Positions 1 through 64,000 of a stretch of DNA of 64,000 nucleotides are shown here, piece after piece (within the stretch, counting starts at the first letter, position 1; the number at the start of each line of letters is the position of its first letter). Made by a program: the position numbers and the translations under genes. Source of the stretch: Caulobacteraceae bacterium. Lineage in GTDB: Bacteria; Pseudomonadota; Alphaproteobacteria; Caulobacterales; Caulobacteraceae. The stretch spans positions 62,001 to 126,000 of the forward strand of contig JAIYCQ010000042.1 in NCBI GenBank assembly GCA_027487945.1, given 5' to 3'. The notes beneath the pieces were generated by a model. The model saw only the letters and a program-made list of their open reading frames with translations. It made no database searches and had not been told where the DNA came from.

Positions 1-1073
<1,073 letters not shown>

Positions 1074-1135
1074 CCACCAAGACCATCGTCGTGGCCCGGA
1101 TGGGCCGTGACGGAATGGAGCGCTGTCGCGTCCCC

Positions 1136-1786
1136 CTACGCCAGCTCCCGGTTATGCCCCCGGTCCGCCAGCCAGGCCACGAACGTCGTCAGCAGATAGA
1201 CCACCAGACCCAGCCGCGCGAAGGCGAACGCGGTTCCCGCCGGCTCGGTCAGCTCGCCGATCAGCTGCAGGGTCACCAGGAACAGCAGGAACAGCAGGGC
1301 GGGCCAGGCCGTCCGGTCATTGCGGCCACGCCGCCAGAGCCAGGCCGCCCCGCCCAGGGCGATCAGCCCCATCTCCAGCGTCTTCTCGGCGGTGGCGTGG
1401 TTCCACCAGCCAAGGCCGACCTTGTCGCCGCCGGGCCAGAGCTCAAGGTCCGGCCGATGGACGAGGAAGTCGAGGCCCCAGTGCGACAGCACCACCAGAC
1501 CGATGGCCACGGCCGCGCCCCAGGGCAGCTTCATCAACCGCGCCAGCAACAGCGCGCCCAGCGACCAGACCACCGCCGCCGGCAGACTGTGGGTCCAGGG
1601 CATGTGCTCGAGCACCAGCGGGCTGCCGGCCAGTGCGGGGTCGAAGCTCATCCGCTCCACCCCGGCCATGACAAGGGCGCTGAAGCCGATGTCGACCAGC
1701 TGCGCTCCGCCGATCAGCGTCCAGAGCGGCGCGCGCGGTTCGATGGCCTTGGCGACCAGCGCCGCCGCGTAATGCCCGACAAACAT
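1136..1786 (-). CDS. Integral membrane protein, metal-dependent hydrolase-like (YdjM-type)
   Basis: A 216-aa polytopic membrane protein with about five to six hydrophobic segments. It begins MFVGHYAAALVAKAIEPRAP and carries conserved-looking polar residues near the membrane: H5 in the first motif, a PWTHSL motif, and SHWGLDFLVHRPD in the middle. This H...H...HxxxDxxxH pattern resembles the membrane-bound metal-dependent hydrolase (YdjM/LexA-regulated) superfamily, although many close relatives are annotated only as permease-like or hypothetical. The substrate is unknown. It is convergent with ligA and divergent from the DUF2147 gene. Family assignment is moderate; the membrane topology is clear from the sequence. 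Confidence 0.7.
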   Translation of the reverse strand: MFVGHYAAALVAKAIEPRAPLWTLIGGAQLVDIGFSALVMAGVERMSFDPALAGSPLVLEHMPWTHSLPAAVVWSLGALLLARLMKLPWGAAVAIGLVVLSHWGLDFLVHRPDLELWPGGDKVGLGWWNHATAEKTLEMGLIALGGAAWLWRRGRNDRTAWPALLFLLFLVTLQLIGELTEPAGTAFAFARLGLVVYLLTTFVAWLADRGHNRELA

Positions 1787-1868
1787 CCGGCCCCCCGCCT
1801 TGTCTTTGTCACGGTTCGCGGTCAGTTTCGGGCGCCGTCGTTATCCAGACAAGCCCCGGGTCCTCGCC

Positions 1869-2282
1869 ATGCTCAGAATCGCCACCCTGTCGCTCGTGCT
1901 CGCCGCCGCCGCGACCCCCGCCCTCGCGTCCGACATCATTGGCAAGTGGGTGACGCCCGCCAAGGGCCAGGTCGAGATCTTCAAGTGCGGCGCGGCCCTG
2001 TGCGGCAAGCTGATCACCTCGCCCCGCCTGGACCAGGAGCCCCACCTGACCGACCAGCTGAACAAGGACGTGTCCAAGCGCGGCCGCAAGATCAAGGGCA
2101 TGACCATGCTGGAGGGCTTCGGCGGCGGCCCGACCGTGTTCACCGGCGGCAAGGTCTACAATCCCGAGGACGGCGGAACCTACGCCGGCACCATCACCGT
2201 GATCGACGCCGCCACCCTGAAGCTCAAGGGCTGTATCGCGGCGCCCCTGTGCAAGACCCAGGTCTGGAAGCGGATGAAGTAG
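1869..2282 (+). CDS. DUF2147 family secreted protein
   Basis: A 137-aa protein with a clean signal peptide (MLRIATLSLVLAAAATPALA), so it is exported to the periplasm. The mature part starts SDIIGKWVTPAKGQVEIFKC and continues with a cysteine-bearing ALCGKLI strand, a GFGGGPTVFTGGKVYNPEDGGTY segment and a C-terminal LKLKGCIAAPLCKTQVWKR block. These are the hallmarks of DUF2147 (lipocalin-like beta-barrel, function unknown). The start at 1869 is chosen because the signal peptide begins there; an upstream in-frame start at 1800 would add non-conserved residues and bury the signal. Divergent from the membrane hydrolase gene. Confidence 0.9.
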   Translation: MLRIATLSLVLAAAATPALASDIIGKWVTPAKGQVEIFKCGAALCGKLITSPRLDQEPHLTDQLNKDVSKRGRKIKGMTMLEGFGGGPTVFTGGKVYNPEDGGTYAGTITVIDAATLKLKGCIAAPLCKTQVWKRMK

Positions 2283-2293
2283 GGGTTTCGCCT

Positions 2294-2442
2294 CCCTCCC
2301 CGTTTGGGGAGGGCGCCCCGAGGGGAGCGGGCAGGGCAAGGGTGATTGAAGGTCGGCGCTGACCGGCGCGCAGGCAGTTCCCCACCCGTCTCCTGCTTGG
2401 CCGGCGGCTTCGCAGGATCCACCCTCCCCGCACGGGGGAGGG
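2294..2442. repeat. Intergenic pair of CCCTCCCC/GGGGAGGG hairpins
   Basis: Two near-identical short hairpins lie between the DUF2147 gene and pepP. The first has CCCTCCCC at 2294-2301, a GTTT loop and GGGGAGGG at 2306-2313. The second has CCCTCCCC at 2422-2429 and GGGGAGGG at 2435-2442. The convergent genes end at 2282 and 2450, so the hairpins may act as transcription terminators as well as being interspersed repeats. Similar cores recur at 11814-11831 and 19742-19777. Confidence 0.6.
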
Positions 2443-2449
2443 AGAGCGC

Positions 2450-4261
2450 TCACAAAGGCGCGCAGGCCGTCTCCAGCCAGGCGCGGACGTCGTCCTCCAG
2501 CAGCGGCCCGATCCTGTCCAGGACCTCGGCGTGGTAGCCGTTCAGCTGGGCGCGTTCCTCGTCGGTCAGTAGGTCGACCTCGATACAGGCCCGGTCGATC
2601 GGCGCGAAGGTCAGGGTCTCGAAGCCCAGCATCGGCCGCTCGCCGCCGGGGATGTCGGCGGCCTCGGTGACCACCTGCAGGTTCTCGATCCGGATGCCGT
2701 ACTCGCCCGGCTTGTAGTAGCCGGGCTCGTTGCTGAGGATCATGCCCGGGCGCAGGGCGACGGTGTTGGGGGCCTTGGCGATCCGCTGCGGGCCCTCGTG
2801 GACGCCGAGGTAGACGCCGACGCCGTGGCCGGTGCCGTGGTCGTAGTCGAGGCCGGCGTTCCACAGCGCCACCCGCGCCAGCGCATCGAGCGCCGATCCG
2901 GTCGTCCCGGCCGGGAAACGGACCCGCGACAGGAACAGATGGCCCTTGAGCACCAGGGTGTAGCGCTGCTTCATCTCGGCGCTGAGCGCGCCGATGGCCA
3001 TGGTGCGGGTGATGTCGGTGGTGCCGTCGAGGTACTGGCCGCCGGAATCGACCAGCAGCAGCGAGCCGGGCGCGCAGCGTTCGTTGCTGCGCTCGGTCGG
3101 CCGGTAGTGGGGCAGGGCGCCATGGCCGTTGGCCGCGCCGATGGTGTCGAACGACAGATCCTTCAGATGGCCGGTCTCCTCGCGGAAGCCCTCCAGCCTG
3201 GCGACCGCCTCCTTCTCGTCCGGCGGGCTGACCTGACCCTCGGTGGCGATCCAGTGCAGGAAGCGGGTCACCGCCACCCCGTCCCGGATGTGGGCGCGGC
3301 GCGTGCCTTCGATCTCGACGGCGTTCTTGCAGGCGCGGGGCAGGGTGCAGGGGTCCATGCCCCGCACCGCCTCGGCGCCTTCCGCGGCGAGGGTGTCGAA
3401 GTACCAGGCCGAGGACTGGGCCGGATCAACCAGCACCTTCTGGCCCTTGAGATCCGCGAGGGCCGCGGGCAGGGCGTCCGGCGTCTCCAGCGACACCTGG
3501 TTGCCCAACCAGGCGGGCAGCTCGGCCGTGACCTTGGCCGGCTCGAGGAACAGCCGGGCCGTGCCGTCGGCCTTCAGGATGGCCTGGCCGATGGGCAGCG
3601 GCGAGCGGATGACGTCCCCGCCCCGCACGTTGAACAGCCAGGCGATCGAGGCCGGGGCGGTGATGACGGCGGCGTCGGCGCCCGCGTCCTTCACGGCCTT
3701 GCCGACCCGCTCGCGCTTGGCCGGGGAATCCTCGCCGGCGAACGCCAGCGGATGGGGCACGATCGGCGCGGTCGGCTGCGCCGGCCGGTCGGCGCCCCAG
3801 GCGGCGTCCAGCGGGTTGGGCGCGACAGGCTTCAGGCTCGCCCCGGCCTTCTCGGCGGCGCTGCGCAGGTGGCGCAGGGCGTCCGGGCTGTGCAGGCGCG
3901 GGTCATAGCCGATCACCGCGCCGGGCGAGGCCGTCTCGAGATAGGCGGGCACGCCCCCCTCGACCAGGTCGCGGATCTCGAACACCGCGCCGTCGACCTG
4001 CTCGCCGACCTGCAGGGTGTAGCGACCGTCGACGAAGACCGCCGCGCGGTCCTTCAGGATCACCGCCGCGCCGGCCGAGCCGGTGAAGCCTGTGGCCCAG
4101 GCGAGGCGGTCGTTGGCCTCGGGCAGATACTCGTTCTGGTGCTCGTCCTCGTGCGGGATCAGGAAGCCGTCGAGGCCCTGGGCCTCCATGGCCTTGCGGA
4201 TCAGCGGCACATGCCGGGGGCCGAAGGACGGGTCGGTGGATTCGTCGAAGGTCTGGCGCAT
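2450..4261 (-). CDS. pepP: Aminopeptidase P family protein (Xaa-Pro aminopeptidase)
   Basis: A 603-aa dimetal peptidase that removes N-terminal residues preceding proline, in the cytoplasm. It has the three-domain layout of the large aminopeptidase P forms: two creatinase-like N-terminal domains (about residues 15-310, including the FVDGRYTLQ motif near 77-84) and a pita-bread catalytic domain (about 320-540). The five expected metal ligands are visible: D405 (LVDSGGQY), D416 (TTDITRT), H479 (GTGHGVG), E512 (LSNEPGYY) and E526 (IRIENLQVV). The C-terminal extension is typical of the ~600-aa class. Start ATG 4261 gives an N-terminus compatible with the family. Divergent from the carbonic anhydrase-like gene. 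Confidence 0.95.
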   Translation of the reverse strand: MRQTFDESTDPSFGPRHVPLIRKAMEAQGLDGFLIPHEDEHQNEYLPEANDRLAWATGFTGSAGAAVILKDRAAVFVDGRYTLQVGEQVDGAVFEIRDLVEGGVPAYLETASPGAVIGYDPRLHSPDALRHLRSAAEKAGASLKPVAPNPLDAAWGADRPAQPTAPIVPHPLAFAGEDSPAKRERVGKAVKDAGADAAVITAPASIAWLFNVRGGDVIRSPLPIGQAILKADGTARLFLEPAKVTAELPAWLGNQVSLETPDALPAALADLKGQKVLVDPAQSSAWYFDTLAAEGAEAVRGMDPCTLPRACKNAVEIEGTRRAHIRDGVAVTRFLHWIATEGQVSPPDEKEAVARLEGFREETGHLKDLSFDTIGAANGHGALPHYRPTERSNERCAPGSLLLVDSGGQYLDGTTDITRTMAIGALSAEMKQRYTLVLKGHLFLSRVRFPAGTTGSALDALARVALWNAGLDYDHGTGHGVGVYLGVHEGPQRIAKAPNTVALRPGMILSNEPGYYKPGEYGIRIENLQVVTEAADIPGGERPMLGFETLTFAPIDRACIEVDLLTDEERAQLNGYHAEVLDRIGPLLEDDVRAWLETACAPL

Positions 4262-4385
4262 GACGCCAACTTAGGCGCGACACGTTGTCCGCGCCACTGG
4301 TTCGGCGGCCGTCCGGAAAGGTTCGGTCAACCGGTTTGGTCTAGCGGCTTGGGTGTCGATTCCTGCCAGGGGGCTGCGAGGAACC

Positions 4386-4922
4386 ATGAACTGTTGTGAT
4401 CATCTGCGTCCGAAGACCGTCTCTCGCCGTCAGGCGATGCAGGCCGTGGCGCTCGGCGGCGGCGCTGCGCTGCTGACCACCCTGGCGCCCGGCGTCTCGA
4501 AGGCCGGCGGCCACACCGAGATGCTGCTGCTGACCTGCATGGACTTCCGGCTGACCGGAGCGGTCGATACCTACATGGAGGCGCGAGGTCTGGCCGGAAA
4601 GTTCGACCATGTGATCCTCGCCGGCGCCTCCCTGGGCGCGCTCAACGACCGCTTCCCGGCCTGGGCCGAGGTGTTCTGGGCCCACCTCGACCTGGCGATC
4701 CAGCTGCATGATGTGCACCGGGTGATGATCATCGATCACCGCGACTGCGGCGCCTACAAGATGATCCTCGGAGAGGCCACCGTGAAGGACGCCGACACCG
4801 AGCTGAAGACGCACGTCAAGCAGCTCTATGCGCTGCGTTCGGCCATCCAGACCCGCAAGCCGGGCATGGAGGTCGAAATCGGCCTGATGGACCTGCAGGG
4901 CAGGGTCCTCCAGATCGTCTGA
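4386..4922 (+). CDS. Tat-exported beta-carbonic anhydrase-like protein
   Basis: A 178-aa protein. Residues 13-19 (SRRQAMQ) followed by a hydrophobic Ala/Gly/Leu stretch and a likely cut near ALAPGVSKA form a Tat-type signal, so export of a folded metalloprotein is expected. The mature part has the beta-carbonic anhydrase zinc signature: C51-M-D53-F-R55, then H118-R-D-C121-G in a MIIDHRDCGAYK block. Beta-class enzymes hydrate CO2 to bicarbonate using a Cys-His-Cys zinc site with an Asp-Arg dyad. The protein is short for the class and lacks a long C-terminal part, so catalytic activity is inferred from motifs only. ATG 4386 is preferred over the in-frame upstream ATG at 4353 because the signal follows it closely. 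Confidence 0.82.
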   Translation: MNCCDHLRPKTVSRRQAMQAVALGGGAALLTTLAPGVSKAGGHTEMLLLTCMDFRLTGAVDTYMEARGLAGKFDHVILAGASLGALNDRFPAWAEVFWAHLDLAIQLHDVHRVMIIDHRDCGAYKMILGEATVKDADTELKTHVKQLYALRSAIQTRKPGMEVEIGLMDLQGRVLQIV

Positions 4923-4938
4923 CGACCTCCGCCGGGTC

Positions 4939-5364
4939 CTACTGAGGAGCCGGTTGCGGCTCGCCTATGGTGTCCGGCTGCGGGGCGGCGGGCGCGGCGC
5001 GGCTGGCTGCGTCTTCAGCGCTGCGGGCGGCGTCAGCGGCCGCAGCGCGGGCGTCAGCGGCGGCCATGCTCGCCTGGGCGGCGGTGGAGTCAGCGGCCGA
5101 GGCTGCGGCGGCCCGTGCGCTGTCCAGCGACGACTGGGCGCCGCTCAGCATGCCTTCGGCCCGGCCCTGGTCGGCGGCGGCCGCGATGGCGGCCGGGTCT
5201 GTGGCCTCGTTCTGGCCGCTGGTCACCATGAAGGCTACGGCGATGATGGCGACGACGGCCACAAGCGCGGCGACGACCCAGGCGGTCGAGCTGGCGGCGC
5301 GGTTGTCGGTCAGATGGACCTGCGGCGTCGGACGGTGCGGGGCGTTGGGATCGATCTGGGTCAC
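4939..5364 (-). CDS. Ala-rich single-pass membrane protein, unknown function
   Basis: A 141-aa protein with a GTG start. The N-terminus is polar (about residues 1-26), a single transmembrane helix follows (STAWVVAALVAVVAIIAVAF), then a long Ala/Asp/Ser-rich region in which Ala dominates heptad-like blocks ([19 protein letters not shown]), ending in a Pro-rich tail. It is probably anchored in the inner membrane with an extended helical or coiled-coil domain on one side. No enzymatic motif is visible and I do not recognise the family. An AGGAG ribosome-binding site precedes the GTG. It is the last gene of a three-gene minus-strand cluster with prmA and the cupin gene, 66 bp after prmA. Confidence 0.65.
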   Translation of the reverse strand: MTQIDPNAPHRPTPQVHLTDNRAASSTAWVVAALVAVVAIIAVAFMVTSGQNEATDPAAIAAAADQGRAEGMLSGAQSSLDSARAAAASAADSTAAQASMAAADARAAAADAARSAEDAASRAAPAAPQPDTIGEPQPAPQ

Positions 5365-5430
5365 GAGAGGCGGCTCCTGGGGCTATATCCCCGACTGGCC
5401 GCATCAACGCCGGCAGGTCGCTCCCGGTTC

Positions 5431-6306
5431 CTAACCTCGCTGCAGCACCAGCGTCGCCCAGGCGTCGCGGTGGATGCGGCGTACGACGCGGAAGCCCTTG
5501 GAGAGGTAGGCCGCCTTCACCCGGCGCTCCTGCGTCCGGAGCAGGCCTGACAGGATGGCGACGCCGCCGGGCCGCAGCGCCTGTTTGATGTCCTGGCTCA
5601 ACGCCACCAGCGGCGGGGCGAGGATATTGGCGAACACCAGGTCGTAGGGCGCGTCCTGGCGCACCGCGCGGTCGTTAAGGCCGGAGGCGTGGACGAAGCG
5701 GGCGGTGGAGCGGTTCTCGCGGGCGTTCTCGTTGGCGATGCGCACCGACGGGGCGTCGATGTCGGTGCCGACGGCCCTGGCCGATCCCGTGCGGGCCGCC
5801 GCGATGGCCAGGACGCCCGTGCCGCAGCCGACGTCCAGCACCCGGCCGAAGCGGCGGGCCTTCAGCAGGTCGTGATAGGCGCGCAGGCAGCCGGCGGTGG
5901 TGCCATGGTGGCCGGTGCCGAAGGCGGCGCCCGCCTCGATGCGCAGCGCCACCGCGCTGGCCGGGACCTGCCCCTTGTCATGGACGCCGTAGACGAAGAA
6001 CCGCCCCTCGCGCACCGGCGGCAGGCCGCTCAGCGCCATGGCCAGCCAGTCCGCGTCGGCCAGCGGCTCGACCAGCACGGTCAGGCCGCCGGACGCGGCC
6101 AGGCTGTCCCGGATGCCGTCTTCCTCGTCCTGGCTGGTCGGGAAGGCGTCGATGCGCCAGGCGTCGCGGTCTTCGTCCTCCTCGAGGATCGAATAGGTCG
6201 CGCCCTCCAGCATCGGATTGGCGTCGAGCGCCTCGGCGGCGGCCTCGGCAAGGGCGCGGGGGCCGCGGGCGATGATCTGGGCGGCGTTGTAGCTCTCGTC
6301 GGTCAT
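5431..6306 (-). CDS. prmA: Ribosomal protein L11 methyltransferase
   Basis: A 291-aa SAM-dependent methyltransferase that trimethylates ribosomal protein L11 in the cytoplasm. The N-terminal substrate-recognition domain spans about residues 1-105. The PrmA-specific FGTGHHGTT motif lies at about 129-137, the SAM-binding glycine loop [15 protein letters not shown] at about 157-170, and the catalytic post-I block [14 protein letters not shown] further on. ATG 6306 is chosen because upstream in-frame codons run into the neighbouring cupin gene and have no family similarity. The gene is 32 bp downstream of the cupin gene and probably co-transcribed with it and with the Ala-rich membrane protein gene. 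Confidence 0.93.
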
Positions 6307-6338
6307 GGGCGCCCCTCTACCGCGAAGGGCGCGCCGGG

Positions 6339-7202
6339 TCACGCGGCCTTGAGCGTCTTCGCGGCCGGCGCACGGCGGCGGGGGGCCTTCTTCGCCGTCG
6401 GGGCCCAGTCGGGCGCCAGGCCCTCGCGCCAGACCAGCCCCCTGGCGCCGACATCGAAGCGCGGCGTCAGGTCCGTCTGGGCGCAGGCGGCGGGAGACGG
6501 CCGGCGCAGCGCGCGGCGCAGCACATCGGCCAGCATCGACTGCGGGGTCTCGAAGGTGAAGACGACGCTGACGTTGAGCCCTTCGCCGTTCACCCAACGG
6601 GTCGGCGACTGCGACGGCCAGAAGGCGGCCTGTCCAGCCTGGAGCATCACCGGCGTGACCGCGTCCTCGCGGGCCGGAGACCAGGGCAGGCCCGCCGCCT
6701 GACCGGCCGGATACACATACAGCACCTGGCCGCCGCGCACGGTCAGGGTGGCTGCCTCGCGCCGGTCGATGCCCAGCGGCGCGGCCAGTCGCGGGCTGGA
6801 GATGATGATCGAGGCGTCGGCGCCCATGACCATCAGGCCGGTCGCCTCGCCCAGGTCCGCGGCCAGCTGGTCGAGCACCAGGCGGCAGGCCGGATCGCTG
6901 GACATCACGCCGTCCAGCGTGACCGATAGCCCGCCCGCGCCGATGGCCTTCAGGATCTGCGCGCCCGTGGCCTTTTCCGCGGCCCCGGCGATCCAGCCGT
7001 CGCGCGGCGAGCCGTCCGGACGCCGGGTGAGGACGCGGGTCCGCGCACGCGGATGCAGGTCGAGCAGTTGGATCAGCGACTCATCGGCGAACAGGCCGGT
7101 CCCGGCCAGGGCGTGTCCGAAGCGGAGCACCTCACGCCGGGCGAGGCGACGCTGGTCGGCGGTCAGGGGCGAAAGCAGGTCGGGCATCGGCGGCTGTCCC
7201 AT
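6339..7202 (-). CDS. JmjC-like cupin domain protein, possible 2-oxoglutarate oxygenase relative
   Basis: About 287 aa from ATG 7202 (or 282 aa from ATG 7187). The N-terminal half is mostly helical. The middle carries a double-stranded beta-helix pattern typical of JmjC/cupin_8-like proteins: [22 protein letters not shown], then [19 protein letters not shown], and a C-terminal strand block [20 protein letters not shown] followed by [11 protein letters not shown]. The last ~50 residues are Lys/Arg/Ala-rich. Some family members are oxygenases, but a clear HxD/E...H metal triad is not obvious here, so catalysis is uncertain. Immediately upstream of prmA on the same strand. Function not assigned. 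Confidence 0.6.
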
Positions 7203-7305
7203 TGCGGTTCTGTCGCCGGGCGGCGGAGCAAGCGGGAGGCCAGCGGGCGGTCTGGCCAGGCGCCGTCGAGTCCGCTTAACGTCCATTGGTCACGGGGAGG
7301 GGCCG

Positions 7306-8478
7306 ATGGCCGTCATGCGCAGTGGGCTGCTTCGCGAACGCACGGGTGGTCACGCCCGCGTCGGCTTCGTCGAGCTGTTCTTCGACCTGGTGTTCGTCTT
7401 CGCCGTCACCCAGCTCAGCCACGGCCTGATCGCCCACCCCACCCTGGAAGGCCTGCTGCAGACCGCGTTGCTGACCCTCGCCGTCTGGTGGGCCTGGATG
7501 TACACGACCTGGGCGACCAACTTTCTCGAAGTCGAGCATCACGGCGTCCGGCTGATGCTGTTCGGGGTGATGGGCGCGGGCGTTCTGATGGCCGCGGCCC
7601 TGCCGCAGGCGTTCGAGGAAACCGGGCCGGCCTTCGCCATCGCCTATGTCGCCATCCAGATTCTGCGGACCCTGTTCGTCGCCTGGGCCTGTCGACACGA
7701 CGCGGTGCTGAGGATGAACTTCCTGCGGATCGTCGTCTGGTTCCTGGCCGCGGCGCCGCTTTGGCTGATCGGCGCCTGGGCCGCGCCGGAGCAGCGCCTC
7801 ATCTGGTGGGGTCTGGCCCTGGCCCTTGAGTATCTGGGACCGGTGACCGCCTTCTGGACGCCGGGGCTGGGCCGCTCCTCGACCCACGACTGGACGGTCG
7901 AGGGCGGGCATATGGCCGAGCGCTGCGGCCTGTTCATCATCATCGCGCTCGGCGAGTCGATCCTCGTCACCGGCGCCACCTTCGCCGACCATCCCTGGAC
8001 CGGCCCGACCATCGGCGCCTTCGCCAGCGCCTTCGTCGCCACGCTGGCGATGTGGTGGATCTATTTCAGCGCCAATGCCGAGGCGGCCAGCGAGAAGATC
8101 CGCGCCTCGGACGATCCCGGCCGGGTGGCGCGGAACGCCTACACCTACCTGCACATCTTCCTGGTGGCGGGGATCATCGTCACCGCCGTCGGCGACGAAT
8201 GGGCGCTGGCCCATCCGGAGGGGCATACGGACCTCAAGACAGCCCTGGCCATCCTCGGCGGCCCGGCCCTGTTCCTGCTCGGCAGCCTGCTGTTCAAGTG
8301 GAGCGTGTTCGGCGTGCTTCCGCTCTCCCGGATGGTCGGGCTGGCGCTGCTGGGCCTGCTGTCGATCCCGGCGATAACCGTCAGCCCGATGCTGCTCAGC
8401 TGGCTGGCCACAGGCGCGCTGCTGGTCGTGGCCGTCTGGGAGACGGTGCAGCACGGGCGGCGTGCGGAAGCGGGGTAA
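7306..8478 (+). CDS. Low temperature requirement protein A (LtrA) family membrane protein
   Basis: A 390-aa integral membrane protein with about ten to twelve hydrophobic segments. The start is ATG 7306, preceded by a GGGGAGGGG ribosome-binding site 4-12 bp upstream; further upstream the frame overlaps the divergent cupin gene. The N-terminal signature RVGFVELFFDLVFVFAVTQL and the later FIIIALGESILVTGA block define the LtrA family. LtrA was named from Listeria cold-growth mutants, but its molecular role is unknown; the conserved acidic and polar residues within helices suggest transport or sensing. Convergent with uvrD, with only about 8 bp between the stops. Confidence 0.92.
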   Translation: MAVMRSGLLRERTGGHARVGFVELFFDLVFVFAVTQLSHGLIAHPTLEGLLQTALLTLAVWWAWMYTTWATNFLEVEHHGVRLMLFGVMGAGVLMAAALPQAFEETGPAFAIAYVAIQILRTLFVAWACRHDAVLRMNFLRIVVWFLAAAPLWLIGAWAAPEQRLIWWGLALALEYLGPVTAFWTPGLGRSSTHDWTVEGGHMAERCGLFIIIALGESILVTGATFADHPWTGPTIGAFASAFVATLAMWWIYFSANAEAASEKIRASDDPGRVARNAYTYLHIFLVAGIIVTAVGDEWALAHPEGHTDLKTALAILGGPALFLLGSLLFKWSVFGVLPLSRMVGLALLGLLSIPAITVSPMLLSWLATGALLVVAVWETVQHGRRAEAG

Positions 8479-8485
8479 CGCCGCC

Positions 8486-10825
8486 TCAGGCCTTCTCCAC
8501 GAACCCGTCGAGCACCTTCTTGTCGCCGGCCTTGTCGAAGCTGACGGTCAGCTTGTTGCCTTCCACCGCGGCGACCTTGCCGTAGCCGAACTTCTGGTGG
8601 AACACGCGGTCGCCGCGCTTGTAGTCGCTGCCGGCCGAGCTGTCGGAGCTGGCGACCAGTCGGCCCTCGCCCTCGATCACCGCCGTGCGGCCGGCGTGGC
8701 CGCCGTGGTAGCCGCGTTCCTGGGCCCGTTTCCAGCCCGGTGAGGCGTAGCCCTGGCCGAAGGTGCGGTCGTCGTCCCAGCGGCTGGTCATCGGCTGCTG
8801 CATGCCCGGCCCGCCGCCGTAGTAGCCGGTTTCCGACGCCGCCTCGACGCTCTCGACCGGCAGTTCGTCGACGAAGCGGCTGGGCAGCTGGCTGGTCCAG
8901 CGGCCGTAGACCTGGCGGTTGGCGGCGAAGCTGATGCGGGCCTCCTCGCGGGCCCGGGTGATGCCGACATAGGCCAGCCGCCGCTCCTCCTCGAGGCCCT
9001 TCTCGCCCTTCTCGTCGACGCTGCGCTGGCTGGGGAAGACGCCTTCCTCCCAGCCGGGCAGGAAGACCAGCGGGAACTCCAGCCCCTTGGCCGAGTGCAG
9101 GGTCATGATCTGGACGCTGTCGTCGCCGCCCTCGCGGTCGAGGTCCATGACCAGCGAGACGTGTTCCAGGTAGTCGCCCAGGCTCTCGAAGGCGGCCATC
9201 GACTGAACGAGTTCCTTCAGGTTCTCCAGCCGGGTCTGGCTGGTCGGTCCCTTGTCCAGCCGCAGGACGTCGGTGTAGCCGCTCTCGTCCAGGATGGTCT
9301 CGGTCAGTCGGGCGTGGTCGACCCCGGTCGCCATCTGGTGGGTCCAGCGGTCGATATCGCGCACGAAGTTGGCCAAGGCCGTGCGGGTGCGGGCGGCCAG
9401 TTCGTCGGTCTGGACGATGCCGCGCGAGGCGGTCAGGGCCGAGACCCCGGCTCCACGCGCGATCTGCAGGATCTTCTGCACCGTGGTCTCGCCGATGCCG
9501 CGCTTGGGCAGGTTGACGATGCGCTCGAAGGCCAGGTCGTCGTCGGGAGACTGCACCAGTCGCAGATAGGCGTGGGCGTCGCGGATCTCGGCCCGTTCGA
9601 AGAAGCGCGGGCCGCCGATCACCTTGTAGGGGATCTGCAGCATCACGAACCGTTCCTCGAACGCCCGCATCTGGAAGCTTGCGCGCACCAGAATGGCGAC
9701 GTCCTTGAAGCGGCGCGGACCGGTGTCGACCGTGCCCTTCTTCCAGCGCTCGATCTCCTCGGCGACCAGGCGGCTCTCGGCCTCGCCGTCCCAGACGCCG
9801 CGCACCCGGACCTTCTCCCCGCCGTTGCTCTCGGTCCACAGGGTCTTGCCCAGCCGCCCCTTGTTGACCGCGATCAGGTGCGAGGCGGCGGCGAGGATGT
9901 GGCTGGTCGAGCGGTAGTTGCGCTCCAGGCGCACGACCTTGGCGCCCGGGAAGTCGCGCTCGAACCGCAGGATGTTGTCCACCTCCGCCCCGCGCCAGCC
10001 GTAGATCGACTGGTCGTCATCGCCGACGCAGCAGACGTTCTGCCGCGCCTGGGCCAGCAGGCGCAGCCACAGGTACTGGGCGACATTGGTGTCCTGGTAC
10101 TCGTCGACCAGCACGTATTTGAACCGGCCGTGGAAGTCTGCCAGCACGTCGGGGTGCTTCTGGAAGATGACCAGGTTGTGCAGCAACAGGTCGCCGAAAT
10201 CGCAGGCGTTCAGCACCCGCAGCCGCTCCTGGTAGAGCTGGTACAGCCGCTGGCCCTTGTTGTTCCCGAACAGGGCGCCTTCCGACGGCGGCAGCCGGTC
10301 CGGCGTCCAGCCGCGGTTCTTCCAGTGGTCGATCAGCCCGGCCAGCTGTTTGGGCGGCCAGCGCTTGGCGTCGATATTCTCGGCCTCGAGGATCTGTTTG
10401 ATCACCCGCTGCTGGTCGTCGTCGTCGAGGATGGTGAAGGTCGACTTCAGCCCGACCAGCTCGGCGTGGCGGCGCAGGATCTGGGCGGCGACGGAGTGGA
10501 AGGTGCCCAGCCAGCGCAGGCCCTCGGCCTGCGGGCCGATGATGTGGGTGATCCGCTCGCGCATCTCGCGCGCGGCCTTGTTGGTGAAGGTGACGACCAG
10601 CAGCTCCCACGGCCTGGCCCGGCCGGTGGCCAGGATGTGGGCCAGGCGGGTGGTCAGCACGCGGGTCTTGCCGGTGCCCGCGCCGGCCAGCACCAGCACG
10701 GGGCCCTCGGTCGCCTCGACCGCCTCCCGCTGCTCTGAGTTGAGGCCGTCCAGATAGGCCGGCTGGCCGCGATCGGCCCGGGCGAGGTCGCTGATGCGGG
10801 GGGAGGGAAGGGGGGAGTCGGACAT
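8486..10825 (-). CDS. uvrD: UvrD/PcrA-type superfamily I DNA helicase
   Basis: A 779-aa ATP-dependent 3'-5' DNA helicase for nucleotide excision and mismatch repair. Motifs in order: Q motif LNSEQREAVEA, Walker A AGAGTGKT (about 47-54), motif Ia VTFTNKAAREMRERI, motif II VLVDEYQDTN, motif III CCVGDDDQSIYGWRGA, motif IV LERNYRS, and motifs V/VI near MTLHSAKGLEFPLVF and RRLAYVGITRA. A Gly/Asp-rich linker precedes a C-terminal PcrA/UvrD Tudor-like module (KRGDRVFHQKFGYGKVAAVE). ATG 10825 is chosen as the first start beside the conserved N-terminus; upstream in-frame starts lack similarity. No clear Shine-Dalgarno precedes it. A one-mismatch SOS-like motif lies just upstream. Confidence 0.96.
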   Translation of the reverse strand: MSDSPLPSPRISDLARADRGQPAYLDGLNSEQREAVEATEGPVLVLAGAGTGKTRVLTTRLAHILATGRARPWELLVVTFTNKAAREMRERITHIIGPQAEGLRWLGTFHSVAAQILRRHAELVGLKSTFTILDDDDQQRVIKQILEAENIDAKRWPPKQLAGLIDHWKNRGWTPDRLPPSEGALFGNNKGQRLYQLYQERLRVLNACDFGDLLLHNLVIFQKHPDVLADFHGRFKYVLVDEYQDTNVAQYLWLRLLAQARQNVCCVGDDDQSIYGWRGAEVDNILRFERDFPGAKVVRLERNYRSTSHILAAASHLIAVNKGRLGKTLWTESNGGEKVRVRGVWDGEAESRLVAEEIERWKKGTVDTGPRRFKDVAILVRASFQMRAFEERFVMLQIPYKVIGGPRFFERAEIRDAHAYLRLVQSPDDDLAFERIVNLPKRGIGETTVQKILQIARGAGVSALTASRGIVQTDELAARTRTALANFVRDIDRWTHQMATGVDHARLTETILDESGYTDVLRLDKGPTSQTRLENLKELVQSMAAFESLGDYLEHVSLVMDLDREGGDDSVQIMTLHSAKGLEFPLVFLPGWEEGVFPSQRSVDEKGEKGLEEERRLAYVGITRAREEARISFAANRQVYGRWTSQLPSRFVDELPVESVEAASETGYYGGGPGMQQPMTSRWDDDRTFGQGYASPGWKRAQERGYHGGHAGRTAVIEGEGRLVASSDSSAGSDYKRGDRVFHQKFGYGKVAAVEGNKLTVSFDKAGDKKVLDGFVEKA

Positions 10826-10829
10826 TGCG

Positions 10830-10844
10830 GAACATATGTAGCAC
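10830..10844 (-). promoter_or_regulatory. Possible degenerate SOS (LexA) box before uvrD
   Basis: Alphaproteobacterial LexA boxes follow GTTC-N7-GTTC. On the minus strand this site reads GTGC-N7-GTTC, one mismatch from consensus, 5 bp before the uvrD ATG. uvrD belongs to the SOS regulon in many bacteria. A match of this length could be chance, so this is only a candidate. Confidence 0.3.
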
Positions 10845-10968
10845 AGCGTCCGGGACATGCACTTGGCGGCGTATCCCTTTGTCGCGCCGGATCCGTCCCT
10901 GGCCCGCGTCCCTATGGCCGCGGCATTTTGGCCACGTCCACAGATCACCGCACCGCGGGGCCTTGCGC

Positions 10969-10992
10969 AAAGATGACGCATGCGTCATCTTT
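10969..10992. promoter_or_regulatory. 24-bp perfect palindrome upstream of coq4, probable operator
   Basis: The left half AAAGATGACGCA (10969-10980) is followed with no spacer by its exact reverse complement (10981-10992). The dyad ends 27 bp before the coq4 ATG and lies about 145 bp from the divergent uvrD start. A spacer-free, 12+12 bp perfect dyad in a promoter position is typical of a dimeric repressor operator. The cognate regulator is not in the window. Confidence 0.65.
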
Positions 10993-11019
10993 CTCTGCAG
11001 CAGACTCCGGAGCACTCCC

Positions 11020-11805
11020 ATGGCCTTCGATTCCGAGCCGTCCGATCCCGTCACGTCCGCGTCCCCGCCCCGCGCGGTCTCGCATCGTCTCCAGCCGCTG
11101 CGGGCCACCCGCGCCCTGCGCAAGCTGATCGCCGACAAGGAAGACACCGCCCAGGTGTTCGAGATCATGCGCGCCCTGTCCGGGAACACGGTGGTCAAGG
11201 GTTATCGCCGTCTCATCTCCACCGCCCATGGCGGCCGCATCGCCTATGAGCGCGAAGAGTTCTGCGAGCGGCTGTCGGATACCGCCTGGCTGAACAGCTT
11301 CGGCCCCGGAACGGTCGGCGAGGCCTATCGCAACTTCATCGCCCCGCGCGGCCTGACCGCCGAGGGGCTGGCCGAGGAAAGCCGCAAGACGGCCGACGGC
11401 GAGATCGATGCGAAGCATCCGCTGGCCTGGTACGGCCGCCGCATGCGCGATGTGCACGACGTCTGGCACGTGCTGACCGGCTACGGCACCGACGGCCTGG
11501 GCGAGGCCTGCGTCGTGGCCTTCTCCTACAGCCAGACCAAGAGCCTTGGCTTTGCGCTGATCGCCCACGCCGGTGCGCACCAGTACCAGAAGATCGGCAA
11601 CGGCCATCCCTATCGCAAGGCGGTCCTGGAGGCGTTCCGGAACGGCAAGGCGGCTGCCTGGCTGCCCGAGGTCGACTATCCGGCGCTGTTCGCCGAGAAC
11701 CTCGAGGCTGCTCGTGCGCGGCTGAAGATCACCCCGCCGAAGACCTACCAGAGCATCCCGGAAGACTGCCGCGATCGCCCGCTGACGCGGAAGTTCGACG
11801 CCTGA
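11020..11805 (+). CDS. Coq4 family ubiquinone biosynthesis protein
   Basis: A 261-aa protein of the Coq4 family, which supports ubiquinone biosynthesis; recent work on Coq4 assigns it oxidative decarboxylation of the quinone head group at C1. The metal motif HDxxHx11E is complete: H146, D147, H150 and E162 in RDVHDVWHVLTGYGTDGLGE. The body is alpha-helical with no membrane segment, as expected for the family. ATG 11020 follows GGAGCACTCCC. A perfect 24-bp palindrome overlaps the promoter region. The role in this organism (C1 hydroxylation/decarboxylation or scaffold) cannot be decided from sequence. Confidence 0.88.
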   Translation: MAFDSEPSDPVTSASPPRAVSHRLQPLRATRALRKLIADKEDTAQVFEIMRALSGNTVVKGYRRLISTAHGGRIAYEREEFCERLSDTAWLNSFGPGTVGEAYRNFIAPRGLTAEGLAEESRKTADGEIDAKHPLAWYGRRMRDVHDVWHVLTGYGTDGLGEACVVAFSYSQTKSLGFALIAHAGAHQYQKIGNGHPYRKAVLEAFRNGKAAAWLPEVDYPALFAENLEAARARLKITPPKTYQSIPEDCRDRPLTRKFDA

Positions 11806-11813
11806 CAGCCGTC

Positions 11814-11974
11814 CTCCCCGCTTGCGGGGAGAGGGACCGCTCGGAGAGCGGTGGAGGGGCGGCGCAGGACCTGTCCGGGTTCAACGTCGCAGTGCATGGT
11901 GCGAGGCCTTTGATGCTGGCGCTGCCCTGCCACCATGCTTTGCATGGCGCCCCTCCCCATAGGCTTCGCTATGG
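11814..11974. repeat. Intergenic mosaic of three hairpin repeats
   Basis: Between coq4 and the RHH_4 gene there are three hairpins: CTCCCCGC/GCGGGGAG (11814-11831), ACCGCTC/GAGCGGT (11836-11852) and CCATAG/CTATGG (11957-11974). The last one overlaps the RHH_4 stop codon. The ends of the segment are rich in CCCCTCC and GGAGGGG, as in interspersed repeats of Caulobacterales. It may also terminate the two convergent transcripts. Confidence 0.55.
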
Positions 11975-12184
11975 AGAGGAAAACTGCAGCGCGAACACCC
12001 GGCAGGCGCTGGCCAGGGGGCGGTCACCGCGTCCTTCGTCGATCCGCGCGATCAGACCTGAAAGGCTGATCCCGTCTGCCGCCGCCGCCCGGTCGAGAAC
12101 CGCCCAGAACTCCGGTTCCAGCGCAAGGGAGGTGGCGTGGCCGGCCAGGTTGACCGAGCGCTTCTTCAGACCGGGCCCGGCCAT
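11969..12184 (-). CDS. RHH_4-type ribbon-helix-helix protein
   Basis: A 71-aa protein with the RHH_4 pattern: a basic strand with KKRSVNLAGHATSLALEP, then two helices (FWAVLDRAAAADGISLSGL and IARIDEGRGDRPLASACRV). RHH_4 proteins are presumed small DNA-binding regulators found mainly in Alphaproteobacteria. Its ATG overlaps the DUF4169 stop by one base (TGATG at 12182-12186), which indicates translational coupling. It is the third gene of a minus-strand operon after the PmoA-like gene and DUF4169. The target is unknown. Confidence 0.85.
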   Translation of the reverse strand: MAGPGLKKRSVNLAGHATSLALEPEFWAVLDRAAAADGISLSGLIARIDEGRGDRPLASACRVFALQFSSP

Positions 12185-12360
12185 CAGTCCTCGCGCTTCT
12201 TCGCGTCCAGCTCGCGGTCGGCCTTCTCCCGCCGCGCGTCGGCCAGCGACTTCTCGGCCCGGGTGCGGCCGAAGGCGACGCGGTTCTCCGCCGCCCTGAC
12301 CTTGTCCTCGGCCTTGACCCTGCTCTTGCGGAAGCGATTGAGATTGATCGGATCAGGCAT
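12184..12360 (-). CDS. DUF4169 family small basic protein
   Basis: A 58-aa highly charged protein beginning MPDPINLNRFRKSRVKAED and ending in RREKADRELDAKKRED. This is the conserved DUF4169 pattern (NLNrfRK...A...NrxxfGR), a family found next to RHH_4 genes in Alphaproteobacteria. It is almost wholly helical and Lys/Arg/Glu-rich. The start codon overlaps the stop of the upstream PmoA-like gene by one base, and its own stop overlaps the RHH_4 start. No function is known. Confidence 0.85.
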   Translation of the reverse strand: MPDPINLNRFRKSRVKAEDKVRAAENRVAFGRTRAEKSLADARREKADRELDAKKRED

Positions 12361-13250
12361 CACTTCGCCGCCGGCCGCACCACGACCGTCGTCTCCAGCT
12401 TCAGCGGCTTGCCTTTGGCCAGCGCCACCGGCGCGCGGCCCGGCCAGACGCAGTTCTGCATCGACAGCTCCTTGCGAAGGATCCACTGGGTGATCGGCTT
12501 GCCATTGACCTTGCAGGACAGGCCCACGGCCCATGGCGACAGGCCGGGCTGGCTCGGCCAGGCGAAGCCCATCGCGTTTCCCGCCGCCACCGGTCCGACC
12601 TGCGGCACGACACCCTTGCCCTGCGAGCCGAACACCAGCCGGTCGGGGGCGATCAGCCGCATGGCGAAGCCGCCGTAGCCCTTGGCGTCGTCGCTGCCGC
12701 CCAGAGACAGGCCGTCGACGGTCGGGGTGATCACCGTCGCGAAATCGATGCGCCGCGCGCCCTTCTTCAGCGGCTGCACGCGGACGGTCGTCGTCTCGGT
12801 GGCGACATAGACCAGCTCGGGGCCCGAGCTGACGATCCAGTCCACATCCAGCACCAGCGTGCCGGCGCCGGCGCGGTCCGTGGAGAAGTTGGTCCGCTTC
12901 ACCACGAAGGTGAGGCCCTTCATGAACCAGCCGTCGGCGACCACCCGGTCGCCGAGCCGCACCTGATGCCAGCTCCAGAACAGACCGCGCTGATGCGGGT
13001 GATCAGCGGGTCTGTCCTCCGTGAGGATCGTGCCGTCGGGGGCATACAGCGGGTGGACATAGTTCAGCCGCCCCGGCTCATTGGCCGGATCGGCGGGCCG
13101 GGTGCGGTAGAACAGCACCGGCCTGTCGTCGTCGGTCACGGTGACCCCTTCGGGACCGATCACGGCGTCCAGCAGGCCCGGACGGGCGAGCGCCGGACCC
13201 GGCCCCAGCAGAGCGGCGGCGAAAAGGACGGCGGCGAGCAGCGCTTTCAT
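12360..13250 (-). CDS. PmoA-family (DUF6807) secreted protein
   Basis: A 296-aa protein with a signal peptide (MKALLAAVLFAAALLGPGPALA). The mature part matches the family called methane oxygenase PmoA/DUF6807: VHPLYAPDGTILTEDRP, then ADHPHQRGLFWSWHQVRL, a GGFAMRLIAPDRLVF segment and a beta-rich C-terminus. The name is historical; similarity to particulate methane monooxygenase is weak and members often sit near sugar-catabolism genes, so methane oxidation should not be inferred. The ribosome-binding site AAGGA is 7 bp before ATG 13250. The stop overlaps the DUF4169 start (TGATG at 12358-12362). Confidence 0.75.
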   Translation of the reverse strand: MKALLAAVLFAAALLGPGPALARPGLLDAVIGPEGVTVTDDDRPVLFYRTRPADPANEPGRLNYVHPLYAPDGTILTEDRPADHPHQRGLFWSWHQVRLGDRVVADGWFMKGLTFVVKRTNFSTDRAGAGTLVLDVDWIVSSGPELVYVATETTTVRVQPLKKGARRIDFATVITPTVDGLSLGGSDDAKGYGGFAMRLIAPDRLVFGSQGKGVVPQVGPVAAGNAMGFAWPSQPGLSPWAVGLSCKVNGKPITQWILRKELSMQNCVWPGRAPVALAKGKPLKLETTVVVRPAAK

Positions 13251-13378
13251 GCGTGATCCTTCGACAGCGCCTGCGGCGGGACTTTCTGACGCAAGACCTG
13301 AAGCAGACTGATAGACGGAACCTCGACCGTCGAGAAGGCGTCGCCCGGCCGCCGGATCATCCCCGTCTTGCGCGACAT
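13247..13378 (-). CDS. Possible small ORF overlapping the start of the PmoA-like gene
   Basis: A 43-aa frame from ATG 13378 (65 aa from GTG 13444) whose TGA overlaps the ATG of the PmoA-like gene in an ATGA arrangement (13247-13250). It contains a hydrophobic-polar stretch STVEVPSISLLQVLRQKV. The overlap is the only support: there is no good ribosome-binding site and no recognised family. The rest of the 13251-13542 gap holds no other feature I can support. Confidence 0.2.
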   Translation of the reverse strand: MSRKTGMIRRPGDAFSTVEVPSISLLQVLRQKVPPQALSKDHA

Positions 13379-13542
13379 GGGGGTGTGGAGCAGCGTCGGC
13401 ACGGCGAACCTCCCGCACGGGTCGCGAGAACATAGGCAGAACACAACCGGTCGCGCAAGCCGGTGACGCCCCCCGGTTCACTCGACATATCCGCCGACTC
13501 ATCGAAACGACCGGCGATCCATGGCGGGCGAGGACCTTCGGC

Positions 13543-14163
13543 ATGTACCGGCTTTACGGATCGCGCTCCACGGCCAGCCTGGTCGTCCACTGGATGCTGC
13601 TGGAGCTCGACGTTCCCTTCGAGATCGAATGGCTCGACTTCGACAGCGGCGCCCAGAAGTCGGACGGCTATCTGCGCCTGAACCCCAACGGCGTGGTCCC
13701 GACCCTGATTGTCGAGGGCGCGCCCGTCGCCGAGACCGGGGCGATCCTCATGTTGCTGGCCGAGCGGCATCCGCAGGCGGGCCTTGCGCCACAGCCGGGC
13801 GCCCCCGAACGGCCCGCGTGGCTGCAGTGGATGGTCTGGCTGGCCAACGGGCCGATGGCCAGCTTCCGGCTCTGGTTCTACGGCGAGGATGCGCCCGGTG
13901 TGGACCGCGTCGCGCTGCAGACCCGGATCGAGGGCTACTGGGACCGCGTCGACGCCCACCTGGCCGGCCGTCGGTTCATGGTCGCGGACGCGCTCTCCAC
14001 CGTCGACCTGCAGCTGTGCATGCTGGCCCGCTGGACGCGCAACATGCCGAGGCCGGCGACGGACTGGCCCCATGTCGCCGCATGGCTGAAGACCATGCGC
14101 GCCCGACCCGCCCTTCGCGAGGTTCATGCCCGCGAAGGCCTGAGCGACTGGATCAACGCCTGA
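13543..14163 (+). CDS. Glutathione S-transferase family protein
   Basis: A 206-aa cytosolic GST. The N-terminal thioredoxin-fold domain (1-80) begins MYRLYGSRSTASLVVHWMLL, with Ser/Thr residues at the usual glutathione-activating position, and contains the cis-Pro block NPNGVVPTLIV and the ETGAILMLLAERHP gamma-glutamyl binding segment. The all-helical C-terminal domain (85-206) includes FMVADALSTVDLQLCML, the usual N-capping/hydrophobic-staple region. It probably conjugates or reduces electrophiles; the substrate is unknown. A second, dissimilar GST is at 56793. Confidence 0.9.
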   Translation: MYRLYGSRSTASLVVHWMLLELDVPFEIEWLDFDSGAQKSDGYLRLNPNGVVPTLIVEGAPVAETGAILMLLAERHPQAGLAPQPGAPERPAWLQWMVWLANGPMASFRLWFYGEDAPGVDRVALQTRIEGYWDRVDAHLAGRRFMVADALSTVDLQLCMLARWTRNMPRPATDWPHVAAWLKTMRARPALREVHAREGLSDWINA

Positions 14164-14205
14164 TCCTCCGCTAAGACCCGCGCCTCATTCCAGGGCCTGC
14201 ATACC

Positions 14206-14454
14206 ATGACCGACACGCCTCCCGACCGCCTCGCGAGCAATCCCAAGAGCCCCTTCTACGATGAGGCCGTTCTGGCCCGCGGCGTGGGCATCCGCTTCAA
14301 GGGCGAGGAGAAGACCAACGTCGATGAGTACTGCGTCAGTGAGGGCTGGGTTCGTCTGGCGGTCGGCAAGACCCTCGACCGCCACGGCAATCCGATGACC
14401 GTCAAGCTGCAGGGAACCGTCGAGCCCTACTTCCGCAACGACGCCGGCGAGTAG
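14206..14454 (+). CDS. DUF3297 family protein
   Basis: An 82-aa protein, MTDTPPDRLASNPKSPFYDE followed by a GVGIRFKGEEKTNVDEYCVS block and GKTLDRHGNPMTVKLQGTVE. This matches DUF3297, a small, strongly conserved family of proteobacteria with no known function. No signal peptide or membrane segment, so it is cytoplasmic. It is 42 bp after the GST gene on the same strand and may be co-transcribed with it. Confidence 0.9.
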   Translation: MTDTPPDRLASNPKSPFYDEAVLARGVGIRFKGEEKTNVDEYCVSEGWVRLAVGKTLDRHGNPMTVKLQGTVEPYFRNDAGE

Positions 14455-14507
14455 CCCGGGGCGCGACGCCGGTGGCGCGCCGGCGCGAGCGGTGTTGAAA
14501 TGGCCCC

Positions 14508-15653
14508 ATGGCCCGGAACCGCACGATCGCTGGACGTCTGGCCGCCGGCGCCCTGGCGCTGACGGCCGGCGCCGCCGTGCATGAGCCGGTGGTCTGGGAC
14601 AGCGACCTCAGCCCGCCGCCGCAGATCACCGTGGCGCCGCGCACCCAGCGACACATCCTCGACGAGCGCCTGCAGGCGATGGGCGAGGCGTTCGGCGGCA
14701 ACCTCGGCGTCGCCGTCTACAACGTCGACGCCGGCTGGGCGGTGGACTTCAACGGCGCGGAGATCCAGCCCCAGCAGAGCGTCAGCAAGCTGTGGGTCGC
14801 GCTGGCCGTGCTCGATGCGGTCGACCGCGGGGCCCTGTCGCTGTCGACGCCGGTCACCATCCGCAAGGAAGACCTCAGCCTCTTCCATCAGCCGATCCGT
14901 GATCGGGTCGGGCAGGGCAGCTACACCACCACCGTGGCCGCTCTGCTCAAGGGCGCGATCACCCAGAGCGACAATGCCGCCAATGACGCCCTGGTGCGGA
15001 CCGTCGGCGGTCCATTCGCGGTGCAGATGGCGGTCGTCGGCAAGAATCTCGGCGAGATCCGCTTCGGCCCCGGCGAGCGCCAGATGCAGACGGCCGCCGC
15101 CGGCCTGACCTGGAAGCCGGAGTACAGCTTCAAGCGCGCGTTCTGGGATGACCGTGAGGCGCTGCCGCCGGAGCAGCGCAAGAAGGCGCTGGACGCCTAC
15201 CTCGCCAATCCGCCGGACGGCGCCAGCGCGCTGGACATCTCCGAGACGCTGGGCCGGCTGAAGCAGGGCGAGCTGCTCTCGCCGGAGTCGACCGAGCATC
15301 TGCTGACGCTCATGGAGCAGACCGTCACCGGCTCCAGCCGCCTGAGGGCCGGCCTCGCGCCGGGCTGGACGCTGCGCCACAAGACCGGCACCGGGCAGGT
15401 CAACGGACGTCTGGCCACAGGCTACAATGATGTCGGCCTGCTGACCGCGCCTGACGGGACCGTCTACGCGGTGGCCGTGCTGATCGGCTCGACGCGCCGG
15501 TCCTTCAGCGAGCGCAGCGCCCTGATCGCAGACGTTGCGCGTATCGTCATCGCCAGCCATCCGGCGGCGGCGATCGCCCGGCTTGAGGGCGCCTGCGGGG
15601 ACGTCAAGGGTGTGGCCAGGCGGGCGGAGGGCCGCTGCGGCGAGGTCAACTGA
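14508..15653 (+). CDS. Class A beta-lactamase-fold serine hydrolase
   Basis: A 381-aa exported protein (Arg-rich n-region then LAAGALALTAGAAVHEP). The class A active-site motifs are complete: S91-V-S-K94 (nucleophile and general base), S154-D155-N156 and K292-T293-G294. E190 lies 36 residues after S154, the spacing of E166 relative to S130 in class A enzymes, but the surrounding omega loop (GPGERQMQ) lacks the usual ExxLN. About 45 extra residues (196-240, KPEYSFKRAFWDDREALPPE region) precede the GRLKQGELLSPEST helix. Beta-lactamase, carboxypeptidase-like or esterase activity is possible; sequence alone does not show resistance. Its last 8 bp overlap the convergent sigma-factor pseudogene. 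Confidence 0.82.
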   Translation: MARNRTIAGRLAAGALALTAGAAVHEPVVWDSDLSPPPQITVAPRTQRHILDERLQAMGEAFGGNLGVAVYNVDAGWAVDFNGAEIQPQQSVSKLWVALAVLDAVDRGALSLSTPVTIRKEDLSLFHQPIRDRVGQGSYTTTVAALLKGAITQSDNAANDALVRTVGGPFAVQMAVVGKNLGEIRFGPGERQMQTAAAGLTWKPEYSFKRAFWDDREALPPEQRKKALDAYLANPPDGASALDISETLGRLKQGELLSPESTEHLLTLMEQTVTGSSRLRAGLAPGWTLRHKTGTGQVNGRLATGYNDVGLLTAPDGTVYAVAVLIGSTRRSFSERSALIADVARIVIASHPAAAIARLEGACGDVKGVARRAEGRCGEVN

Positions 15654-16229
15654 CGCCGTCCGCCTTCGGGCTGTCCAGGAGCCGGTCGAGATGCTGGCGG
15701 ATGTTGGCCGCTTCGGCCGCGCTGTTGGCCAGGGCGATGGCGCGATTGAAGGCCTCGCGGGCCTCGGCGTTCCGCCCGAGCTCCAGCAACAGGGCGCCCT
15801 TCACACCGAAGTAGTTGAAGTAGCCCGAGAGCCGCGCCTCCAGCGGCGCCATCATCGCCAGCGCCCCCTCGGGGCCATAAGCCCGGGCGGTCGCCACCGC
15901 CCGGTTCAACGTCACCACCGGCGAGGGCGTCAGTCGCTCCAGCGTCGCGTAGAGGGCGTCGATCTGCACCCAGTCCGTTTCGGCAGGGGACGCGGCCCGC
16001 GCGTGCAGGGCGGCGACGGCCGCCTGGACCAGATAGGGGCCGGTCCGTCGGTGCCACAGGCCTTGTCGATCAGGGCCAGACCCTCGCCGATCATGGACCT
16101 GTTCCACAGCCTGCGGTCCTGGTCATGCATGAGGATGATGCCCAGCCGGTCCATCACCGCCTCGTCCTCGGCCTGTGACCAGGACATGACGACGTCTTCG
16201 GCGTTGTAGCAAAGGATGGCGTAGAGCAT
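15646..16229 (-). pseudogene. Decayed YCII / ECF sigma factor (SigJ-like) fusion remnant
   Basis: The first ~30 codons (MLYAILCYNAEDVVMSWSQA through EDEAVMDRLG) are the start of a YCII-related protein. The frame then jumps, near 16135-16142, into the C-terminal part of an ECF sigma factor of the type that normally follows a YCII gene: QDRRLWNRSMIGEGLALIDK. The sigma-2/sigma-4 core is missing, so a deletion fused the two genes. A second lesion lies at about 16059: adding one C restores DKALWHRRTGPYLVQ and joins the frame of the remaining sigma C-terminus (AAVAALHARAASPAETDW onward, TPR-like helices). Two independent lesions argue for a true pseudogene. Confidence 0.85.
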
Positions 16230-16349
16230 CGGCGCAGGTTCCTAACCCACTGGAAGACGCCCCGGTATGCGGCGCCCCCCAGCCCCGGTGCGAACTTTTG
16301 CGCCGGCCGCAGCGTGCTATAGCCAGGGCAGACCAAGGAGGACGGGACC

Positions 16350-16637
16350 ATGGCGCGCGAGAAGATCGGAGCGGCGGCGGCGGCGGCGAAGCTGGAGGGC
16401 TGGTCGGTTGCACCCGGCGAACGCGACGCGATCGTGAAGACCTTCCGGTTCGAAGACTTCAACGCCGCCTTCGGCTTCATGACGCGCGTCGCGCTGAAGG
16501 CCGACCAGCTGGACCATCATCCGGAGTGGTTCAACGTCTACAACCGGGTCGAGGTGCTGCTGGCCACCCACGACGCCGACGGCGTCACCGACCTGGACGT
16601 CGAACTCGCCGGCTTCATGGACGGGGTCGCGCACTAG
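16350..16637 (+). CDS. 4a-hydroxytetrahydrobiopterin (pterin-4a-carbinolamine) dehydratase
   Basis: A 95-aa enzyme that dehydrates 4a-hydroxytetrahydrobiopterin and can act in tetrahydropterin recycling. The PCD signature is present: [20 protein letters not shown], then [20 protein letters not shown] with the catalytic His pair in DHHPEW, and [20 protein letters not shown]. Full length for the family. AAGGAGG is 9-15 bp before ATG 16350. It is not next to a phenylalanine hydroxylase gene here, so its cofactor partner is unknown. Confidence 0.93.
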
Positions 16638-16748
16638 GCTTCCGCCGGCCTGACGGGTCGCCGTCAGTCGGTCCGCGCGGGGTTTTCGCGCCGCCGGCGC
16701 AGGATCAGCGTCGCAGCCCCTTGTCGAACCCTGTTCCACCCCTGATCA

Positions 16749-18218
16749 ATGCTCATCCACCCCGAACACGGGGGGACGCCCCGGGAGGCAGGATTGGCAG
16801 TGGAAGTTGAGACCGGCGGGGGCGTGCCCGCTGCAGAAGCGACGCCGGTCGCGCGACGGGCGGAGAACGGGTCGCGCATGCCGCTGCTGCGACTGCTGGC
16901 GTTCGCCACCCCGACGATACCGCTAGCGGCCATGGCCATGCCGGTAACGACCTATCTGCCCAACTACTATGCCCAAGACCTGAAGGTCGATCTGGGCGAG
17001 CTGGCCTGGGCCTTCATGGTGGTGCGGTTCTTCGACCTCTGGTTCGATCCGGCGCTTGGCCTGATCATGGACCGGACAAAGTCGCCCTGGGGCCGGTTCC
17101 GGCCCTGGTTCGTGGCCGGCGCGCCCATCGCCATGCTGGCCACCTACATGCTGTTCATGGCCGAGCCGGGGATCGGAGGGCTCTATATCCTGCTCTGGCT
17201 GATCGTCGGCTTCTCCGGTCAGTCCATGGGCCAGCTCGGCCACATGGCCTGGGCGGCGACCGTCGCGCCGGGCTACGACGAGCGCTCCCGCGTCTACGGC
17301 TGGTGGCAGGCCATGACCGTCATCGGCATGATCGCGATCCTGCTGATGCCGCCGATCGTGAAGTATGTCTTCGGCGGCGAGTTCGCGACCGGGGTGAAGG
17401 CCATGGGCTGGTTCACCATCATCTTCCTGCCGCTCACCGCGATCCTGGCGCTGATGGCGACCGGCGAACCTGCGGCCAAACCCCACCATGAGACGCCGAA
17501 GCTGTCGCACGTCCTGGCCATGTTCCGGCGCGGGTCGGTGCTGCGGGTGCTTGCGGCGGACATCTGCTGGGGTACGGCGCTGGCCGTCTCCGGCACCCTG
17601 CTGTTCTTCTACTTCGACGCCGTGCGGGACATCGAGCGCGGCATGGCTGGGCTGATGCTGATCGTGTTCTTCGTGGGCGGCCTCGCCGGGGCGCCCATCT
17701 GGCGCACCGTCGCCCGCCGTTTCGGGAAGCACCGCGCCCTCGCCTTCGCCGGGATCGCCTGGGCCGCCATGCAGTTTTCCGTACTGGTCTCGCCCAACAT
17801 CCTCTGGGTCGGGTTCCTGACCATGTTCCTCGCCGGGCTGCCGTACGCGTCCGGCCCGATCATGCTCAAGGCCATGATGGCCGATGTCGCCGACGAGGAG
17901 CGCCTGGCGAGCGGCGTGGATCGCACCGGCCTTCTGTTCTCGCTGTTGACCGGGTCGGTGAAGATCGGCTCGATGCTGGCCGTCGGCGGCAGCCTGTTCG
18001 CGCTGAAGGAGGTCGGCTTCATCGCCGAGCTGTCCGGCGAGAACACGGCGGAGGCCCTGCTGACCCTGCAGCTGATGTTCTGCCTCGGCCCGGCGGTTCT
18101 GGCCTTGACCGCCGCCTGGCTGATCAGCGGCTACCGGCTCGACGCGGTCGCCCATGACGAGGTCCGCCGTCGCCTGGCGGAGAAGGATCTTGAGCACCAG
18201 CCTCCGCTGGTCCCCTGA
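16749..18218 (+). CDS. MFS transporter of the GPH (glycoside-pentoside-hexuronide:cation) type
   Basis: A 489-aa inner-membrane transporter with about twelve helices. The loop motif RFFDLWFDPALGLIMDRTKS followed by PWGRFRPWFVAGAP is characteristic of GPH sugar:cation symporters (DxxxG...D, RxG.RRP). The C-terminal half includes FFVGGLAGAPIWRTVARRFG, the repeat of that loop. The first ~43 residues are low-complexity and may not be translated: GTG 16800, in frame, has GGGAGG about 9 bp upstream and would give 472 aa. The substrate is unknown; a sugar or conjugate is likely from the family. It is not adjacent to catabolic genes. Confidence 0.85.
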   Translation: MLIHPEHGGTPREAGLAVEVETGGGVPAAEATPVARRAENGSRMPLLRLLAFATPTIPLAAMAMPVTTYLPNYYAQDLKVDLGELAWAFMVVRFFDLWFDPALGLIMDRTKSPWGRFRPWFVAGAPIAMLATYMLFMAEPGIGGLYILLWLIVGFSGQSMGQLGHMAWAATVAPGYDERSRVYGWWQAMTVIGMIAILLMPPIVKYVFGGEFATGVKAMGWFTIIFLPLTAILALMATGEPAAKPHHETPKLSHVLAMFRRGSVLRVLAADICWGTALAVSGTLLFFYFDAVRDIERGMAGLMLIVFFVGGLAGAPIWRTVARRFGKHRALAFAGIAWAAMQFSVLVSPNILWVGFLTMFLAGLPYASGPIMLKAMMADVADEERLASGVDRTGLLFSLLTGSVKIGSMLAVGGSLFALKEVGFIAELSGENTAEALLTLQLMFCLGPAVLALTAAWLISGYRLDAVAHDEVRRRLAEKDLEHQPPLVP

Positions 18219-18264
18219 ACGACAGGGGCGACCGACGCCGCGCGCCGGTCGCCGCACGTCGGTC

Positions 18265-18738
18265 CTAGGGTTCGTAGCCGATGAAGTCGGCGAAGGTCGG
18301 CAGGATCAGCTTCCAGGTCTGGATGCCGAGCGCCATCGCTTCGGTCGTGAAGCCGCTCTCGGTGTCGATGTCATAGCGGACGAAGGGGTCCATCTCATCG
18401 TCGAGCGCGGCGCGTGCAAACCGCTTGGTGTAGTTCCACTCGTTGGCCTTCTTGAAGCCGATGCCGTCGTCAAGGTCGAAGCCGGCAGAGAACTGGATGC
18501 TGCTGCAGCGATCATTCTTGCAGCCGTAGAAGTAGATGCGCCAGTTGATGCCGCCCGAGTTGCTCTTGATCGAGGTGCTGTCGCCATCCTTGACGATCTC
18601 CGAGGGCAGCCCTTCGGCCTTGAGCGCGGCGACGGCTTCCTTGGGGGTGATGCCGCCGGCGGCGTACGGGGCGGCCATGGCAGGGGCGGCGACGGCGGCG
18701 ATGGCGAGCGCGACGCCGGCGGTCAGGATGGTCTTCAA
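18265..18738 (-). CDS. YbjN-domain secreted protein
   Basis: A 157-aa protein with a TTG start at 18738 preceded by GGAGG with a 7-bp spacer. The signal peptide is LKTILTAGVALAIAAVAAPA followed by MAA. The mature part resembles the YbjN/sensory-transduction-regulator fold: ITPKEAVAALKAEGLPSEIV, then a strand-rich NWRIYFYGCKNDRCSSIQFS block and KKANEWNYTKRFARAALDDE. YbjN domains are similar to type III secretion chaperones, and exported versions are of unknown role. Two Cys residues in the GCKNDRC motif may form a disulfide. A longer upstream start would destroy the signal peptide. Confidence 0.75.
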   Translation of the reverse strand: MKTILTAGVALAIAAVAAPAMAAPYAAGGITPKEAVAALKAEGLPSEIVKDGDSTSIKSNSGGINWRIYFYGCKNDRCSSIQFSAGFDLDDGIGFKKANEWNYTKRFARAALDDEMDPFVRYDIDTESGFTTEAMALGIQTWKLILPTFADFIGYEP

Positions 18739-18872
18739 GGGTGGTCCTCCAGGATTGGGGTGCTGATCCCCGGATCGATAGGGCCCGGCTCCGGAGCCGG
18801 GCATGCCTCAAATAGGGGGTTGCGGTCTATCCGGGGCGACTGAACACTGGCCGCCTTCAAGGGAGCTCGCGC

Positions 18873-19730
18873 ATGACCCGGTCCAACACCCTGCGGATCG
18901 AACCGCTCAGTCCGGCCATTGGCGCCCTGCTGAAAGGCGTCAACATGGCCGAGCGGGCGTCCGACGACATGATCGCCGACATCCGCCAGGCGCTGCTCGA
19001 CCATCAGGTGATCTTCTTCGAGGGGCAGGACATGACCCCGACCCAGCAGCGCGACTTCGCGCTGCGGTTCGGCGACCTGCACGTCCATCCGCTCTACGAC
19101 CGCAATGACGCCCATCCCGAGATCATGATCATCGACAACCACGTCGATAATCCTACCGACAACAACTTCTGGCACACCGACGTCACCTTCATCGACACCC
19201 CGCCGATGGGCTCGATCCTCGCCGCGCGCCAGCTGCCGCCGGTCGGGGGCGACACGATGTGGGCCTCGACGACGGCCGCCTACAGGGCGCTGTCAGAGCC
19301 GATGAAGCGGTTCCTGGAGGGGCTGGAGGCCGTCCACGACTTCGCGTACGCCTTTACCGCCGAAGGGCTGGCCGGCTCGCAGGCTGGTCGGGAGAAGTAC
19401 GACAGGGCGGTGGCCGCCAACCCGCCGGTGACCCACCCGGTGATCCGCACCCACCCGGAGACGGGCGAGCCCTGCATCTTCGTCAACTCGGTCTTCACCC
19501 GCCGGATCAAGGGGCTGCGCCGGGAAGAGAGCAAGGCGCTGATGGCCTTCCTCAACGCCCACGTCCAGCAGCCGGAGTTCGTCGTCCGCTGGCGCTGGCG
19601 GCCCGGCGACGTCGCCTTCTGGGACAACCGCTGCACCCAGCACCGCGCCGTGGACGACTTCCTGCCGCACCGGCGGGTCATGCACCGCGCCACGGTTCTG
19701 GGGGATCGGCCGGTGTTCCGGGCGGGGTAG
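18873..19730 (+). CDS. TauD/TfdA family Fe(II)/2-oxoglutarate dioxygenase
   Basis: A 285-aa dioxygenase. The iron triad is visible: H101 and D103 in NFWHTDVTF and the distal H257 in NRCTQHRAVDDF; Arg in the following HRRVMHRAT segment would bind 2-oxoglutarate. Length and the start (LRIEPLSPAIGALLKGVNMA) match taurine/alpha-ketoglutarate dioxygenases. Close relatives include taurine, 2,4-D and alkyl sulfate dioxygenases, so taurine specificity is not proven; no sulfonate transporter is nearby. ATG 18873. Ends before a strong terminator hairpin shared with the convergent racemase gene. Confidence 0.9.
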   Translation: MTRSNTLRIEPLSPAIGALLKGVNMAERASDDMIADIRQALLDHQVIFFEGQDMTPTQQRDFALRFGDLHVHPLYDRNDAHPEIMIIDNHVDNPTDNNFWHTDVTFIDTPPMGSILAARQLPPVGGDTMWASTTAAYRALSEPMKRFLEGLEAVHDFAYAFTAEGLAGSQAGREKYDRAVAANPPVTHPVIRTHPETGEPCIFVNSVFTRRIKGLRREESKALMAFLNAHVQQPEFVVRWRWRPGDVAFWDNRCTQHRAVDDFLPHRRVMHRATVLGDRPVFRAG

Positions 19731-19741
19731 AGGCTGCAACC

Positions 19742-19777
19742 GGCCAATCCTCCCCAGCAAGCTGGGGAGGATTGGCC
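19742..19777. terminator. Bidirectional hairpin terminator, 16-bp perfect stem
   Basis: GGCCAATCCTCCCCAG (19742-19757), a CAAG loop, and its exact reverse complement (19762-19777) lie between the convergent dioxygenase and racemase genes. The right arm touches the racemase stop codon. The core belongs to the CCTCCCC/GGGGAGG repeat type seen elsewhere in the window. Confidence 0.75.
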
Positions 19778-20433
19778 TATTGGCTGCACACCGCCACGCA
19801 TCGCGCCGCCAGCAGGGCGCCGGCGTCGAGGAGGGGGATGCTCAGCGCGGCCGGGTCGAGCACCAGCGGGACCTCGGTGCAGCCGGCGATCAGCGCCTCG
19901 GCGTCCATGCCGGCCGCCAGTCCGGCCATGCCGTCCCGCACATCCTGGCCCAGGTCGCCCGCCTTGATGCGGTAGACCAGCTCCATGAACCGCGCCTGGT
20001 GCGCCTCATCAAGCACAACCGGCTCCAGCCCCAGCCCCGCCAGCCGCGCGCTGTACAGCGCCACGGCCGTCGGCGTACCGAGCACCCCGACCCGTCGCGC
20101 CCCTACGTCGCTCGCCGCCTCGCAGGCGATGTCGATCATGTCGATCAGCGGCAGGCCGGAGGCCTCGCGGATGAGGTCGGCGTAGGCGTGGGCGGTGTTG
20201 CAGGCGATGGCGAGAACCTCCGCCCCCGCGCCGGCGAGCCCGGCTGCCATCTTGCCCAGCACCGGCCCGGCCGCCGCGCTGTCGGTGTTGCGGTCTGGGA
20301 TGTGCGGGTTGATGTCGACCAGCACCCGGATGTGGTCCTGGTCGCGCGTCGCGGGCGTGGCCGCCTGCAGCCGCGCCAGGAAGTCCAGCGTCGCCGCCGG
20401 TCCCATGCCGCCCAGAACGCCGAGGGACTTCAC
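19777..20433 (-). CDS. Aspartate/glutamate racemase family protein
   Basis: A 218-aa cofactor-independent racemase. It starts [20 protein letters not shown], the usual glycine-rich N-terminus, and has both catalytic cysteines: C in [12 protein letters not shown] and C in [12 protein letters not shown]. The family interconverts L- and D-Asp or Glu via a two-base mechanism. The GTG start at 20433 overlaps the TGA of the upstream D-cysteine desulfhydrase gene (GTGA, 20430-20433), which indicates translational coupling. The pairing with a D-amino-acid PLP enzyme suggests joint D-amino-acid metabolism; the exact substrate is inference. Confidence 0.9.
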
Positions 20434-21428
20434 AGCATCGCGCCCAGCTCGCCCTGATAGCCGAACAGGCCCTGGGCGCCGCCGGTGTGCAGGAAGACGA
20501 CGGTCTGGCCCTCGAACGCGCCCTGTTTCGCCAGAGCGATCAGGCCCTTCATCGCCTTGCCGGTGTAGACCGGATCGAGCAGCAGCCCCTCGGTGCGGGC
20601 CGCCAGCATCAGGGCGTCGGCCACCCCCTGGTCGATCAGGCCGTAGCCGGCGCCGACGTAGTCGCAGTCGGCCACGACCATGTTGCGCGACACCCGCTCG
20701 CGATGGCCCAGAAGGGCGGCGGTCTCGACGGCGAGATTGAATACGTTCTCTTCCTGCCTGTCCTTCGGCGCCCGTACGCCGATGCCCAGCACCGGGATGT
20801 CGGCGCCGCTGACCGCCAGGCCCGCGACCAGTCCCGCCTGGGTGCCCGCGCTGCCCGTCGCGGTGACGATACGGTCGACGACCAGGCCCTCGTCATTGGC
20901 CTGCATCGCCAGCTCCAGCGCGCAGTCGACATAGCCGAGCGCCCCGACCGGGTTTGAGCCGCCGCCGGGGATAATGTAGGGCGTGCCGCCGGCCGCACGG
21001 ACCTCCTCGGCGTCCAGCGCCATCTCGGCGTTCATGTCGGAGCCTGCTTCCACCGTGCGGATGCGCGCCCCGAGCAGGCGGTCGAGCAGGACATTGCCGG
21101 ACCACAGATAGTCCTCGGCCTGGTTGCCCGTGCGATTCTCCAGCACCACCCGGCAGGCCATGCCGAAGCTGGCCGCCGCCGCCGCTGTCTGGCGCACATG
21201 GTTGGACTGCACCGCGCCCTGGGTGATCAGGGTGTCGGCGCCCTGTTCGAGCGCCTCACCGAGCAGGAACTCCAGCTTGCGGGTCTTGTTGCCGCCGCCG
21301 GCCAGCCCCGTGCAGTCGTCCCGCTTGATCCAGAGGTCGATGCCCAGCTCCGCGCTGAGCCGCGGCGCGGGCTCCAGCGGAGTGGGCAGATGGGCGAAGC
21401 GTGCGCGGGCAAACCGGGCGAGGTTCAT
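20430..21428 (-). CDS. dcyD: D-cysteine desulfhydrase (PLP-dependent, ACC deaminase family)
   Basis: A 332-aa fold-type II PLP enzyme. D-cysteine desulfhydrase splits D-cysteine to pyruvate, H2S and ammonia. The N-terminus [20 protein letters not shown], the PLP lysine K48 in [14 protein letters not shown], the [16 protein letters not shown] block and the phosphate-binding SAGTQAG loop all fit the family. 1-aminocyclopropane-1-carboxylate deaminases are close relatives and cannot be fully excluded. ATG 21428; the stop overlaps the racemase start. Upstream, 72 bp separate it from the divergent TPR gene. Confidence 0.88.
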
Positions 21429-21500
21429 GAGGGCGTCCTTGTCGGAGAAAGTCGTGCTACTATCTTGCAGGCAAATCATCGCGCTGGGGAGGAGACTCGC

Positions 21501-22064
21501 ATGTCCCCCAAGACCAAGTTCGCGTTCGCTGCTGCATTGGCCGCTTTCATCCTGCCCGCGGGGGCCGCCTCGGCGGCCGCCTTTGTCCTGGGCGGCGGCA
21601 TGGCGGACGCCTGTTCCAAGGCCGCGATCGAGGGGCGGGACGACCGCCAGTCGCTCGCCCTGTGCGACATGGCGCTGGAAAGCCAGCCCCTGCTGCGCCG
21701 GGACCGCGCCGCCACCTTCGTGAACCGGGGCGTTATCCAGCTGCGCCGCAAGGACTATGTCGAGGCGCGGGCCGATTTCGATACCGCTGTGAAGCTCGAT
21801 CCCACAATGGGCGAAGCCTTCGTCAATCGCGGGGCTGCCCTGGTGGCGCAGCGCCGGTTCCAGGAAGGCGTCGTGGAGATCGACCGCGGCCTGGCCCTGG
21901 GCGCCGACGAGCCGGAGAAGGCCTACTTCAATCGCGCTCTCGCTTGGGAGGGCCTCGACAACATGAAGGCCGCCTGGCTCGACTATCAGAAGGCGCTGGA
22001 GATCCGGCCCGACTGGGAGGCCCCGCGCCGCGAACTGACCCGCTTCACCGTTACCCGGGAGTAG
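21501..22064 (+). CDS. Secreted TPR-repeat protein (first of a tandem pair)
   Basis: A 187-aa exported protein. ATG 21501 has GGGGAGGAG 7 bp upstream; the signal peptide is [20 protein letters not shown]. Residues ~65-180 form about three TPR units ([60 protein letters not shown]) ending in [14 protein letters not shown]. Two cysteines near the mature N-terminus (C38 and C55) match those in the next gene. It is probably a periplasmic or outer-membrane-associated interaction module of unknown partner. The neighbouring gene is a clear paralogue, 10 bp downstream. Confidence 0.82.
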
Positions 22065-22074
22065 GAGAGGCGTC

Positions 22075-22632
22075 ATGCGCACCGTCGCGCTTCTCGCCGC
22101 CGCCGCCGCGCTGACCCTGTCCGCCGCCTCGCCGACCTTCGCCTCGGTGATGGTGGTCGGCAACGATATCGCCGTCGACTGCTCGCGCGCCGCCTTCGCC
22201 GGCCGGTACGACCGCGTTTCCATCGAGACCTGCACCCGCGCGCTGCAGGAGGACCGGCTCGACCGCCGCGACCGCGCCGGGACGCTGGTCAACCGCGGCG
22301 TCATGCTGACGCGGGCCAGGGACTACGCCGCCGCGCGCGCCGATCTCGACAAGGCTGTCGACCTGGAGCCCACCCTTGGGGAAGCCTTCGTCAATCGCGG
22401 CGTGGTGCTGATGGCAGACCGCGACTACGCCGCCGCCCTCGCCGAGATCGAGCGCGGGCTGGCCCTGGGCGTCGATGAGCCGGCCAAGGCCTACTACAAC
22501 CGCGCGCTGGTCCATGAGTCGCTGGACGATGCCCGTTCAGCCTGGCTGGACTACCGCAGGGCCCAGGAGCTGGCTCCGGACTGGGAGGCGCCGCGCCGCC
22601 AGCTGACGCGGTTCACTGTGACGAAGCCATAG
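22075..22632 (+). CDS. Secreted TPR-repeat protein (second of a tandem pair)
   Basis: A 185-aa paralogue of the preceding gene, starting only 10 bp after its stop. Signal peptide [20 protein letters not shown]. Shared blocks include the [20 protein letters not shown] repeat, [20 protein letters not shown], a final [14 protein letters not shown] and the same spaced cysteine pair ([12 protein letters not shown] and ETCTRAL). The two copies have diverged to roughly half identity by eye, so this is not a very recent duplication. Co-transcription with the first copy is likely. Function unknown. Confidence 0.82.
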
Positions 22633-22681
22633 GCTGCTTCATGCGTTGACCCCTCCGACGACTCTCACGTCGGCATTCCGC

Positions 22682-23155
22682 ATGCGCACAGTCCTCCTCG
22701 CCGTCCTGCTCGCCGGTATCGCCGCTCCGGCGCTCGCTGATCCCTGCCCCGACGCCCGGCGGTGCGCCAATGTCGCGACAATGGAGCGGGACGCCGAGCG
22801 CGCCCGAGCCGCCGCTGTTGACCGCGAGGTCCGCGCCCGGGAGCAAAAGCTTCGGACCGAGGCGACGATCCGGGCCATGCGGGCGGGCGAGCTGGCCGGC
22901 GGCTATCCGGGGGCGCCGATGCCCTGGCGCACGCCGGAGATCGTCGAGCCGGGAACACCGCCGCCCCTGCCGTCCCCCCTCCAGTCCCCCCTCCAGTCCC
23001 CCGTCCAGTCCCCACTCCCGTCCCTCGTGCCGTCGGCGCCCAGGCCCACGCCGGAGCTGACGGGGGACGCCGCCCGTATGGACGCCCTGATGGCGGAGGC
23101 CATGGCCCGCTCCACGGCCCGGGTCAGGGCCATGACGCCGGACAGCCCGCGCTAG
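22682..23155 (+). CDS. Secreted Pro/Ser-repeat protein, unknown function
   Basis: A 157-aa protein with a signal peptide (MRTVLLAVLLAGIAAPALA) and a small Cys-containing N-terminus (DPCPDARRCANVATMERDAE). A charged helical segment (RARAAAVDREVRAREQKLRT) follows, then a Pro/Ser tandem repeat (PLQS units, residues ~98-112), and a helical tail (ARMDALMAEAMARSTARVRA). No family recognised. It lies 49 bp after the second TPR gene, same strand, and may belong to the same transcript. Confidence 0.65.
   Translation: MRTVLLAVLLAGIAAPALADPCPDARRCANVATMERDAERARAAAVDREVRAREQKLRTEATIRAMRAGELAGGYPGAPMPWRTPEIVEPGTPPPLPSPLQSPLQSPVQSPLPSLVPSAPRPTPELTGDAARMDALMAEAMARSTARVRAMTPDSPR
22970..23020 (+). repeat. 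12-bp tandem repeat inside coding sequence
   Basis: About three and a half imperfect copies of a 12-bp unit (core CAGTCCCCC) encode PLQS/PVQS repeats in the secreted Pro/Ser protein. The unit length keeps the reading frame, so copy number could vary without breaking the gene. Confidence 0.7.
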
Positions 23156-23212
23156 ACGCCGCTGGATTTCCGGGCCAGCGTGCCGATCCACAGTTCCGGG
23201 TGAGGCAAGACC

Positions 23213-24064
<852 letters not shown>

Positions 24065-24091
24065 GTACAGGCTCCCGCCGCCTTTCCCGCC

Positions 24092-24213
24092 GTCATGGCC
24101 CGGCTTGTCCGGGGCCTGATGCGGGGTGACCCAAAAGATCAAGAGCGCGACCGACTGGCCGCGCTCTTGTCCCTGTTCCCGGTGTTTCTCATGGCCCGGA
24201 CGCGCCGGGCCAT
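24092..24213. repeat. Interspersed CATGGCCCGG-type repeat fragments
   Basis: Two elements of the same palindromic family lie in the 227-bp gap between ypfJ and the TonB receptor gene: CCCGG-CTTGT-CCGGG at 24099-24113 and ATGGCCCGG-ACGCG-CCGGGCCAT at 24191-24213. They flank the 24140-24169 hairpin. Such GTCATGGCCCGG...CCGGGCCAT units are common dispersed repeats in alphaproteobacterial genomes. Confidence 0.6.
24140..24169. terminator. 10-bp perfect hairpin between convergent genes
   Basis: CAAGAGCGCG (24140-24149), a 10-nt loop, and CGCGCTCTTG (24160-24169). It lies between the convergent ypfJ and TonB receptor genes and is likely a terminator, although no strong U-tract follows. Confidence 0.55.
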
Positions 24214-24291
24214 GAAGAACGGATGGAGGTTCGGCGCTATCCGCAGCGGCAGGGAACAGGTACCGGAGAGGTCCATGTCCCCACGTTTGCC

Positions 24292-26700
24292 CTAGCCCCC
24301 GAACCGCTTGGTGAACCGGAAGCCGATGGCCCGCGGCGGCAGCACCGAGGTGTAGTAGCTGCGCGCGTACACCGGGTCGCCGTTGGCGTCCGCAACGACC
24401 TGGTTGAACCGCGACGTGTTGCGGGCTCCCGTCTCGGCGTAGGTGTTCCAGATGTTGCTCACATAGAGGGTGGCGTCCCAGGAGCCGTTGGACACCTTGA
24501 CCGAGGCGTCGTGGATCGAGAAGCCGTCGAGGGTCAGGCCGCCGCCCTTGCCGCCGGTCCGGGTCAGGACGTCGTCGATGGCGCTGAAGCCGTAGGCGAA
24601 GTCGACGTTGAGCCCGGCGATCGGCGGCGCGCTGTACTCGATGTAGAGGCTGCCCTCGTTCTCCGGCGCGCCCGGCAGACGGTCGCCCGGCTCGCCGTTC
24701 TCGTAGGTGATCGTCGACTGGAAGCCCGGCGGGTTGATCGACGGGATCAGGTTCAGCGTCGTCTCGGTGAGCTCGGCCTTGGCGTAGGAGTAGTTGCCGC
24801 GGATCGTCAGATCCGGCGTCATCTTGAACCGGAAGTCCAGCTCCAGCCCGACGCTCTCGGCGGCTTCGCCGTTCTTGGTGATCGGGATCAGGCCGTTCTC
24901 GGTGGCCGAGGCGACCTGCGGATCGGTCCATTCGACCAGGAAGACCGCGCCGTTCAGCGTCAGGCGGCGGTCGAGCCACTGGCTGTGGATACCCAGCTCG
25001 TAGTTCTTCGTCTTGTCCGGGAAGTAGGCCATTTCCGCCGGCAGGCCGCAGGCGATCTGGTTGGGCGGCAGCGGATTGGGGCAGGGCGCCACGCCATTGG
25101 AGTTACCGATCCGGTAGCCCTCGCTGAGCGTCGCATAAACCATCACATCGTCCGACAGGTCGTAGGACGTGTTGAACTTGAACAGCCAGCCGTCATCTTC
25201 CTGACCACCGTCCTCGAAGTTCAGCGTGATGTCGTTGGGACCCGCGCCGCCGAACACCGAGTTGAACAGCGGGAAGTCGACCGCGCTGGAGGTCTCAAGC
25301 TCATAGGCGTACTTGCGCGCGCCGACCGTGACCTGCCAGGCGTCGGTGATGCGGTAGCTGAGCTCGCCGAAGAAGGCCGTCTCGGTCAGCTCGGTGATGT
25401 CGACCGAGTAGTACTCGAGGTTGTCGGGACGAACTCCGCCGTTGAAGGCGGCGTACCCCGGCGTGAACTCCTTGCTCTCGGAGTTGGCTTCGAACTTGTT
25501 GTAGAAGCCGCCGACGATCCAGCTGAGGGGGCCGTCGCTGTTGGAGACCAGGCGGAGTTCCTGGTTCAGGCTCTCCTCCTCGACGTCTTCCCGGGTGAAG
25601 GCGGTGAACGAGGGGAACATCTCGTAGCTGTACTCGAGGCCGATCAGCAGGTCGGTCTGGTCGCGCTGGCCGGTCTCCTCATACTTCGACAGGCCGGTCG
25701 CCGAGGTCAGGGTCGCGAAGCCGAGGTCGGCGCTGATCTCCAGCGCCAGCAGGTTGTTGTCCCGCTCGTTCGGCTCGAGCACCCGCAGCGCGCTTTCGTA
25801 CTCGCCGATCGGCGCCGGCAGGGTCTTGACCCGGGCGCTGCTGACCTGGCGGGCGCCGATCTGCTGGTTCTGGAAGTACCAGGTCAGGTTGGCGTCGATC
25901 GCCTCGATCGGCTGCCAGCGGAAGGCGAGGCGGCCGGAGAGGGTCTCTTCGGTGTTGGCGTCCTCGACCCGCTTGGTGTTGGCGGCGATGGCGGCCGGCG
26001 AGGTCAGGGCGTTGGGGTTGGACACCCCGATCTCGCGCACGACGTAGGCGTAGTCGATGAAGCCGCTGTCATCGAGATAGTCGATGGAGCCGCGCACCGC
26101 GAAGGTGTCGCCCACCGGCAGGTTGAATGTCAGGCCGCCGTCGTAGCTGAGGGAGTCGGCCTCCTTGTAGCCGTAGGTCGCGCCGCGGACGATCAGCTCG
26201 GGACCGGCGAACGACGGCCGCCGCGGGATGTAGCGGATGGCGCCGGCCATGGTGCCCGCGCCGTACAGCGTGCCCTGCGGACCGAGCAGGAATTCAACCC
26301 GCTCCAGGTCGTTGAGTTTCAGGTCCAGCGCGATCGGCACTTCGCCGATGTAGGTGGCCACCATGCCGCCGGTGCCGTTGCCGACGCCTTCGGAGCCGCC
26401 GATCGGGTCGGCGTTCAGGCCGCGCACGATGATGCGGTTGCCGTCGCGGCCGCCCTGGTCGACCAGGTGGACGCCGGGGACATAGGCGGCGATGTCGGCG
26501 AGGTCGGAGAAGCCCTGGGCCTCGAGGGCCTCGCCGCCGACGGCGGCGATGTTGATCGGCGCATCCTGCACCGTCGTGTCGCGGCGGGTCGCGGTGATGA
26601 TGACTTCGTCGACGGTCGTGTCCTGCGCCAGAGCGGGCGTGGCGATCGGCAGGGCGAGCAGGCTGATCGACGCGAACAGCGAGGCGCGGGTGAATGACAT
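24292..26700 (-). CDS. TonB-dependent outer-membrane receptor
   Basis: An 802-aa outer-membrane receptor that imports a ligand with energy from TonB-ExbBD. Signal peptide MSFTRASLFASISLLALPIA. A TonB box-like DTTVDEVIITATRR stands at the mature N-terminus; the plug domain follows (GGEALEAQGFSDLADIAAYV, then IIVRGLNADPIGG), then a 22-strand barrel ending in the aromatic signature ...RAIGFRFTKRFGG. It lacks an STN domain, so it is not an FpvA-type signalling receptor. It belongs to the Sphingomonad/Caulobacter-expanded receptor class, with substrate unknown. It is divergent from a TPR-sulfotransferase gene, a neighbour often seen for this class. ATG 26700 is fixed by the signal peptide. Confidence 0.93.
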   Translation of the reverse strand: MSFTRASLFASISLLALPIATPALAQDTTVDEVIITATRRDTTVQDAPINIAAVGGEALEAQGFSDLADIAAYVPGVHLVDQGGRDGNRIIVRGLNADPIGGSEGVGNGTGGMVATYIGEVPIALDLKLNDLERVEFLLGPQGTLYGAGTMAGAIRYIPRRPSFAGPELIVRGATYGYKEADSLSYDGGLTFNLPVGDTFAVRGSIDYLDDSGFIDYAYVVREIGVSNPNALTSPAAIAANTKRVEDANTEETLSGRLAFRWQPIEAIDANLTWYFQNQQIGARQVSSARVKTLPAPIGEYESALRVLEPNERDNNLLALEISADLGFATLTSATGLSKYEETGQRDQTDLLIGLEYSYEMFPSFTAFTREDVEEESLNQELRLVSNSDGPLSWIVGGFYNKFEANSESKEFTPGYAAFNGGVRPDNLEYYSVDITELTETAFFGELSYRITDAWQVTVGARKYAYELETSSAVDFPLFNSVFGGAGPNDITLNFEDGGQEDDGWLFKFNTSYDLSDDVMVYATLSEGYRIGNSNGVAPCPNPLPPNQIACGLPAEMAYFPDKTKNYELGIHSQWLDRRLTLNGAVFLVEWTDPQVASATENGLIPITKNGEAAESVGLELDFRFKMTPDLTIRGNYSYAKAELTETTLNLIPSINPPGFQSTITYENGEPGDRLPGAPENEGSLYIEYSAPPIAGLNVDFAYGFSAIDDVLTRTGGKGGGLTLDGFSIHDASVKVSNGSWDATLYVSNIWNTYAETGARNTSRFNQVVADANGDPVYARSYYTSVLPPRAIGFRFTKRFGG

Positions 26701-26921
26701 GGATACCCCCAAGGTGATGACTGATTTGAACGGGACACTGGGGCCGTGTGCGCCCCGCCCGGAAGCGGGGGGCGACGACTCGGCCGGAACTCGACGCAAC
26801 TGACGCAAAACGCGGCGTCGCGGGGCGACCGCGGGCGCTTGTCTGTGCAACATGTGGTGCAACGGCAAATCGGCCAAGTATCTATTGCGCTGTGTCCGGA
26901 CGATCCGGGCGAAGGGGAGGC

Positions 26922-28496
26922 ATGGGCGCCACAGGAGACAGTCTGGACGAGGCCGAGCGCCTTATGGCTCGACGGGCCTGGCGGGAGGCGCATGCGCTTT
27001 GCCTGCGCGCGCTTCAGGACGGCGCAGCGGGACGGCCGCTGTTCCTGCTGGGAGTCATCGCCGCCGAACACGGCAACCTCGCCAGGGCGGCGGAGCTGTT
27101 CGGCGAGGCCGCGCGGCTGGAGCCCGGCGTCGCCCGTCACCACGCCCAGCTCGGTCGCTGCCTGATCGCCTTCAACCGCCAGGACGAGGCCCGCGCGGCC
27201 GCCGACCGGGCGCTGGCGCTCGACCCGGCCGATGCCCTGACGCTGGACACCATCGGCGTGGTCTTCAGCCGCGCGGGCCTGCACGAGCGGGCGCTGCCGC
27301 TGTTCGAGCGGGCCGCCGCGCTCGATCCCGGCAACGCCTCGTTCCAGCAGAACCTCGGCACGGCCCGGCAGTTCGCGGGCGACTTCGCCGGCGCCGAACA
27401 GGCGCTGCGCGCGGCGGTCGCCCTGCAGCCGGACCTCTACCGCGTCTGGTGGGGCCTGGCGCAGATGTCGGCCCTGCGGCCGGAGGATGGCGCGCCGGCC
27501 CGGCTGGCGCGGCTGTTCCCGGCCGACCCTGACGCCGATCCCGACCGCGCCCTGCACGTCGGCCACGCCCTGGCCCGGCTGGCGGAGGACGCGGGCGACC
27601 CGCCGGCCGCCCTGACCTGGCTTGCCCGGGCAAAGGCCGCCCGTCTGCGCGAGGTGGCCTACGACCCGGCCCATGACGCGCGCCTGCTTCAAGCCGCTGC
27701 GGCCACCGCCGGCCCGCCCGCCCGCGCCGCCTCGGAGGCCGCCCCGATTTTCGTCGTCGGCCTGCCGCGCACGGGCACGACCCTGGTCGACCGCATCCTG
27801 TCCAGCCACCCGGACGTGGTCTCGGTCGGCGAGCGCACCGACTTCGCGCTGATCCTCAAGCGGATGGCCGGGACGCCCTCGCAACTGGTGCTGGACGAGG
27901 CCACGCTGGCGGCGGCGGCGACGACCGGCGGGGGGGTGGATCTGGCCGAGGCGGGGCGGCGCTACCTGGAGGCCGTGGTCCCGCTGGCCGGTGCGGCGCG
28001 CAGCCTCGACAAGATGCCGCTAAACGTCCTCTACGCCGGGCTGATCCACAGGGCGCTGCCCGGCGCCCGGATCATCTGCCTGCGCCGCCATCCGATGGAC
28101 GCGGGCCTGAGCAACTACCGCCAGCTGTTCGCCACGCGGTTCCCCTACTACGACTACGCCCTCGATCTGGAAAATACGGGCCGGTATGTCGCCGGGTTCG
28201 AGGCCCTGGCCGACCACTGGGCCGCCGTCCTCCCCGCCGACCGCTACCTCAACTTCCGTTATGAGGATCTGGTCGCCGACCAGGAGGGGCAGACCCGCCG
28301 CCTGCTGGCCCACTGCGGCCTTTCCTGGGATCCCGCCTGCCTGGCCTTCCACGAGAACGCCGCCCCGGTCGCCACCGCCAGCGCCGTCCAGGTCCGCAGC
28401 CCGCTCCACGCCGGCTCGGTCGGCCGCTGGAAGCGCTACGGCGAGGGCCTCGCCCCGATGCTGGCGGCGCTGCAGGCGGCGGGGGTGGAGGTCTAG
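26922..28496 (+). CDS. TPR-containing sulfotransferase
   Basis: A 524-aa fusion of an N-terminal TPR array (about residues 5-235) and a C-terminal sulfotransferase domain (about 272-515). The PAPS 5'-phosphosulfate loop is VVGLPRTGTTLVDRILSSHP (278-297) and the 3'-phosphate region is CLRRHPMDAGLSNYRQLF. The family transfers sulfate from PAPS, or uses the fold for other acceptors; the acceptor here is unknown. ATG 26922 follows GGGGAGG. It is divergent from the TonB-dependent receptor, and the 221-bp space between them presumably holds both promoters, though I cannot define them. Confidence 0.88.
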   Translation: MGATGDSLDEAERLMARRAWREAHALCLRALQDGAAGRPLFLLGVIAAEHGNLARAAELFGEAARLEPGVARHHAQLGRCLIAFNRQDEARAAADRALALDPADALTLDTIGVVFSRAGLHERALPLFERAAALDPGNASFQQNLGTARQFAGDFAGAEQALRAAVALQPDLYRVWWGLAQMSALRPEDGAPARLARLFPADPDADPDRALHVGHALARLAEDAGDPPAALTWLARAKAARLREVAYDPAHDARLLQAAAATAGPPARAASEAAPIFVVGLPRTGTTLVDRILSSHPDVVSVGERTDFALILKRMAGTPSQLVLDEATLAAAATTGGGVDLAEAGRRYLEAVVPLAGAARSLDKMPLNVLYAGLIHRALPGARIICLRRHPMDAGLSNYRQLFATRFPYYDYALDLENTGRYVAGFEALADHWAAVLPADRYLNFRYEDLVADQEGQTRRLLAHCGLSWDPACLAFHENAAPVATASAVQVRSPLHAGSVGRWKRYGEGLAPMLAALQAAGVEV

Positions 28497-28533
28497 CGGC
28501 TCACGCCGATGTGATTGTGCAGTGCGAGATTCA

Positions 28534-28552
28534 CTTGCTGCGGCGCAGCAAG
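28534..28552. promoter_or_regulatory. Palindrome in the kup leader
   Basis: CTTGCTGC (28534-28541), a GGC spacer and GCAGCAAG (28545-28552) form an 8-bp perfect inverted repeat 66 bp before the kup ATG. It may be an operator or a short mRNA hairpin. No regulator can be assigned. Confidence 0.35.
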
Positions 28553-28617
28553 GCGCATAATCCGCCCGCCAGCGATCGCTCGGGGCCTTCCCGGGACCGC
28601 TGGAGAACTGGAAATCG

Positions 28618-30591
28618 ATGACTGGCGAACCTTTGTTCGCCACGTCCAGATCGGCACCTTCCGACCTCAGCCAAAAATCCTCCACGCCCACGCCGCAAGG
28701 CGAGAGCGCGCGATTCTGGCCGCTGGCCCTTGGGTCCGTGGGCGTGGTTTACGGCGATATAGGGACGAGTCCCCTCTACGCCTTTCGTGAAGCCCTGGCG
28801 CAGGCCTCGGCCGACGGCGGTGTGACCTCCGCCGCGGCCCTCGGCGTCGCGTCCCTTGCAATCTGGGCCCTGATCCTGGTGGTCACGGTCAAGTACGTCT
28901 TCTTCCTGATGAGGCTCGACAACCGGGGCGAGGGCGGCGTCCTGTCGCTGATGGCCCTGGCCGAGCGCGCCGCCGGCAAGCGCACGGCGGTGATCTTCGC
29001 GCTTGGGGTCATGGGCGCGGCGCTGTTCTACGGCGATGCGATCATCACCCCGGCGGTGTCGGTCCTGTCCGCCGCCGAGGGCCTGAAGACCATCCCTGGC
29101 CTGGGCGCCCTTGCGACCCCCGCCTGGGTCATGATCATCAGCCTCGTGATCCTTGGAGGCCTGTTCGCGATGCAGGCGCGCGGCACGGCGGGCGTCGGCC
29201 GCTGGTTCGGGCCGATCTGTCTGGTCTGGTTCACAACCCTCGCGGCGCTGGGCGTCAGCCACATCGTCCATCACCCGGGCGTTCTGGCCGCCCTCAACCC
29301 GCTCCATGCCGCCGGCTTCCTCGCCAACCACGGGATGATCGGGCTGTTCGTGCTGGGCTCGGTGTTCCTGACCGTCACCGGGGCCGAGGCCCTGTTCGCC
29401 GACATGGGCCACTTCGGCCGCAAGCCGATCACCGCCGCCTGGCTGTGGTTTGTCTTCCCCTGCCTGGTCCTCAACTACGTGGGGCAGGGGGCTATGGCGC
29501 TGCAGGCGGTGGAGCTCGCCGACGGCGCGGTCGTCGCCAACCAGGACTGGTTCTTCGTCATGGCGCCGGAGGCCCTTCGCGCCCCGGTCGTCATCCTGGC
29601 CCTGCTGGCCACCATCATCGCCAGCCAGGCGGTGATCACCGGCGCCTTCTCCCTGACCCGCCAGGCGATCCAGCTCGGCCTGCTACCGCGCATGGTCATC
29701 CGCCAGACCTCGCACCATGAGGCCGGGCAGATCTACATGCCGCAGGTCAATGCGCTGCTGCTGGTGGGGGTGGTCGCCCTGATCGCGGTCTTCCGCAGCT
29801 CCAGCGGCCTGTCTCACGCCTACGGCCTGGCGGTGACCGGCACCATGGTGGTCACCACCACCCTGGCCTTCATCGTCGTACGCGGTCTCTGGAAGTGGCC
29901 GCTGTGGAAGGCGCTGCTGCTGATCTCGCCGCTGCTGGCGCTGGATGTGGTCTTCCTGGGCGCCAACATGCTCAAGCTTCTGCACGGCGGTTTCGTGCCG
30001 TTGCTGCTGGGCGCGGGGCTGTTCATGATCATGGCGACCTGGGCGCGCGGCAGCCGGCTGGTCGCCGCCAAGGTGGCGCGCGAGTCGACGCCGCTGACCG
30101 ACGTCATCGCCATGCTGACCCGGCGGGCGCCGAAACGCGCGTCAGGGGTGGCGGTCTTCCTCACCGGCGATCCGGATAACGCGCCCTCGGCCCTGATGCA
30201 CAATCTCAAGCACAACCACGTGCTGCACGAGACCAACGTCATCCTGACGGTGCGGACCGCCGACACGCCGCTGGCCGACGAGGCCGATCGCCTCGCCGTC
30301 GAGCGCCTGTCGCCCGACTTCTGGCGGGTCACCGCGACCTGGGGTTACATGGAGACGCCCAATGTGCCGCGGGCGCTGAAGGCCTGCGGGGGCACGGGGC
30401 TGAAGTTCGACATCATGTCGACCAGCTTCTTCCTCGGCCGGCGGACCATCGTGCCGGCCGCGCGGTCGGCGATGGCGGTCTGGCAGGACAGGCTCTTCAT
30501 CCTGCTGGCCCGCAACGCCGCCGCGCCCACGGACTTCTACCGCCTGCCGCCCGGCCGGGTGGTCGAGATGGGGACGCAGGTCAGCGTCTAG
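28618..30591 (+). CDS. kup: Low-affinity potassium uptake protein Kup
   Basis: A 657-aa K+:H+ symporter of the inner membrane (KUP/HAK/KT family). After a ~30-residue polar leader, the family signature LALGSVGVVYGDIGTSPLYA appears at the first helix (GDIGTSPLY is the KUP motif). About twelve transmembrane helices follow to ~residue 470, including GDAIITPAVSVLSAAEG, then a cytoplasmic C-terminal domain (RAPKRASGVAVFLTGDPDNA onward). Full length for the family. ATG 28618 is used; start 54 codons later would remove nothing conserved before the motif but has no better ribosome-binding site. Followed by a strong hairpin. Confidence 0.95.
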   Translation: MTGEPLFATSRSAPSDLSQKSSTPTPQGESARFWPLALGSVGVVYGDIGTSPLYAFREALAQASADGGVTSAAALGVASLAIWALILVVTVKYVFFLMRLDNRGEGGVLSLMALAERAAGKRTAVIFALGVMGAALFYGDAIITPAVSVLSAAEGLKTIPGLGALATPAWVMIISLVILGGLFAMQARGTAGVGRWFGPICLVWFTTLAALGVSHIVHHPGVLAALNPLHAAGFLANHGMIGLFVLGSVFLTVTGAEALFADMGHFGRKPITAAWLWFVFPCLVLNYVGQGAMALQAVELADGAVVANQDWFFVMAPEALRAPVVILALLATIIASQAVITGAFSLTRQAIQLGLLPRMVIRQTSHHEAGQIYMPQVNALLLVGVVALIAVFRSSSGLSHAYGLAVTGTMVVTTTLAFIVVRGLWKWPLWKALLLISPLLALDVVFLGANMLKLLHGGFVPLLLGAGLFMIMATWARGSRLVAAKVARESTPLTDVIAMLTRRAPKRASGVAVFLTGDPDNAPSALMHNLKHNHVLHETNVILTVRTADTPLADEADRLAVERLSPDFWRVTATWGYMETPNVPRALKACGGTGLKFDIMSTSFFLGRRTIVPAARSAMAVWQDRLFILLARNAAAPTDFYRLPPGRVVEMGTQVSV

Positions 30592-30600
30592 GGAAGACAG

Positions 30601-30632
30601 CCTCCGGCGGGGCGGCGCTGCGCCGCCGGAGG
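30601..30632 (+). terminator. Hairpin after kup
   Basis: CCTCCGGCGG (30601-30610) pairs perfectly with CCGCCGGAGG (30623-30632) around a GC-rich loop, 10 bp after the kup stop and about 50 bp before the TPP riboswitch. There is no U-tract, so it may be a Rho-assisted or weak intrinsic terminator. Confidence 0.55.
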
Positions 30633-30681
30633 TCCACCCGCGTGCTTGCCGCCATCACGCCCGCGGCCTAGTCTGCCGACG

Positions 30682-32707
<2,026 letters not shown>

Positions 32708-32790
32708 CCACCAGCTCCCCCGCCCCCCATCCGGGGATGCCCCGCCGCGCCCAAGCCGCCAGGGTCACGGGACCCTCAGCGGAGACTCCC

Positions 32791-33012
32791 ATGGCGGCCC
32801 CGAACGGACTCTTCGCCCAGGCGCTGACGGCGCGGTCGCGGTCGGTGCTGTTGTGGAGCCTGCCGTTCTGGGGGCTGTTCCTGCTCGCCGCCATCGCCGC
32901 CATCGATCCGCAGGCCGATTTCGAGGCCGTGATCGCCCCGGTCAAGGCGGCCAAGGGGCTCGGCGACCAACTGGCGGCCCGCGCCGACCGCGCCGGACCG
33001 GGCGAGGGCTGA
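32791..33012 (+). CDS. Small single-pass membrane protein, unknown
   Basis: A 73-aa frame, ATG 32791, with GGAGA 7 bp upstream. It has one predicted transmembrane helix (SVLLWSLPFWGLFLLAAIAA) and a short amphipathic tail (DFEAVIAPVKAAKGLGDQLA). No family is recognised and no neighbouring gene explains it. It might be real because of the ribosome-binding site and the membrane segment, but the evidence is weak. Confidence 0.5.
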   Translation: MAAPNGLFAQALTARSRSVLLWSLPFWGLFLLAAIAAIDPQADFEAVIAPVKAAKGLGDQLAARADRAGPGEG

Positions 33013-33043
33013 GGGGCAAGACGGGGGGCAGCGCCCCTTCCGC

Positions 33044-33637
33044 CTACTGCGTCAGTGAAATCCCGGCGATTGACCAGCCGTACCAGCCCACGGCCCCCAC
33101 CAGCGCCAGCCGGTGGACCCAGCGGTTGCGGATCCAGATCAGCGCCGCGTAGAGCGCCACCACCACCCAGGGGCCCTCCGCCAGGGCGTCCATCCATGGA
33201 AAGGGCCTGTTCTGCGGGATGAGGACGTGGACGAGCCAGCTGACCAGGCTGGTCAGCCAGAACAGGATCAGCCCGCAGATCATCGCGCCGTAGGTGAACG
33301 GGCGGGTGCGGTCATAGTGGGCGTAGAGGTCGACCTCGCCCTCGGCCTGCGGCTGCTCGGGCAGGACGAAGGCCGCCGCCAGGTAGGGGAACAGCAGCTT
33401 CAGCACGTTCAGCAGCACCAGGCCGATGGTCGTGCTGGTGCGCAGGCGGTCGTCCCACTGGTAGAGCCAGACCGAGACGATCACCAGGAACACCAGCACC
33501 GCCAGCAGCAGCGGCTCGGGCGCCCAGCGGACCCGCCGGCCGGCCAGCGCCAGCCGGTGCAGGCTGGACGCCATGTGGGCCAGAGCCAGGCCCAGGATCA
33601 CGGCGCTGAGGCCGAAGGTGAAATCAAACAGCGTCAT
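33044..33637 (-). CDS. Six-helix integral membrane protein, unknown function
   Basis: A 197-aa protein with six hydrophobic segments, beginning MTLFDFTFGLSAVILGLALA and ending GWYGWSIAGISLTQ. Polar residues in and near the membrane (H21 in AHMASSLHRL, a loop LPEQPQAEGEVDLYAHYDRT) are the only candidates for functional sites. I do not recognise the family. It is the last gene of a minus-strand run after a secreted Ala/Pro-rich protein gene and 5-oxoprolinase, 97 bp downstream of the former. Confidence 0.7.
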   Translation of the reverse strand: MTLFDFTFGLSAVILGLALAHMASSLHRLALAGRRVRWAPEPLLLAVLVFLVIVSVWLYQWDDRLRTSTTIGLVLLNVLKLLFPYLAAAFVLPEQPQAEGEVDLYAHYDRTRPFTYGAMICGLILFWLTSLVSWLVHVLIPQNRPFPWMDALAEGPWVVVALYAALIWIRNRWVHRLALVGAVGWYGWSIAGISLTQ

Positions 33638-33734
33638 CGCGGCCCCCCCGTCCCGGTGAGGATAGTCACCCGCGCGGCGATGGGAACCCCGTGGCGGTGG
33701 CCGTCGCCCGGGGCGGCGTGAGGGTTCTTGCTGT

Positions 33735-34715
33735 CTACTGCGGGCCGCGAAGGCCCTTCAGCGTGTCGCGCAGGCCGGGCTTGCGGGTCGGGGCGGTCCT
33801 GGCGGGCGCCGCCGCGGCCGGCGGGGCCTCGGCGACCGGTTCGGCCGGGGTGGCGACCGGCAGCAGGTCGTCGATGGCCGACGGGGCGGGCGCGTCCGCC
33901 TCGGCCTCGGCCTCGGCCTCGGCTGCGTCGGCGGGCGCCGGCGCGGGGTCAGCGGCGGGGTCGGTCGCGGGCTCGACCGGCGTCTCCTCGACGGGGGCGG
34001 CGGCCTCCACGGCGGCGACCGGGTCGAGGGGCGCCGCGGCCGTGGCGTCGGCGGCAGCGTCAACCAGCGCTTCGGTCTCGGCCTCCGCCTCGGCCACGGG
34101 CTCGGGGCCGGACACAGGGGCGGGCGGCGGCGGGGCGACCACGGGCGCGGCGACGTTGGCGGTCAGGGCCTGGCCGAACAGCAGGGAGCGGGCCTCGAGC
34201 GCCTTCGCCGTCTCCTCGCATTTCGCCGGCGGGGCCCAGCTCATCCAGAACTGGGCCAGCTGGGCCTTGGGCACGCTGGTCGCGCCGGTCCAGACGCCGC
34301 GGCCCTTCTTGATGGCGGCGGCGCCCTGCTGGGCGATGGTCGTGGGGCTGGCCTTCTCGGCCGCCTCGATGGCGCGGCCGAACAGGGCCAGGCTGGCGAT
34401 CGCGTCGCGCTTCTGGGCCGGATAGACCTCGCGGATGTTTTCCTCGGTGCTCGGGGTCGGCCAGGCCCGCTCGATGCGGATCACCTCCGGCATGGCCCGA
34501 TCATAGAGCTCGACATAGCCGCTGACCGCGCCGTAGCACCAGCCGACATAGCCGTAGTCGTCGCTGGGGGCCGAGACAGGGCCGCCCTGGATCGGCAGCG
34601 GGGCGACGTCCTGCCTGCGCGGCGCGGCGGTCGCCACCGGGCCGTCGTCGGCGGAGGCCGCCGGCGGCGCGTCCTGGGCGATCAGGGCGAAGGCGAGAAG
34701 GAGGATCGGGGCCAT
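33735..34715 (-). CDS. Secreted protein with Ala/Glu/Pro-rich tail, unknown function
   Basis: A 326-aa exported protein (MAPILLLAFALIAQDAPPA). Residues ~50-185 look folded: YGYVGWCYGAVSGYVELYDR, an alpha-helical middle with DAIASLALFGRAIEAAEKAS and FWMSWAPPAKCEETAKALEA; two Cys may form a disulfide. From ~190 onward it is low-complexity Ala/Pro/Glu/Val, including AE-repeat runs, ending in basic KPGLRDTLKGLRGPQ. The layout is a folded domain plus a flexible extension. The gene starts 24 bp after the 5-oxoprolinase stop, same strand, so the two may share a transcript. Family unknown. Confidence 0.7.
   Translation of the reverse strand: MAPILLLAFALIAQDAPPAASADDGPVATAAPRRQDVAPLPIQGGPVSAPSDDYGYVGWCYGAVSGYVELYDRAMPEVIRIERAWPTPSTEENIREVYPAQKRDAIASLALFGRAIEAAEKASPTTIAQQGAAAIKKGRGVWTGATSVPKAQLAQFWMSWAPPAKCEETAKALEARSLLFGQALTANVAAPVVAPPPPAPVSGPEPVAEAEAETEALVDAAADATAAAPLDPVAAVEAAAPVEETPVEPATDPAADPAPAPADAAEAEAEAEADAPAPSAIDDLLPVATPAEPVAEAPPAAAAPARTAPTRKPGLRDTLKGLRGPQ
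33898..33923. repeat. CCTCGG hexanucleotide repeat tract
   Basis: About four copies of CCTCGG in a row encode an Ala-Glu repeat (AEAEAEAEA) in the secreted Ala/Pro-rich protein. Hexanucleotide tracts change length without shifting the frame. Confidence 0.6.
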
Positions 34716-34739
34716 CTGGAAGGTCCTGTACTGAGGTCG

Positions 34740-37700
34740 TCAGGCGTCGCTGTCGGCAGGTCCGAAGCCCCCGCCCCCCGGGGTCTCGATCTCGACGACG
34801 TCGCCGGGCCGCACGGTAATCGAGAAGCAGCCGGGAAGTTCCTTTACCCCGCCGTCCGCCGCGATCAAACGTTGTCGCCCCGCCTGTGCGGCGCTTCCGC
34901 CACAGATTCCCTGCGGACTGTGGCTTCTGCGCGTCGAAAGCAGGGCCGCCTCCATCGGGGCGAGGAAGCGGAGCCGGCGGACCGCGCCGTCGCCGCCGCG
35001 ATGGCGCCCCGCGCCGCCAGAGCCGTGACGCACGCCGAAATGCTCGACCCGTACCGGAAACCGTCGCTCAAGGATCTCCGGATCGGTGAGCCGTGAGTTG
35101 GTCATATGGGTGTGGACCGCGCTGGTCCCGGCGCGGGTCGCCGTCGCGCCGGCGCCGCCGCAGAGGGTCTCGTAGTACTGCCTCTGATCGTCGCCGAAGG
35201 TGAAGTTGTTCATGCTGCCCTGGCTGTTGGCCATGGCGCCGACGGCGGCGTAGAGGGCGTCGACGACGTGCTGGCTGGTCTCGACGTTGCCGGCCACCAC
35301 CGCGGCCGGCGGCTCCGGATCCAGCATCGAGCCGTGGCGGGTGAGGATCTTCAGCGGCGTCAGGCATCCGGCGTTCAGCGGGATGTCGTCGTCGACCAGA
35401 CTGCGGAACACATAGAGGGCGGCGGCGTCCACAATGGCCGACGGGGCGTTGAAATTGTTGTCCAGCTGGTCGGCCGAGCCGGTGAAGTCGAGCACCGCCT
35501 CGCCCCTGGCGGCGTCGACCCTGACCGTGACCACCACCTCGCCGCCGCCATCCATCGGTACGCGGGCCGCCCCGTCGGAGAGCCGGCCGACCGCGCGGCG
35601 GACCGACTGCTCGGCGTTGTGCTGCACGAAGGCCATGTAGCGGGCCACCGTCCGGGGGCCGTGGGCGTCGATCATCCCGGCGACCGCCGCCGCCCCGGCC
35701 TGACAGGCGGCGATCTGGGCCTTGAGGTCGGCGAGGTTGCGGTCCGGCGCCCTGGCGGGCCAGCGACCGGTCGCCAGGGCGGCGCGGGTCTCCGCCTCCA
35801 GGAAGCGGCCGTCACGCATGATCGGCACGGCGTCGAGCAGCACGCCTTCCTCGTCCAGCGTCCGGGAGAAGGGCGGCATGGAGCCGGGCTGGATGCCGCC
35901 GACGTCCGCATGGTGCCCCCGCGCCGCGACATAGAAGGCGGGCGGCTCGGTCTCATCCATGAACACCGGCATCACGACGGTGATGTCCGGCAAATGGGTG
36001 CCGCCGAAGTAGGGATTGTTCAGCGCGAACGCCTCGCCGGGCTTCAGCACGGGATGCCGGGCCTTCGTCGCCCGCACGCTGGCGCCCATGCTGCCGAGGT
36101 GGACCGGCATGTGCGGCGCGTTGGCGACCAGACCGCCGTCGGCGTCGAACAGCGCGCAGGAGAAGTCCAGCCGCTCCTTGATGTTGACCGAATGGGCGGT
36201 CCGCTCCAGCGCCGCGCCCATGGCCTCGGCCACGCCCATGAAGCGGCGGTTGAACAGCTCCAGGGTGACAGGGTCGGGCCGGTCGGCGGCGATGGTCGCG
36301 GCGGTCAGCGGGACGGTGCGGGTGAGGCGGATGAGGCCGTCGGCCTCGGCGACGGCCCGCCAGCCCTCGGCGACGGCGATCTGGGTGTCGGACCGGATGA
36401 TGAGGGCAGGGCCGTCGAGGACTTCCAGCGCCTCAGCCGAAATTATGATCCGCCCATCCGGGCGCACGCGGGGACCCACATCACCCGGCGGAGGATTCAG
36501 ACCCGGGTCCCAGCCGCTCTGACCCTCGTCCGGGTCCCGGCATTCGCCAGGATGAGCGGAGGAGGGAGCGGAAGCCTCTGCCTCCACACTGCCGATCAGG
36601 ATCGTGCGGTCCGGCTCGATGAAGCCGAACAGACGCTGATGGGCGGCCTCGAAGGCGGCTCTGGCCTCGGCGAGCGGGCCGAGTGCGACCGGCAGGGCCG
36701 CATCGGCGCCGTCGTAGCGGAGCAGCAGTCGCTGCTCGACGTGTCCGCCCGCCGAGCCCTGCGAGGCCAGAGCCTCAGACGCCTCGGCCGAGAGCTGCTC
36801 CAGCGCCTCGCCCGCGGCCGCCAGCCCCGCGTCGCCCAGCGGCTGGTCCAGTCCCGCCTGCCGCAGCGCGCCCACCCGCGCCTGGCCGATGCCCCAGGCC
36901 GACAGCAGCGAGGCGTGGCGAGGGCTCAGCACTTCGGTCACGCCCAGCGCATCGGCGACCTGGCAGCAGACTTGGCCCGCCGCGCCGCCGAAGCTGACCA
37001 GGGCGTGGTCGCGGGGGTCGAACCCGCGTTCGGTGGAGATGCGGCGAACGGCCTGGGCCATCTGCTCTACCGCTACGGCGACAAACCCCTCGGCGGCGGC
37101 CTCCACGCTGAGGCCCATGGCCTCGGCCAGCTCCGCGAGGCGCGCGCGGGCGGCGGCGGGATCGAGCGGCGCGTCGCCGTCAGGGCCGAACACGGACGGG
37201 AACCAGGCCGGGTCCAGCCGACCCAGCACCAGGTTGGCGTCCGTGACCGTCGCCGGTCCCCCCCTGCCATAGCAGGCCGGACCCGGGACCGCCCCGGCGC
37301 TGGCCGGACCGGCCCGGGCGCGGAAGCCGTCATAGGTCAGAATCGAGCCGCCGCCGGCCGCTACGGTCTCGACGTCGAGCATCGGGCTGCGCAGCCGCGC
37401 GCCGGCCACGCGGGCGGTGTCGCGCCGTTCGAGGGTTCCGGCGAAGCGGCAGACGTCGGTCGAGGTTCCGCCCATGTCGAAGCCGAGCGCCGCCGCCGAG
37501 CGCGCTCGCCGCGCCGTTTCGGCGACGCCGACGACGCCGCCCGCCGGGCCGGAGACCACGGCGTCCTTGCCCCGGAACGCCTCGGCCCGGACCAGCTGGC
37601 CTGCCGAGGTCATGAACCACAGCGACGCGCCCTCGACCGCCTCCGCCACCTGCTCGACATAGGCCCGCAACACAGGGGTCAGGTAGGCGTCGGCGACGGC

Positions 37701-38351
37701 GGTCTCCGCCCGCGGCACGAAGCGGGGCAGGGGGCTGGCCTCATGACTGAGCGCGACGTAGTCGAACCCGGCGGCCCGGGCGATCTCGCCGGCGGCCACC
37801 TCGTTCGCCGGGTTCAGGTCGCTATGCATGAAGGCGATGGCGACGCTGGTGAAGCCTTCGGCGCGCGCCGCTTTCAGGGCAACCGACAGGGCGTCCGCGT
37901 CCAGCGCCCGCACCACCGCGCCGTCGCTGGCCAGGCGCTCGTCGGCCTCGACAACGCCGGCGTGGAGCGGCTCAGGCCGCAGGATGTCCAGTGCGAACAG
38001 CGCCGGTCGCGACTGGTCGCCGATCAGGATGGCGTCGGCGAAGCCCCGGGTGACGACGAGCAGCGTCTTCGCGCCCTTCCGCTCCAGCAGGGCGTTGGTC
38101 GCCACCGTGGTGCCCATCCGGATCGCCGCCACCCGGGCCGCCGGGAAGCGCTCGCCGGGCGCCGCGCCGAGCAGGCGGCGCATCGCCTCGACGGCGGCGT
38201 CGCCGTAGCTCGGCGAGGCGGAAAGCAGCTTCAGGGTCTGCTCGGCTCCGTCCGGCGCGCGGCCGATCACGTCGGTGAAGGTGCCGCCGCGATCGATCCA
38301 GAAGGTCCAGCCCGAGTCTGTCGTTTCCGTAACGTCGCTACCGATTGCCAT
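34740..38351 (-). CDS. 5-oxoprolinase (fused HyuA-HyuB, ATP-dependent)
   Basis: A 1203-aa cytoplasmic enzyme that hydrolyses 5-oxo-L-proline to glutamate with ATP. The HyuA-type half spans residues 1 to ~650 (WTFWIDRGGTFTDVIGRAPD, MGTTVATNALLERKGAKTLL, ALGFDMGGTSTDVCRFAGTL), the HyuB-type half ~690 to the end (VTLELFNRRFMGVAEAMGAA, PYFGGTHLPDITVVMP, FTFGDDQRQYYETLCGGAGA, ending in the PGDVVEIETPGGGGFG signature). Length is usual for fused eukaryote-like OPLAH. Residues ~597-634 do not resemble the family and come from a palindromic element (see repeat at 36449). The hydantoinase or N-methylhydantoinase reading cannot be fully excluded. Confidence 0.92.
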   Translation of the reverse strand: MAIGSDVTETTDSGWTFWIDRGGTFTDVIGRAPDGAEQTLKLLSASPSYGDAAVEAMRRLLGAAPGERFPAARVAAIRMGTTVATNALLERKGAKTLLVVTRGFADAILIGDQSRPALFALDILRPEPLHAGVVEADERLASDGAVVRALDADALSVALKAARAEGFTSVAIAFMHSDLNPANEVAAGEIARAAGFDYVALSHEASPLPRFVPRAETAVADAYLTPVLRAYVEQVAEAVEGASLWFMTSAGQLVRAEAFRGKDAVVSGPAGGVVGVAETARRARSAAALGFDMGGTSTDVCRFAGTLERRDTARVAGARLRSPMLDVETVAAGGGSILTYDGFRARAGPASAGAVPGPACYGRGGPATVTDANLVLGRLDPAWFPSVFGPDGDAPLDPAAARARLAELAEAMGLSVEAAAEGFVAVAVEQMAQAVRRISTERGFDPRDHALVSFGGAAGQVCCQVADALGVTEVLSPRHASLLSAWGIGQARVGALRQAGLDQPLGDAGLAAAGEALEQLSAEASEALASQGSAGGHVEQRLLLRYDGADAALPVALGPLAEARAAFEAAHQRLFGFIEPDRTILIGSVEAEASAPSSAHPGECRDPDEGQSGWDPGLNPPPGDVGPRVRPDGRIIISAEALEVLDGPALIIRSDTQIAVAEGWRAVAEADGLIRLTRTVPLTAATIAADRPDPVTLELFNRRFMGVAEAMGAALERTAHSVNIKERLDFSCALFDADGGLVANAPHMPVHLGSMGASVRATKARHPVLKPGEAFALNNPYFGGTHLPDITVVMPVFMDETEPPAFYVAARGHHADVGGIQPGSMPPFSRTLDEEGVLLDAVPIMRDGRFLEAETRAALATGRWPARAPDRNLADLKAQIAACQAGAAAVAGMIDAHGPRTVARYMAFVQHNAEQSVRRAVGRLSDGAARVPMDGGGEVVVTVRVDAARGEAVLDFTGSADQLDNNFNAPSAIVDAAALYVFRSLVDDDIPLNAGCLTPLKILTRHGSMLDPEPPAAVVAGNVETSQHVVDALYAAVGAMANSQGSMNNFTFGDDQRQYYETLCGGAGATATRAGTSAVHTHMTNSRLTDPEILERRFPVRVEHFGVRHGSGGAGRHRGGDGAVRRLRFLAPMEAALLSTRRSHSPQGICGGSAAQAGRQRLIAADGGVKELPGCFSITVRPGDVVEIETPGGGGFGPADSDA
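36449..36560. repeat. In-frame palindromic element inside the 5-oxoprolinase gene
   Basis: About 110 bp whose ends are imperfect inverted repeats: CCCATCCGGGCGCACGCGGG near 36453-36472 and, reversed, CTCATCCTGGCGAATGCCGG from the right end near 36535-36556. Outward ends both carry the CATCC-GGCG-A-GC-GGGACCC pattern seen in dispersed intergenic repeats of Alphaproteobacteria. It is read through as residues ~597-634 (HPGECRDPDEGQSGWDPGLN and so on) in the variable linker between the HyuA and HyuB halves. Confidence 0.7.
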
Positions 38352-38384
38352 GCGCCCGCCAGACTCCTAAGCTCTCCCTATCCC

Positions 38385-39080
38385 ATGAGCTTCTGGCGAA
38401 ACATTGCAAGCCTCGCGGCAAGGGGCGTCGACGACGCCGAATGCGCCGATTGTCCGACGGGCCTTCCCGGCGAGGACCCCGCTTTCACGACCGCTGTGAC
38501 GGCGCTGGGCGCCAAGCTGGCGCGGGCGGATGGCCGCGCGACCTCCGGCGAGTTCGACATGTTCGCCTCCGTGTTCCAGCCTGACGCCGGCTCCGAGCGC
38601 AACATCCACCGCCTCTACGATCTCGCGCGGCAGACCACCCATGGCTTCGAAAGCTATGCCCGCCGGCTGGCCAAGCGCTACCGGGCCTGTCCGCAGATCC
38701 TCGAGGACGTGCTCGACGGGCTGTTCCACATCGCCGGGTCCGACGGCGCGGTGACGGCGGACGAACTCGGGTACCTGGAGCAGGTCAGCCAGCTGTTCGG
38801 CCTCTCGCCCCTGACGTTTCGACGCCTCAAGGCCACCCATATGGGCGCCGGCCCCACGGACCCTTACGTCATCCTCGGCGTCTTGCCCGACGCCACGGAC
38901 GCCGAGGTCCGGGCGGCGTGGCGCGCGCGTGTGTCCGACGCCCACCCCGACCGCGCCCGCTCCAGGGGGCTTCCGGACGAGTTCATCGAGGTGGCGGAAT
39001 CGAAGACCGCCGCGATCAATGCCGCCTTCGACACCATCACCCGGGAGCGTCGCGACATGGCGCTGGAGGGCGCCGCCTGA
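38385..39080 (+). CDS. TerB-DnaJ (DjlA-like) co-chaperone
   Basis: A 231-aa protein with a TerB-like helical domain (about 28-150: FTTAVTALGAKLARADGRAT, LDGLFHIAGSDGAVTADELG) and a C-terminal J domain (about 158-225: DPYVILGVLPDATDAEVRAA, the HPD motif in SDAHPDRA, and AINAAFDTI). This is the soluble part of DjlA, but the N-terminal transmembrane segment of classical DjlA is absent (it starts MSFWRNIASLAARG). It would stimulate DnaK. ATG 38385 is chosen because the conserved N-terminus begins there; it is divergent from 5-oxoprolinase by 33 bp. Confidence 0.88.
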   Translation: MSFWRNIASLAARGVDDAECADCPTGLPGEDPAFTTAVTALGAKLARADGRATSGEFDMFASVFQPDAGSERNIHRLYDLARQTTHGFESYARRLAKRYRACPQILEDVLDGLFHIAGSDGAVTADELGYLEQVSQLFGLSPLTFRRLKATHMGAGPTDPYVILGVLPDATDAEVRAAWRARVSDAHPDRARSRGLPDEFIEVAESKTAAINAAFDTITRERRDMALEGAA

Positions 39081-39194
39081 ACGGGCAATCACCGAATCTC
39101 CCAACGATCACGCCGGCGTCGGTTGACGTTCGGCGGGTTCGCGCAAATTAATAAGAGATGACGGTCGCTTCGACTGCGGCCCTGCGAGGACGAC

Positions 39195-39494
39195 ATGGAC
39201 AATCAGACCAAGGCGCGGAGCAGCTCTCGATCAGCGGTCCAGGGCCTTGCCTGGGTGGCCGGCGCCGTGGCGACCTGCGCGGCCCTGGCCATCGGGGCCG
39301 TGCTGGCGGTGTTCGCCACCCTGACCGTGGTGGTGATCGCGCTGATGTCCAGCGCGCTGCTCGGCCTCGCCGTCCTCGCCAATCGCGCCCGACGTTCTGT
39401 GCGCGCCCGGGCGTCCACGGATTCGGACATCATTGAAGCCCGCAACGTCGGCGGCCATTCCTGGGTCGCCTACGGCTGGAACGAGCGCCGCTAG
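39195..39494 (+). CDS. Small two-helix membrane protein, unknown
   Basis: A 99-aa protein. After a polar 15-residue start there is a long hydrophobic stretch (LAWVAGAVATCAALAIGAVL through VVVIALMSSALLGLAVLA), enough for two helices, then a basic cluster RARRSVRARAS and a soluble tail with an aromatic end (ARNVGGHSWVAYGWNERR). The GHSWVAYGW tail is found in other small Caulobacterales membrane proteins of unknown role; I do not assign a function. A possible ribosome-binding site AGGACG precedes ATG 39195. Confidence 0.65.
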   Translation: MDNQTKARSSSRSAVQGLAWVAGAVATCAALAIGAVLAVFATLTVVVIALMSSALLGLAVLANRARRSVRARASTDSDIIEARNVGGHSWVAYGWNERR

Positions 39495-39669
39495 CGGTCG
39501 GCCGCAGGGCGGCGCCCAGCCGCCACATCGTCCGGACCATGGGGGCGCGGTCGGCGCCGGCGTCCTCGCAAGCCAATAACCTCAACGTCGGGCCTTGCAC
39601 GCTCCAGCGCCTCGCCGCATGTTGCCGTTCAAACAAGCGTTCGGCCAAAACGGGCCAAGGGAGAGCGAC

Positions 39670-39960
39670 ATGATCGGCGTGGTGGCGACTTTGAAAGTGC
39701 AGCCTGAGAAGGCGGGCGAGTTCGAGGCGGTGTTTCTCGACCTGGCGGCGAAGGTGAAGGCCAACGAGCCGGGCTGCCTGATGTACCAGCTGACCAAGAG
39801 CCGCACCGAGCCGGGCGTCTACAAGGTCCTGGAAGTCTACGCTTCCGACGAGGCCCTGAAGGCCCACGGCGGGACCGACTACTTCAAGGCCGCCGGCGCG
39901 GCGATGGGCCCGACGATGGCCGGCCGTCCCGAGATCGAATACCTCGACGGCGTGGAGTAG
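39670..39960 (+). CDS. Antibiotic biosynthesis monooxygenase (ABM) family protein
   Basis: A 96-aa dimeric ferredoxin-like protein: MIGVVATLKVQPEKAGEFEA, then KANEPGCLMYQLTKSRTEPG and a final HGGTDYFKAAGAAMGPTMAG. This is the YgiN/ABM pattern (quinol or polyketide oxygenation without cofactor, or a dimeric ABM role). AGGGAGAG lies 6 bp before ATG 39670. Six bases separate it from the acyl-CoA dehydrogenase gene, so they form an operon; the enzyme may act on the same or a related pathway, which is inference. Confidence 0.9.
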   Translation: MIGVVATLKVQPEKAGEFEAVFLDLAAKVKANEPGCLMYQLTKSRTEPGVYKVLEVYASDEALKAHGGTDYFKAAGAAMGPTMAGRPEIEYLDGVE

Positions 39961-39966
39961 GCGGCC

Positions 39967-41178
39967 ATGGACCTCGCATTCTCGGAAGACGACAAGGCTT
40001 TCCAGCGCGAGGTCCGCGACTGGATCGCCGAGAACTACGACGAGGACCTGCGTCGGCAGATGTCCCAGTCCAAGAACGGCTATCTCGACAAGGCCGGCCA
40101 GGTGAAGTGGCAGAAGAAGCTCGCCGCGCGCGGATGGGCCGCCACCAACTGGCCGGTCGAGTACGGCGGCGCCGGCTTCACGCCGAGCCAAGCCTACATC
40201 TTCAACATGGAGATGAGCCTGGCGGGGGTGCCGACCTCGTCTCCGATGGGGCTGAAGATGGTCGCTCCGGTGATCATGGCGTTCGGCACGGACGAGCAGA
40301 AGGCCCAACATCTGCCGCCGATCATCAACTCCGACATCTGGTGGTGTCAGGGCTACAGTGAGCCGGGCTCCGGCTCCGACCTCGCCAGCCTGCAGATGAA
40401 GGCCGAGCGCGACGGCGACGACTATGTCCTGAACGGCTCTAAGATCTGGACCACCCACGCCCAGTGGGCTGACTGGATGTTCTGCCTGGTCCGCACCGAC
40501 AACAGCGGAAAGCCCCAGAACGGCATCTCCTTCCTGCTTCTGCGAATGGATACGCCGGGCATCCAGATCAAGCCGCTGCCGACCCTGGACGGACCCGCCG
40601 CCAACGAGCAGGAAATCAATCAGGTCTTCTTCGACAACGTTCGCGTACCGGTCTCCAACCGGATCGGCGAAGAGGGCAAGGGGTGGACCTACGCCAAGTA
40701 TCTGCTCGAGTTCGAGCGCGGGAACGCCTACGCCCCCGGCCTGATGAACCAGCTCAAGAAGGTGCGGACCATCGCCGCCGCTGAGCTGTCCGACCAGGGC
40801 GAGCCCCTCATCCGGGACCGTGACTTCCAGCGCAAGCTGGCGGAAATGGAGATCCGGATCGAGGCCCTCAACGCGACCGAGCTGCGCATCTTCTCGGCCA
40901 TGGGGTCGGGCGAGCCGGTGGGGCCCGCCTCCTCGATGCTCAAGTGCGCCGGTTCGGAAGCCCAGCAGGCGATCACCGAGCTGGCGCTCGAGGCGGTCGG
41001 CGGCTACGCGGCGCCGTTCGTTCAGGACACCTGGGCCGTCACGAACGAGCCCCGGCCGGGGCCTGACTACGCGGCGCCGGCGGCCCCGAGCTACTTCAAC
41101 TACCGCAAGGCCTCGATCTACGCCGGGTCCAACGAGATCCAGCGGAACATCATGGCCAAGCTGGTGCTCGGCCTCTGA
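39967..41178 (+). CDS. Acyl-CoA dehydrogenase family protein
   Basis: A 403-aa FAD enzyme. The N-terminal helical domain begins MDLAFSEDDKAFQREVRDWI; the central barrel has the QGYSEPGSGSDLASLQMKAE and WTTHAQWADWMFCLVRTD blocks; the C-terminal helical domain ends FNYRKASIYAGSNEIQRNIM, the standard signature. Members oxidise acyl-CoA to trans-2-enoyl-CoA with electrons going to ETF. The substrate is unknown; close relatives act on branched, cyclic or terpenoid acyl-CoAs (the 403-aa class differs from short-chain types). Forms an operon with the ABM gene 6 bp upstream. Confidence 0.93.
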   Translation: MDLAFSEDDKAFQREVRDWIAENYDEDLRRQMSQSKNGYLDKAGQVKWQKKLAARGWAATNWPVEYGGAGFTPSQAYIFNMEMSLAGVPTSSPMGLKMVAPVIMAFGTDEQKAQHLPPIINSDIWWCQGYSEPGSGSDLASLQMKAERDGDDYVLNGSKIWTTHAQWADWMFCLVRTDNSGKPQNGISFLLLRMDTPGIQIKPLPTLDGPAANEQEINQVFFDNVRVPVSNRIGEEGKGWTYAKYLLEFERGNAYAPGLMNQLKKVRTIAAAELSDQGEPLIRDRDFQRKLAEMEIRIEALNATELRIFSAMGSGEPVGPASSMLKCAGSEAQQAITELALEAVGGYAAPFVQDTWAVTNEPRPGPDYAAPAAPSYFNYRKASIYAGSNEIQRNIMAKLVLGL

Positions 41179-41186
41179 TCCACAGC

Positions 41187-41212
41187 GGGACGCGCGCGGC
41201 CGTGCGCGTCCC
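41187..41212. terminator. Hairpin after acyl-CoA dehydrogenase
   Basis: GGGACGCGC (41187-41195) and GCGCGTCCC (41204-41212) form a 9-bp perfect stem with an 8-nt loop between the convergent acyl-CoA dehydrogenase and secreted-protein genes. Confidence 0.6.
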
Positions 41213-41232
41213 GACAGCACAGACCTGAACCG

Positions 41233-41805
41233 TCAGCACTGCTTCTCGCGGTAGAGGCCGAGCAGGTGGTTCATCCGTTGCTGCTTGGGCGAAACCGTCG
41301 CGGGAGCGCCCTCGTCGCCGCTGTTGGCGATCGCGTTGCCGGCGGCCATGGCGGTCGCATCGGTCGCGGCGACCGCGGCCTGGGCAACAAGCGGGCTCAG
41401 CGCGCCGCCCACCATGCCCCGCGCCAGACCATAGCGCGCCGCGCCGGCCATCAGCCCGCCGGCGGCGCCGCCCATCAAGCCCTTGCCGGCCTTTGACTTC
41501 TTGGCTTTCCGGGCCGCGTCCTGCTGCTCGGCGATCAGTTCGGCATTGAGCGTGTTGGCCTCTGCAGCGAGGGCCTCGCAGGACATCTGCCGGTCTCCCG
41601 TCCGCAGCACCTGGTAGATGGAGGGATCCAGGGTGGGTGCGGCGGCGGGCGCGCTCGCAGGCGCGGCGGGAGTCGGTTCGACCGGGCCGGCGGCCGGCGG
41701 AGGCGCGGCGTCCTTGGGCTGAGCCACGCCGGAAGCGGGTTGGCGTGCGAGGGCCGGCGAGGCGATCAGAGCCGCGGCGGCCATCAGGGCGGTAAGGCGT
41801 TTCAT
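41233..41805 (-). CDS. Secreted Ala/Gly-rich protein, unknown function
   Basis: A 190-aa exported protein (MKRLTALMAAAALIASPALA). A Pro/Ala-rich linker is followed by QVLRTGDRQMSCEALAAEAN, a charged KKSKAGKG patch and a Gly/Ala-rich hydrophobic segment (GLMGGAAGGLMAGAARYGLA, then GGALSPLVAQAAVAATDATA) that resembles glycine-zipper membrane motifs. It ends MNHLLGLYREKQC with a terminal Cys. The glycine zippers suggest interaction with an envelope membrane. No family assigned. It lies 20 bp after the broken gene at 41826 on the same strand. Confidence 0.7.
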   Translation of the reverse strand: MKRLTALMAAAALIASPALARQPASGVAQPKDAAPPPAAGPVEPTPAAPASAPAAAPTLDPSIYQVLRTGDRQMSCEALAAEANTLNAELIAEQQDAARKAKKSKAGKGLMGGAAGGLMAGAARYGLARGMVGGALSPLVAQAAVAATDATAMAAGNAIANSGDEGAPATVSPKQQRMNHLLGLYREKQC

Positions 41806-41825
41806 GGAGAACTCCCGGGGTTAGG

Positions 41826-42984
41826 CTAAAGGCCGCGCGCCTTCTTGAGCTCCGCGACAATGGACATGTTCAGGCCCTGGAACGCGGCGCGTACGAGGGC
41901 GGCGTAGCGCTCGGGCGCGACCTCGATCGCGTAGACCTGACTTTGGCGGTAGAGCGAGCCGAGGCCGGCGTTGGCGAGGGCATTGCTCAGCGCAACGCTG
42001 TCCGAGCGGTCGTCGACCTCGTACATGATGCCGAACGGCTCGGCGGAGCCGTGGTGGCCTTCCATCAGGAAGCCGCCGTACGGGCCGGAGCCCAGCCCCT
42101 TTCGCTGGCCGTAGACGAAGTGGGCGCCGGACCCGCTCATCACGTTGAACCAGACCTTGGCCTCGACCTGCGCCGAGCCGACATAGGTTCGGCGCCCCGT
42201 GCTCTCCAGCCACTGGTAGTCCAGGGCCATCTGCGGGGTCAGGACGAGGGCGTCGAGCTCGGCGCTGATATCGCTGAACACCATCGCGGACTTCGAGGAT
42301 GACAGGGGCGCGGCGGTATAGGGATGGCCGGTCAGCAGCGGGGCGCTGCGGGGGCCGTAGACGCTCATCCCGCCGAGGCCCTTCGCACGCCGGCCCACGG
42401 GCTGGAGGCGGGCGATCTCCGGCGAGGCGGCGATCTCCTCCGGCCCGACCACGTCGAACCCGGCCGCCTTCAGGCGTGAGACCAGGTCCTGGTAGGCCTC
42501 CTCCGCCAGCTGTTCAGCCAGGTCATCTTCGACCCCCACGAGGGCAGTGGTGATGCTGGTCCGGCGCGGCGCCATCTCCGAGCCTGCGCCGCCCGCGAAG
42601 GCGCTGACCTTGCCTGTCCGTATCAGTCCGTATCAGGGCCAGGGCGTAGGTCGGCACAAGGATTCGCGGGCGTTTGGTGCTGACTTTCGGGTTCCACGGC
42701 TTGAGGCGCAGCGGCATGGCCGGAACGACCCGCGGCAGCATCCCGATCTGCGCGAGGCTGGCGAAGCCGCCCTCCTGCGAGCCGGCGTAGCTGCGGCCCA
42801 CCGCGCCGGTGACGCCCGTCACGCCGGTCCGGGAGGATGGCGCCGGCGCCGTGCCGGGCGGCGGGGCGTAGAGCGAGCCGAACGGGTCGCTCTGCGCCCT
42901 GGCCGTCGCCGGCGTCATCATAGCGGCGGCCGCCAGCGAAAGCAGGCAGAGCGGCAGGTAGACAGCCTTGCGGACGATGCTCAT
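41826..42984 (-). pseudogene. Secreted protein gene split by a 10-bp tandem duplication
   Basis: The gene starts at ATG 42984 with a signal peptide (MSIVRKAVYLPLCLLSLAAA) and continues SDPFGSLYAPPPGTAPAPSS to a PRILVPTYALALIRT segment near 42640. There the frame is broken by two adjacent copies of GTCCGTATCA (42616-42635). Removing one copy joins the frame to GKVSAFAGGAGSEMAPRRTS and the remaining 250 residues (LVGVEDDLAEQLAEEAYQDL to VAELKKARGL), giving one 382-aa protein. The downstream part alone has no signal peptide. The protein family is not recognised; the restored product is an exported protein of unknown function. Confidence 0.88.
42616..42635. repeat. 10-bp perfect tandem duplication (frameshift lesion)
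   Basis: GTCCGTATCA occurs twice in a row. The 10-bp gain shifts the frame by one and splits the secreted-protein gene at 41826-42984. The exactness of the copies suggests a recent slippage event, a reversible phase switch, or an assembly artefact. Confidence 0.9.
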
Positions 42985-43056
42985 CGGCTCCCCATCCTTC
43001 CCGGACAGGGTGGCGGGGGGCGGTCGCGTCGGCATACCCCGTTGGGGGGGATGGGT

Positions 43057-44922
43057 TCAGGCGTCGGCCACCAGGTCGGCGATGACCTGCGGGTGCGAGT
43101 GATAGACCAGCATGCCCGCGTCCTGGATCAGCCGGAAGCGCACGTTCGGCAGCCGACCCCAGGCCTGCTCGACGCCACTGAGCGCCAGCGGCGCGCATTC
43201 GGCCAGGGTCCAGCGCTCGCCGCCGACGCCGTCGGGAACCCGCCAGCCGTCGATCTGGGCGCGGTGCTCTGCCGCGAAGCCGGCGCTGGTTCGCGCGAAC
43301 ATGCCCTGGGCGTCGCGGACCAGCGCGTCCAGCACCCCGGGCTGTTCAAGGGTCGCCGCGTCCACAGGCAGGGCGGCAAGCGACTGACGCATGGTGATCT
43401 CAAGCAGGTCGGTGCGGGTCTGCCGGCGCAGCGTTTCGGCCATCAGCCCGACCAGTTGCGGACTGGTTTTGAAGGACCTCGCTATGACCCCCATCATGCT
43501 CTGCGGCAGGCGGACATGGTACTCAAGCGAGTCTGTAGGCCATTTCGGATTGACCGCGATCCCGGCCGAGATCCGCTCCGGATGCTCGACGGCGAACTTC
43601 AGCCCCGTGGGCGTACTGGCGTCCCGGATCAGGAGCTTGGTGCGGTCGATCTTCAGCGCGTCCAGCACCCGGGCCATGTCGTCCGACCCCTGGCGGAGGA
43701 AGTCGCCGCGGGCGACGTCGGTCAGGCCGAAGCCCGGACGCTGCGGGACGATCGGGCGGTAGCCGTGCTTCTGCAGCGCCCGGACCAGATCCGGCGGCAG
43801 GCGCCGGCCCGTGGCTGCGCCGTGCATCACCATCACCGGCTTGCCGCTGCGCGGACCATAGTCGGTCAGGGCGATGCGGCGGTCTCCGGAGGCGATGACC
43901 CGCAGTCGACCGTTGGGGTCAAGCGGTTCGAGCACGGTCTCGGCGGTGCCGGTCAGGGCCGCCAAGGTGCTCGTCTCGGCCGCGAGGCGAACCAGGTCCT
44001 TGGCCTTGTTGACCCCGGTCTTGGCGAAGACGGCCTTCAGCTGGCCGCGAACCGTCGCCTCCTTGACGCCCAGCCCGTCGGCCACTTCCCGGGCTGTCAG
44101 GCCCTGGGCGAAGCGGGCTGCGGCCTTGGCCTCGGCCGCCGTGGCGCCGAAACTGGAAGCCAGCACCTCCTCGATATCCGGCGGCTCGGGATGGTCGCCG
44201 CACATCAGGTCCATCATGCGACGGATCAGGTCGGGCGATCGCCGCGCACCGGCCTTCTTCATCGCCTTCTTCAGCGCCTCGCGGGCGGTCTCGCGGCCAA
44301 CGCCAATGCGCGCCGCGGCGGCGTCCAGGTTGGCGGCGTCGAGAAGCGCCTCGGACAGTCGCGCTTCGAGGGGCGTGAACCCGAAGGCCTCGGTCGCCCT
44401 TGCGGAGAGATCGCCGGCCCGCGAGGGGGCGAAGCACAGCAGGACGATGCGGCGGCCGGGCCCGTCGAGCGCCACACGGCAGTCCTCGGGCATCGGCCAG
44501 CCGGAAGCGACCTCGCGCACGCCGGCGCAGGCGGCGATCGACGCCCCGTTGGCGCCACCGATGAGGCCCGAGGCCTGCCCAGCCTTCTGGGCCTGCCGGA
44601 TGAGCCGGCGGATCATCAGGGTTTCGACGCCGTCGCTGAACCAGTCGCGGAACGCGCGGTCGGCGTGGAGCAACGCTCCGTCACCGTCCAGCACGGCGAA
44701 GCCCAGTGCCGACCGCGGCGCAACCGTCGCCGTACCTTCACTGGCCGCAAACTGCGCGGAGGCCTCGAGCGCCGCCCGCATGGCCTCGGGTTCGCGGATC
44801 AGGGCGCGCTCGAGAAGGGGCCAGGCCTCGAGAATGGCCTGCGCCGGACGACCCTCGGCCAGACGTTCCCGAAGCACGTCCGGAAAAGTCGCTGTCGCCC
44901 GCTTGAGCACGTCGTTCACCAC
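43057..44922 (-). CDS. PAS-like / double-HTH / alpha-beta hydrolase fusion regulator (copy 1)
   Basis: A 621-aa fusion (GTG 44922, chosen by alignment with its paralogue; TTG 44928 is possible). Layout: N-terminal helical and PAS-like region (~1-165), HTH-like module 1 (~178-240, FTPLEARLSEALLDAANLDA, RIGVGRETAREALKKAMKKA), LuxR-like HTH module 2 (~258-320, LTAREVADGLGVKEATVRGQ), and an alpha/beta-hydrolase domain (~340-615). The hydrolase keeps the HG oxyanion loop (MVMHGAATGR) and a C-terminal VYHSHP His, but the nucleophile elbow reads RDASTP: Ala where Ser/Asp/Cys is expected. It is probably a DNA-binding one-component sensor whose hydrolase fold binds a ligand. It is divergent from the Old Yellow Enzyme gene. 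Confidence 0.85.
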   Translation of the reverse strand: MVNDVLKRATATFPDVLRERLAEGRPAQAILEAWPLLERALIREPEAMRAALEASAQFAASEGTATVAPRSALGFAVLDGDGALLHADRAFRDWFSDGVETLMIRRLIRQAQKAGQASGLIGGANGASIAACAGVREVASGWPMPEDCRVALDGPGRRIVLLCFAPSRAGDLSARATEAFGFTPLEARLSEALLDAANLDAAAARIGVGRETAREALKKAMKKAGARRSPDLIRRMMDLMCGDHPEPPDIEEVLASSFGATAAEAKAAARFAQGLTAREVADGLGVKEATVRGQLKAVFAKTGVNKAKDLVRLAAETSTLAALTGTAETVLEPLDPNGRLRVIASGDRRIALTDYGPRSGKPVMVMHGAATGRRLPPDLVRALQKHGYRPIVPQRPGFGLTDVARGDFLRQGSDDMARVLDALKIDRTKLLIRDASTPTGLKFAVEHPERISAGIAVNPKWPTDSLEYHVRLPQSMMGVIARSFKTSPQLVGLMAETLRRQTRTDLLEITMRQSLAALPVDAATLEQPGVLDALVRDAQGMFARTSAGFAAEHRAQIDGWRVPDGVGGERWTLAECAPLALSGVEQAWGRLPNVRFRLIQDAGMLVYHSHPQVIADLVADA

Positions 44923-45096
44923 CCCCAATCGGGTCCCTCAACCCGATGACCCAAGTCTATCGCGCCTTTCGCTGTCATGAGAACAGAATTCACCGAACTG
45001 GGTACTGATTGATCGCCTTGGAGAATTTCTCGTGCGTGTCCCGGCCCAACGGTTGTTTAGATGGTGTGCAGTTCTCATCCCCTTCCGGAGCCGCCC
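44923..45096. promoter_or_regulatory. Divergent control region between regulator copy 1 and the OYE gene
   Basis: This 174-bp region separates the divergent genes. It holds a short inverted repeat, ATCGGGT at 44928-44934 and ACCCGAT at 44941-44947, overlapping the regulator's start region, and an outer pair ATGAGAAC (44977-44984) / GTTCTCAT (45071-45078) separated by 86 bp. Two spaced, oppositely oriented half-sites suit a DNA-looping or cooperative regulator. I cannot locate the promoters with confidence. Confidence 0.4.
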
Positions 45097-46197
<1,101 letters not shown>

Positions 46198-46309
46198 CCG
46201 GACAGGGGGACAGGCCGATGCGCGCCGTCCCCCGCCCTTGTCCCGGGATCGTATGTGTCGGGAGTATCGGCCCGTCGGGCGTCAGGGGCGGCGCCGATCC
46301 GGACGGTCG

Positions 46310-48175
46310 TTATCGCGCCGGGGCCCGACCGGCGTGGCCCGCGAACAACTCGGCCACCTCGACCGGATGGGAGTGGTAGAAGAGCAACCCGGCCTCGGCG
46401 AGGTCCGTGAACCGCACGCCCGGAAGCATGCCGAACACCGCCTCCACCCCTGGAAGGGTAAGGGGGCGGCATTCCATCACCAGCCAGGGCGCGGCCCCGT
46501 CGACCCTGGGCGGCGTCCAGCCCCGGGCGTAGAGGCTCTGTTCTGCGGCGAACCCTCGACTGCTGCGGGCGGCCATGGCCTGAACGTCACGGACCATGCT
46601 GGCCAGCACCCCCGGTCGGGCGAGCACCTCACGATCGGCGGCGACGTGACTGGCCGATCGGCTGATCATGTCGGCGAGCAGGTCGGAGCGGGTCTGGCGC
46701 CGCAGCATCTCGCCGAATACCGAAACGATTTCCGGCCGTATCAGGAAGGCCTTGGTGATTGATCCCATCAGGGAGTCCGGGCTGCGCACGCCGTCGCCGG
46801 GCCATCGCGGATTGGCCAGCATGCCGGTCAGGACCCTGTCGCCATGGCGGGAGGCGAACCTGAGCGCCGAGGCCGCGCCGTCGTCCCGGGCCAGGATGTG
46901 GACGGCCTTGATCCGCAGGGCGTCGAGCAGGGTGGGCAGGTCGTCGGCGGCCGTCTCCAGGTAGTCCCCGGCGGCGGGATCCGTGAGGCCGAAGCCTGGG
47001 CGCTGGGGTACGATGGGGCGGAAGCCGCGCTGGTGCAGGGCCGTCACGAAGGCGGACGGCAGGGTTCGGCCGGTGATGGTGCCGTGCCCGACCAGAACCG
47101 GCGTTCCGCTCATCGGGCCGTAGTCCCAGGCGGCCACGCGGCGACCGTCCGGGCGGGCGATGATCCGCAGCCGACCGGCCACGCCTTCAAGCTGTGTCGC
47201 CGTTTCGCCGGCCCGGGTCATCGCATCCAGGGTCGAGGCCTCGGCGGCCAGCCGCATCAGATCCCGCGCCTTGCCCACCCCCGACTTCGCATACAGCGCC
47301 TTCAGCTGGCCGCGGATCGTATGCTCGGTCACGCCCAGCTCGGCGGCGACTTCCCTTGCGGTCAGGCCCCGGGCGAGCGCCGCGCCGGTGCGCGCCTCTC
47401 CGGGCGTCGCGCCGAACGCACTGACGAATACGGCGGACAGATCGGTCACCTCCGGCTGGTCGCCGCACATCATGTCCAGCATCCGGCGAACCAGGTCCGA
47501 GGAGCGCCGGACTCCCGCCTTGCGCTGGGCCGAGCGGATGGCGTCCCGCGCCGTCTCCCGGCCGACGCCGGCCCGGTCTGCGGCCACCTCGATCGAGGGC
47601 GCGTCCAGCAGGGCCTCGGCAAGCCGCGACTCCAACGGCGTCAATCCGAAGGCCTGGGTCGCCCGCGCGGCCAGGTCGCTGATGCGCGACGGCGCGAACG
47701 CGACCAGGGCGAACCGGGCCGGCGCCGCCGTCAGCAGGGCGAGGGCCTCGGCCGGCAACGGCCAGCGGGCGGCGGACAGGGCGCCGCCGACGCTGGTCGC
47801 CAGCGCCGCGCCGTCGAGCGCCTCAACAAGTCCCGAAACCGGGCCGCCGCGCGTCGCCAGCCTGAGCAGTCGGTTGAAGGCAGGGATGTCATCGCCGTCG
47901 CCGAACCAGGCCCGGAACGCCGCGTTGCGCCAGTGAACACGCCCGTCCGGGCCGGATACCGCCACGCCGAGCGCTCGGGCCGGGATCAGGGTGGACAGGG
48001 CCTGTGACAGGTCCAGCCGGGCGGCGTCTTCAAGCGCCGCTGCCAGGGCCTCGGGTTCACGAAGCGCCGACGCCTCGATAGCGTGAAAGCTGTCGAGCAC
48101 GGCCTGCGAGGGACGTCCCTCGTTCAGCCGCGCCCGCAGTTCCTCCGCAAGCGAAACCTCGACACGGTTGAGCAC
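46310..48175 (-). CDS. PAS-like / double-HTH / alpha-beta hydrolase fusion regulator (copy 2)
   Basis: A 621-aa paralogue of the regulator at 43057, with the same length and layout and a GTG start. PAS-like region ~60-165, HTH module 1 ~176-236 (LTPLESRLAEALLDAPSIEV), HTH module 2 ~252-313 (LTAREVAAELGVTEHTIRGQ), alpha/beta-hydrolase ~339-610. The hydrolase has H364-G365 in the oxyanion loop and a FYHSHPVEVAEL C-terminal His, but the elbow reads RDDGAA: D432 takes the nucleophile place, as in dehalogenase/epoxide-hydrolase proteins rather than Ser hydrolases. It is convergent with the OYE gene (46197/46310). Together the two regulators bracket the OYE gene. Confidence 0.85.
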   Translation of the reverse strand: MLNRVEVSLAEELRARLNEGRPSQAVLDSFHAIEASALREPEALAAALEDAARLDLSQALSTLIPARALGVAVSGPDGRVHWRNAAFRAWFGDGDDIPAFNRLLRLATRGGPVSGLVEALDGAALATSVGGALSAARWPLPAEALALLTAAPARFALVAFAPSRISDLAARATQAFGLTPLESRLAEALLDAPSIEVAADRAGVGRETARDAIRSAQRKAGVRRSSDLVRRMLDMMCGDQPEVTDLSAVFVSAFGATPGEARTGAALARGLTAREVAAELGVTEHTIRGQLKALYAKSGVGKARDLMRLAAEASTLDAMTRAGETATQLEGVAGRLRIIARPDGRRVAAWDYGPMSGTPVLVGHGTITGRTLPSAFVTALHQRGFRPIVPQRPGFGLTDPAAGDYLETAADDLPTLLDALRIKAVHILARDDGAASALRFASRHGDRVLTGMLANPRWPGDGVRSPDSLMGSITKAFLIRPEIVSVFGEMLRRQTRSDLLADMISRSASHVAADREVLARPGVLASMVRDVQAMAARSSRGFAAEQSLYARGWTPPRVDGAAPWLVMECRPLTLPGVEAVFGMLPGVRFTDLAEAGLLFYHSHPVEVAELFAGHAGRAPAR

Positions 48176-48239
48176 GGCTGACCAGACGCCTCCAGCCCGG
48201 CCAACCTGCCGGGTCCCGGCGCAGCATAACCGTGATCGG

Positions 48240-49151
48240 TCAGGCGTTGTAGTTCAGCTTCAGTCCCGGCCGGGGCCATTTGGCCTTGTACAGCTTGCCG
48301 GTGCCGGAGGCGGTCACCCAGGCCGTGGTCATGTCCGGCCCGCCGAAGCAGATGTTGGTCACCAGAAGGTCCGGGAACGGATAGTGCTCGGTCGTGCCGT
48401 CCGGATCGAAGGCGGTGATGCCGCCGTTGATGATGGTGGCCACGCAGACCTTGCCGCCCGCCTCGACGGCGAGACTGTCGAGCAGCTGGTAGCCTGGCAG
48501 GTTGCAGACCACCCGTCCCGGCTGGAACGGCGGCCCGTCGGCCAGCACGCCCGGTTCGGCGACCTCGAACGCCCAAAGGCGGCCGAGGTTGGTGTCGGCC
48601 ATGTAGACGACCGTCTCGTCCGGCGACAGGCCCACGCCGTTGGGCGAGATCATGTGCTCCCGGGCGCGCGTGACCTTCGAGCCGTCGGTCTTCGCATAGT
48701 GGAGCGCGCCGTGTTTGCGGCCATCCGGCGTGGTGCAGCCATGGTCGGTGAACCAGAAGCCGCCCTGTTTGTCGAAGACGAGGTCGTTGGGGCCGTTGAA
48801 AGGTTTGCCGTCGCAGCTGTCGTAGACGGTCTCGACCTTGCGCGTGACCGGATCGATCCGCTGGATGTAGCCACCCGTGTGGCTGGGCGGGGTGGGCCCC
48901 GGGATCAGCAGGCCGCCCATCTCCTGGAAGTCGAAGCTGCCGCCGTTGTTGGTCACCCATATGGCGCCGTCGGGACCGACCGCCGCGCCGTTGGGTCCTC
49001 CGCCGGTCTCGGCGTAGACCTCGGCCTTGCCGTCGGGCGTGATGCGCGTCAGGCGCTGGCCGGCGATCTCGGTGAGGATCACCGAGCCGTCGGCCATTGC
49101 GATGGGCCCCTCGGGAAACTTCAGTCCTTCGGCGACGAGTTCGATGTCCAT
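48240..49151 (-). CDS. SMP-30/gluconolactonase family protein
   Basis: A 303-aa six-bladed beta-propeller of the SMP-30/Gnl/LRE family, which hydrolyses sugar lactones or related esters using one divalent metal. Visible family points: E14 in EGLKFPEGPIAMADGSVILT (the first metal ligand), the NNGG motif (VTNNGGSF), N-P-N-D in KPFNGPNDLVFDKQGGFWFT, and MISPNGVGLSPDETVVYMAD with its conserved Asp. No signal peptide, so it is probably cytoplasmic. ATG 49151 follows AAAGGGAG. It precedes regulator copy 2 on the same strand by 64 bp; a link to it is possible but unproven. Confidence 0.9.
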   Translation of the reverse strand: MDIELVAEGLKFPEGPIAMADGSVILTEIAGQRLTRITPDGKAEVYAETGGGPNGAAVGPDGAIWVTNNGGSFDFQEMGGLLIPGPTPPSHTGGYIQRIDPVTRKVETVYDSCDGKPFNGPNDLVFDKQGGFWFTDHGCTTPDGRKHGALHYAKTDGSKVTRAREHMISPNGVGLSPDETVVYMADTNLGRLWAFEVAEPGVLADGPPFQPGRVVCNLPGYQLLDSLAVEAGGKVCVATIINGGITAFDPDGTTEHYPFPDLLVTNICFGGPDMTTAWVTASGTGKLYKAKWPRPGLKLNYNA

Positions 49152-49220
49152 GGCTGGCGCGCTCCCTTTTTTCTGATTGGGCGGGAGTGAACCCAATGAC
49201 GCTGGGTCAGCGCAAGCGAT

Positions 49221-49739
49221 TCAGCGGCGCTCCAGCACCCGGAAAACAAAGGCGTGGTCGTCATCGGGGCCGGCGGGATGTTCCTCGCGGCTCACTTCCT
49301 TCCAGTCGGCCTCGTCGAAGGCCGGCAGGATCACGTCGCCCTGCGGCTCGGCGTCGACCTCGGTGAGGTAGATCCGTCTCGCCTTGGGCAGGGCCAGCTC
49401 GAACAGCGCCAGGCCGCCGATGACGCAGACCTCCGATGCGCCGTCATCCTCCGCCTGCTCGCGGGCGAGCTCGATGGCCTCGTTGAAACGTTCGCAGACT
49501 ACGGCCCTGTCCGGCTGGAAGGAGCCGTCTCGCGACAGCACGATGTTCAGGCGACCGGGCAGGGGCTTGAACGGCAGGCTGTCCCAGGTCTTTCGACCCA
49601 TGATGACCGGCTTGCCCAGCGTGACCCGCTTGAAGTTCGCCAGGTCGGTCTTCAGCCGCCAGGGCAGGTCGTTCTCACGGCCAATGACGCCGTTGCGGGC
49701 GCGGGCGACGGGGCCGAGGGCGATGGGGAGCAGACTCAT
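49221..49739 (-). CDS. folA: Dihydrofolate reductase
   Basis: A 172-aa DHFR reducing dihydrofolate to tetrahydrofolate with NADPH. Conserved points: the N-terminal strand IALGPVARARNGVIGRENDL with PWRLKTDLANFKRVT, the substrate Asp in NDLPWRLKTD, the GKPVIMGRKTWDSLP block, NIVLSRD, and the Gly-Gly VCVIGGLALFELAL cofactor site. The first residues (MSLLPIALGPVAR) fit the family. It is separated from thyA by a plus-strand oxidoreductase; the pair supplies dTMP and tetrahydrofolate. ATG 49739. Confidence 0.95.
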   Translation of the reverse strand: MSLLPIALGPVARARNGVIGRENDLPWRLKTDLANFKRVTLGKPVIMGRKTWDSLPFKPLPGRLNIVLSRDGSFQPDRAVVCERFNEAIELAREQAEDDGASEVCVIGGLALFELALPKARRIYLTEVDAEPQGDVILPAFDEADWKEVSREEHPAGPDDDHAFVFRVLERR

Positions 49740-49831
49740 GCCCCTTCATGGCGCCGTCCGGGACCAACCGCCAGCACTCGCCTGACGTTGCGAAAGTCAT
49801 GTACCAAGACAGAATCCAGGGGCGAGCCGAC

Positions 49832-50854
49832 ATGACCGACACCGCAATCGAGATACACATGCCGCGCACCGGCAAGGCCGGGGTGCTCAAGACGCGCGAG
49901 GTGACGCTGCCCCCGCCCGGCCCGGGCGAGGTTCGCGTGGCCATCGAGGCCGCCGGCATCGCCTATGCCGACATCGTCATGCGCCAGGGGCTGTATCCGG
50001 GCGTGAAGACTCCGGTCACGCCCGGATACGACTTTGTCGGTCGTATCGAGGCCCTGGGTGCGGGCGTCGAGGGTTTCACGGTCGGCCAGCGGGTCGCGGC
50101 CCTCACGGTCACGGGATCCTACGCCAGCCGCCGCAACGTCGACGCCGGGCTGCTGGTGGCGGCGCCCGAAGGGGCCGACGCCGGCGCCCTGGTCGCGGCG
50201 GTTCTGAACGGCCTGACCGCCTGGCAGATGTTCAATCGGATCGCCGTCGCCGGGCCGGGCGAATGGGTCCTGGTCCACGGCGCCGCCGGGGGGGTGGGAA
50301 GCCTGCTGCTCGAGATGGCGCGCAATGCCGGCGTCCGCGCTATCGGCACGGCCTCGGCGGGCAAGCGGGCCGTGGTCGAGGGGCTCGGCGCCGTCCACAT
50401 CGACTACCGCGCCGGCGGGGTTGTCGAACAGGCGCAGGCGATCTCGGGCGGGGGTGTGGTGGCGGCCTACGACCATATCGGCGGCAAGCATCTGAAGACG
50501 GTCTCGATCCCCGCGCTGCGGCAGGGGGGCACGGCGGTGCTCTACGGCGGCTACGACGCGACAAAGGGCGGCAAGGTCAATCCCGCCGCGCTGGTCAGCA
50601 TGGTGCTGAACGACGGCCTTTCGGCCATGAAGCTGTTCGGGGTCAGCCAGGGGCTGGTCGGCTACAATGTCTCCTACTGGCGCGATGCCCGGCCGGAGGT
50701 CTACCGGACCGACCTCGCCGCCGTCCTTGCCGAGGTGGCTGCCGGACGGCTCAATCCGCTGATCGGCCTGTCGTTGCCGCTCGCCGAGGCGTCTCGCGCG
50801 CAGGAAGCGCTGGAGACGGCGTCGGTCTCGGGCAAGGTGGTGCTGCGCCCCTGA
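49832..50854 (+). CDS. Quinone oxidoreductase-like zinc-less MDR protein
   Basis: A 340-aa medium-chain dehydrogenase/reductase. The N-terminal GroES-like domain contains PGPGEVRVAIEAAGIAYADI, then TPGYDFVGRIEALGAGVEGF; the Rossmann domain has the NADP-binding VLVHGAAGGVGSLLLEMARN. The two Cys/His zinc ligands of alcohol dehydrogenases are absent, so it is a quinone oxidoreductase (QOR) or enoyl reductase type. ATG 49832 has GGGGCGAG upstream; an in-frame ATG at 49799 would add 11 residues. Function beyond NADPH-dependent reduction of an electrophile is unknown. Confidence 0.9.
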   Translation: MTDTAIEIHMPRTGKAGVLKTREVTLPPPGPGEVRVAIEAAGIAYADIVMRQGLYPGVKTPVTPGYDFVGRIEALGAGVEGFTVGQRVAALTVTGSYASRRNVDAGLLVAAPEGADAGALVAAVLNGLTAWQMFNRIAVAGPGEWVLVHGAAGGVGSLLLEMARNAGVRAIGTASAGKRAVVEGLGAVHIDYRAGGVVEQAQAISGGGVVAAYDHIGGKHLKTVSIPALRQGGTAVLYGGYDATKGGKVNPAALVSMVLNDGLSAMKLFGVSQGLVGYNVSYWRDARPEVYRTDLAAVLAEVAAGRLNPLIGLSLPLAEASRAQEALETASVSGKVVLRP

Positions 50855-50869
50855 CGCTGCACTCGAGGC

Positions 50870-51718
50870 TCAGACCGCTATCGGCGCCTTGATGGCCGGA
50901 TGGGCCTGGTAGCCCTCAAGCACCAAGTCCTCGTACTCGAAGCCGAACAGATCGCGCTTGGGCGCGATGGTCATCGTCGGGAAGTCGAGCGGCTCGCGCG
51001 TCAGCTGCAGCCGGGCCTGGTCGAGGTGGTTCAGATAGAGGTGCGCGTCGCCGAAGCTGTGCACGAACTCGCCGGGCTTGAGGCCGGTCACCTGGGCCAC
51101 CATCAGGGTCAGAAGCGCGTAGCTGGCGATGTTGAACGGCACGCCGAGGAAGACGTCGGCGCTGCGTTGATAAAGCTGGCAGCTGAGCTTTCCGTCGGCG
51201 ACGAAGAACTGGAACAGGCAGTGGCAGGGCGGCAGCGCCATGTCGTCGACATCGGCCGGGTTCCAGGCGCTGACGATGTGACGGCGGCTGTTCGGATTGG
51301 TTTTCAGGGACTCGACCACGCCGGCGATCTGGTCGATCACCCGGCCGTCGGGCGCCGTCCACGACCGCCACTGCCGGCCGTACACCGGACCCAGGTCGCC
51401 GCTCTCGTCGGCCCATTCGTCCCAGATGCTGACGCCGCGCTCCTGCAGCCAGCGCACATTGGTGTCGCCGCGCAGGAACCAGAGCAGCTCGAGCACGATC
51501 GACTTCAGGTGCAGCTTCTTGGTGGTCAGCAGCGGGAAGCCGCGCGACAGGTCGAACCGCATCTGGCGGCCGAAGACGCCCAGGGTGCCGGTCCCGGTGC
51601 GGTCGCCGCGCTGCACGCCGTTGTCCAGAATATCCTGCAGCAACGCCAGGTACTGCCGCTCCGGATGATCCACGGCGGCCTGGGGCGATGCGGTGAAGGC
51701 GGGGGCGAGGGCGGTCAA
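50870..51718 (-). CDS. thyA: Thymidylate synthase
   Basis: A 282-aa enzyme that makes dTMP from dUMP with methylenetetrahydrofolate. A TTG start at 51718 is preceded by AAGGAG at 10 bp. Signatures: the flexible loop [20 protein letters not shown], the catalytic Cys in [20 protein letters not shown], the dUMP-binding [20 protein letters not shown] and [20 protein letters not shown], with the family C-terminus APIAV. The gene ends 15 bp from the convergent oxidoreductase stop. Partner folA lies 1.1 kb away on the same strand. Confidence 0.97.
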
Positions 51719-51872
51719 GACGTGCGGACTCCTTGGACCATCAGGCTGCGCCGGTCGGCGATGATTCGCACCGGGGTATTTGATCGCGGGGACCGGTTAT
51801 CCCCACCTCTTGATCTTGGACCACCAGAAAGCGAGTATCACCGACCTCAAGCGTTTTCGGTAAGGGTGTCCC

Positions 51873-52160
51873 GTGGTTTCCGCATTGCTCGTCAGTCTGT
51901 TCGTGTTCGCCGCTGATCCGCAGCCGGAGGCGGCGCCGCAGGTCACGCCCCCGGCCGCCGCGCCGGCGACGACCACGGCGGCAGCGGTGTCTTCGGACGG
52001 CGCCCGACTCGTCTGCCGCCGGGAAGCCCAGCCGAACACCCGCTTCAAGACCAAGGTCTGCAAGACCGTGGCCGAGTGGGAAGCGCGCGCCGAGGCCGCC
52101 CGCGCGGCGTTTGCCGAAGAGCAGCAGCGCCCGATGATCTCGACCGCCCGAGGCAACTAA
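51873..52160 (+). CDS. Small secreted protein, unknown
   Basis: A 95-aa protein from a GTG start at 51873. N-terminal signal-like MVSALLVSLFVFAADPQPEA, then a Pro/Ala linker and a charged domain, DGARLVCRREAQPNTRFKTK followed by VCKTVAEWEARAEAARAAFA, with two Cys likely bridged. Similar Cys-containing small exported proteins (LVCRREAxPxTRF..KVC) recur in Caulobacterales, but no function is known. TAAGGG at about 10 bp upstream may serve as ribosome-binding site. It is convergent with the DUF924 gene (5 bp between the stops). Confidence 0.7.
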   Translation: MVSALLVSLFVFAADPQPEAAPQVTPPAAAPATTTAAAVSSDGARLVCRREAQPNTRFKTKVCKTVAEWEARAEAARAAFAEEQQRPMISTARGN

Positions 52161-52164
52161 CGGC

Positions 52165-52719
52165 TCAACCGGCGAAGCCGCCCTCGTCGAGGAACGTCTG
52201 TTCCTCGACCGTGGTTTCGCGGCCGAGCGCCCTGTTGCGGTGGGGGAACCGCCCGAACCGGGCGATGATATCCCGGTGCTCGATCGCCCACTTGAGCGTG
52301 TCCTCGTCGCCCGTGGCGTCGCGCAGCGCCGTGATCAGGGTCACGGAGAGCTCCTGATCGGCCATGTCCTCCGAATGCTCGAAGGGCAGGTAGAAGAACG
52401 GCCGCAGGGCCGGCTCCACCTCCTGGTCGAAGTCGTTCTGGATCGCATGCCGCGCGATGGCGCGGGCAAGGGGGTCGGTCGCGAAGGCGTGGGCCGAGCC
52501 TCGCCAGAGGTTGCGCGGGAACTGGTCGAGCAGGATCAGCAGCGCCAGGCAGCCCTCCGCCGAGCCGCGCCAGGCGTCGTACTCGCCCCGGGCGGCGCGG
52601 AAGTGGACGGGCTCGAACTTCAGCCGGATCGAGTCGTCGAACCGGCTGTCCTTTCGGAACCATTTGCCGGGTCCGGCGATGCGCCAGAAGCCGGTGACAT
52701 CAACGGGAGTCGCGGACAT
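52165..52719 (-). CDS. DUF924 family protein
   Basis: A 184-aa all-helical protein of DUF924. Conserved blocks: FWRIAGPGKWFRKDSRFDDS, then LALLILLDQFPRNLWRGSAH, AFATDPLARAIARHAIQNDF and the PFEHSEDMADQELSVTLI block (HSE motif), and RFPHRNRALGRETTVEEQTF. The family structure is an alpha-solenoid related to TPR folds; the function is unknown. ATG 52719 is used because the upstream in-frame codons have no similarity. Convergent with the small secreted protein. Confidence 0.9.
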   Translation of the reverse strand: MSATPVDVTGFWRIAGPGKWFRKDSRFDDSIRLKFEPVHFRAARGEYDAWRGSAEGCLALLILLDQFPRNLWRGSAHAFATDPLARAIARHAIQNDFDQEVEPALRPFFYLPFEHSEDMADQELSVTLITALRDATGDEDTLKWAIEHRDIIARFGRFPHRNRALGRETTVEEQTFLDEGGFAG

Positions 52720-52840
52720 GACGCCGAAGCTGGCGCAGACCCGACTTTCGTTCAAGCACGGTTCAGGTTGCCCCGTGCATCCCTGTGATCAAGGGACCAA
52801 AGTCGGGCCGCCCCGCAGGGGGCCTTCGGAGACAACAGGG

Positions 52841-53902
52841 ATGAAGACGACCATCACAACGGCCTTGGTGCTGACGCTGCTCGCCGGCACGGCGGCCGTG
52901 GCCCAGCCCTACGGCGGCGGACGCGGCCAGGCCCGCTCGGACGCGCCGGAATCCAGCGAGCCGCGCGGTGATCGCGGCGACCGCGGAAGTCGTGGCGACC
53001 GCGGCGGACAGCGCGACAGCGCGCCGCCGCAGGCCCAGACGCCTCCGGCGCCCCCGGCCGCTCCGCCCGCGCCTCGCGCCGGCCGGCCTGATCGCCCCGA
53101 CCTCGCCGGCCCTCCGCGTCCGCGCGGGCCCGGCGGCCGGACTGACGGCCCGGTTCGGGACGGCCGGGATGATCGTGGCTCCGGCGGCCAAGGCGGCCAG
53201 GGCGGCTGGGACAGGGGCGGTCGCCCCGCCGATCCCGCCCGGCCCGATCGCCCCGCCCCGCCTCCTGGGGGCGGCTGGGACCGTGACCGCGATGGCCGTC
53301 CCGACACGCGCCCCACGCCCGGCGACCAGGGCGGCCGAGACCGTGATCGTGACCGCGACGGCCGTCCGGACACCAGACCTGACGCCGGCGGACCAGGCGG
53401 CTGGGATCGCGACCGGGACCGCGATGGACGCCCCTACACCCGCCCTGCCGGGCCCGGCGGACAGAGCGACTGGGACCGCGACCGGGCCCGCGACCGTGAT
53501 CGTGACGGACGTCCGGGTCAGGGCGGCTGGGACCGTGACGACCGCCGGGGCGACGGCCCGCGCTGGGACGGCCGGCGTCCGGGTGAGGGCCGCAGCCTGC
53601 GGGAGCGGGATCGCGGCCGGAGCTGGTACGACGAGCGGCGCTGGAGCCGGTCCTACCACGCGCCACGCCGTTATCGCGCGCCGACCTACCGCTTCCCGAG
53701 CGGCTGGTATGTGCGGAGCTGGCGGTTCGGCGACTATCTGCCCCGCGGCTGGTACGGTTCGTCCTACTACCTGAACGCGGCCTACTACGGCCTGCCCTAC
53801 GCCCCCATCGGGACCGAGTGGGTTCGGGTGGGCAGCGACGCCCTGCTGGTCGACGTCTGGACCGGCCGGGTCCTGGCCGTCTACTACGGACTGTTCTGGT
53901 AA
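52841..53902 (+). CDS. RcnB-family protein with Gly/Asp/Arg tandem repeats
   Basis: A 353-aa exported protein (MKTTITTALVLTLLAGTAAV). After a Pro-rich segment come degenerate WDRDRDGRPDTRP repeats (residues ~140-245), then a compact C-terminal domain, YRAPTYRFPSGWYVRSWRFG, GDYLPRGWYGSSYYLNAAYY and EWVRVGSDALLVDVWTGRVL, that is the RcnB-like (nickel/cobalt homeostasis) fold. RcnB itself is a periplasmic protein needed for metal export; the Asp/Arg-rich repeats are unusual and could bind metal or envelope polymers. No rcnA gene is nearby. Ends 24 bp before a strong terminator. Confidence 0.8.
   Translation: MKTTITTALVLTLLAGTAAVAQPYGGGRGQARSDAPESSEPRGDRGDRGSRGDRGGQRDSAPPQAQTPPAPPAAPPAPRAGRPDRPDLAGPPRPRGPGGRTDGPVRDGRDDRGSGGQGGQGGWDRGGRPADPARPDRPAPPPGGGWDRDRDGRPDTRPTPGDQGGRDRDRDRDGRPDTRPDAGGPGGWDRDRDRDGRPYTRPAGPGGQSDWDRDRARDRDRDGRPGQGGWDRDDRRGDGPRWDGRRPGEGRSLRERDRGRSWYDERRWSRSYHAPRRYRAPTYRFPSGWYVRSWRFGDYLPRGWYGSSYYLNAAYYGLPYAPIGTEWVRVGSDALLVDVWTGRVLAVYYGLFW
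53265..53570 (+). repeat. Degenerate WDRDRDGRPDTRP coding repeats
   Basis: About four imperfect units of roughly 12-24 codons, built on CGTGACCGCGATGGCCGTC, encode the WDRDRDGRPDTRP-type repeats of the RcnB-like protein. The unit spacing is irregular (about 60-90 bp). Confidence 0.65.
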
Positions 53903-53924
53903 GGGCCCGTCCCTGACCGACCTG

Positions 53925-53954
53925 AAGGCCCCGGAGGCGACTCCGGGGCCTTTT
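53925..53954 (+). terminator. Rho-independent terminator after the RcnB-like gene
   Basis: AAGGCCCCGGAG (53925-53936), a GCGA tetraloop, and CTCCGGGGCCTT (53941-53952), with a TTTT run at 53951-53954. This 12-bp GC-rich stem followed by T is a textbook intrinsic terminator, isolating the RcnB-like gene from ilvC. Confidence 0.92.
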
Positions 53955-53999
53955 CGTTGGTGCTTTCCCTTGACCCGCGCGCAAAATTCCGCTCGATAG

Positions 54000-55082
<1,083 letters not shown>

Positions 55083-55122
55083 GCCAATTCCCTCCCTGGA
55101 TTTCAGGGTTGGGGGTTTGTCC

Positions 55123-55551
55123 GTGCGTTCTCTCTTGAAGCTCGCCGCCGGGTTCGGCGCGGCGCTGTGCCTTCTGTCCGGCACGGCGCTGGCCGCCCCC
55201 GCGCAACCGACCGATGTCGACGGCCTGACCGTGATCGCGTCGGCCGACGTGCGTCTGACGGTCGCGCTGGGCGGCGATGTGACGGCCGAGCAGGTGGTCA
55301 CCAGTGCGCCCGTCGGCATCCGCTGCGGCGGGGCGCTCTTTCAGTACACGAACGTCGAGAACCGCCAGTGCTGGCTGTGGGTGCGTCGCAACCAGCCGGT
55401 CATGCTGACCGCCCAGGGCAGGGGCGTCTTCGGCAGGGACTGGTCCGTCGCCTGGAGCGGTTGCGAGCCCGTGGCCGGCGGCCCGGCCTGTGTGGTCAGC
55501 CCGACCAGTGAAGCGGTCGTGGCGGCGGTCTTCAGCGGCGGCGGACGCTGA
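55123..55551 (+). CDS. Secreted protein, unknown function
   Basis: A 142-aa exported protein (RSLLKLAAGFGAALCLLSGT). The mature part is beta-rich: DGLTVIASADVRLTVALGGD, then CGGALFQYTNVENRQCWLWV with three Cys (C68, C82 and C115 region), which are probably disulfide-bonded. No family recognised. GTG 55123 is used; TTG 55117 is also in frame. It lies 40 bp after ilvC on the same strand and may be read from the same transcript. Confidence 0.65.
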   Translation: MRSLLKLAAGFGAALCLLSGTALAAPAQPTDVDGLTVIASADVRLTVALGGDVTAEQVVTSAPVGIRCGGALFQYTNVENRQCWLWVRRNQPVMLTAQGRGVFGRDWSVAWSGCEPVAGGPACVVSPTSEAVVAAVFSGGGR

Positions 55552-55620
55552 TCTTTCCCTGACGCCTTGCGGACGGGGCCGGAGCGACCGACATTCGGTC
55601 ATCGCCCTCCGGAGATCGCC

Positions 55621-56196
55621 ATGAAGCGCCTGTTCCTCGCCGCCGCCCTCGCCCTGGCCGCCACGCCCGCGCTGGCGGAACCCGTGGCCTATACGATCGA
55701 CCCGACCCACACCCAGACGACCTTCGAGGTCGACCGGTTCGGCTTCACGACGGTCTTCGGGGCCTTCACCGCCGCCGAAGGAACCATCTGGATCGACGAA
55801 GCCGATCCGTCGAAGTCCCGGGTTGAGGCCTCGGTCAGGACGGCCAGCCTGCTGGCCGGCGATCCGACCCGCGAGGATCACCTCAAGGGGCCCCGCTGGC
55901 TGAACGTCGCGGCGAACCCGCTCGTCACCTTCAAGTCGACCAGGGTGACACCGACCGGAAAGGACACCGCCGACGTGGCCGGCGATTTCACCCTGAACGG
56001 CGTGACCCGGCCGGTCGTCTTCAAGGTCAAGCTCAACAAGCTCGCCGTCGCCCCGGGATCGGGCAAGCCGACCGCCGGCTTCACCATCACCGGCGCGGTC
56101 GATCGCACCGACTACGGCATCAGCGTCGCCCCCGGCGTGATCGGCAACTCGGTCGCCATCCGCATCGAGGCCCTCGCCGTCGCGCCGGCCCAATAG
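55621..56196 (+). CDS. YceI family lipocalin-like protein
   Basis: A 191-aa periplasmic protein (MKRLFLAAALALAATPALAE). The mature part is an eight-stranded lipocalin-like barrel that binds polyisoprenoids in characterised YceI proteins: YTIDPTHTQTTFEVDRFGFT, VFGAFTAAEGTIWIDEADPS, DHLKGPRWLNVAANPLVTFK and TGAVDRTDYGISVAPGVIGN. It is full length. ATG 55621 is fixed by the signal peptide. It precedes the nucleoside deoxyribosyltransferase by 2 bp. Confidence 0.94.
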   Translation: MKRLFLAAALALAATPALAEPVAYTIDPTHTQTTFEVDRFGFTTVFGAFTAAEGTIWIDEADPSKSRVEASVRTASLLAGDPTREDHLKGPRWLNVAANPLVTFKSTRVTPTGKDTADVAGDFTLNGVTRPVVFKVKLNKLAVAPGSGKPTAGFTITGAVDRTDYGISVAPGVIGNSVAIRIEALAVAPAQ

Positions 56197-56198
56197 GC

Positions 56199-56765
56199 AT
56201 GCGCCGCGTCGAGACCCTGTACCTGGCCGGGCCCGAGGTCTGGTATCCCAATGTCGGCGCCCACTTCGGTCTCCGTCAGCATCTGTGCGCCGAGTCCGGC
56301 TTCACCATGCTGCTGCCGGACATGGAAGCGCTGCGGGAGCTGGAGCCGGGCGAGATCATGGCCCGGGAGATCTATGCCGAGCGGATCGCCCGCATGCGCC
56401 GGGCCGATGCCGGGATCATCAACCTGACGCCATGGCGCGGCCCGACCGCCGATCCGGGCGCGGCCTTCGAGGCCGGATTCCTGTCGGGGCTCGGCAAGCC
56501 GGTCTTCGCCTGGATGAACATCCCGGCCGAGGAGGAGGCCGAGTACCGCGACCGCATCGACGCCCACATCGGCGCCCAGCTGGATGAGGACGGCGTCTGG
56601 CGCGACGGCCAGGGTGCGGTGATCGAGGATTTCGGCCTTCCGGAGACAACCATGCTCTGGGCCGAGGCGCGGCGTCTGTTTGTGATCGTCACGCCGGATG
56701 TGATGAGCGACGTCACGGGGCTGGAGCTGTGTCTGCAGGCGTTGCGCGAGTACGTGGACGAGTAG
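56199..56765 (+). CDS. Nucleoside 2-deoxyribosyltransferase
   Basis: A 188-aa enzyme that moves 2-deoxyribose between bases, PF05014. Signature strand and turn: ETLYLAGPEVWYPNVGAHFG at the start, and the NLTPWRGPTADPGAAFEAGF block that carries the catalytic Glu in GAAFEAGFLSGLGKPVFAWM. C-terminal LFVIVTPDVMSDVTGLELCL supports dimerisation. The gene follows YceI by two bases, which suggests co-translation, although the two activities are not obviously linked. ATG 56199. Confidence 0.9.
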   Translation: MRRVETLYLAGPEVWYPNVGAHFGLRQHLCAESGFTMLLPDMEALRELEPGEIMAREIYAERIARMRRADAGIINLTPWRGPTADPGAAFEAGFLSGLGKPVFAWMNIPAEEEAEYRDRIDAHIGAQLDEDGVWRDGQGAVIEDFGLPETTMLWAEARRLFVIVTPDVMSDVTGLELCLQALREYVDE

Positions 56766-56792
56766 GCGGCCCTGACCCGCGGGAGACCAACC

Positions 56793-57428
56793 ATGATCAC
56801 AGTGTTCGGCGGCGCGACCTCTCGGTCGCTGCGGATCGTGTGGCTCATGGAGGAGATGGGCGTTCCCTACAGCATCCGGAACGTGGACATGCTGTCGGCC
56901 GACGAGGACGCCGAGTTCCTGGCCGCGAACCCGGCCGGCTACATCCCCGTCCTGCGCGACGGCGATGTCACCATGGTCGAGTCGATCGCCATCATGGAGT
57001 ACCTGATGGCCCGCTATGGACCCACGCCGCTGGCCCCGGTCGCGAGCGATCCCGCTTTCCCACCATATCAGCAGTTCCTGCATCTGGGCGAAGCGGGGCT
57101 GGCGACCCTGATGATGGTGCCCGTCGTCAGTGGCTTCCTGGCGCCCGAGGCCGAGCGCGACAACTGGGGCGGCCGTCAGGCGCTGCTGTGGGTCGGAAAC
57201 CGTCTGAAACTTGTCGACCGCCAGCTGGCCACCTCGCCCTACATGGCGGGCGAGGCGTTCACGGCCGCAGACATCTCGATGACCTACGCCCTGGAATTCG
57301 GCCATCGGCAGGGCGTAGTCACGCTCAGCGAGGCCCAGACGGCCTACCTGGCGCGAACCATGGCGCGCGACGGCTACAGGCGCGCCCTGGACACCTCGAT
57401 GGCGGTCTGGGACGCCCGCGCTCGGTAG
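56793..57428 (+). CDS. Glutathione S-transferase family protein
   Basis: A 211-aa GST. N-terminal thioredoxin-fold domain: MITVFGGATSRSLRIVWLME with a Ser at the usual position, the NPAGYIPVLRDG cis-Pro region and VESIAIMEYLMARYGPTP. C-terminal helical domain: FTAADISMTYALEFGHRQGV. It is only distantly related to the GST at 13543. Probable role in detoxification or ligand binding; substrate unknown. GGGAGACC precedes ATG 56793, which is 27 bp after the deoxyribosyltransferase stop. Confidence 0.9.
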   Translation: MITVFGGATSRSLRIVWLMEEMGVPYSIRNVDMLSADEDAEFLAANPAGYIPVLRDGDVTMVESIAIMEYLMARYGPTPLAPVASDPAFPPYQQFLHLGEAGLATLMMVPVVSGFLAPEAERDNWGGRQALLWVGNRLKLVDRQLATSPYMAGEAFTAADISMTYALEFGHRQGVVTLSEAQTAYLARTMARDGYRRALDTSMAVWDARAR

Positions 57429-57441
57429 CCGGGCGTCGTCC

Positions 57442-58188
57442 TCACCACTTCAGCGCCGCCTCCCCGCGCAGAATCGCCTCGGCTTCCTTCGAGTGCTTGC
57501 CCCCCTCCCGGTCGTGCAGCGCCAGCGGCGGCAACAGCACCAGCGGCGCCTTGCCGGTCTTGACCGCCCGCAGCATCACCCGCTTGGCCGGCGCGTCGGC
57601 GAAGGGCTGGACGGGGCGGATGCGGAAGGAGCCGGCCTTCGGCGCCAGCAGCGCCAGCAGGTCGGCGAGGCGGTCGGCGCGGTGGATCACGGTTATCGTC
57701 CCGCCCTCGCGCACGGCCTTGAGCAGGAAGCCGGTCCAGGCCTCCAGTCCGCCGTCGGCCATCCAGGCGCCGGACTTCTCAGGCGCCGGGGCGCGCAGCT
57801 CTGCCGCGTCGTCGAAAAAGGGCGGGTTGGCCATGACCGCGTCAAAGACGGGCAGGGCGGTCGCCCGGAAGCCGGCCTGGACGTCGCCCTCGAGAATCCC
57901 GACCCGACCATCCATGGCGTTGAGGGCGACGTTCTGCCGCGCCAGGGCGGCGGCGTCGGGGTCCCGCTCCAGCCCTGTGAACAGCGTCTGCGGGCGTCGG
58001 AACGCCGCCGCCAGCAACGCTCCCCCGGCGCCGCAGCCGGCCTCCAGCACCCGTTCGCCGGCCGAGGCGTCGCAGGCCGCGGCGAGCAGGGCCGCGTCCA
58101 TGCCGGCGCGGTAGCCGCGGGCCGGCTGACGCAGCCGGACCCGGCCGTCCAGCAGTCCGTCCTCGGTGATGTCCGGCGTGCTCGACAT
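57442..58188 (-). CDS. TrmN6-like tRNA (adenine-N6)-methyltransferase
   Basis: A 248-aa SAM-dependent methyltransferase. The N-terminal DGLLDGRVRLRQPARGYRAG block is typical of the tRNA1Val N6-methyladenine (m6A37) family; the SAM loop is VLEAGCGAGGALLAAAFRRP and the catalytic motif is the adenine-N6 signature ANPPFFDDA. The C-terminal half is variable. ATG 58188 keeps the conserved start; earlier in-frame codons run into the promoter of the divergent polyprenyl synthase gene. The tRNA target is inferred from the family. Confidence 0.85.
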   Translation of the reverse strand: MSSTPDITEDGLLDGRVRLRQPARGYRAGMDAALLAAACDASAGERVLEAGCGAGGALLAAAFRRPQTLFTGLERDPDAAALARQNVALNAMDGRVGILEGDVQAGFRATALPVFDAVMANPPFFDDAAELRAPAPEKSGAWMADGGLEAWTGFLLKAVREGGTITVIHRADRLADLLALLAPKAGSFRIRPVQPFADAPAKRVMLRAVKTGKAPLVLLPPLALHDREGGKHSKEAEAILRGEAALKW

Positions 58189-58291
58189 GACTGGCGACAA
58201 CTCGGCCTTGTGCTTGTTCCCGCCGTGACCTATCCCGCCCATGAGGACTCCCGCAACGGCGCAGGGCCATTCGCGGAGTCGAAGGGAGCGC

Positions 58292-59308
58292 ATGACCTTG
58301 GACGCAGTTGGTGCGGCCGTGGCCCGTCCGAAGGGCTCCGTTGAGGTGCTGACGCATCTCGCGGCCGAGGATATCGCCGAGGTCAATGCGATCATCGTCG
58401 CGCGGATGCAGAGCCCCGTGGCGGTCATCCCGCTGCTCGCCGACCACCTGATCAACGCCGGCGGCAAGCGGCTGCGTCCGCTGCTGACCGTGGCGAGCGC
58501 CCGGCTGGCCGGGGCGCGCGACGATGCCTGCCTGAAGCTGGCGGCCGCGGTGGAGTTCATCCATACCGCTACCCTGCTGCATGACGATGTCGTCGACTCC
58601 TCGCAGCTGCGCCGCGGGAAGGTGGCCGCCCACCTGATCTGGGGCGCGCCGTCCAGCGTGCTGGTCGGGGATTTCCTGTTCGCCAAGGCCTTCGAACTGA
58701 TGGTCGAGGCCGGTTCGATGCGCGCGCTCGATATTCTGGCCAAGGCCTCCGGAGTGATCTCCGAGGGTGAGGTCCTGCAGCTGACCCGCGCCCACGACCT
58801 GAACCTGTCCCGGGAGGTCTATCTCCAGATCATCGGGGCCAAGACCGCCGAGCTGTTCGCCGCCGCCGCCGAAGCCGGCGCGGTCAGCGCCGCAGCGCCC
58901 GAGACCCAGATCACCGCCATGCGCGACTACGCGCTGAACCTGGGTCTGGCCTTCCAGCTGGCCGATGATGCGCTGGACTATGGCGGCGTGACCGAGACCC
59001 TGGGCAAGAACGCCGGTGACGACTTCCGCGAGGGGAAGGCGACCCTGCCGCTGATTCTGGCCATCGCCCGCACCGGCGAGGCCGAGGCCGCCTTCTGGCA
59101 GCGCACCATTGGCCGACTGGAGCAGACGGACGCGGACCTGGAACGGGCCATCGGGCTCATCCGCGACACCGGCGCGCTGGAGGCCACCCTCGACGAGGCC
59201 GCCGACTTCGCCGCCAGGGCCAAGCAGGCGCTGTCGCCGATGGCCGACAACAGCTGGCGGACCGCGCTGGAAGATCTCGCTGACTTCGCCGTCAGCCGGC
59301 GGACGTGA
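58292..59308 (+). CDS. ispB: Polyprenyl diphosphate synthase (octaprenyl/solanesyl type)
   Basis: A 338-aa trans-prenyltransferase that builds the ubiquinone side chain. First Asp-rich motif: D98-D99-VV-D102 in LLHDDVVDSS; second: the LADDALDYGG block; AGGKRLRPLLT precedes the first helix pair. The product length (C40-C50) cannot be read from the sequence, though the residues around the first motif suit long-chain types. GAAGGGAG precedes ATG 58292. The stop overlaps the GTG of the histidine-kinase gene (GTGA at 59305-59308). Confidence 0.93.
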   Translation: MTLDAVGAAVARPKGSVEVLTHLAAEDIAEVNAIIVARMQSPVAVIPLLADHLINAGGKRLRPLLTVASARLAGARDDACLKLAAAVEFIHTATLLHDDVVDSSQLRRGKVAAHLIWGAPSSVLVGDFLFAKAFELMVEAGSMRALDILAKASGVISEGEVLQLTRAHDLNLSREVYLQIIGAKTAELFAAAAEAGAVSAAAPETQITAMRDYALNLGLAFQLADDALDYGGVTETLGKNAGDDFREGKATLPLILAIARTGEAEAAFWQRTIGRLEQTDADLERAIGLIRDTGALEATLDEAADFAARAKQALSPMADNSWRTALEDLADFAVSRRT

Positions 59309-60402
59309 CCCAGACCGCCCTCCAGGCTTCCTCCCCGCTCGCGACCCTCGTCGAGGCGATCGAGCAGCTCTCCACGGCGCGCACGGCGGAGGACATCGCC
59401 GCGGTGGTCCGATCCCGGGCGCGGGCGATCTCCGGCGCCGACGGGATCACGGTGGTGCTGCGCAGCGACGGCCACTGCCTCTATCTGGACGAGGAAGCCA
59501 TCGGCCCCCTCTGGAAGGGCAGGCGGTTTCCGCTCGGCCAGTGCATCGCCGGCTGGACGATGCTGAACGGCAGGACGGCCGTCATCCCGGACATCTATCG
59601 GGATGACCGCATACCGTTCACCGTCTATCGGCCGACCTTCGTCAACAGCCTGGTGATGACGCCCGTGCGGCGCGAGGATCCCATGGCGGCCATCGGCGCC
59701 TACTGGAAGGTCGCCCATACGCCGTCAGACGCCGCTGTCGCCGGCCTCGAGGCCGTGGCGCGGGCGGCGGCCACGGCCTTCGAGAACGTCAGCCTGCTGG
59801 CCTCCATCGAACAGGCGCTTCGGCGCCAGGACCAGATGATCCGGGAGCTGGATCACCGGGTGAAGAACACACTGGCCGCGACCCTGTCGATCGCCAAGCG
59901 CACGTTGAAGTCCAGCCCCTCGCCGGCCAGGTTCGCGGACGTGTTCGAAGGGCGGGTGATGGCCCTGTCCCGGGCGCACGAACTGCTGGCGCGCGAGGAC
60001 TGGACCGGAGGCGACCTGGCCGAGGCCGTCGGCGTCGCCTGCGACGATCCCGACCGGGTCACGCTGCGGGGGCCGCCCATCCGGCTGGCGCCCGAGACGG
60101 CGATGAGCTTCGTGCTGGTGTTCCACGAGCTGGCCGACAACGCCCGGCGACACGGGGCCCTGAGCAAGCCCGGCGGTCGCGTGACGATCGACTGGATGGT
60201 CGAGGACGGCCGGTTCGAGCTGACCTGGCTGGAATGGGACGGACCCGCCGTCTCGGTCCCCGTCGCCCGCGGCTTCGGGTCACAGATGATCGAGCGCGGT
60301 CTGCCGCGCGACGTGGGCGGGGAGGGGCGCCTGGGGTTCGAGCCGGACGGCCTCCGCTATGTGCTGACCGCGCCCCTCGGCGAGCGCATCGCCGCGCGAT
60401 GA
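59305..60402 (+). CDS. GAF-HWE sensor histidine kinase
   Basis: A 365-aa soluble kinase. Residues ~10-165 form a GAF domain (ADGITVVLRSDGHCLYLDEE, LNGRTAVIPDIYRDDRIPFT). The dimerisation/phosphoacceptor segment contains H184 in ELDHRVKNTLAATLSIAKRT, the HWE/HisKA_2 signature. The ATPase domain has the N-box FHELADNARRHGAL and the GFGSQMIERGL G-box. No transmembrane helix is visible, so it senses a cytosolic cue. Its GTG overlaps the polyprenyl synthase stop, and its stop overlaps the next ATG, so it is translationally coupled to both. The response regulator is not adjacent. Confidence 0.92.
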   Translation: MTQTALQASSPLATLVEAIEQLSTARTAEDIAAVVRSRARAISGADGITVVLRSDGHCLYLDEEAIGPLWKGRRFPLGQCIAGWTMLNGRTAVIPDIYRDDRIPFTVYRPTFVNSLVMTPVRREDPMAAIGAYWKVAHTPSDAAVAGLEAVARAAATAFENVSLLASIEQALRRQDQMIRELDHRVKNTLAATLSIAKRTLKSSPSPARFADVFEGRVMALSRAHELLAREDWTGGDLAEAVGVACDDPDRVTLRGPPIRLAPETAMSFVLVFHELADNARRHGALSKPGGRVTIDWMVEDGRFELTWLEWDGPAVSVPVARGFGSQMIERGLPRDVGGEGRLGFEPDGLRYVLTAPLGERIAAR

Positions 60403-61343
60403 GCCGGCAGATCCTCGTCATCAAGCTGTCGGCCCTGGGGGACTTCATCCAGGCCACGGGGCCGATGAAGGCCATCCGGGCGGCGCATCCTGACGCGCAG
60501 ATCACCCTGCTGACCACGCGGCCCTATGCAGCGATGGCGAAGGCGACGGGCTGGTTCGACGCTGTCTGGAGCGACGGCCGGCCCGAGTGGAGCGACCTGC
60601 CGGCGGTGGCGCGGCTGATGATGCGGCTGCGCGGGGCCAGCTTCGACCGGGTCTATGACCTGCAGACCCAGAGCCGGACCGTCCGTTACTTCCAGCTCCT
60701 CTGGCCGCGCCGACCGCTGTGGTCCGGCAACGCCCCGGGCGCATCGCACCGCTATGCGGGCGAGGCGCGGGACCGGCTGCACATCCAGGACAGCCAGCGC
60801 GAGCAGCTGCGGATCGCCGGCATCGCGCCGGTCGGGCCGCCTGACATCGGCTGGATGACCGGCGATGCCGGCAGGTTCGGCCTGCCGTCGCCCTACGCCC
60901 TGCTGGCCCCCGGCGGCGCGCCGCACCGGCCGGCCAAGCGCTGGCCGGCCGAGCGGTTCGGCGCCCTGGCGGTGGCGCTGCTGGGGCAGGGGATCACGCC
61001 CGCGGTGCTGGGCCACGGCGAGGGCGAGGCGGCGCTGGCGGCGACGATCCTCGCCGCGGCGCCGGGGGCGGTCAGCCTGGTGGGCAGGACCTCCTTCGGC
61101 GATATCGCCGACCTGGCCCGAGGCGCGGCCCTCGTTGTCGGCAACGACACCGGGCCTGTGCACATCGCGGTGGCGGCGGGCGCGCCGGCGGTGGTGCTGT
61201 TCTCGGCCGACAGCAACCCTGACCTGAGCGCTCCGCGCGCTGTGCGACCGGATCAGCCGGTGACCATCCTGCGGGAAATGGACCTCTGCGATCTGGCCGC
61301 GGAGCGTGTGACGCGCGCCGCCCTCGGCCTGCTGTCAGGCTGA
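60399..61343 (+). CDS. Glycosyltransferase family 9 (heptosyltransferase-like)
   Basis: A 314-aa GT-B enzyme of the ADP-heptose:LPS heptosyltransferase family. N-terminal QILVIKLSALGDFIQATGPM and the KLSALGDxIxxxP pattern, the middle RPLWSGNAPGASHRYAGEAR, then the C-terminal sugar-nucleotide block LVVGNDTGPVHIAVAAGAPA with DTGPxH. It may glycosylate the LPS core or another envelope glycan; the sugar and acceptor are unknown. The ATG overlaps the kinase stop (ATGA at 60399-60402). It ends 9 bp inside the convergent TetR gene. Confidence 0.88.
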   Translation: MSRQILVIKLSALGDFIQATGPMKAIRAAHPDAQITLLTTRPYAAMAKATGWFDAVWSDGRPEWSDLPAVARLMMRLRGASFDRVYDLQTQSRTVRYFQLLWPRRPLWSGNAPGASHRYAGEARDRLHIQDSQREQLRIAGIAPVGPPDIGWMTGDAGRFGLPSPYALLAPGGAPHRPAKRWPAERFGALAVALLGQGITPAVLGHGEGEAALAATILAAAPGAVSLVGRTSFGDIADLARGAALVVGNDTGPVHIAVAAGAPAVVLFSADSNPDLSAPRAVRPDQPVTILREMDLCDLAAERVTRAALGLLSG

Positions 61344-61991
61344 GAGCGGGACCAGCGACAGGCTGACCGTCGGCAGATCCTGTCTGGACACCGCGCTCGC
61401 CCGGTTCGCCGGGACGCCGAGCATGCGCAGCTGCAGCTCCGCCACCCGCGAGGCGATGTCGTCGGGCGCCGAGCCGGAGAGACGCCCGAACAGCCCGCTC
61501 ATCACCATCGAGACGAAGACGTCGATCAGGACCGGGTCCACCTGTACGTCGAAGGCGCCCTGGGCCACGCCGCGTTCGAGGTCGTCGCGAAGATGGCCGG
61601 CGACGGAGTCCCGCAGTGCCGGAAACGTCCAGAGCGCCCGTAGAAGCGCCCGGCCCCAGTCGGGTGCGTTACCGATAAGGTCGATGAAGCGCCGGGTGCC
61701 CATGCTGGTTCGTTCCACCGCGTCCTCGATCCCGATCATGGCCTCGTCAAGCTGACGCGTCACGCTGCCGGCGATGGCCAGCGCGACCTTCGAGGCGATC
61801 TCGTCCTTGTCGCGGAAGTGGACGTAGAAGGTGCCGTTGGCGACCTCGGCCCGGCGCGCGATCTCATTCACGGAAGCCGCCTCAAAGCCGTCGCGCGCGA
61901 ACAGCTCGACCGCCGCATCCATCAGCCGGGCGCGCGTGCGGGCGCTCTTGCCCAGGTGGGCCGCGCCGCTGCCGAACAGTCGGTTGCTCAT
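61335..61991 (-). CDS. TetR-family transcriptional regulator
   Basis: A 218-aa one-component regulator. The N-terminal HTH (~15-60) is SARTRARLMDAAVELFARDG followed by EAASVNEIARRAEVANGTFY and VHFRDKDEIASKVALAIAGS. The C-terminal ligand domain is helical, with a TetR_C-type QLDEAMIGIEDAVERTSMGT block. ATG 61991. It is divergent from the PhlG-like operon by 101 bp and very probably represses it through the repeat at 62038-62066. The 3' end overlaps the GT9 gene by 9 bp. Confidence 0.93.
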   Translation of the reverse strand: MSNRLFGSGAAHLGKSARTRARLMDAAVELFARDGFEAASVNEIARRAEVANGTFYVHFRDKDEIASKVALAIAGSVTRQLDEAMIGIEDAVERTSMGTRRFIDLIGNAPDWGRALLRALWTFPALRDSVAGHLRDDLERGVAQGAFDVQVDPVLIDVFVSMVMSGLFGRLSGSAPDDIASRVAELQLRMLGVPANRASAVSRQDLPTVSLSLVPLSA

Positions 61992-62032
61992 GGGAGATTT
62001 GTAGGTCGCGGCGGTCGCATGCGCCAGTCGAA

Positions 62033-62066
62033 TTGACAGATATCCCAAAAATGAGAGATATCCCAA
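62033..62066 (+). promoter_or_regulatory. Promoter with two direct-repeat operator sites (PhlG-like operon)
   Basis: A good sigma-70 promoter is visible: -35 TTGACA at 62033-62038, 17-bp spacer, -10 AGATAT at 62056-62061. Two identical copies of AGATATCCCAA (62038-62048 and 62056-62066, 18-bp period) overlap the promoter, each centred on a GATATC dyad. A protein bound at these sites would block RNA polymerase. The divergent TetR regulator is the obvious candidate. Transcription would start near 62068 and GGGAGG at 62082-62087 is the ribosome-binding site. Confidence 0.65.
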
Positions 62067-62092
62067 TAAACGCACCTTGTCGGGAGGGTAAC

Positions 62093-62929
62093 ATGCGCAG
62101 TCCGGCGGACACGGACCTCTACCTCGGCTATTCGGAGCGTGAGCTCGCCGAGAGCCCCTACGCCCGGTTCTTCCGGCCCGACCTTGCTCCACTGTCCGGT
62201 CATGTGCGGGAAGCGCTGGCGACAGGGCCGGTGGCCTCAGCGCTGATGCCGGGCGTCGACCGGGCTGCGGATCTTCAGAATCCCGGCTACGAGCCGGTCG
62301 AGACCGGCTACACGACCTGTCCCGACGGTTCGGCCAGGATCTCGATCCTGACCCCCATGCCGGGCGTGACGCCGGCGATGTGGGACTGGTGGTTCGCCTG
62401 GCATGGCAGCGAGGCGCAGCGCTACAAGCTCTGGCACCCGCGCGCCCATGTGCATGTCGGCTGGTCGGACGGGCGGAGCGACCTGGCCCACTACGTCGGC
62501 CGCACCTCCAACGTCGTCGAGTTCGTCGGCGCCGCCCGCATGCGGCTCTTGATCCGCTTCGTCCCGCCCGCCAGCGTCGGCTTCGACGAGGCCCGGCTCG
62601 CCGCGGCCGGTGAGACCGCCATCTGCGCGCGCGGCAGCCTCGCCGGGGCGCCGGTCGAGACCGGCTGGCTCATCCATCATGTGCGGCCGACGGCCGAGGG
62701 CGCGGAGATGCGGTCGCGCTTCTGGATCGGCGGCGGCAACGTCAGGCCCCGTGGCATGGAGGACGGTCTGGGGCGGGCGCTGGGCGGCCTGGCCGCGCGC
62801 CTCGCGCCGATCAAGGCCGTCGCGGCGGCCGACCTGCTGGTTCACTGCGCCCAGGAGATGGCCCATCTGGCGGCGATTCTCCCCGACCTCCATACCGCCT
62901 TCGGGCCCTCGAACGGGGAGACACGCTGA
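62093..62929 (+). CDS. PhlG-like (2,4-diacetylphloroglucinol hydrolase family) protein
   Basis: A 278-aa zinc C-C hydrolase-like protein (DAPG hydrolase, PhlG family). Metal-site candidates are H104 in WWFAWHGSEAQRYKLWHPRA and the H251-x3-E255 pair in LLVHCAQEMAHLAAILPDLH, matching the H...HxxxE pattern of PhlG. PhlG cleaves the acetyl group of 2,4-diacetylphloroglucinol, a plant-protective antibiotic of pseudomonads; other relatives act on different acylphenols, so the substrate here is inferred only to class. ATG 62093 is chosen by its ribosome-binding site; an in-frame ATG at 62033 lies inside the promoter. Its stop overlaps the next ATG (TGATG). Confidence 0.82.
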   Translation: MRSPADTDLYLGYSERELAESPYARFFRPDLAPLSGHVREALATGPVASALMPGVDRAADLQNPGYEPVETGYTTCPDGSARISILTPMPGVTPAMWDWWFAWHGSEAQRYKLWHPRAHVHVGWSDGRSDLAHYVGRTSNVVEFVGAARMRLLIRFVPPASVGFDEARLAAAGETAICARGSLAGAPVETGWLIHHVRPTAEGAEMRSRFWIGGGNVRPRGMEDGLGRALGGLAARLAPIKAVAAADLLVHCAQEMAHLAAILPDLHTAFGPSNGETR

Positions 62930-64000
62930 TGGGCAAGGCCAGAGGCAAGGGCGTCACCCTGGAGCGTGGACAGGCCGGCTTCGACGCGGCGGTGCTCGGG
63001 ACCAGTTTCAACGCCCGTGACCCGGGGCGCCGACCGGCGGTCGTCGTCCAGGCCAACGGCGTCGACGACGTGGTGGCCGCGGTGCGGAGAGCGCGGGCGG
63101 AGGGGCTGAAGCTCAGCGTCTGTTCCGGCGGTCACAGCTGGCCCCAGAACCACATTCGCGACGGCAGCCTGCTGATCGATCTGGGGCGGATGACCGCCAT
63201 GACCGTCGATGCCGATGCGATGACGGCGACGGTCGAGCCCGGCCGTCACTGCGGCGACGTCGACGCCGTGCTGGCGAGGCAGGGTCTGTTCTTCCCGGTC
63301 GCCCATGCCTGGACGGTCGGCATCGGCGGCTTCCTCCTGCAGGGCGGGTTCGGCTGGAACAGCCGGCAGATGGGGTTGGGGTGCGAGAACGTGCTCGGCC
63401 TTGATGTCGTGCTGGCGGACGGCTCGCTGGTCCACGCCAGCGAACGCGAGAACCCCGACATCTACTGGGCGGCGCGCGGCAGCGGCCCCGGCTTCTTCGG
63501 CGTTGTGGTGCGCTTCCACCTGCGCCTGCATCGCCGGCCGAAGATAATCGGTCTCAAGCTCCAGGTATTCCGGATCGAGCATCTGGAAGAGGTGCTGCGC
63601 TGGGCGGACGCGGTCGGGCCCACGGTCTCCCGCTCGGTCGAGTTCCAGATGGTCCTGAACCGCAAGGCGATGATCATCGGGGCGCCGGGCATCGAGGTGG
63701 TCGCGCCCGTGCTCGCCGACAGCTGGAAGGAGGCCCGTGACGCCACCGACTTCCTGCGTCGCAACCCGGTGGTGAAGAAGGCCAGCGTGAACCTGCCGCT
63801 GCTGCCGGCGCCGCTGGGCTTCGTCATGAAGGCCGGCGAAAAGTCGCTGTTCATGCCGGGCGTGCGCTGGCGCGCCGACAACATGTGGATGGACGGCCCG
63901 ATCGAGCCTCTGCTGCCGCACATCCGAGAGATCGCCGCGACGCAGCCGCCGTCGCCCAGCCACGTGCTGTGGTTGAACTGGAACCCGCCGCCGAGCCGTC
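62929..64000 (+). CDS. FAD-binding oxidoreductase (BBE/FAD_binding_4 type), 3' truncated
   Basis: At least 357 aa, running off the window end. It begins MGKARGKGVTLERGQAGFDA and has the PCMH FAD domain: PAVVVQANGVDDVVAAVRRA, the H69 of GGHSWPQNHIRDGSLLIDLG (the residue that often carries 8-alpha-histidyl FAD), and GIGGFLLQGGFGWNSRQMGL. The following substrate domain starts GVVVRFHLRLHRRPKIIG. The family includes berberine-bridge-like oxidases, sugar and aromatic alcohol oxidases. Start ATG 62929 overlaps the PhlG-like stop, so both belong to one TetR-controlled operon; the substrate is unknown. Confidence 0.88.
   Translation, partial: MGKARGKGVTLERGQAGFDAAVLGTSFNARDPGRRPAVVVQANGVDDVVAAVRRARAEGLKLSVCSGGHSWPQNHIRDGSLLIDLGRMTAMTVDADAMTATVEPGRHCGDVDAVLARQGLFFPVAHAWTVGIGGFLLQGGFGWNSRQMGLGCENVLGLDVVLADGSLVHASERENPDIYWAARGSGPGFFGVVVRFHLRLHRRPKIIGLKLQVFRIEHLEEVLRWADAVGPTVSRSVEFQMVLNRKAMIIGAPGIEVVAPVLADSWKEARDATDFLRRNPVVKKASVNLPLLPAPLGFVMKAGEKSLFMPGVRWRADNMWMDGPIEPLLPHIREIAATQPPSPSHVLWLNWNPPPSR

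What the first reader, a model, noticed from the sequence alone, without database searches (positions are those of the whole stretch)
43057..48175. Two paralogous PAS/double-HTH/alpha-beta-hydrolase regulators bracket an Old Yellow Enzyme
Seen: the two proteins are both about 621 aa with identical domain order (PAS-like, HTH-like module, LuxR-like HTH, alpha/beta-hydrolase), they lie on either side of one enoate reductase gene, and one is divergent from it across a 174-bp control region. Known: alpha/beta-hydrolase folds have become receptors elsewhere (plant D14/KAI2, GID1; bacterial RsbQ), and OYEs reduce activated alkenes. Inference: these may be one-component sensors that bind a hydrolase-type ligand and control an alkene-reducing enzyme. 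I do not know a described system with this arrangement, but I cannot search.
Basis: partly seen in the sequence, partly recalled or inferred. Interest (0 to 1): 0.75.

Follow-up and report, generated by a model that had tools for sequence, protein, structure and literature searches.

The report
Dead-hydrolase gene regulators flanking a reductase
Two related bacterial proteins on either side of an alkene-reducing enzyme gene look like DNA-binding switches that carry a once-enzymatic, now apparently inactive hydrolase domain as their probable sensor, and one of them has stayed beside that enzyme gene in many relatives.

Summary
R1 (43057-44922, -) and R2 (46310-48175, -) are 50% identical regulators on either side of an Old Yellow Enzyme (OYE) gene. 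Each has a PAS-like domain, two homologous LuxR-type HTHs in tandem and an alpha/beta-hydrolase domain (R1 model pLDDT 94). By alignment the hydrolase domain is catalytically broken: of 92 relatives, 59 keep Asp at the nucleophile column and none of these has the catalytic His; the other 33 lack the Asp. Asp kept with His lost is the arrangement engineered into HaloTag.

R1 is divergent from the OYE in 20 of 20 R1-type rows of a 31-row clade, so that link is conserved. R2 is not reliably linked. The control region carries a PsrA-type fatty-acid box that is no less enriched in genomes without these regulators, so it cannot be credited to R1; it places the OYE in a lipid/ketone-type regulon.

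My searches found no described family with this architecture; single-HTH relatives occur elsewhere in Pseudomonadota. Best reading: R1 is a one-component transcription factor whose inactive hydrolase pocket binds a ligand and tunes the OYE. DNA binding, ligand and control are inferred, not shown.

The parts
43057..44922 (-). R1: PAS / tandem LuxR-HTH / inactive alpha-beta-hydrolase regulator (GTG 44922; TTG 44928 also possible). Residue numbers below count from the TTG at 44928
44419..44730 (-). R1 PAS-like domain, residues about 67-170
   Evidence: EL222/VqmA and PAS-B folds; Pfam PAS_4 only E 0.1
44200..44415 (-). R1 HTH1 (LuxR-type), residues about 172-243; E213-T214-A215-R216 are 80/96/97/96% conserved
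43969..44175 (-). R1 HTH2 (LuxR/GerE-type), residues about 252-320
43069..43926 (-). R1 alpha/beta-hydrolase domain, residues about 335-620
43621..43623 (-). codon of D436 (nucleophile column of haloalkane dehalogenases), kept in 59 of 59 rows of its clade
43111..43113 (-). codon of M606 (catalytic His column); His in 0 of 59 rows of its clade, 2 of 92 in all
   Evidence: in the direct alignment with 6f9o this part scores only 0.1 bit
44923..45096 (.). divergent R1/OYE control region
45021..45034 (+). conserved block GAGAATTTCTCGTG of the OYE promoter; a TTTCT block of this kind in 20 of 21 regulator-linked and 8 of 11 regulator-free OYE loci
45047..45061 (+). palindrome CAACGGTTGTTTAGA, PsrA-type box upstream of the OYE start
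45097..46197 (+). Old Yellow Enzyme family reductase (366 aa from GTG 45097)
46310..48175 (-). R2: paralogue of R1, convergent with the OYE
48240..49196 (-). SMP-30/gluconolactonase-like gene directly upstream of R2, same strand
   Evidence: PF08450 E 1.1e-50
39628..39642 (-). second PsrA-type box of the window, 27 bp before the ABM gene
39667..41178 (+). ABM-domain gene (39667-39960) and acyl-CoA dehydrogenase (39967-41178), which share the box type with the OYE

Best explanation
R1 is a one-component transcription factor. Its two tandem LuxR-type HTHs bind DNA in or near the R1/OYE gap. Its C-terminal alpha/beta-hydrolase domain no longer catalyses turnover and serves as a ligand-binding sensor, perhaps together with the PAS domain. 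Ligand binding changes transcription of the divergent OYE gene and probably of R1 itself. This sits on top of a wider PsrA-type fatty-acid/ketone regulon to which the OYE also seems to belong. R2 is a diverged paralogue whose own target is open. Shown by computation: architecture, tandem HTH, broken triad, conserved R1-OYE divergence. Inferred: DNA binding, ligand, direction of regulation.
For: Tandem homologous HTHs related to the EL222 HTH; confident model with alpha/beta-hydrolase fold matches from E 1e-10. By alignment no row of 92 has Asp at the nucleophile column together with His at the catalytic column, while other pocket positions stay fixed (H369 92/92, R391 92/92, D417 and D523 invariant, R435 89/92, H612 86/92). 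R1-type genes diverge from the OYE within 400 bp in 20 of 20 rows of a clade with SH-aLRT 100 whose members are as little as 52% identical to R1; 0 of 61 rows outside that clade do. 22 distinct loci with the pair were read.
Against: No binding site specific to R1 was found: the conserved palindrome and TTTCT block also occur at OYE promoters without R1. 11 of the 32 OYE loci compared have no adjacent regulator, and most family genomes with the OYE lack R1. Outside the clade, family members sit beside other genes, so the OYE is not the general target. Conserved position does not prove regulation.
Confidence: 0.55

Rival explanations
1. The OYE is controlled by a PsrA-like TetR repressor as part of a fatty-acid/ketone regulon, and R1 mainly regulates itself or distant genes; the fixed neighbourhood is inherited linkage.
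For: Pattern SAACRNNYGTTTARA with up to 1 mismatch: 15 sites in the genome against 3 for the reversed pattern; 11 of the 14 other sites lie within about 65 bp upstream of a predicted start, 9 of them before ABM/acyl-CoA dehydrogenase, MDR, SDR, FMO-like or nitronate monooxygenase genes. In the genus, 17 genomes without the regulator family hold 129 exact sites of the related pattern against 12 controls, 6 with it 40 against 6. PsrA sites are C/GAAACN2-4GTTTG/C (passages of PMC13104628).
Against: The R1-OYE divergence survives about 50% sequence divergence of R1. The psrA-like gene itself was not searched for.
Confidence: 0.25
2. The PAS domain is the sensor and the hydrolase domain only holds the protein together or makes the dimer.
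For: PAS plus LuxR-HTH is the known layout of EL222 and VqmA, the best fold matches of the N-terminal part.
Against: Mean conservation is lower in the PAS domain (0.44) than in the hydrolase domain (0.52), and the invariant pocket residues lie in the hydrolase domain. No LOV cysteine motif is visible in the PAS sequence (by eye; motif recalled).
Confidence: 0.13
3. The protein is a bifunctional enzyme-regulator whose hydrolase domain still acts on an OYE substrate or product.
For: Asp at the nucleophile column is kept in 59 of 59 rows of the R1/R2 clade.
Against: No catalytic His in those 59 rows; the usual acid position at 581 is L in 62 and M in 13 of 92.
Confidence: 0.05

Closest known systems
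PAS/LOV-HTH one-component regulators (EL222, VqmA)
   Same: PAS-like fold followed by a LuxR-type HTH; best fold and HTH matches
   Different: Two HTHs in tandem and an added C-terminal hydrolase domain; no LOV cysteine motif by eye
Haloalkane dehalogenases and epoxide hydrolases (6f9o, DhaA; Caulobacter DccA 5esr)
   Same: Closest sequence relatives of the C-terminal domain; Asp at the nucleophile column
   Different: Catalytic His replaced; fused to a DNA-binding region
HaloTag (DhaA H272F)
   Same: Asp nucleophile with the His replaced by a hydrophobic residue, F in 7 of 31 OYE-clade rows; trapping mechanism from a passage of PMC13376172
   Different: Engineered; whether R1 forms any adduct is unknown; the halide-binding N and W of DhaA (recalled) are not kept in R1
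Hydrolase-fold receptors D14/KAI2, GID1 and RsbQ (recalled)
   Same: Hydrolase fold used, or proposed here, as a ligand receptor
   Different: Not fused to a DNA-binding domain; D14, KAI2 and RsbQ keep a Ser-His-Asp triad (recalled)
Single-HTH LuxR/alpha-beta-hydrolase proteins of Pseudomonadota (found here, unnamed)
   Same: LuxR-type HTH followed by a hydrolase domain; 31 of 34 frames examined
   Different: One HTH instead of two; a few keep GxSxG plus His (L183, L218, L222)

Membership tests
LuxR/GerE-type HTH regulators | LuxR-type HTH | tested here: met
   Profile match to the EL222 HTH E 1.8e-12; HTH1 and HTH2 homologous. Pfam GerE stays under its cut-off in both proteins
LOV photoreceptors such as EL222 | Flavin-binding cysteine motif in the PAS domain | tested here: not met
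   Absent from the R1 PAS sequence by eye; motif recalled
Alpha/beta-hydrolase fold | Canonical fold | tested here: met
   Pfam PF00561 above cut-off in R1 and R2; fold search E 1e-10
Active alpha/beta hydrolases and haloalkane dehalogenases | Nucleophile plus catalytic His | tested here: not met
   0 of 92 rows have Asp at 436 together with His at 606; the His column rests on the family alignment and weak direct alignment
HaloTag-like covalent traps | Stable ester on the Asp nucleophile | not testable with these tools
   Only the Asp-kept, His-lost pattern was seen
Old Yellow Enzyme family | Oxidored_FMN domain | tested here: met
   PF00724 E 5e-63; solved relatives Sye4 and OPR3 E about 1e-40
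PsrA regulon | C/GAAACN2-4GTTTG/C box at the promoter | tested here: met
   Near match at 45047-45061; definition from passages of PMC13104628
PsrA regulon | PsrA-like TetR protein that binds it | not tested
   No search for the gene was made

The most novel reading that the evidence does not exclude
R1 and its 59-row clade are natural self-labelling transcription factors: an Asp nucleophile is attacked by an electrophilic ligand (epoxide, lactone, haloalkane or the like), and without the catalytic His the covalent adduct is not released, so each molecule acts as a one-shot chemical switch that controls an electrophile- or lipid-processing enzyme such as the OYE. This would be a natural counterpart of HaloTag.
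Probability: 0.09. Interest if true: 0.88.

Novelty: new variant of a known kind. Interest (0 to 1): 0.52.

Why it matters
If right, it is a family of bacterial transcription factors in which a hydrolase fold has been turned into an intracellular chemical sensor, with a rare tandem LuxR HTH. It offers a tractable system to ask how enzymes become receptors, a question raised by D14/KAI2, and a source of biosensors for lipid, ketone or electrophile ligands. The fixed Asp with lost His makes a covalent-sensor test immediate.

Tried and rejected
The R1/OYE palindrome as the R1 operator: rejected as unproven. All 21 regulator-linked OYE loci have AACN4GTTTA and 0 of 11 regulator-free ones do (0 of 31 in the wider set), but the AACN4GTTT core occurs in 3 of those 11, only 2 supported independent pairs exist (sign test p 0.5), and the box is a genome-wide motif in genus genomes without the regulator family.

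The inverted repeat in the R1 leader as an operator: pattern GGGTCCCTCRACC gave 12 genome hits against 9 for the reversed control, so no regulon signal.

R2 as a local tandem copy tied to the OYE: the tree puts R2 in an 11-row clade, five rows of which lie elsewhere with no OYE in the stretch fetched.

Literature for the architecture and for OYE regulation: no matching system seen in the listings; passages of PMC5882156, PMC3466318, PMC3140968 and PMC2447327 do not describe it. Subscription papers and preprints are not in that library.

Rows left out: A1 holds the window pair and 90 of 93 clustered regulator frames (identical ones removed); merged or broken frames (R1 of L009, L117 and L123, R2 of L115 with an in-frame stop) are not in it.
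Full report
What is there. One search confirms three genes: R1 (43057-44922, -), an OYE (45097-46197, +) and R2 (46310-48175, -). R1 and R2 are 50% identical over their length. A third paralogue, 33% identical to R1, lies elsewhere in the genome (C6:1830-3638), next to a GST-like gene.

Architecture. Pfam finds Abhydrolase_1 above cut-off in both proteins; HTH and PAS hits are weak. No NCBIfam family covers the whole protein; the hits are partial and far below their cut-offs. An alignment of 92 relatives gave a model with pLDDT 94.2 and pTM 0.92: helical N-terminus, PAS-like domain, two helical HTH blocks, then the hydrolase domain. Profile comparison shows that the two HTH blocks are homologous (98.7%, E 3.3e-16); the family profile matches the EL222 HTH (E 1.8e-12). 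For residues 1-329 the best folds are EL222 and VqmA, with low TM-scores over the whole fragment. HTH1 is the better conserved HTH (0.65 against 0.58 mean majority residue).

The hydrolase domain. The closest solved sequences are haloalkane dehalogenases (6f9o, E 1.4e-10); the full model matches alpha/beta hydrolases from E 1e-10. In the profile alignment with 6f9o, D436 falls on the conserved Asp of the motif QDWGG, the nucleophile motif of these enzymes (recalled), and position 606 on the His of GGHF; the second piece scores only 0.1 bit, so the His column also rests on the spacing G605 to H612-P613. The tree splits the family in two. In the 59-row clade with R1 and R2, R435 and D436 are present in 59 of 59 and 606 is never His (L 26, V 11, F 8, M 5, I 3, R 3, Y 2, W 1). 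In the 33-row clade the D436 column is empty in 33 of 33, and 606 is R in 31 and H in 2. H369 is kept in 92 of 92 and H612 in 86 of 92. So catalysis was probably lost while a pocket stayed under selection. Asp with a hydrophobic residue instead of His is how HaloTag traps its ligand (one passage of PMC13376172).

Wider kind. The family is found at E<=1e-30 in 73 of 299 Caulobacteraceae genomes. Outside the family, 5 of 385 class genomes other than the own genome, a set that includes a few family members without a match, matched at 1e-40. In a phylum sample, 32 of 398 matched at 1e-25, four of them from the window's own family, the own genome included. Of 34 frames examined from those loci, 31 have one HTH, 2 have two (L179, L214) and 1 has none. 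A few keep GxSxG plus His (L183, L218, L222), which suggests that loss of catalysis came after the fusion (inference).

Link to the OYE. The OYE is in 228 of 299 family genomes (E<=1e-100). R1-type regulators are divergent from it within 400 bp in 20 of 20 rows of the 31-row clade (SH-aLRT 100, quick tree), and none of the 61 rows outside is (flanks up to 3.5 kb, shorter at contig ends). L096 has an OYE 3 kb away and L088 an OYE-like fragment 1.5 kb away. Twenty-two distinct loci with the pair were read. R2-type rows: OYE convergent within 1.1 kb in 5 of 11, 3.5 kb away in one, not seen in five.

The control region. OYE promoters share a TTTCT block and a palindrome. The palindrome fits the PsrA box C/GAAACN2-4GTTTG/C (passages of PMC13104628). 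There are two boxes in the window (39628-39642 and 45047-45061; 0.03 expected) and 15 in the genome with up to one mismatch, against 3 for the reversed pattern. Of the 14 besides the OYE site, 11 lie within about 65 bp upstream of a predicted start, 9 of these before ABM/acyl-CoA dehydrogenase, MDR, acyl-CoA dehydrogenase, nitronate monooxygenase, SDR or FMO-like genes; the other three do not. Genus genomes without the regulator family have the motif as well (129 against 12 control in 17 genomes; 40 against 6 in 6 genomes with it). The box is therefore not evidence for R1, and the OYE probably also belongs to a lipid/ketone regulon.

How it most likely works. R1 senses a small molecule with its inactive hydrolase pocket and changes transcription of the divergent OYE and probably of itself. 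Shown: domain make-up, tandem HTH, broken triad by alignment, conserved divergence. Inferred: DNA binding, ligand, sign of control. Neighbours of other family members, by representative, include GST, enoyl-CoA hydratase, SDR, MDR, acyl-CoA dehydrogenase and further hydrolases, but also RcnB, TraB, CsgG, transglutaminase and amidohydrolase genes, so ligands probably differ between members.

Novelty. My searches found no described family with this architecture; the library is open-access only. I file it as a new variant of one-component LuxR-type regulators.

Noticed in passing
window 39628-39642 and 45047-45061: Two PsrA-type boxes, before the ABM/acyl-CoA dehydrogenase pair and before the OYE; part of a genome-wide motif before lipid/redox genes.
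   Followed up: partly
window 44928-44948: Short inverted repeat with a conserved GAGGGA loop just before the R1 start; it folds as an RNA hairpin in most near relatives examined. Function unknown.
   Followed up: partly
33-row clade of alignment A1: The nucleophile column is deleted in 33 of 33 rows and the His column is Arg in 31 of 33: a second way of losing catalysis.
   Followed up: no
L102:1772-5332: Two regulators of the family head to tail in one genome.
   Followed up: no
L088:1-714: An OYE-like fragment at the contig start near the third paralogue of the window's own genome.
   Followed up: no
L205:2009-2671 and L108, L109, L112-L114: A gene that looks by eye like the one directly upstream of R2-type regulators in five relatives carries the PsrA-type box in the own genome, where no R2 sits beside it.
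   Followed up: no
L115 (G227:C71:32541-34394): R2 orthologue with an in-frame TAG, probably decaying.
   Followed up: no
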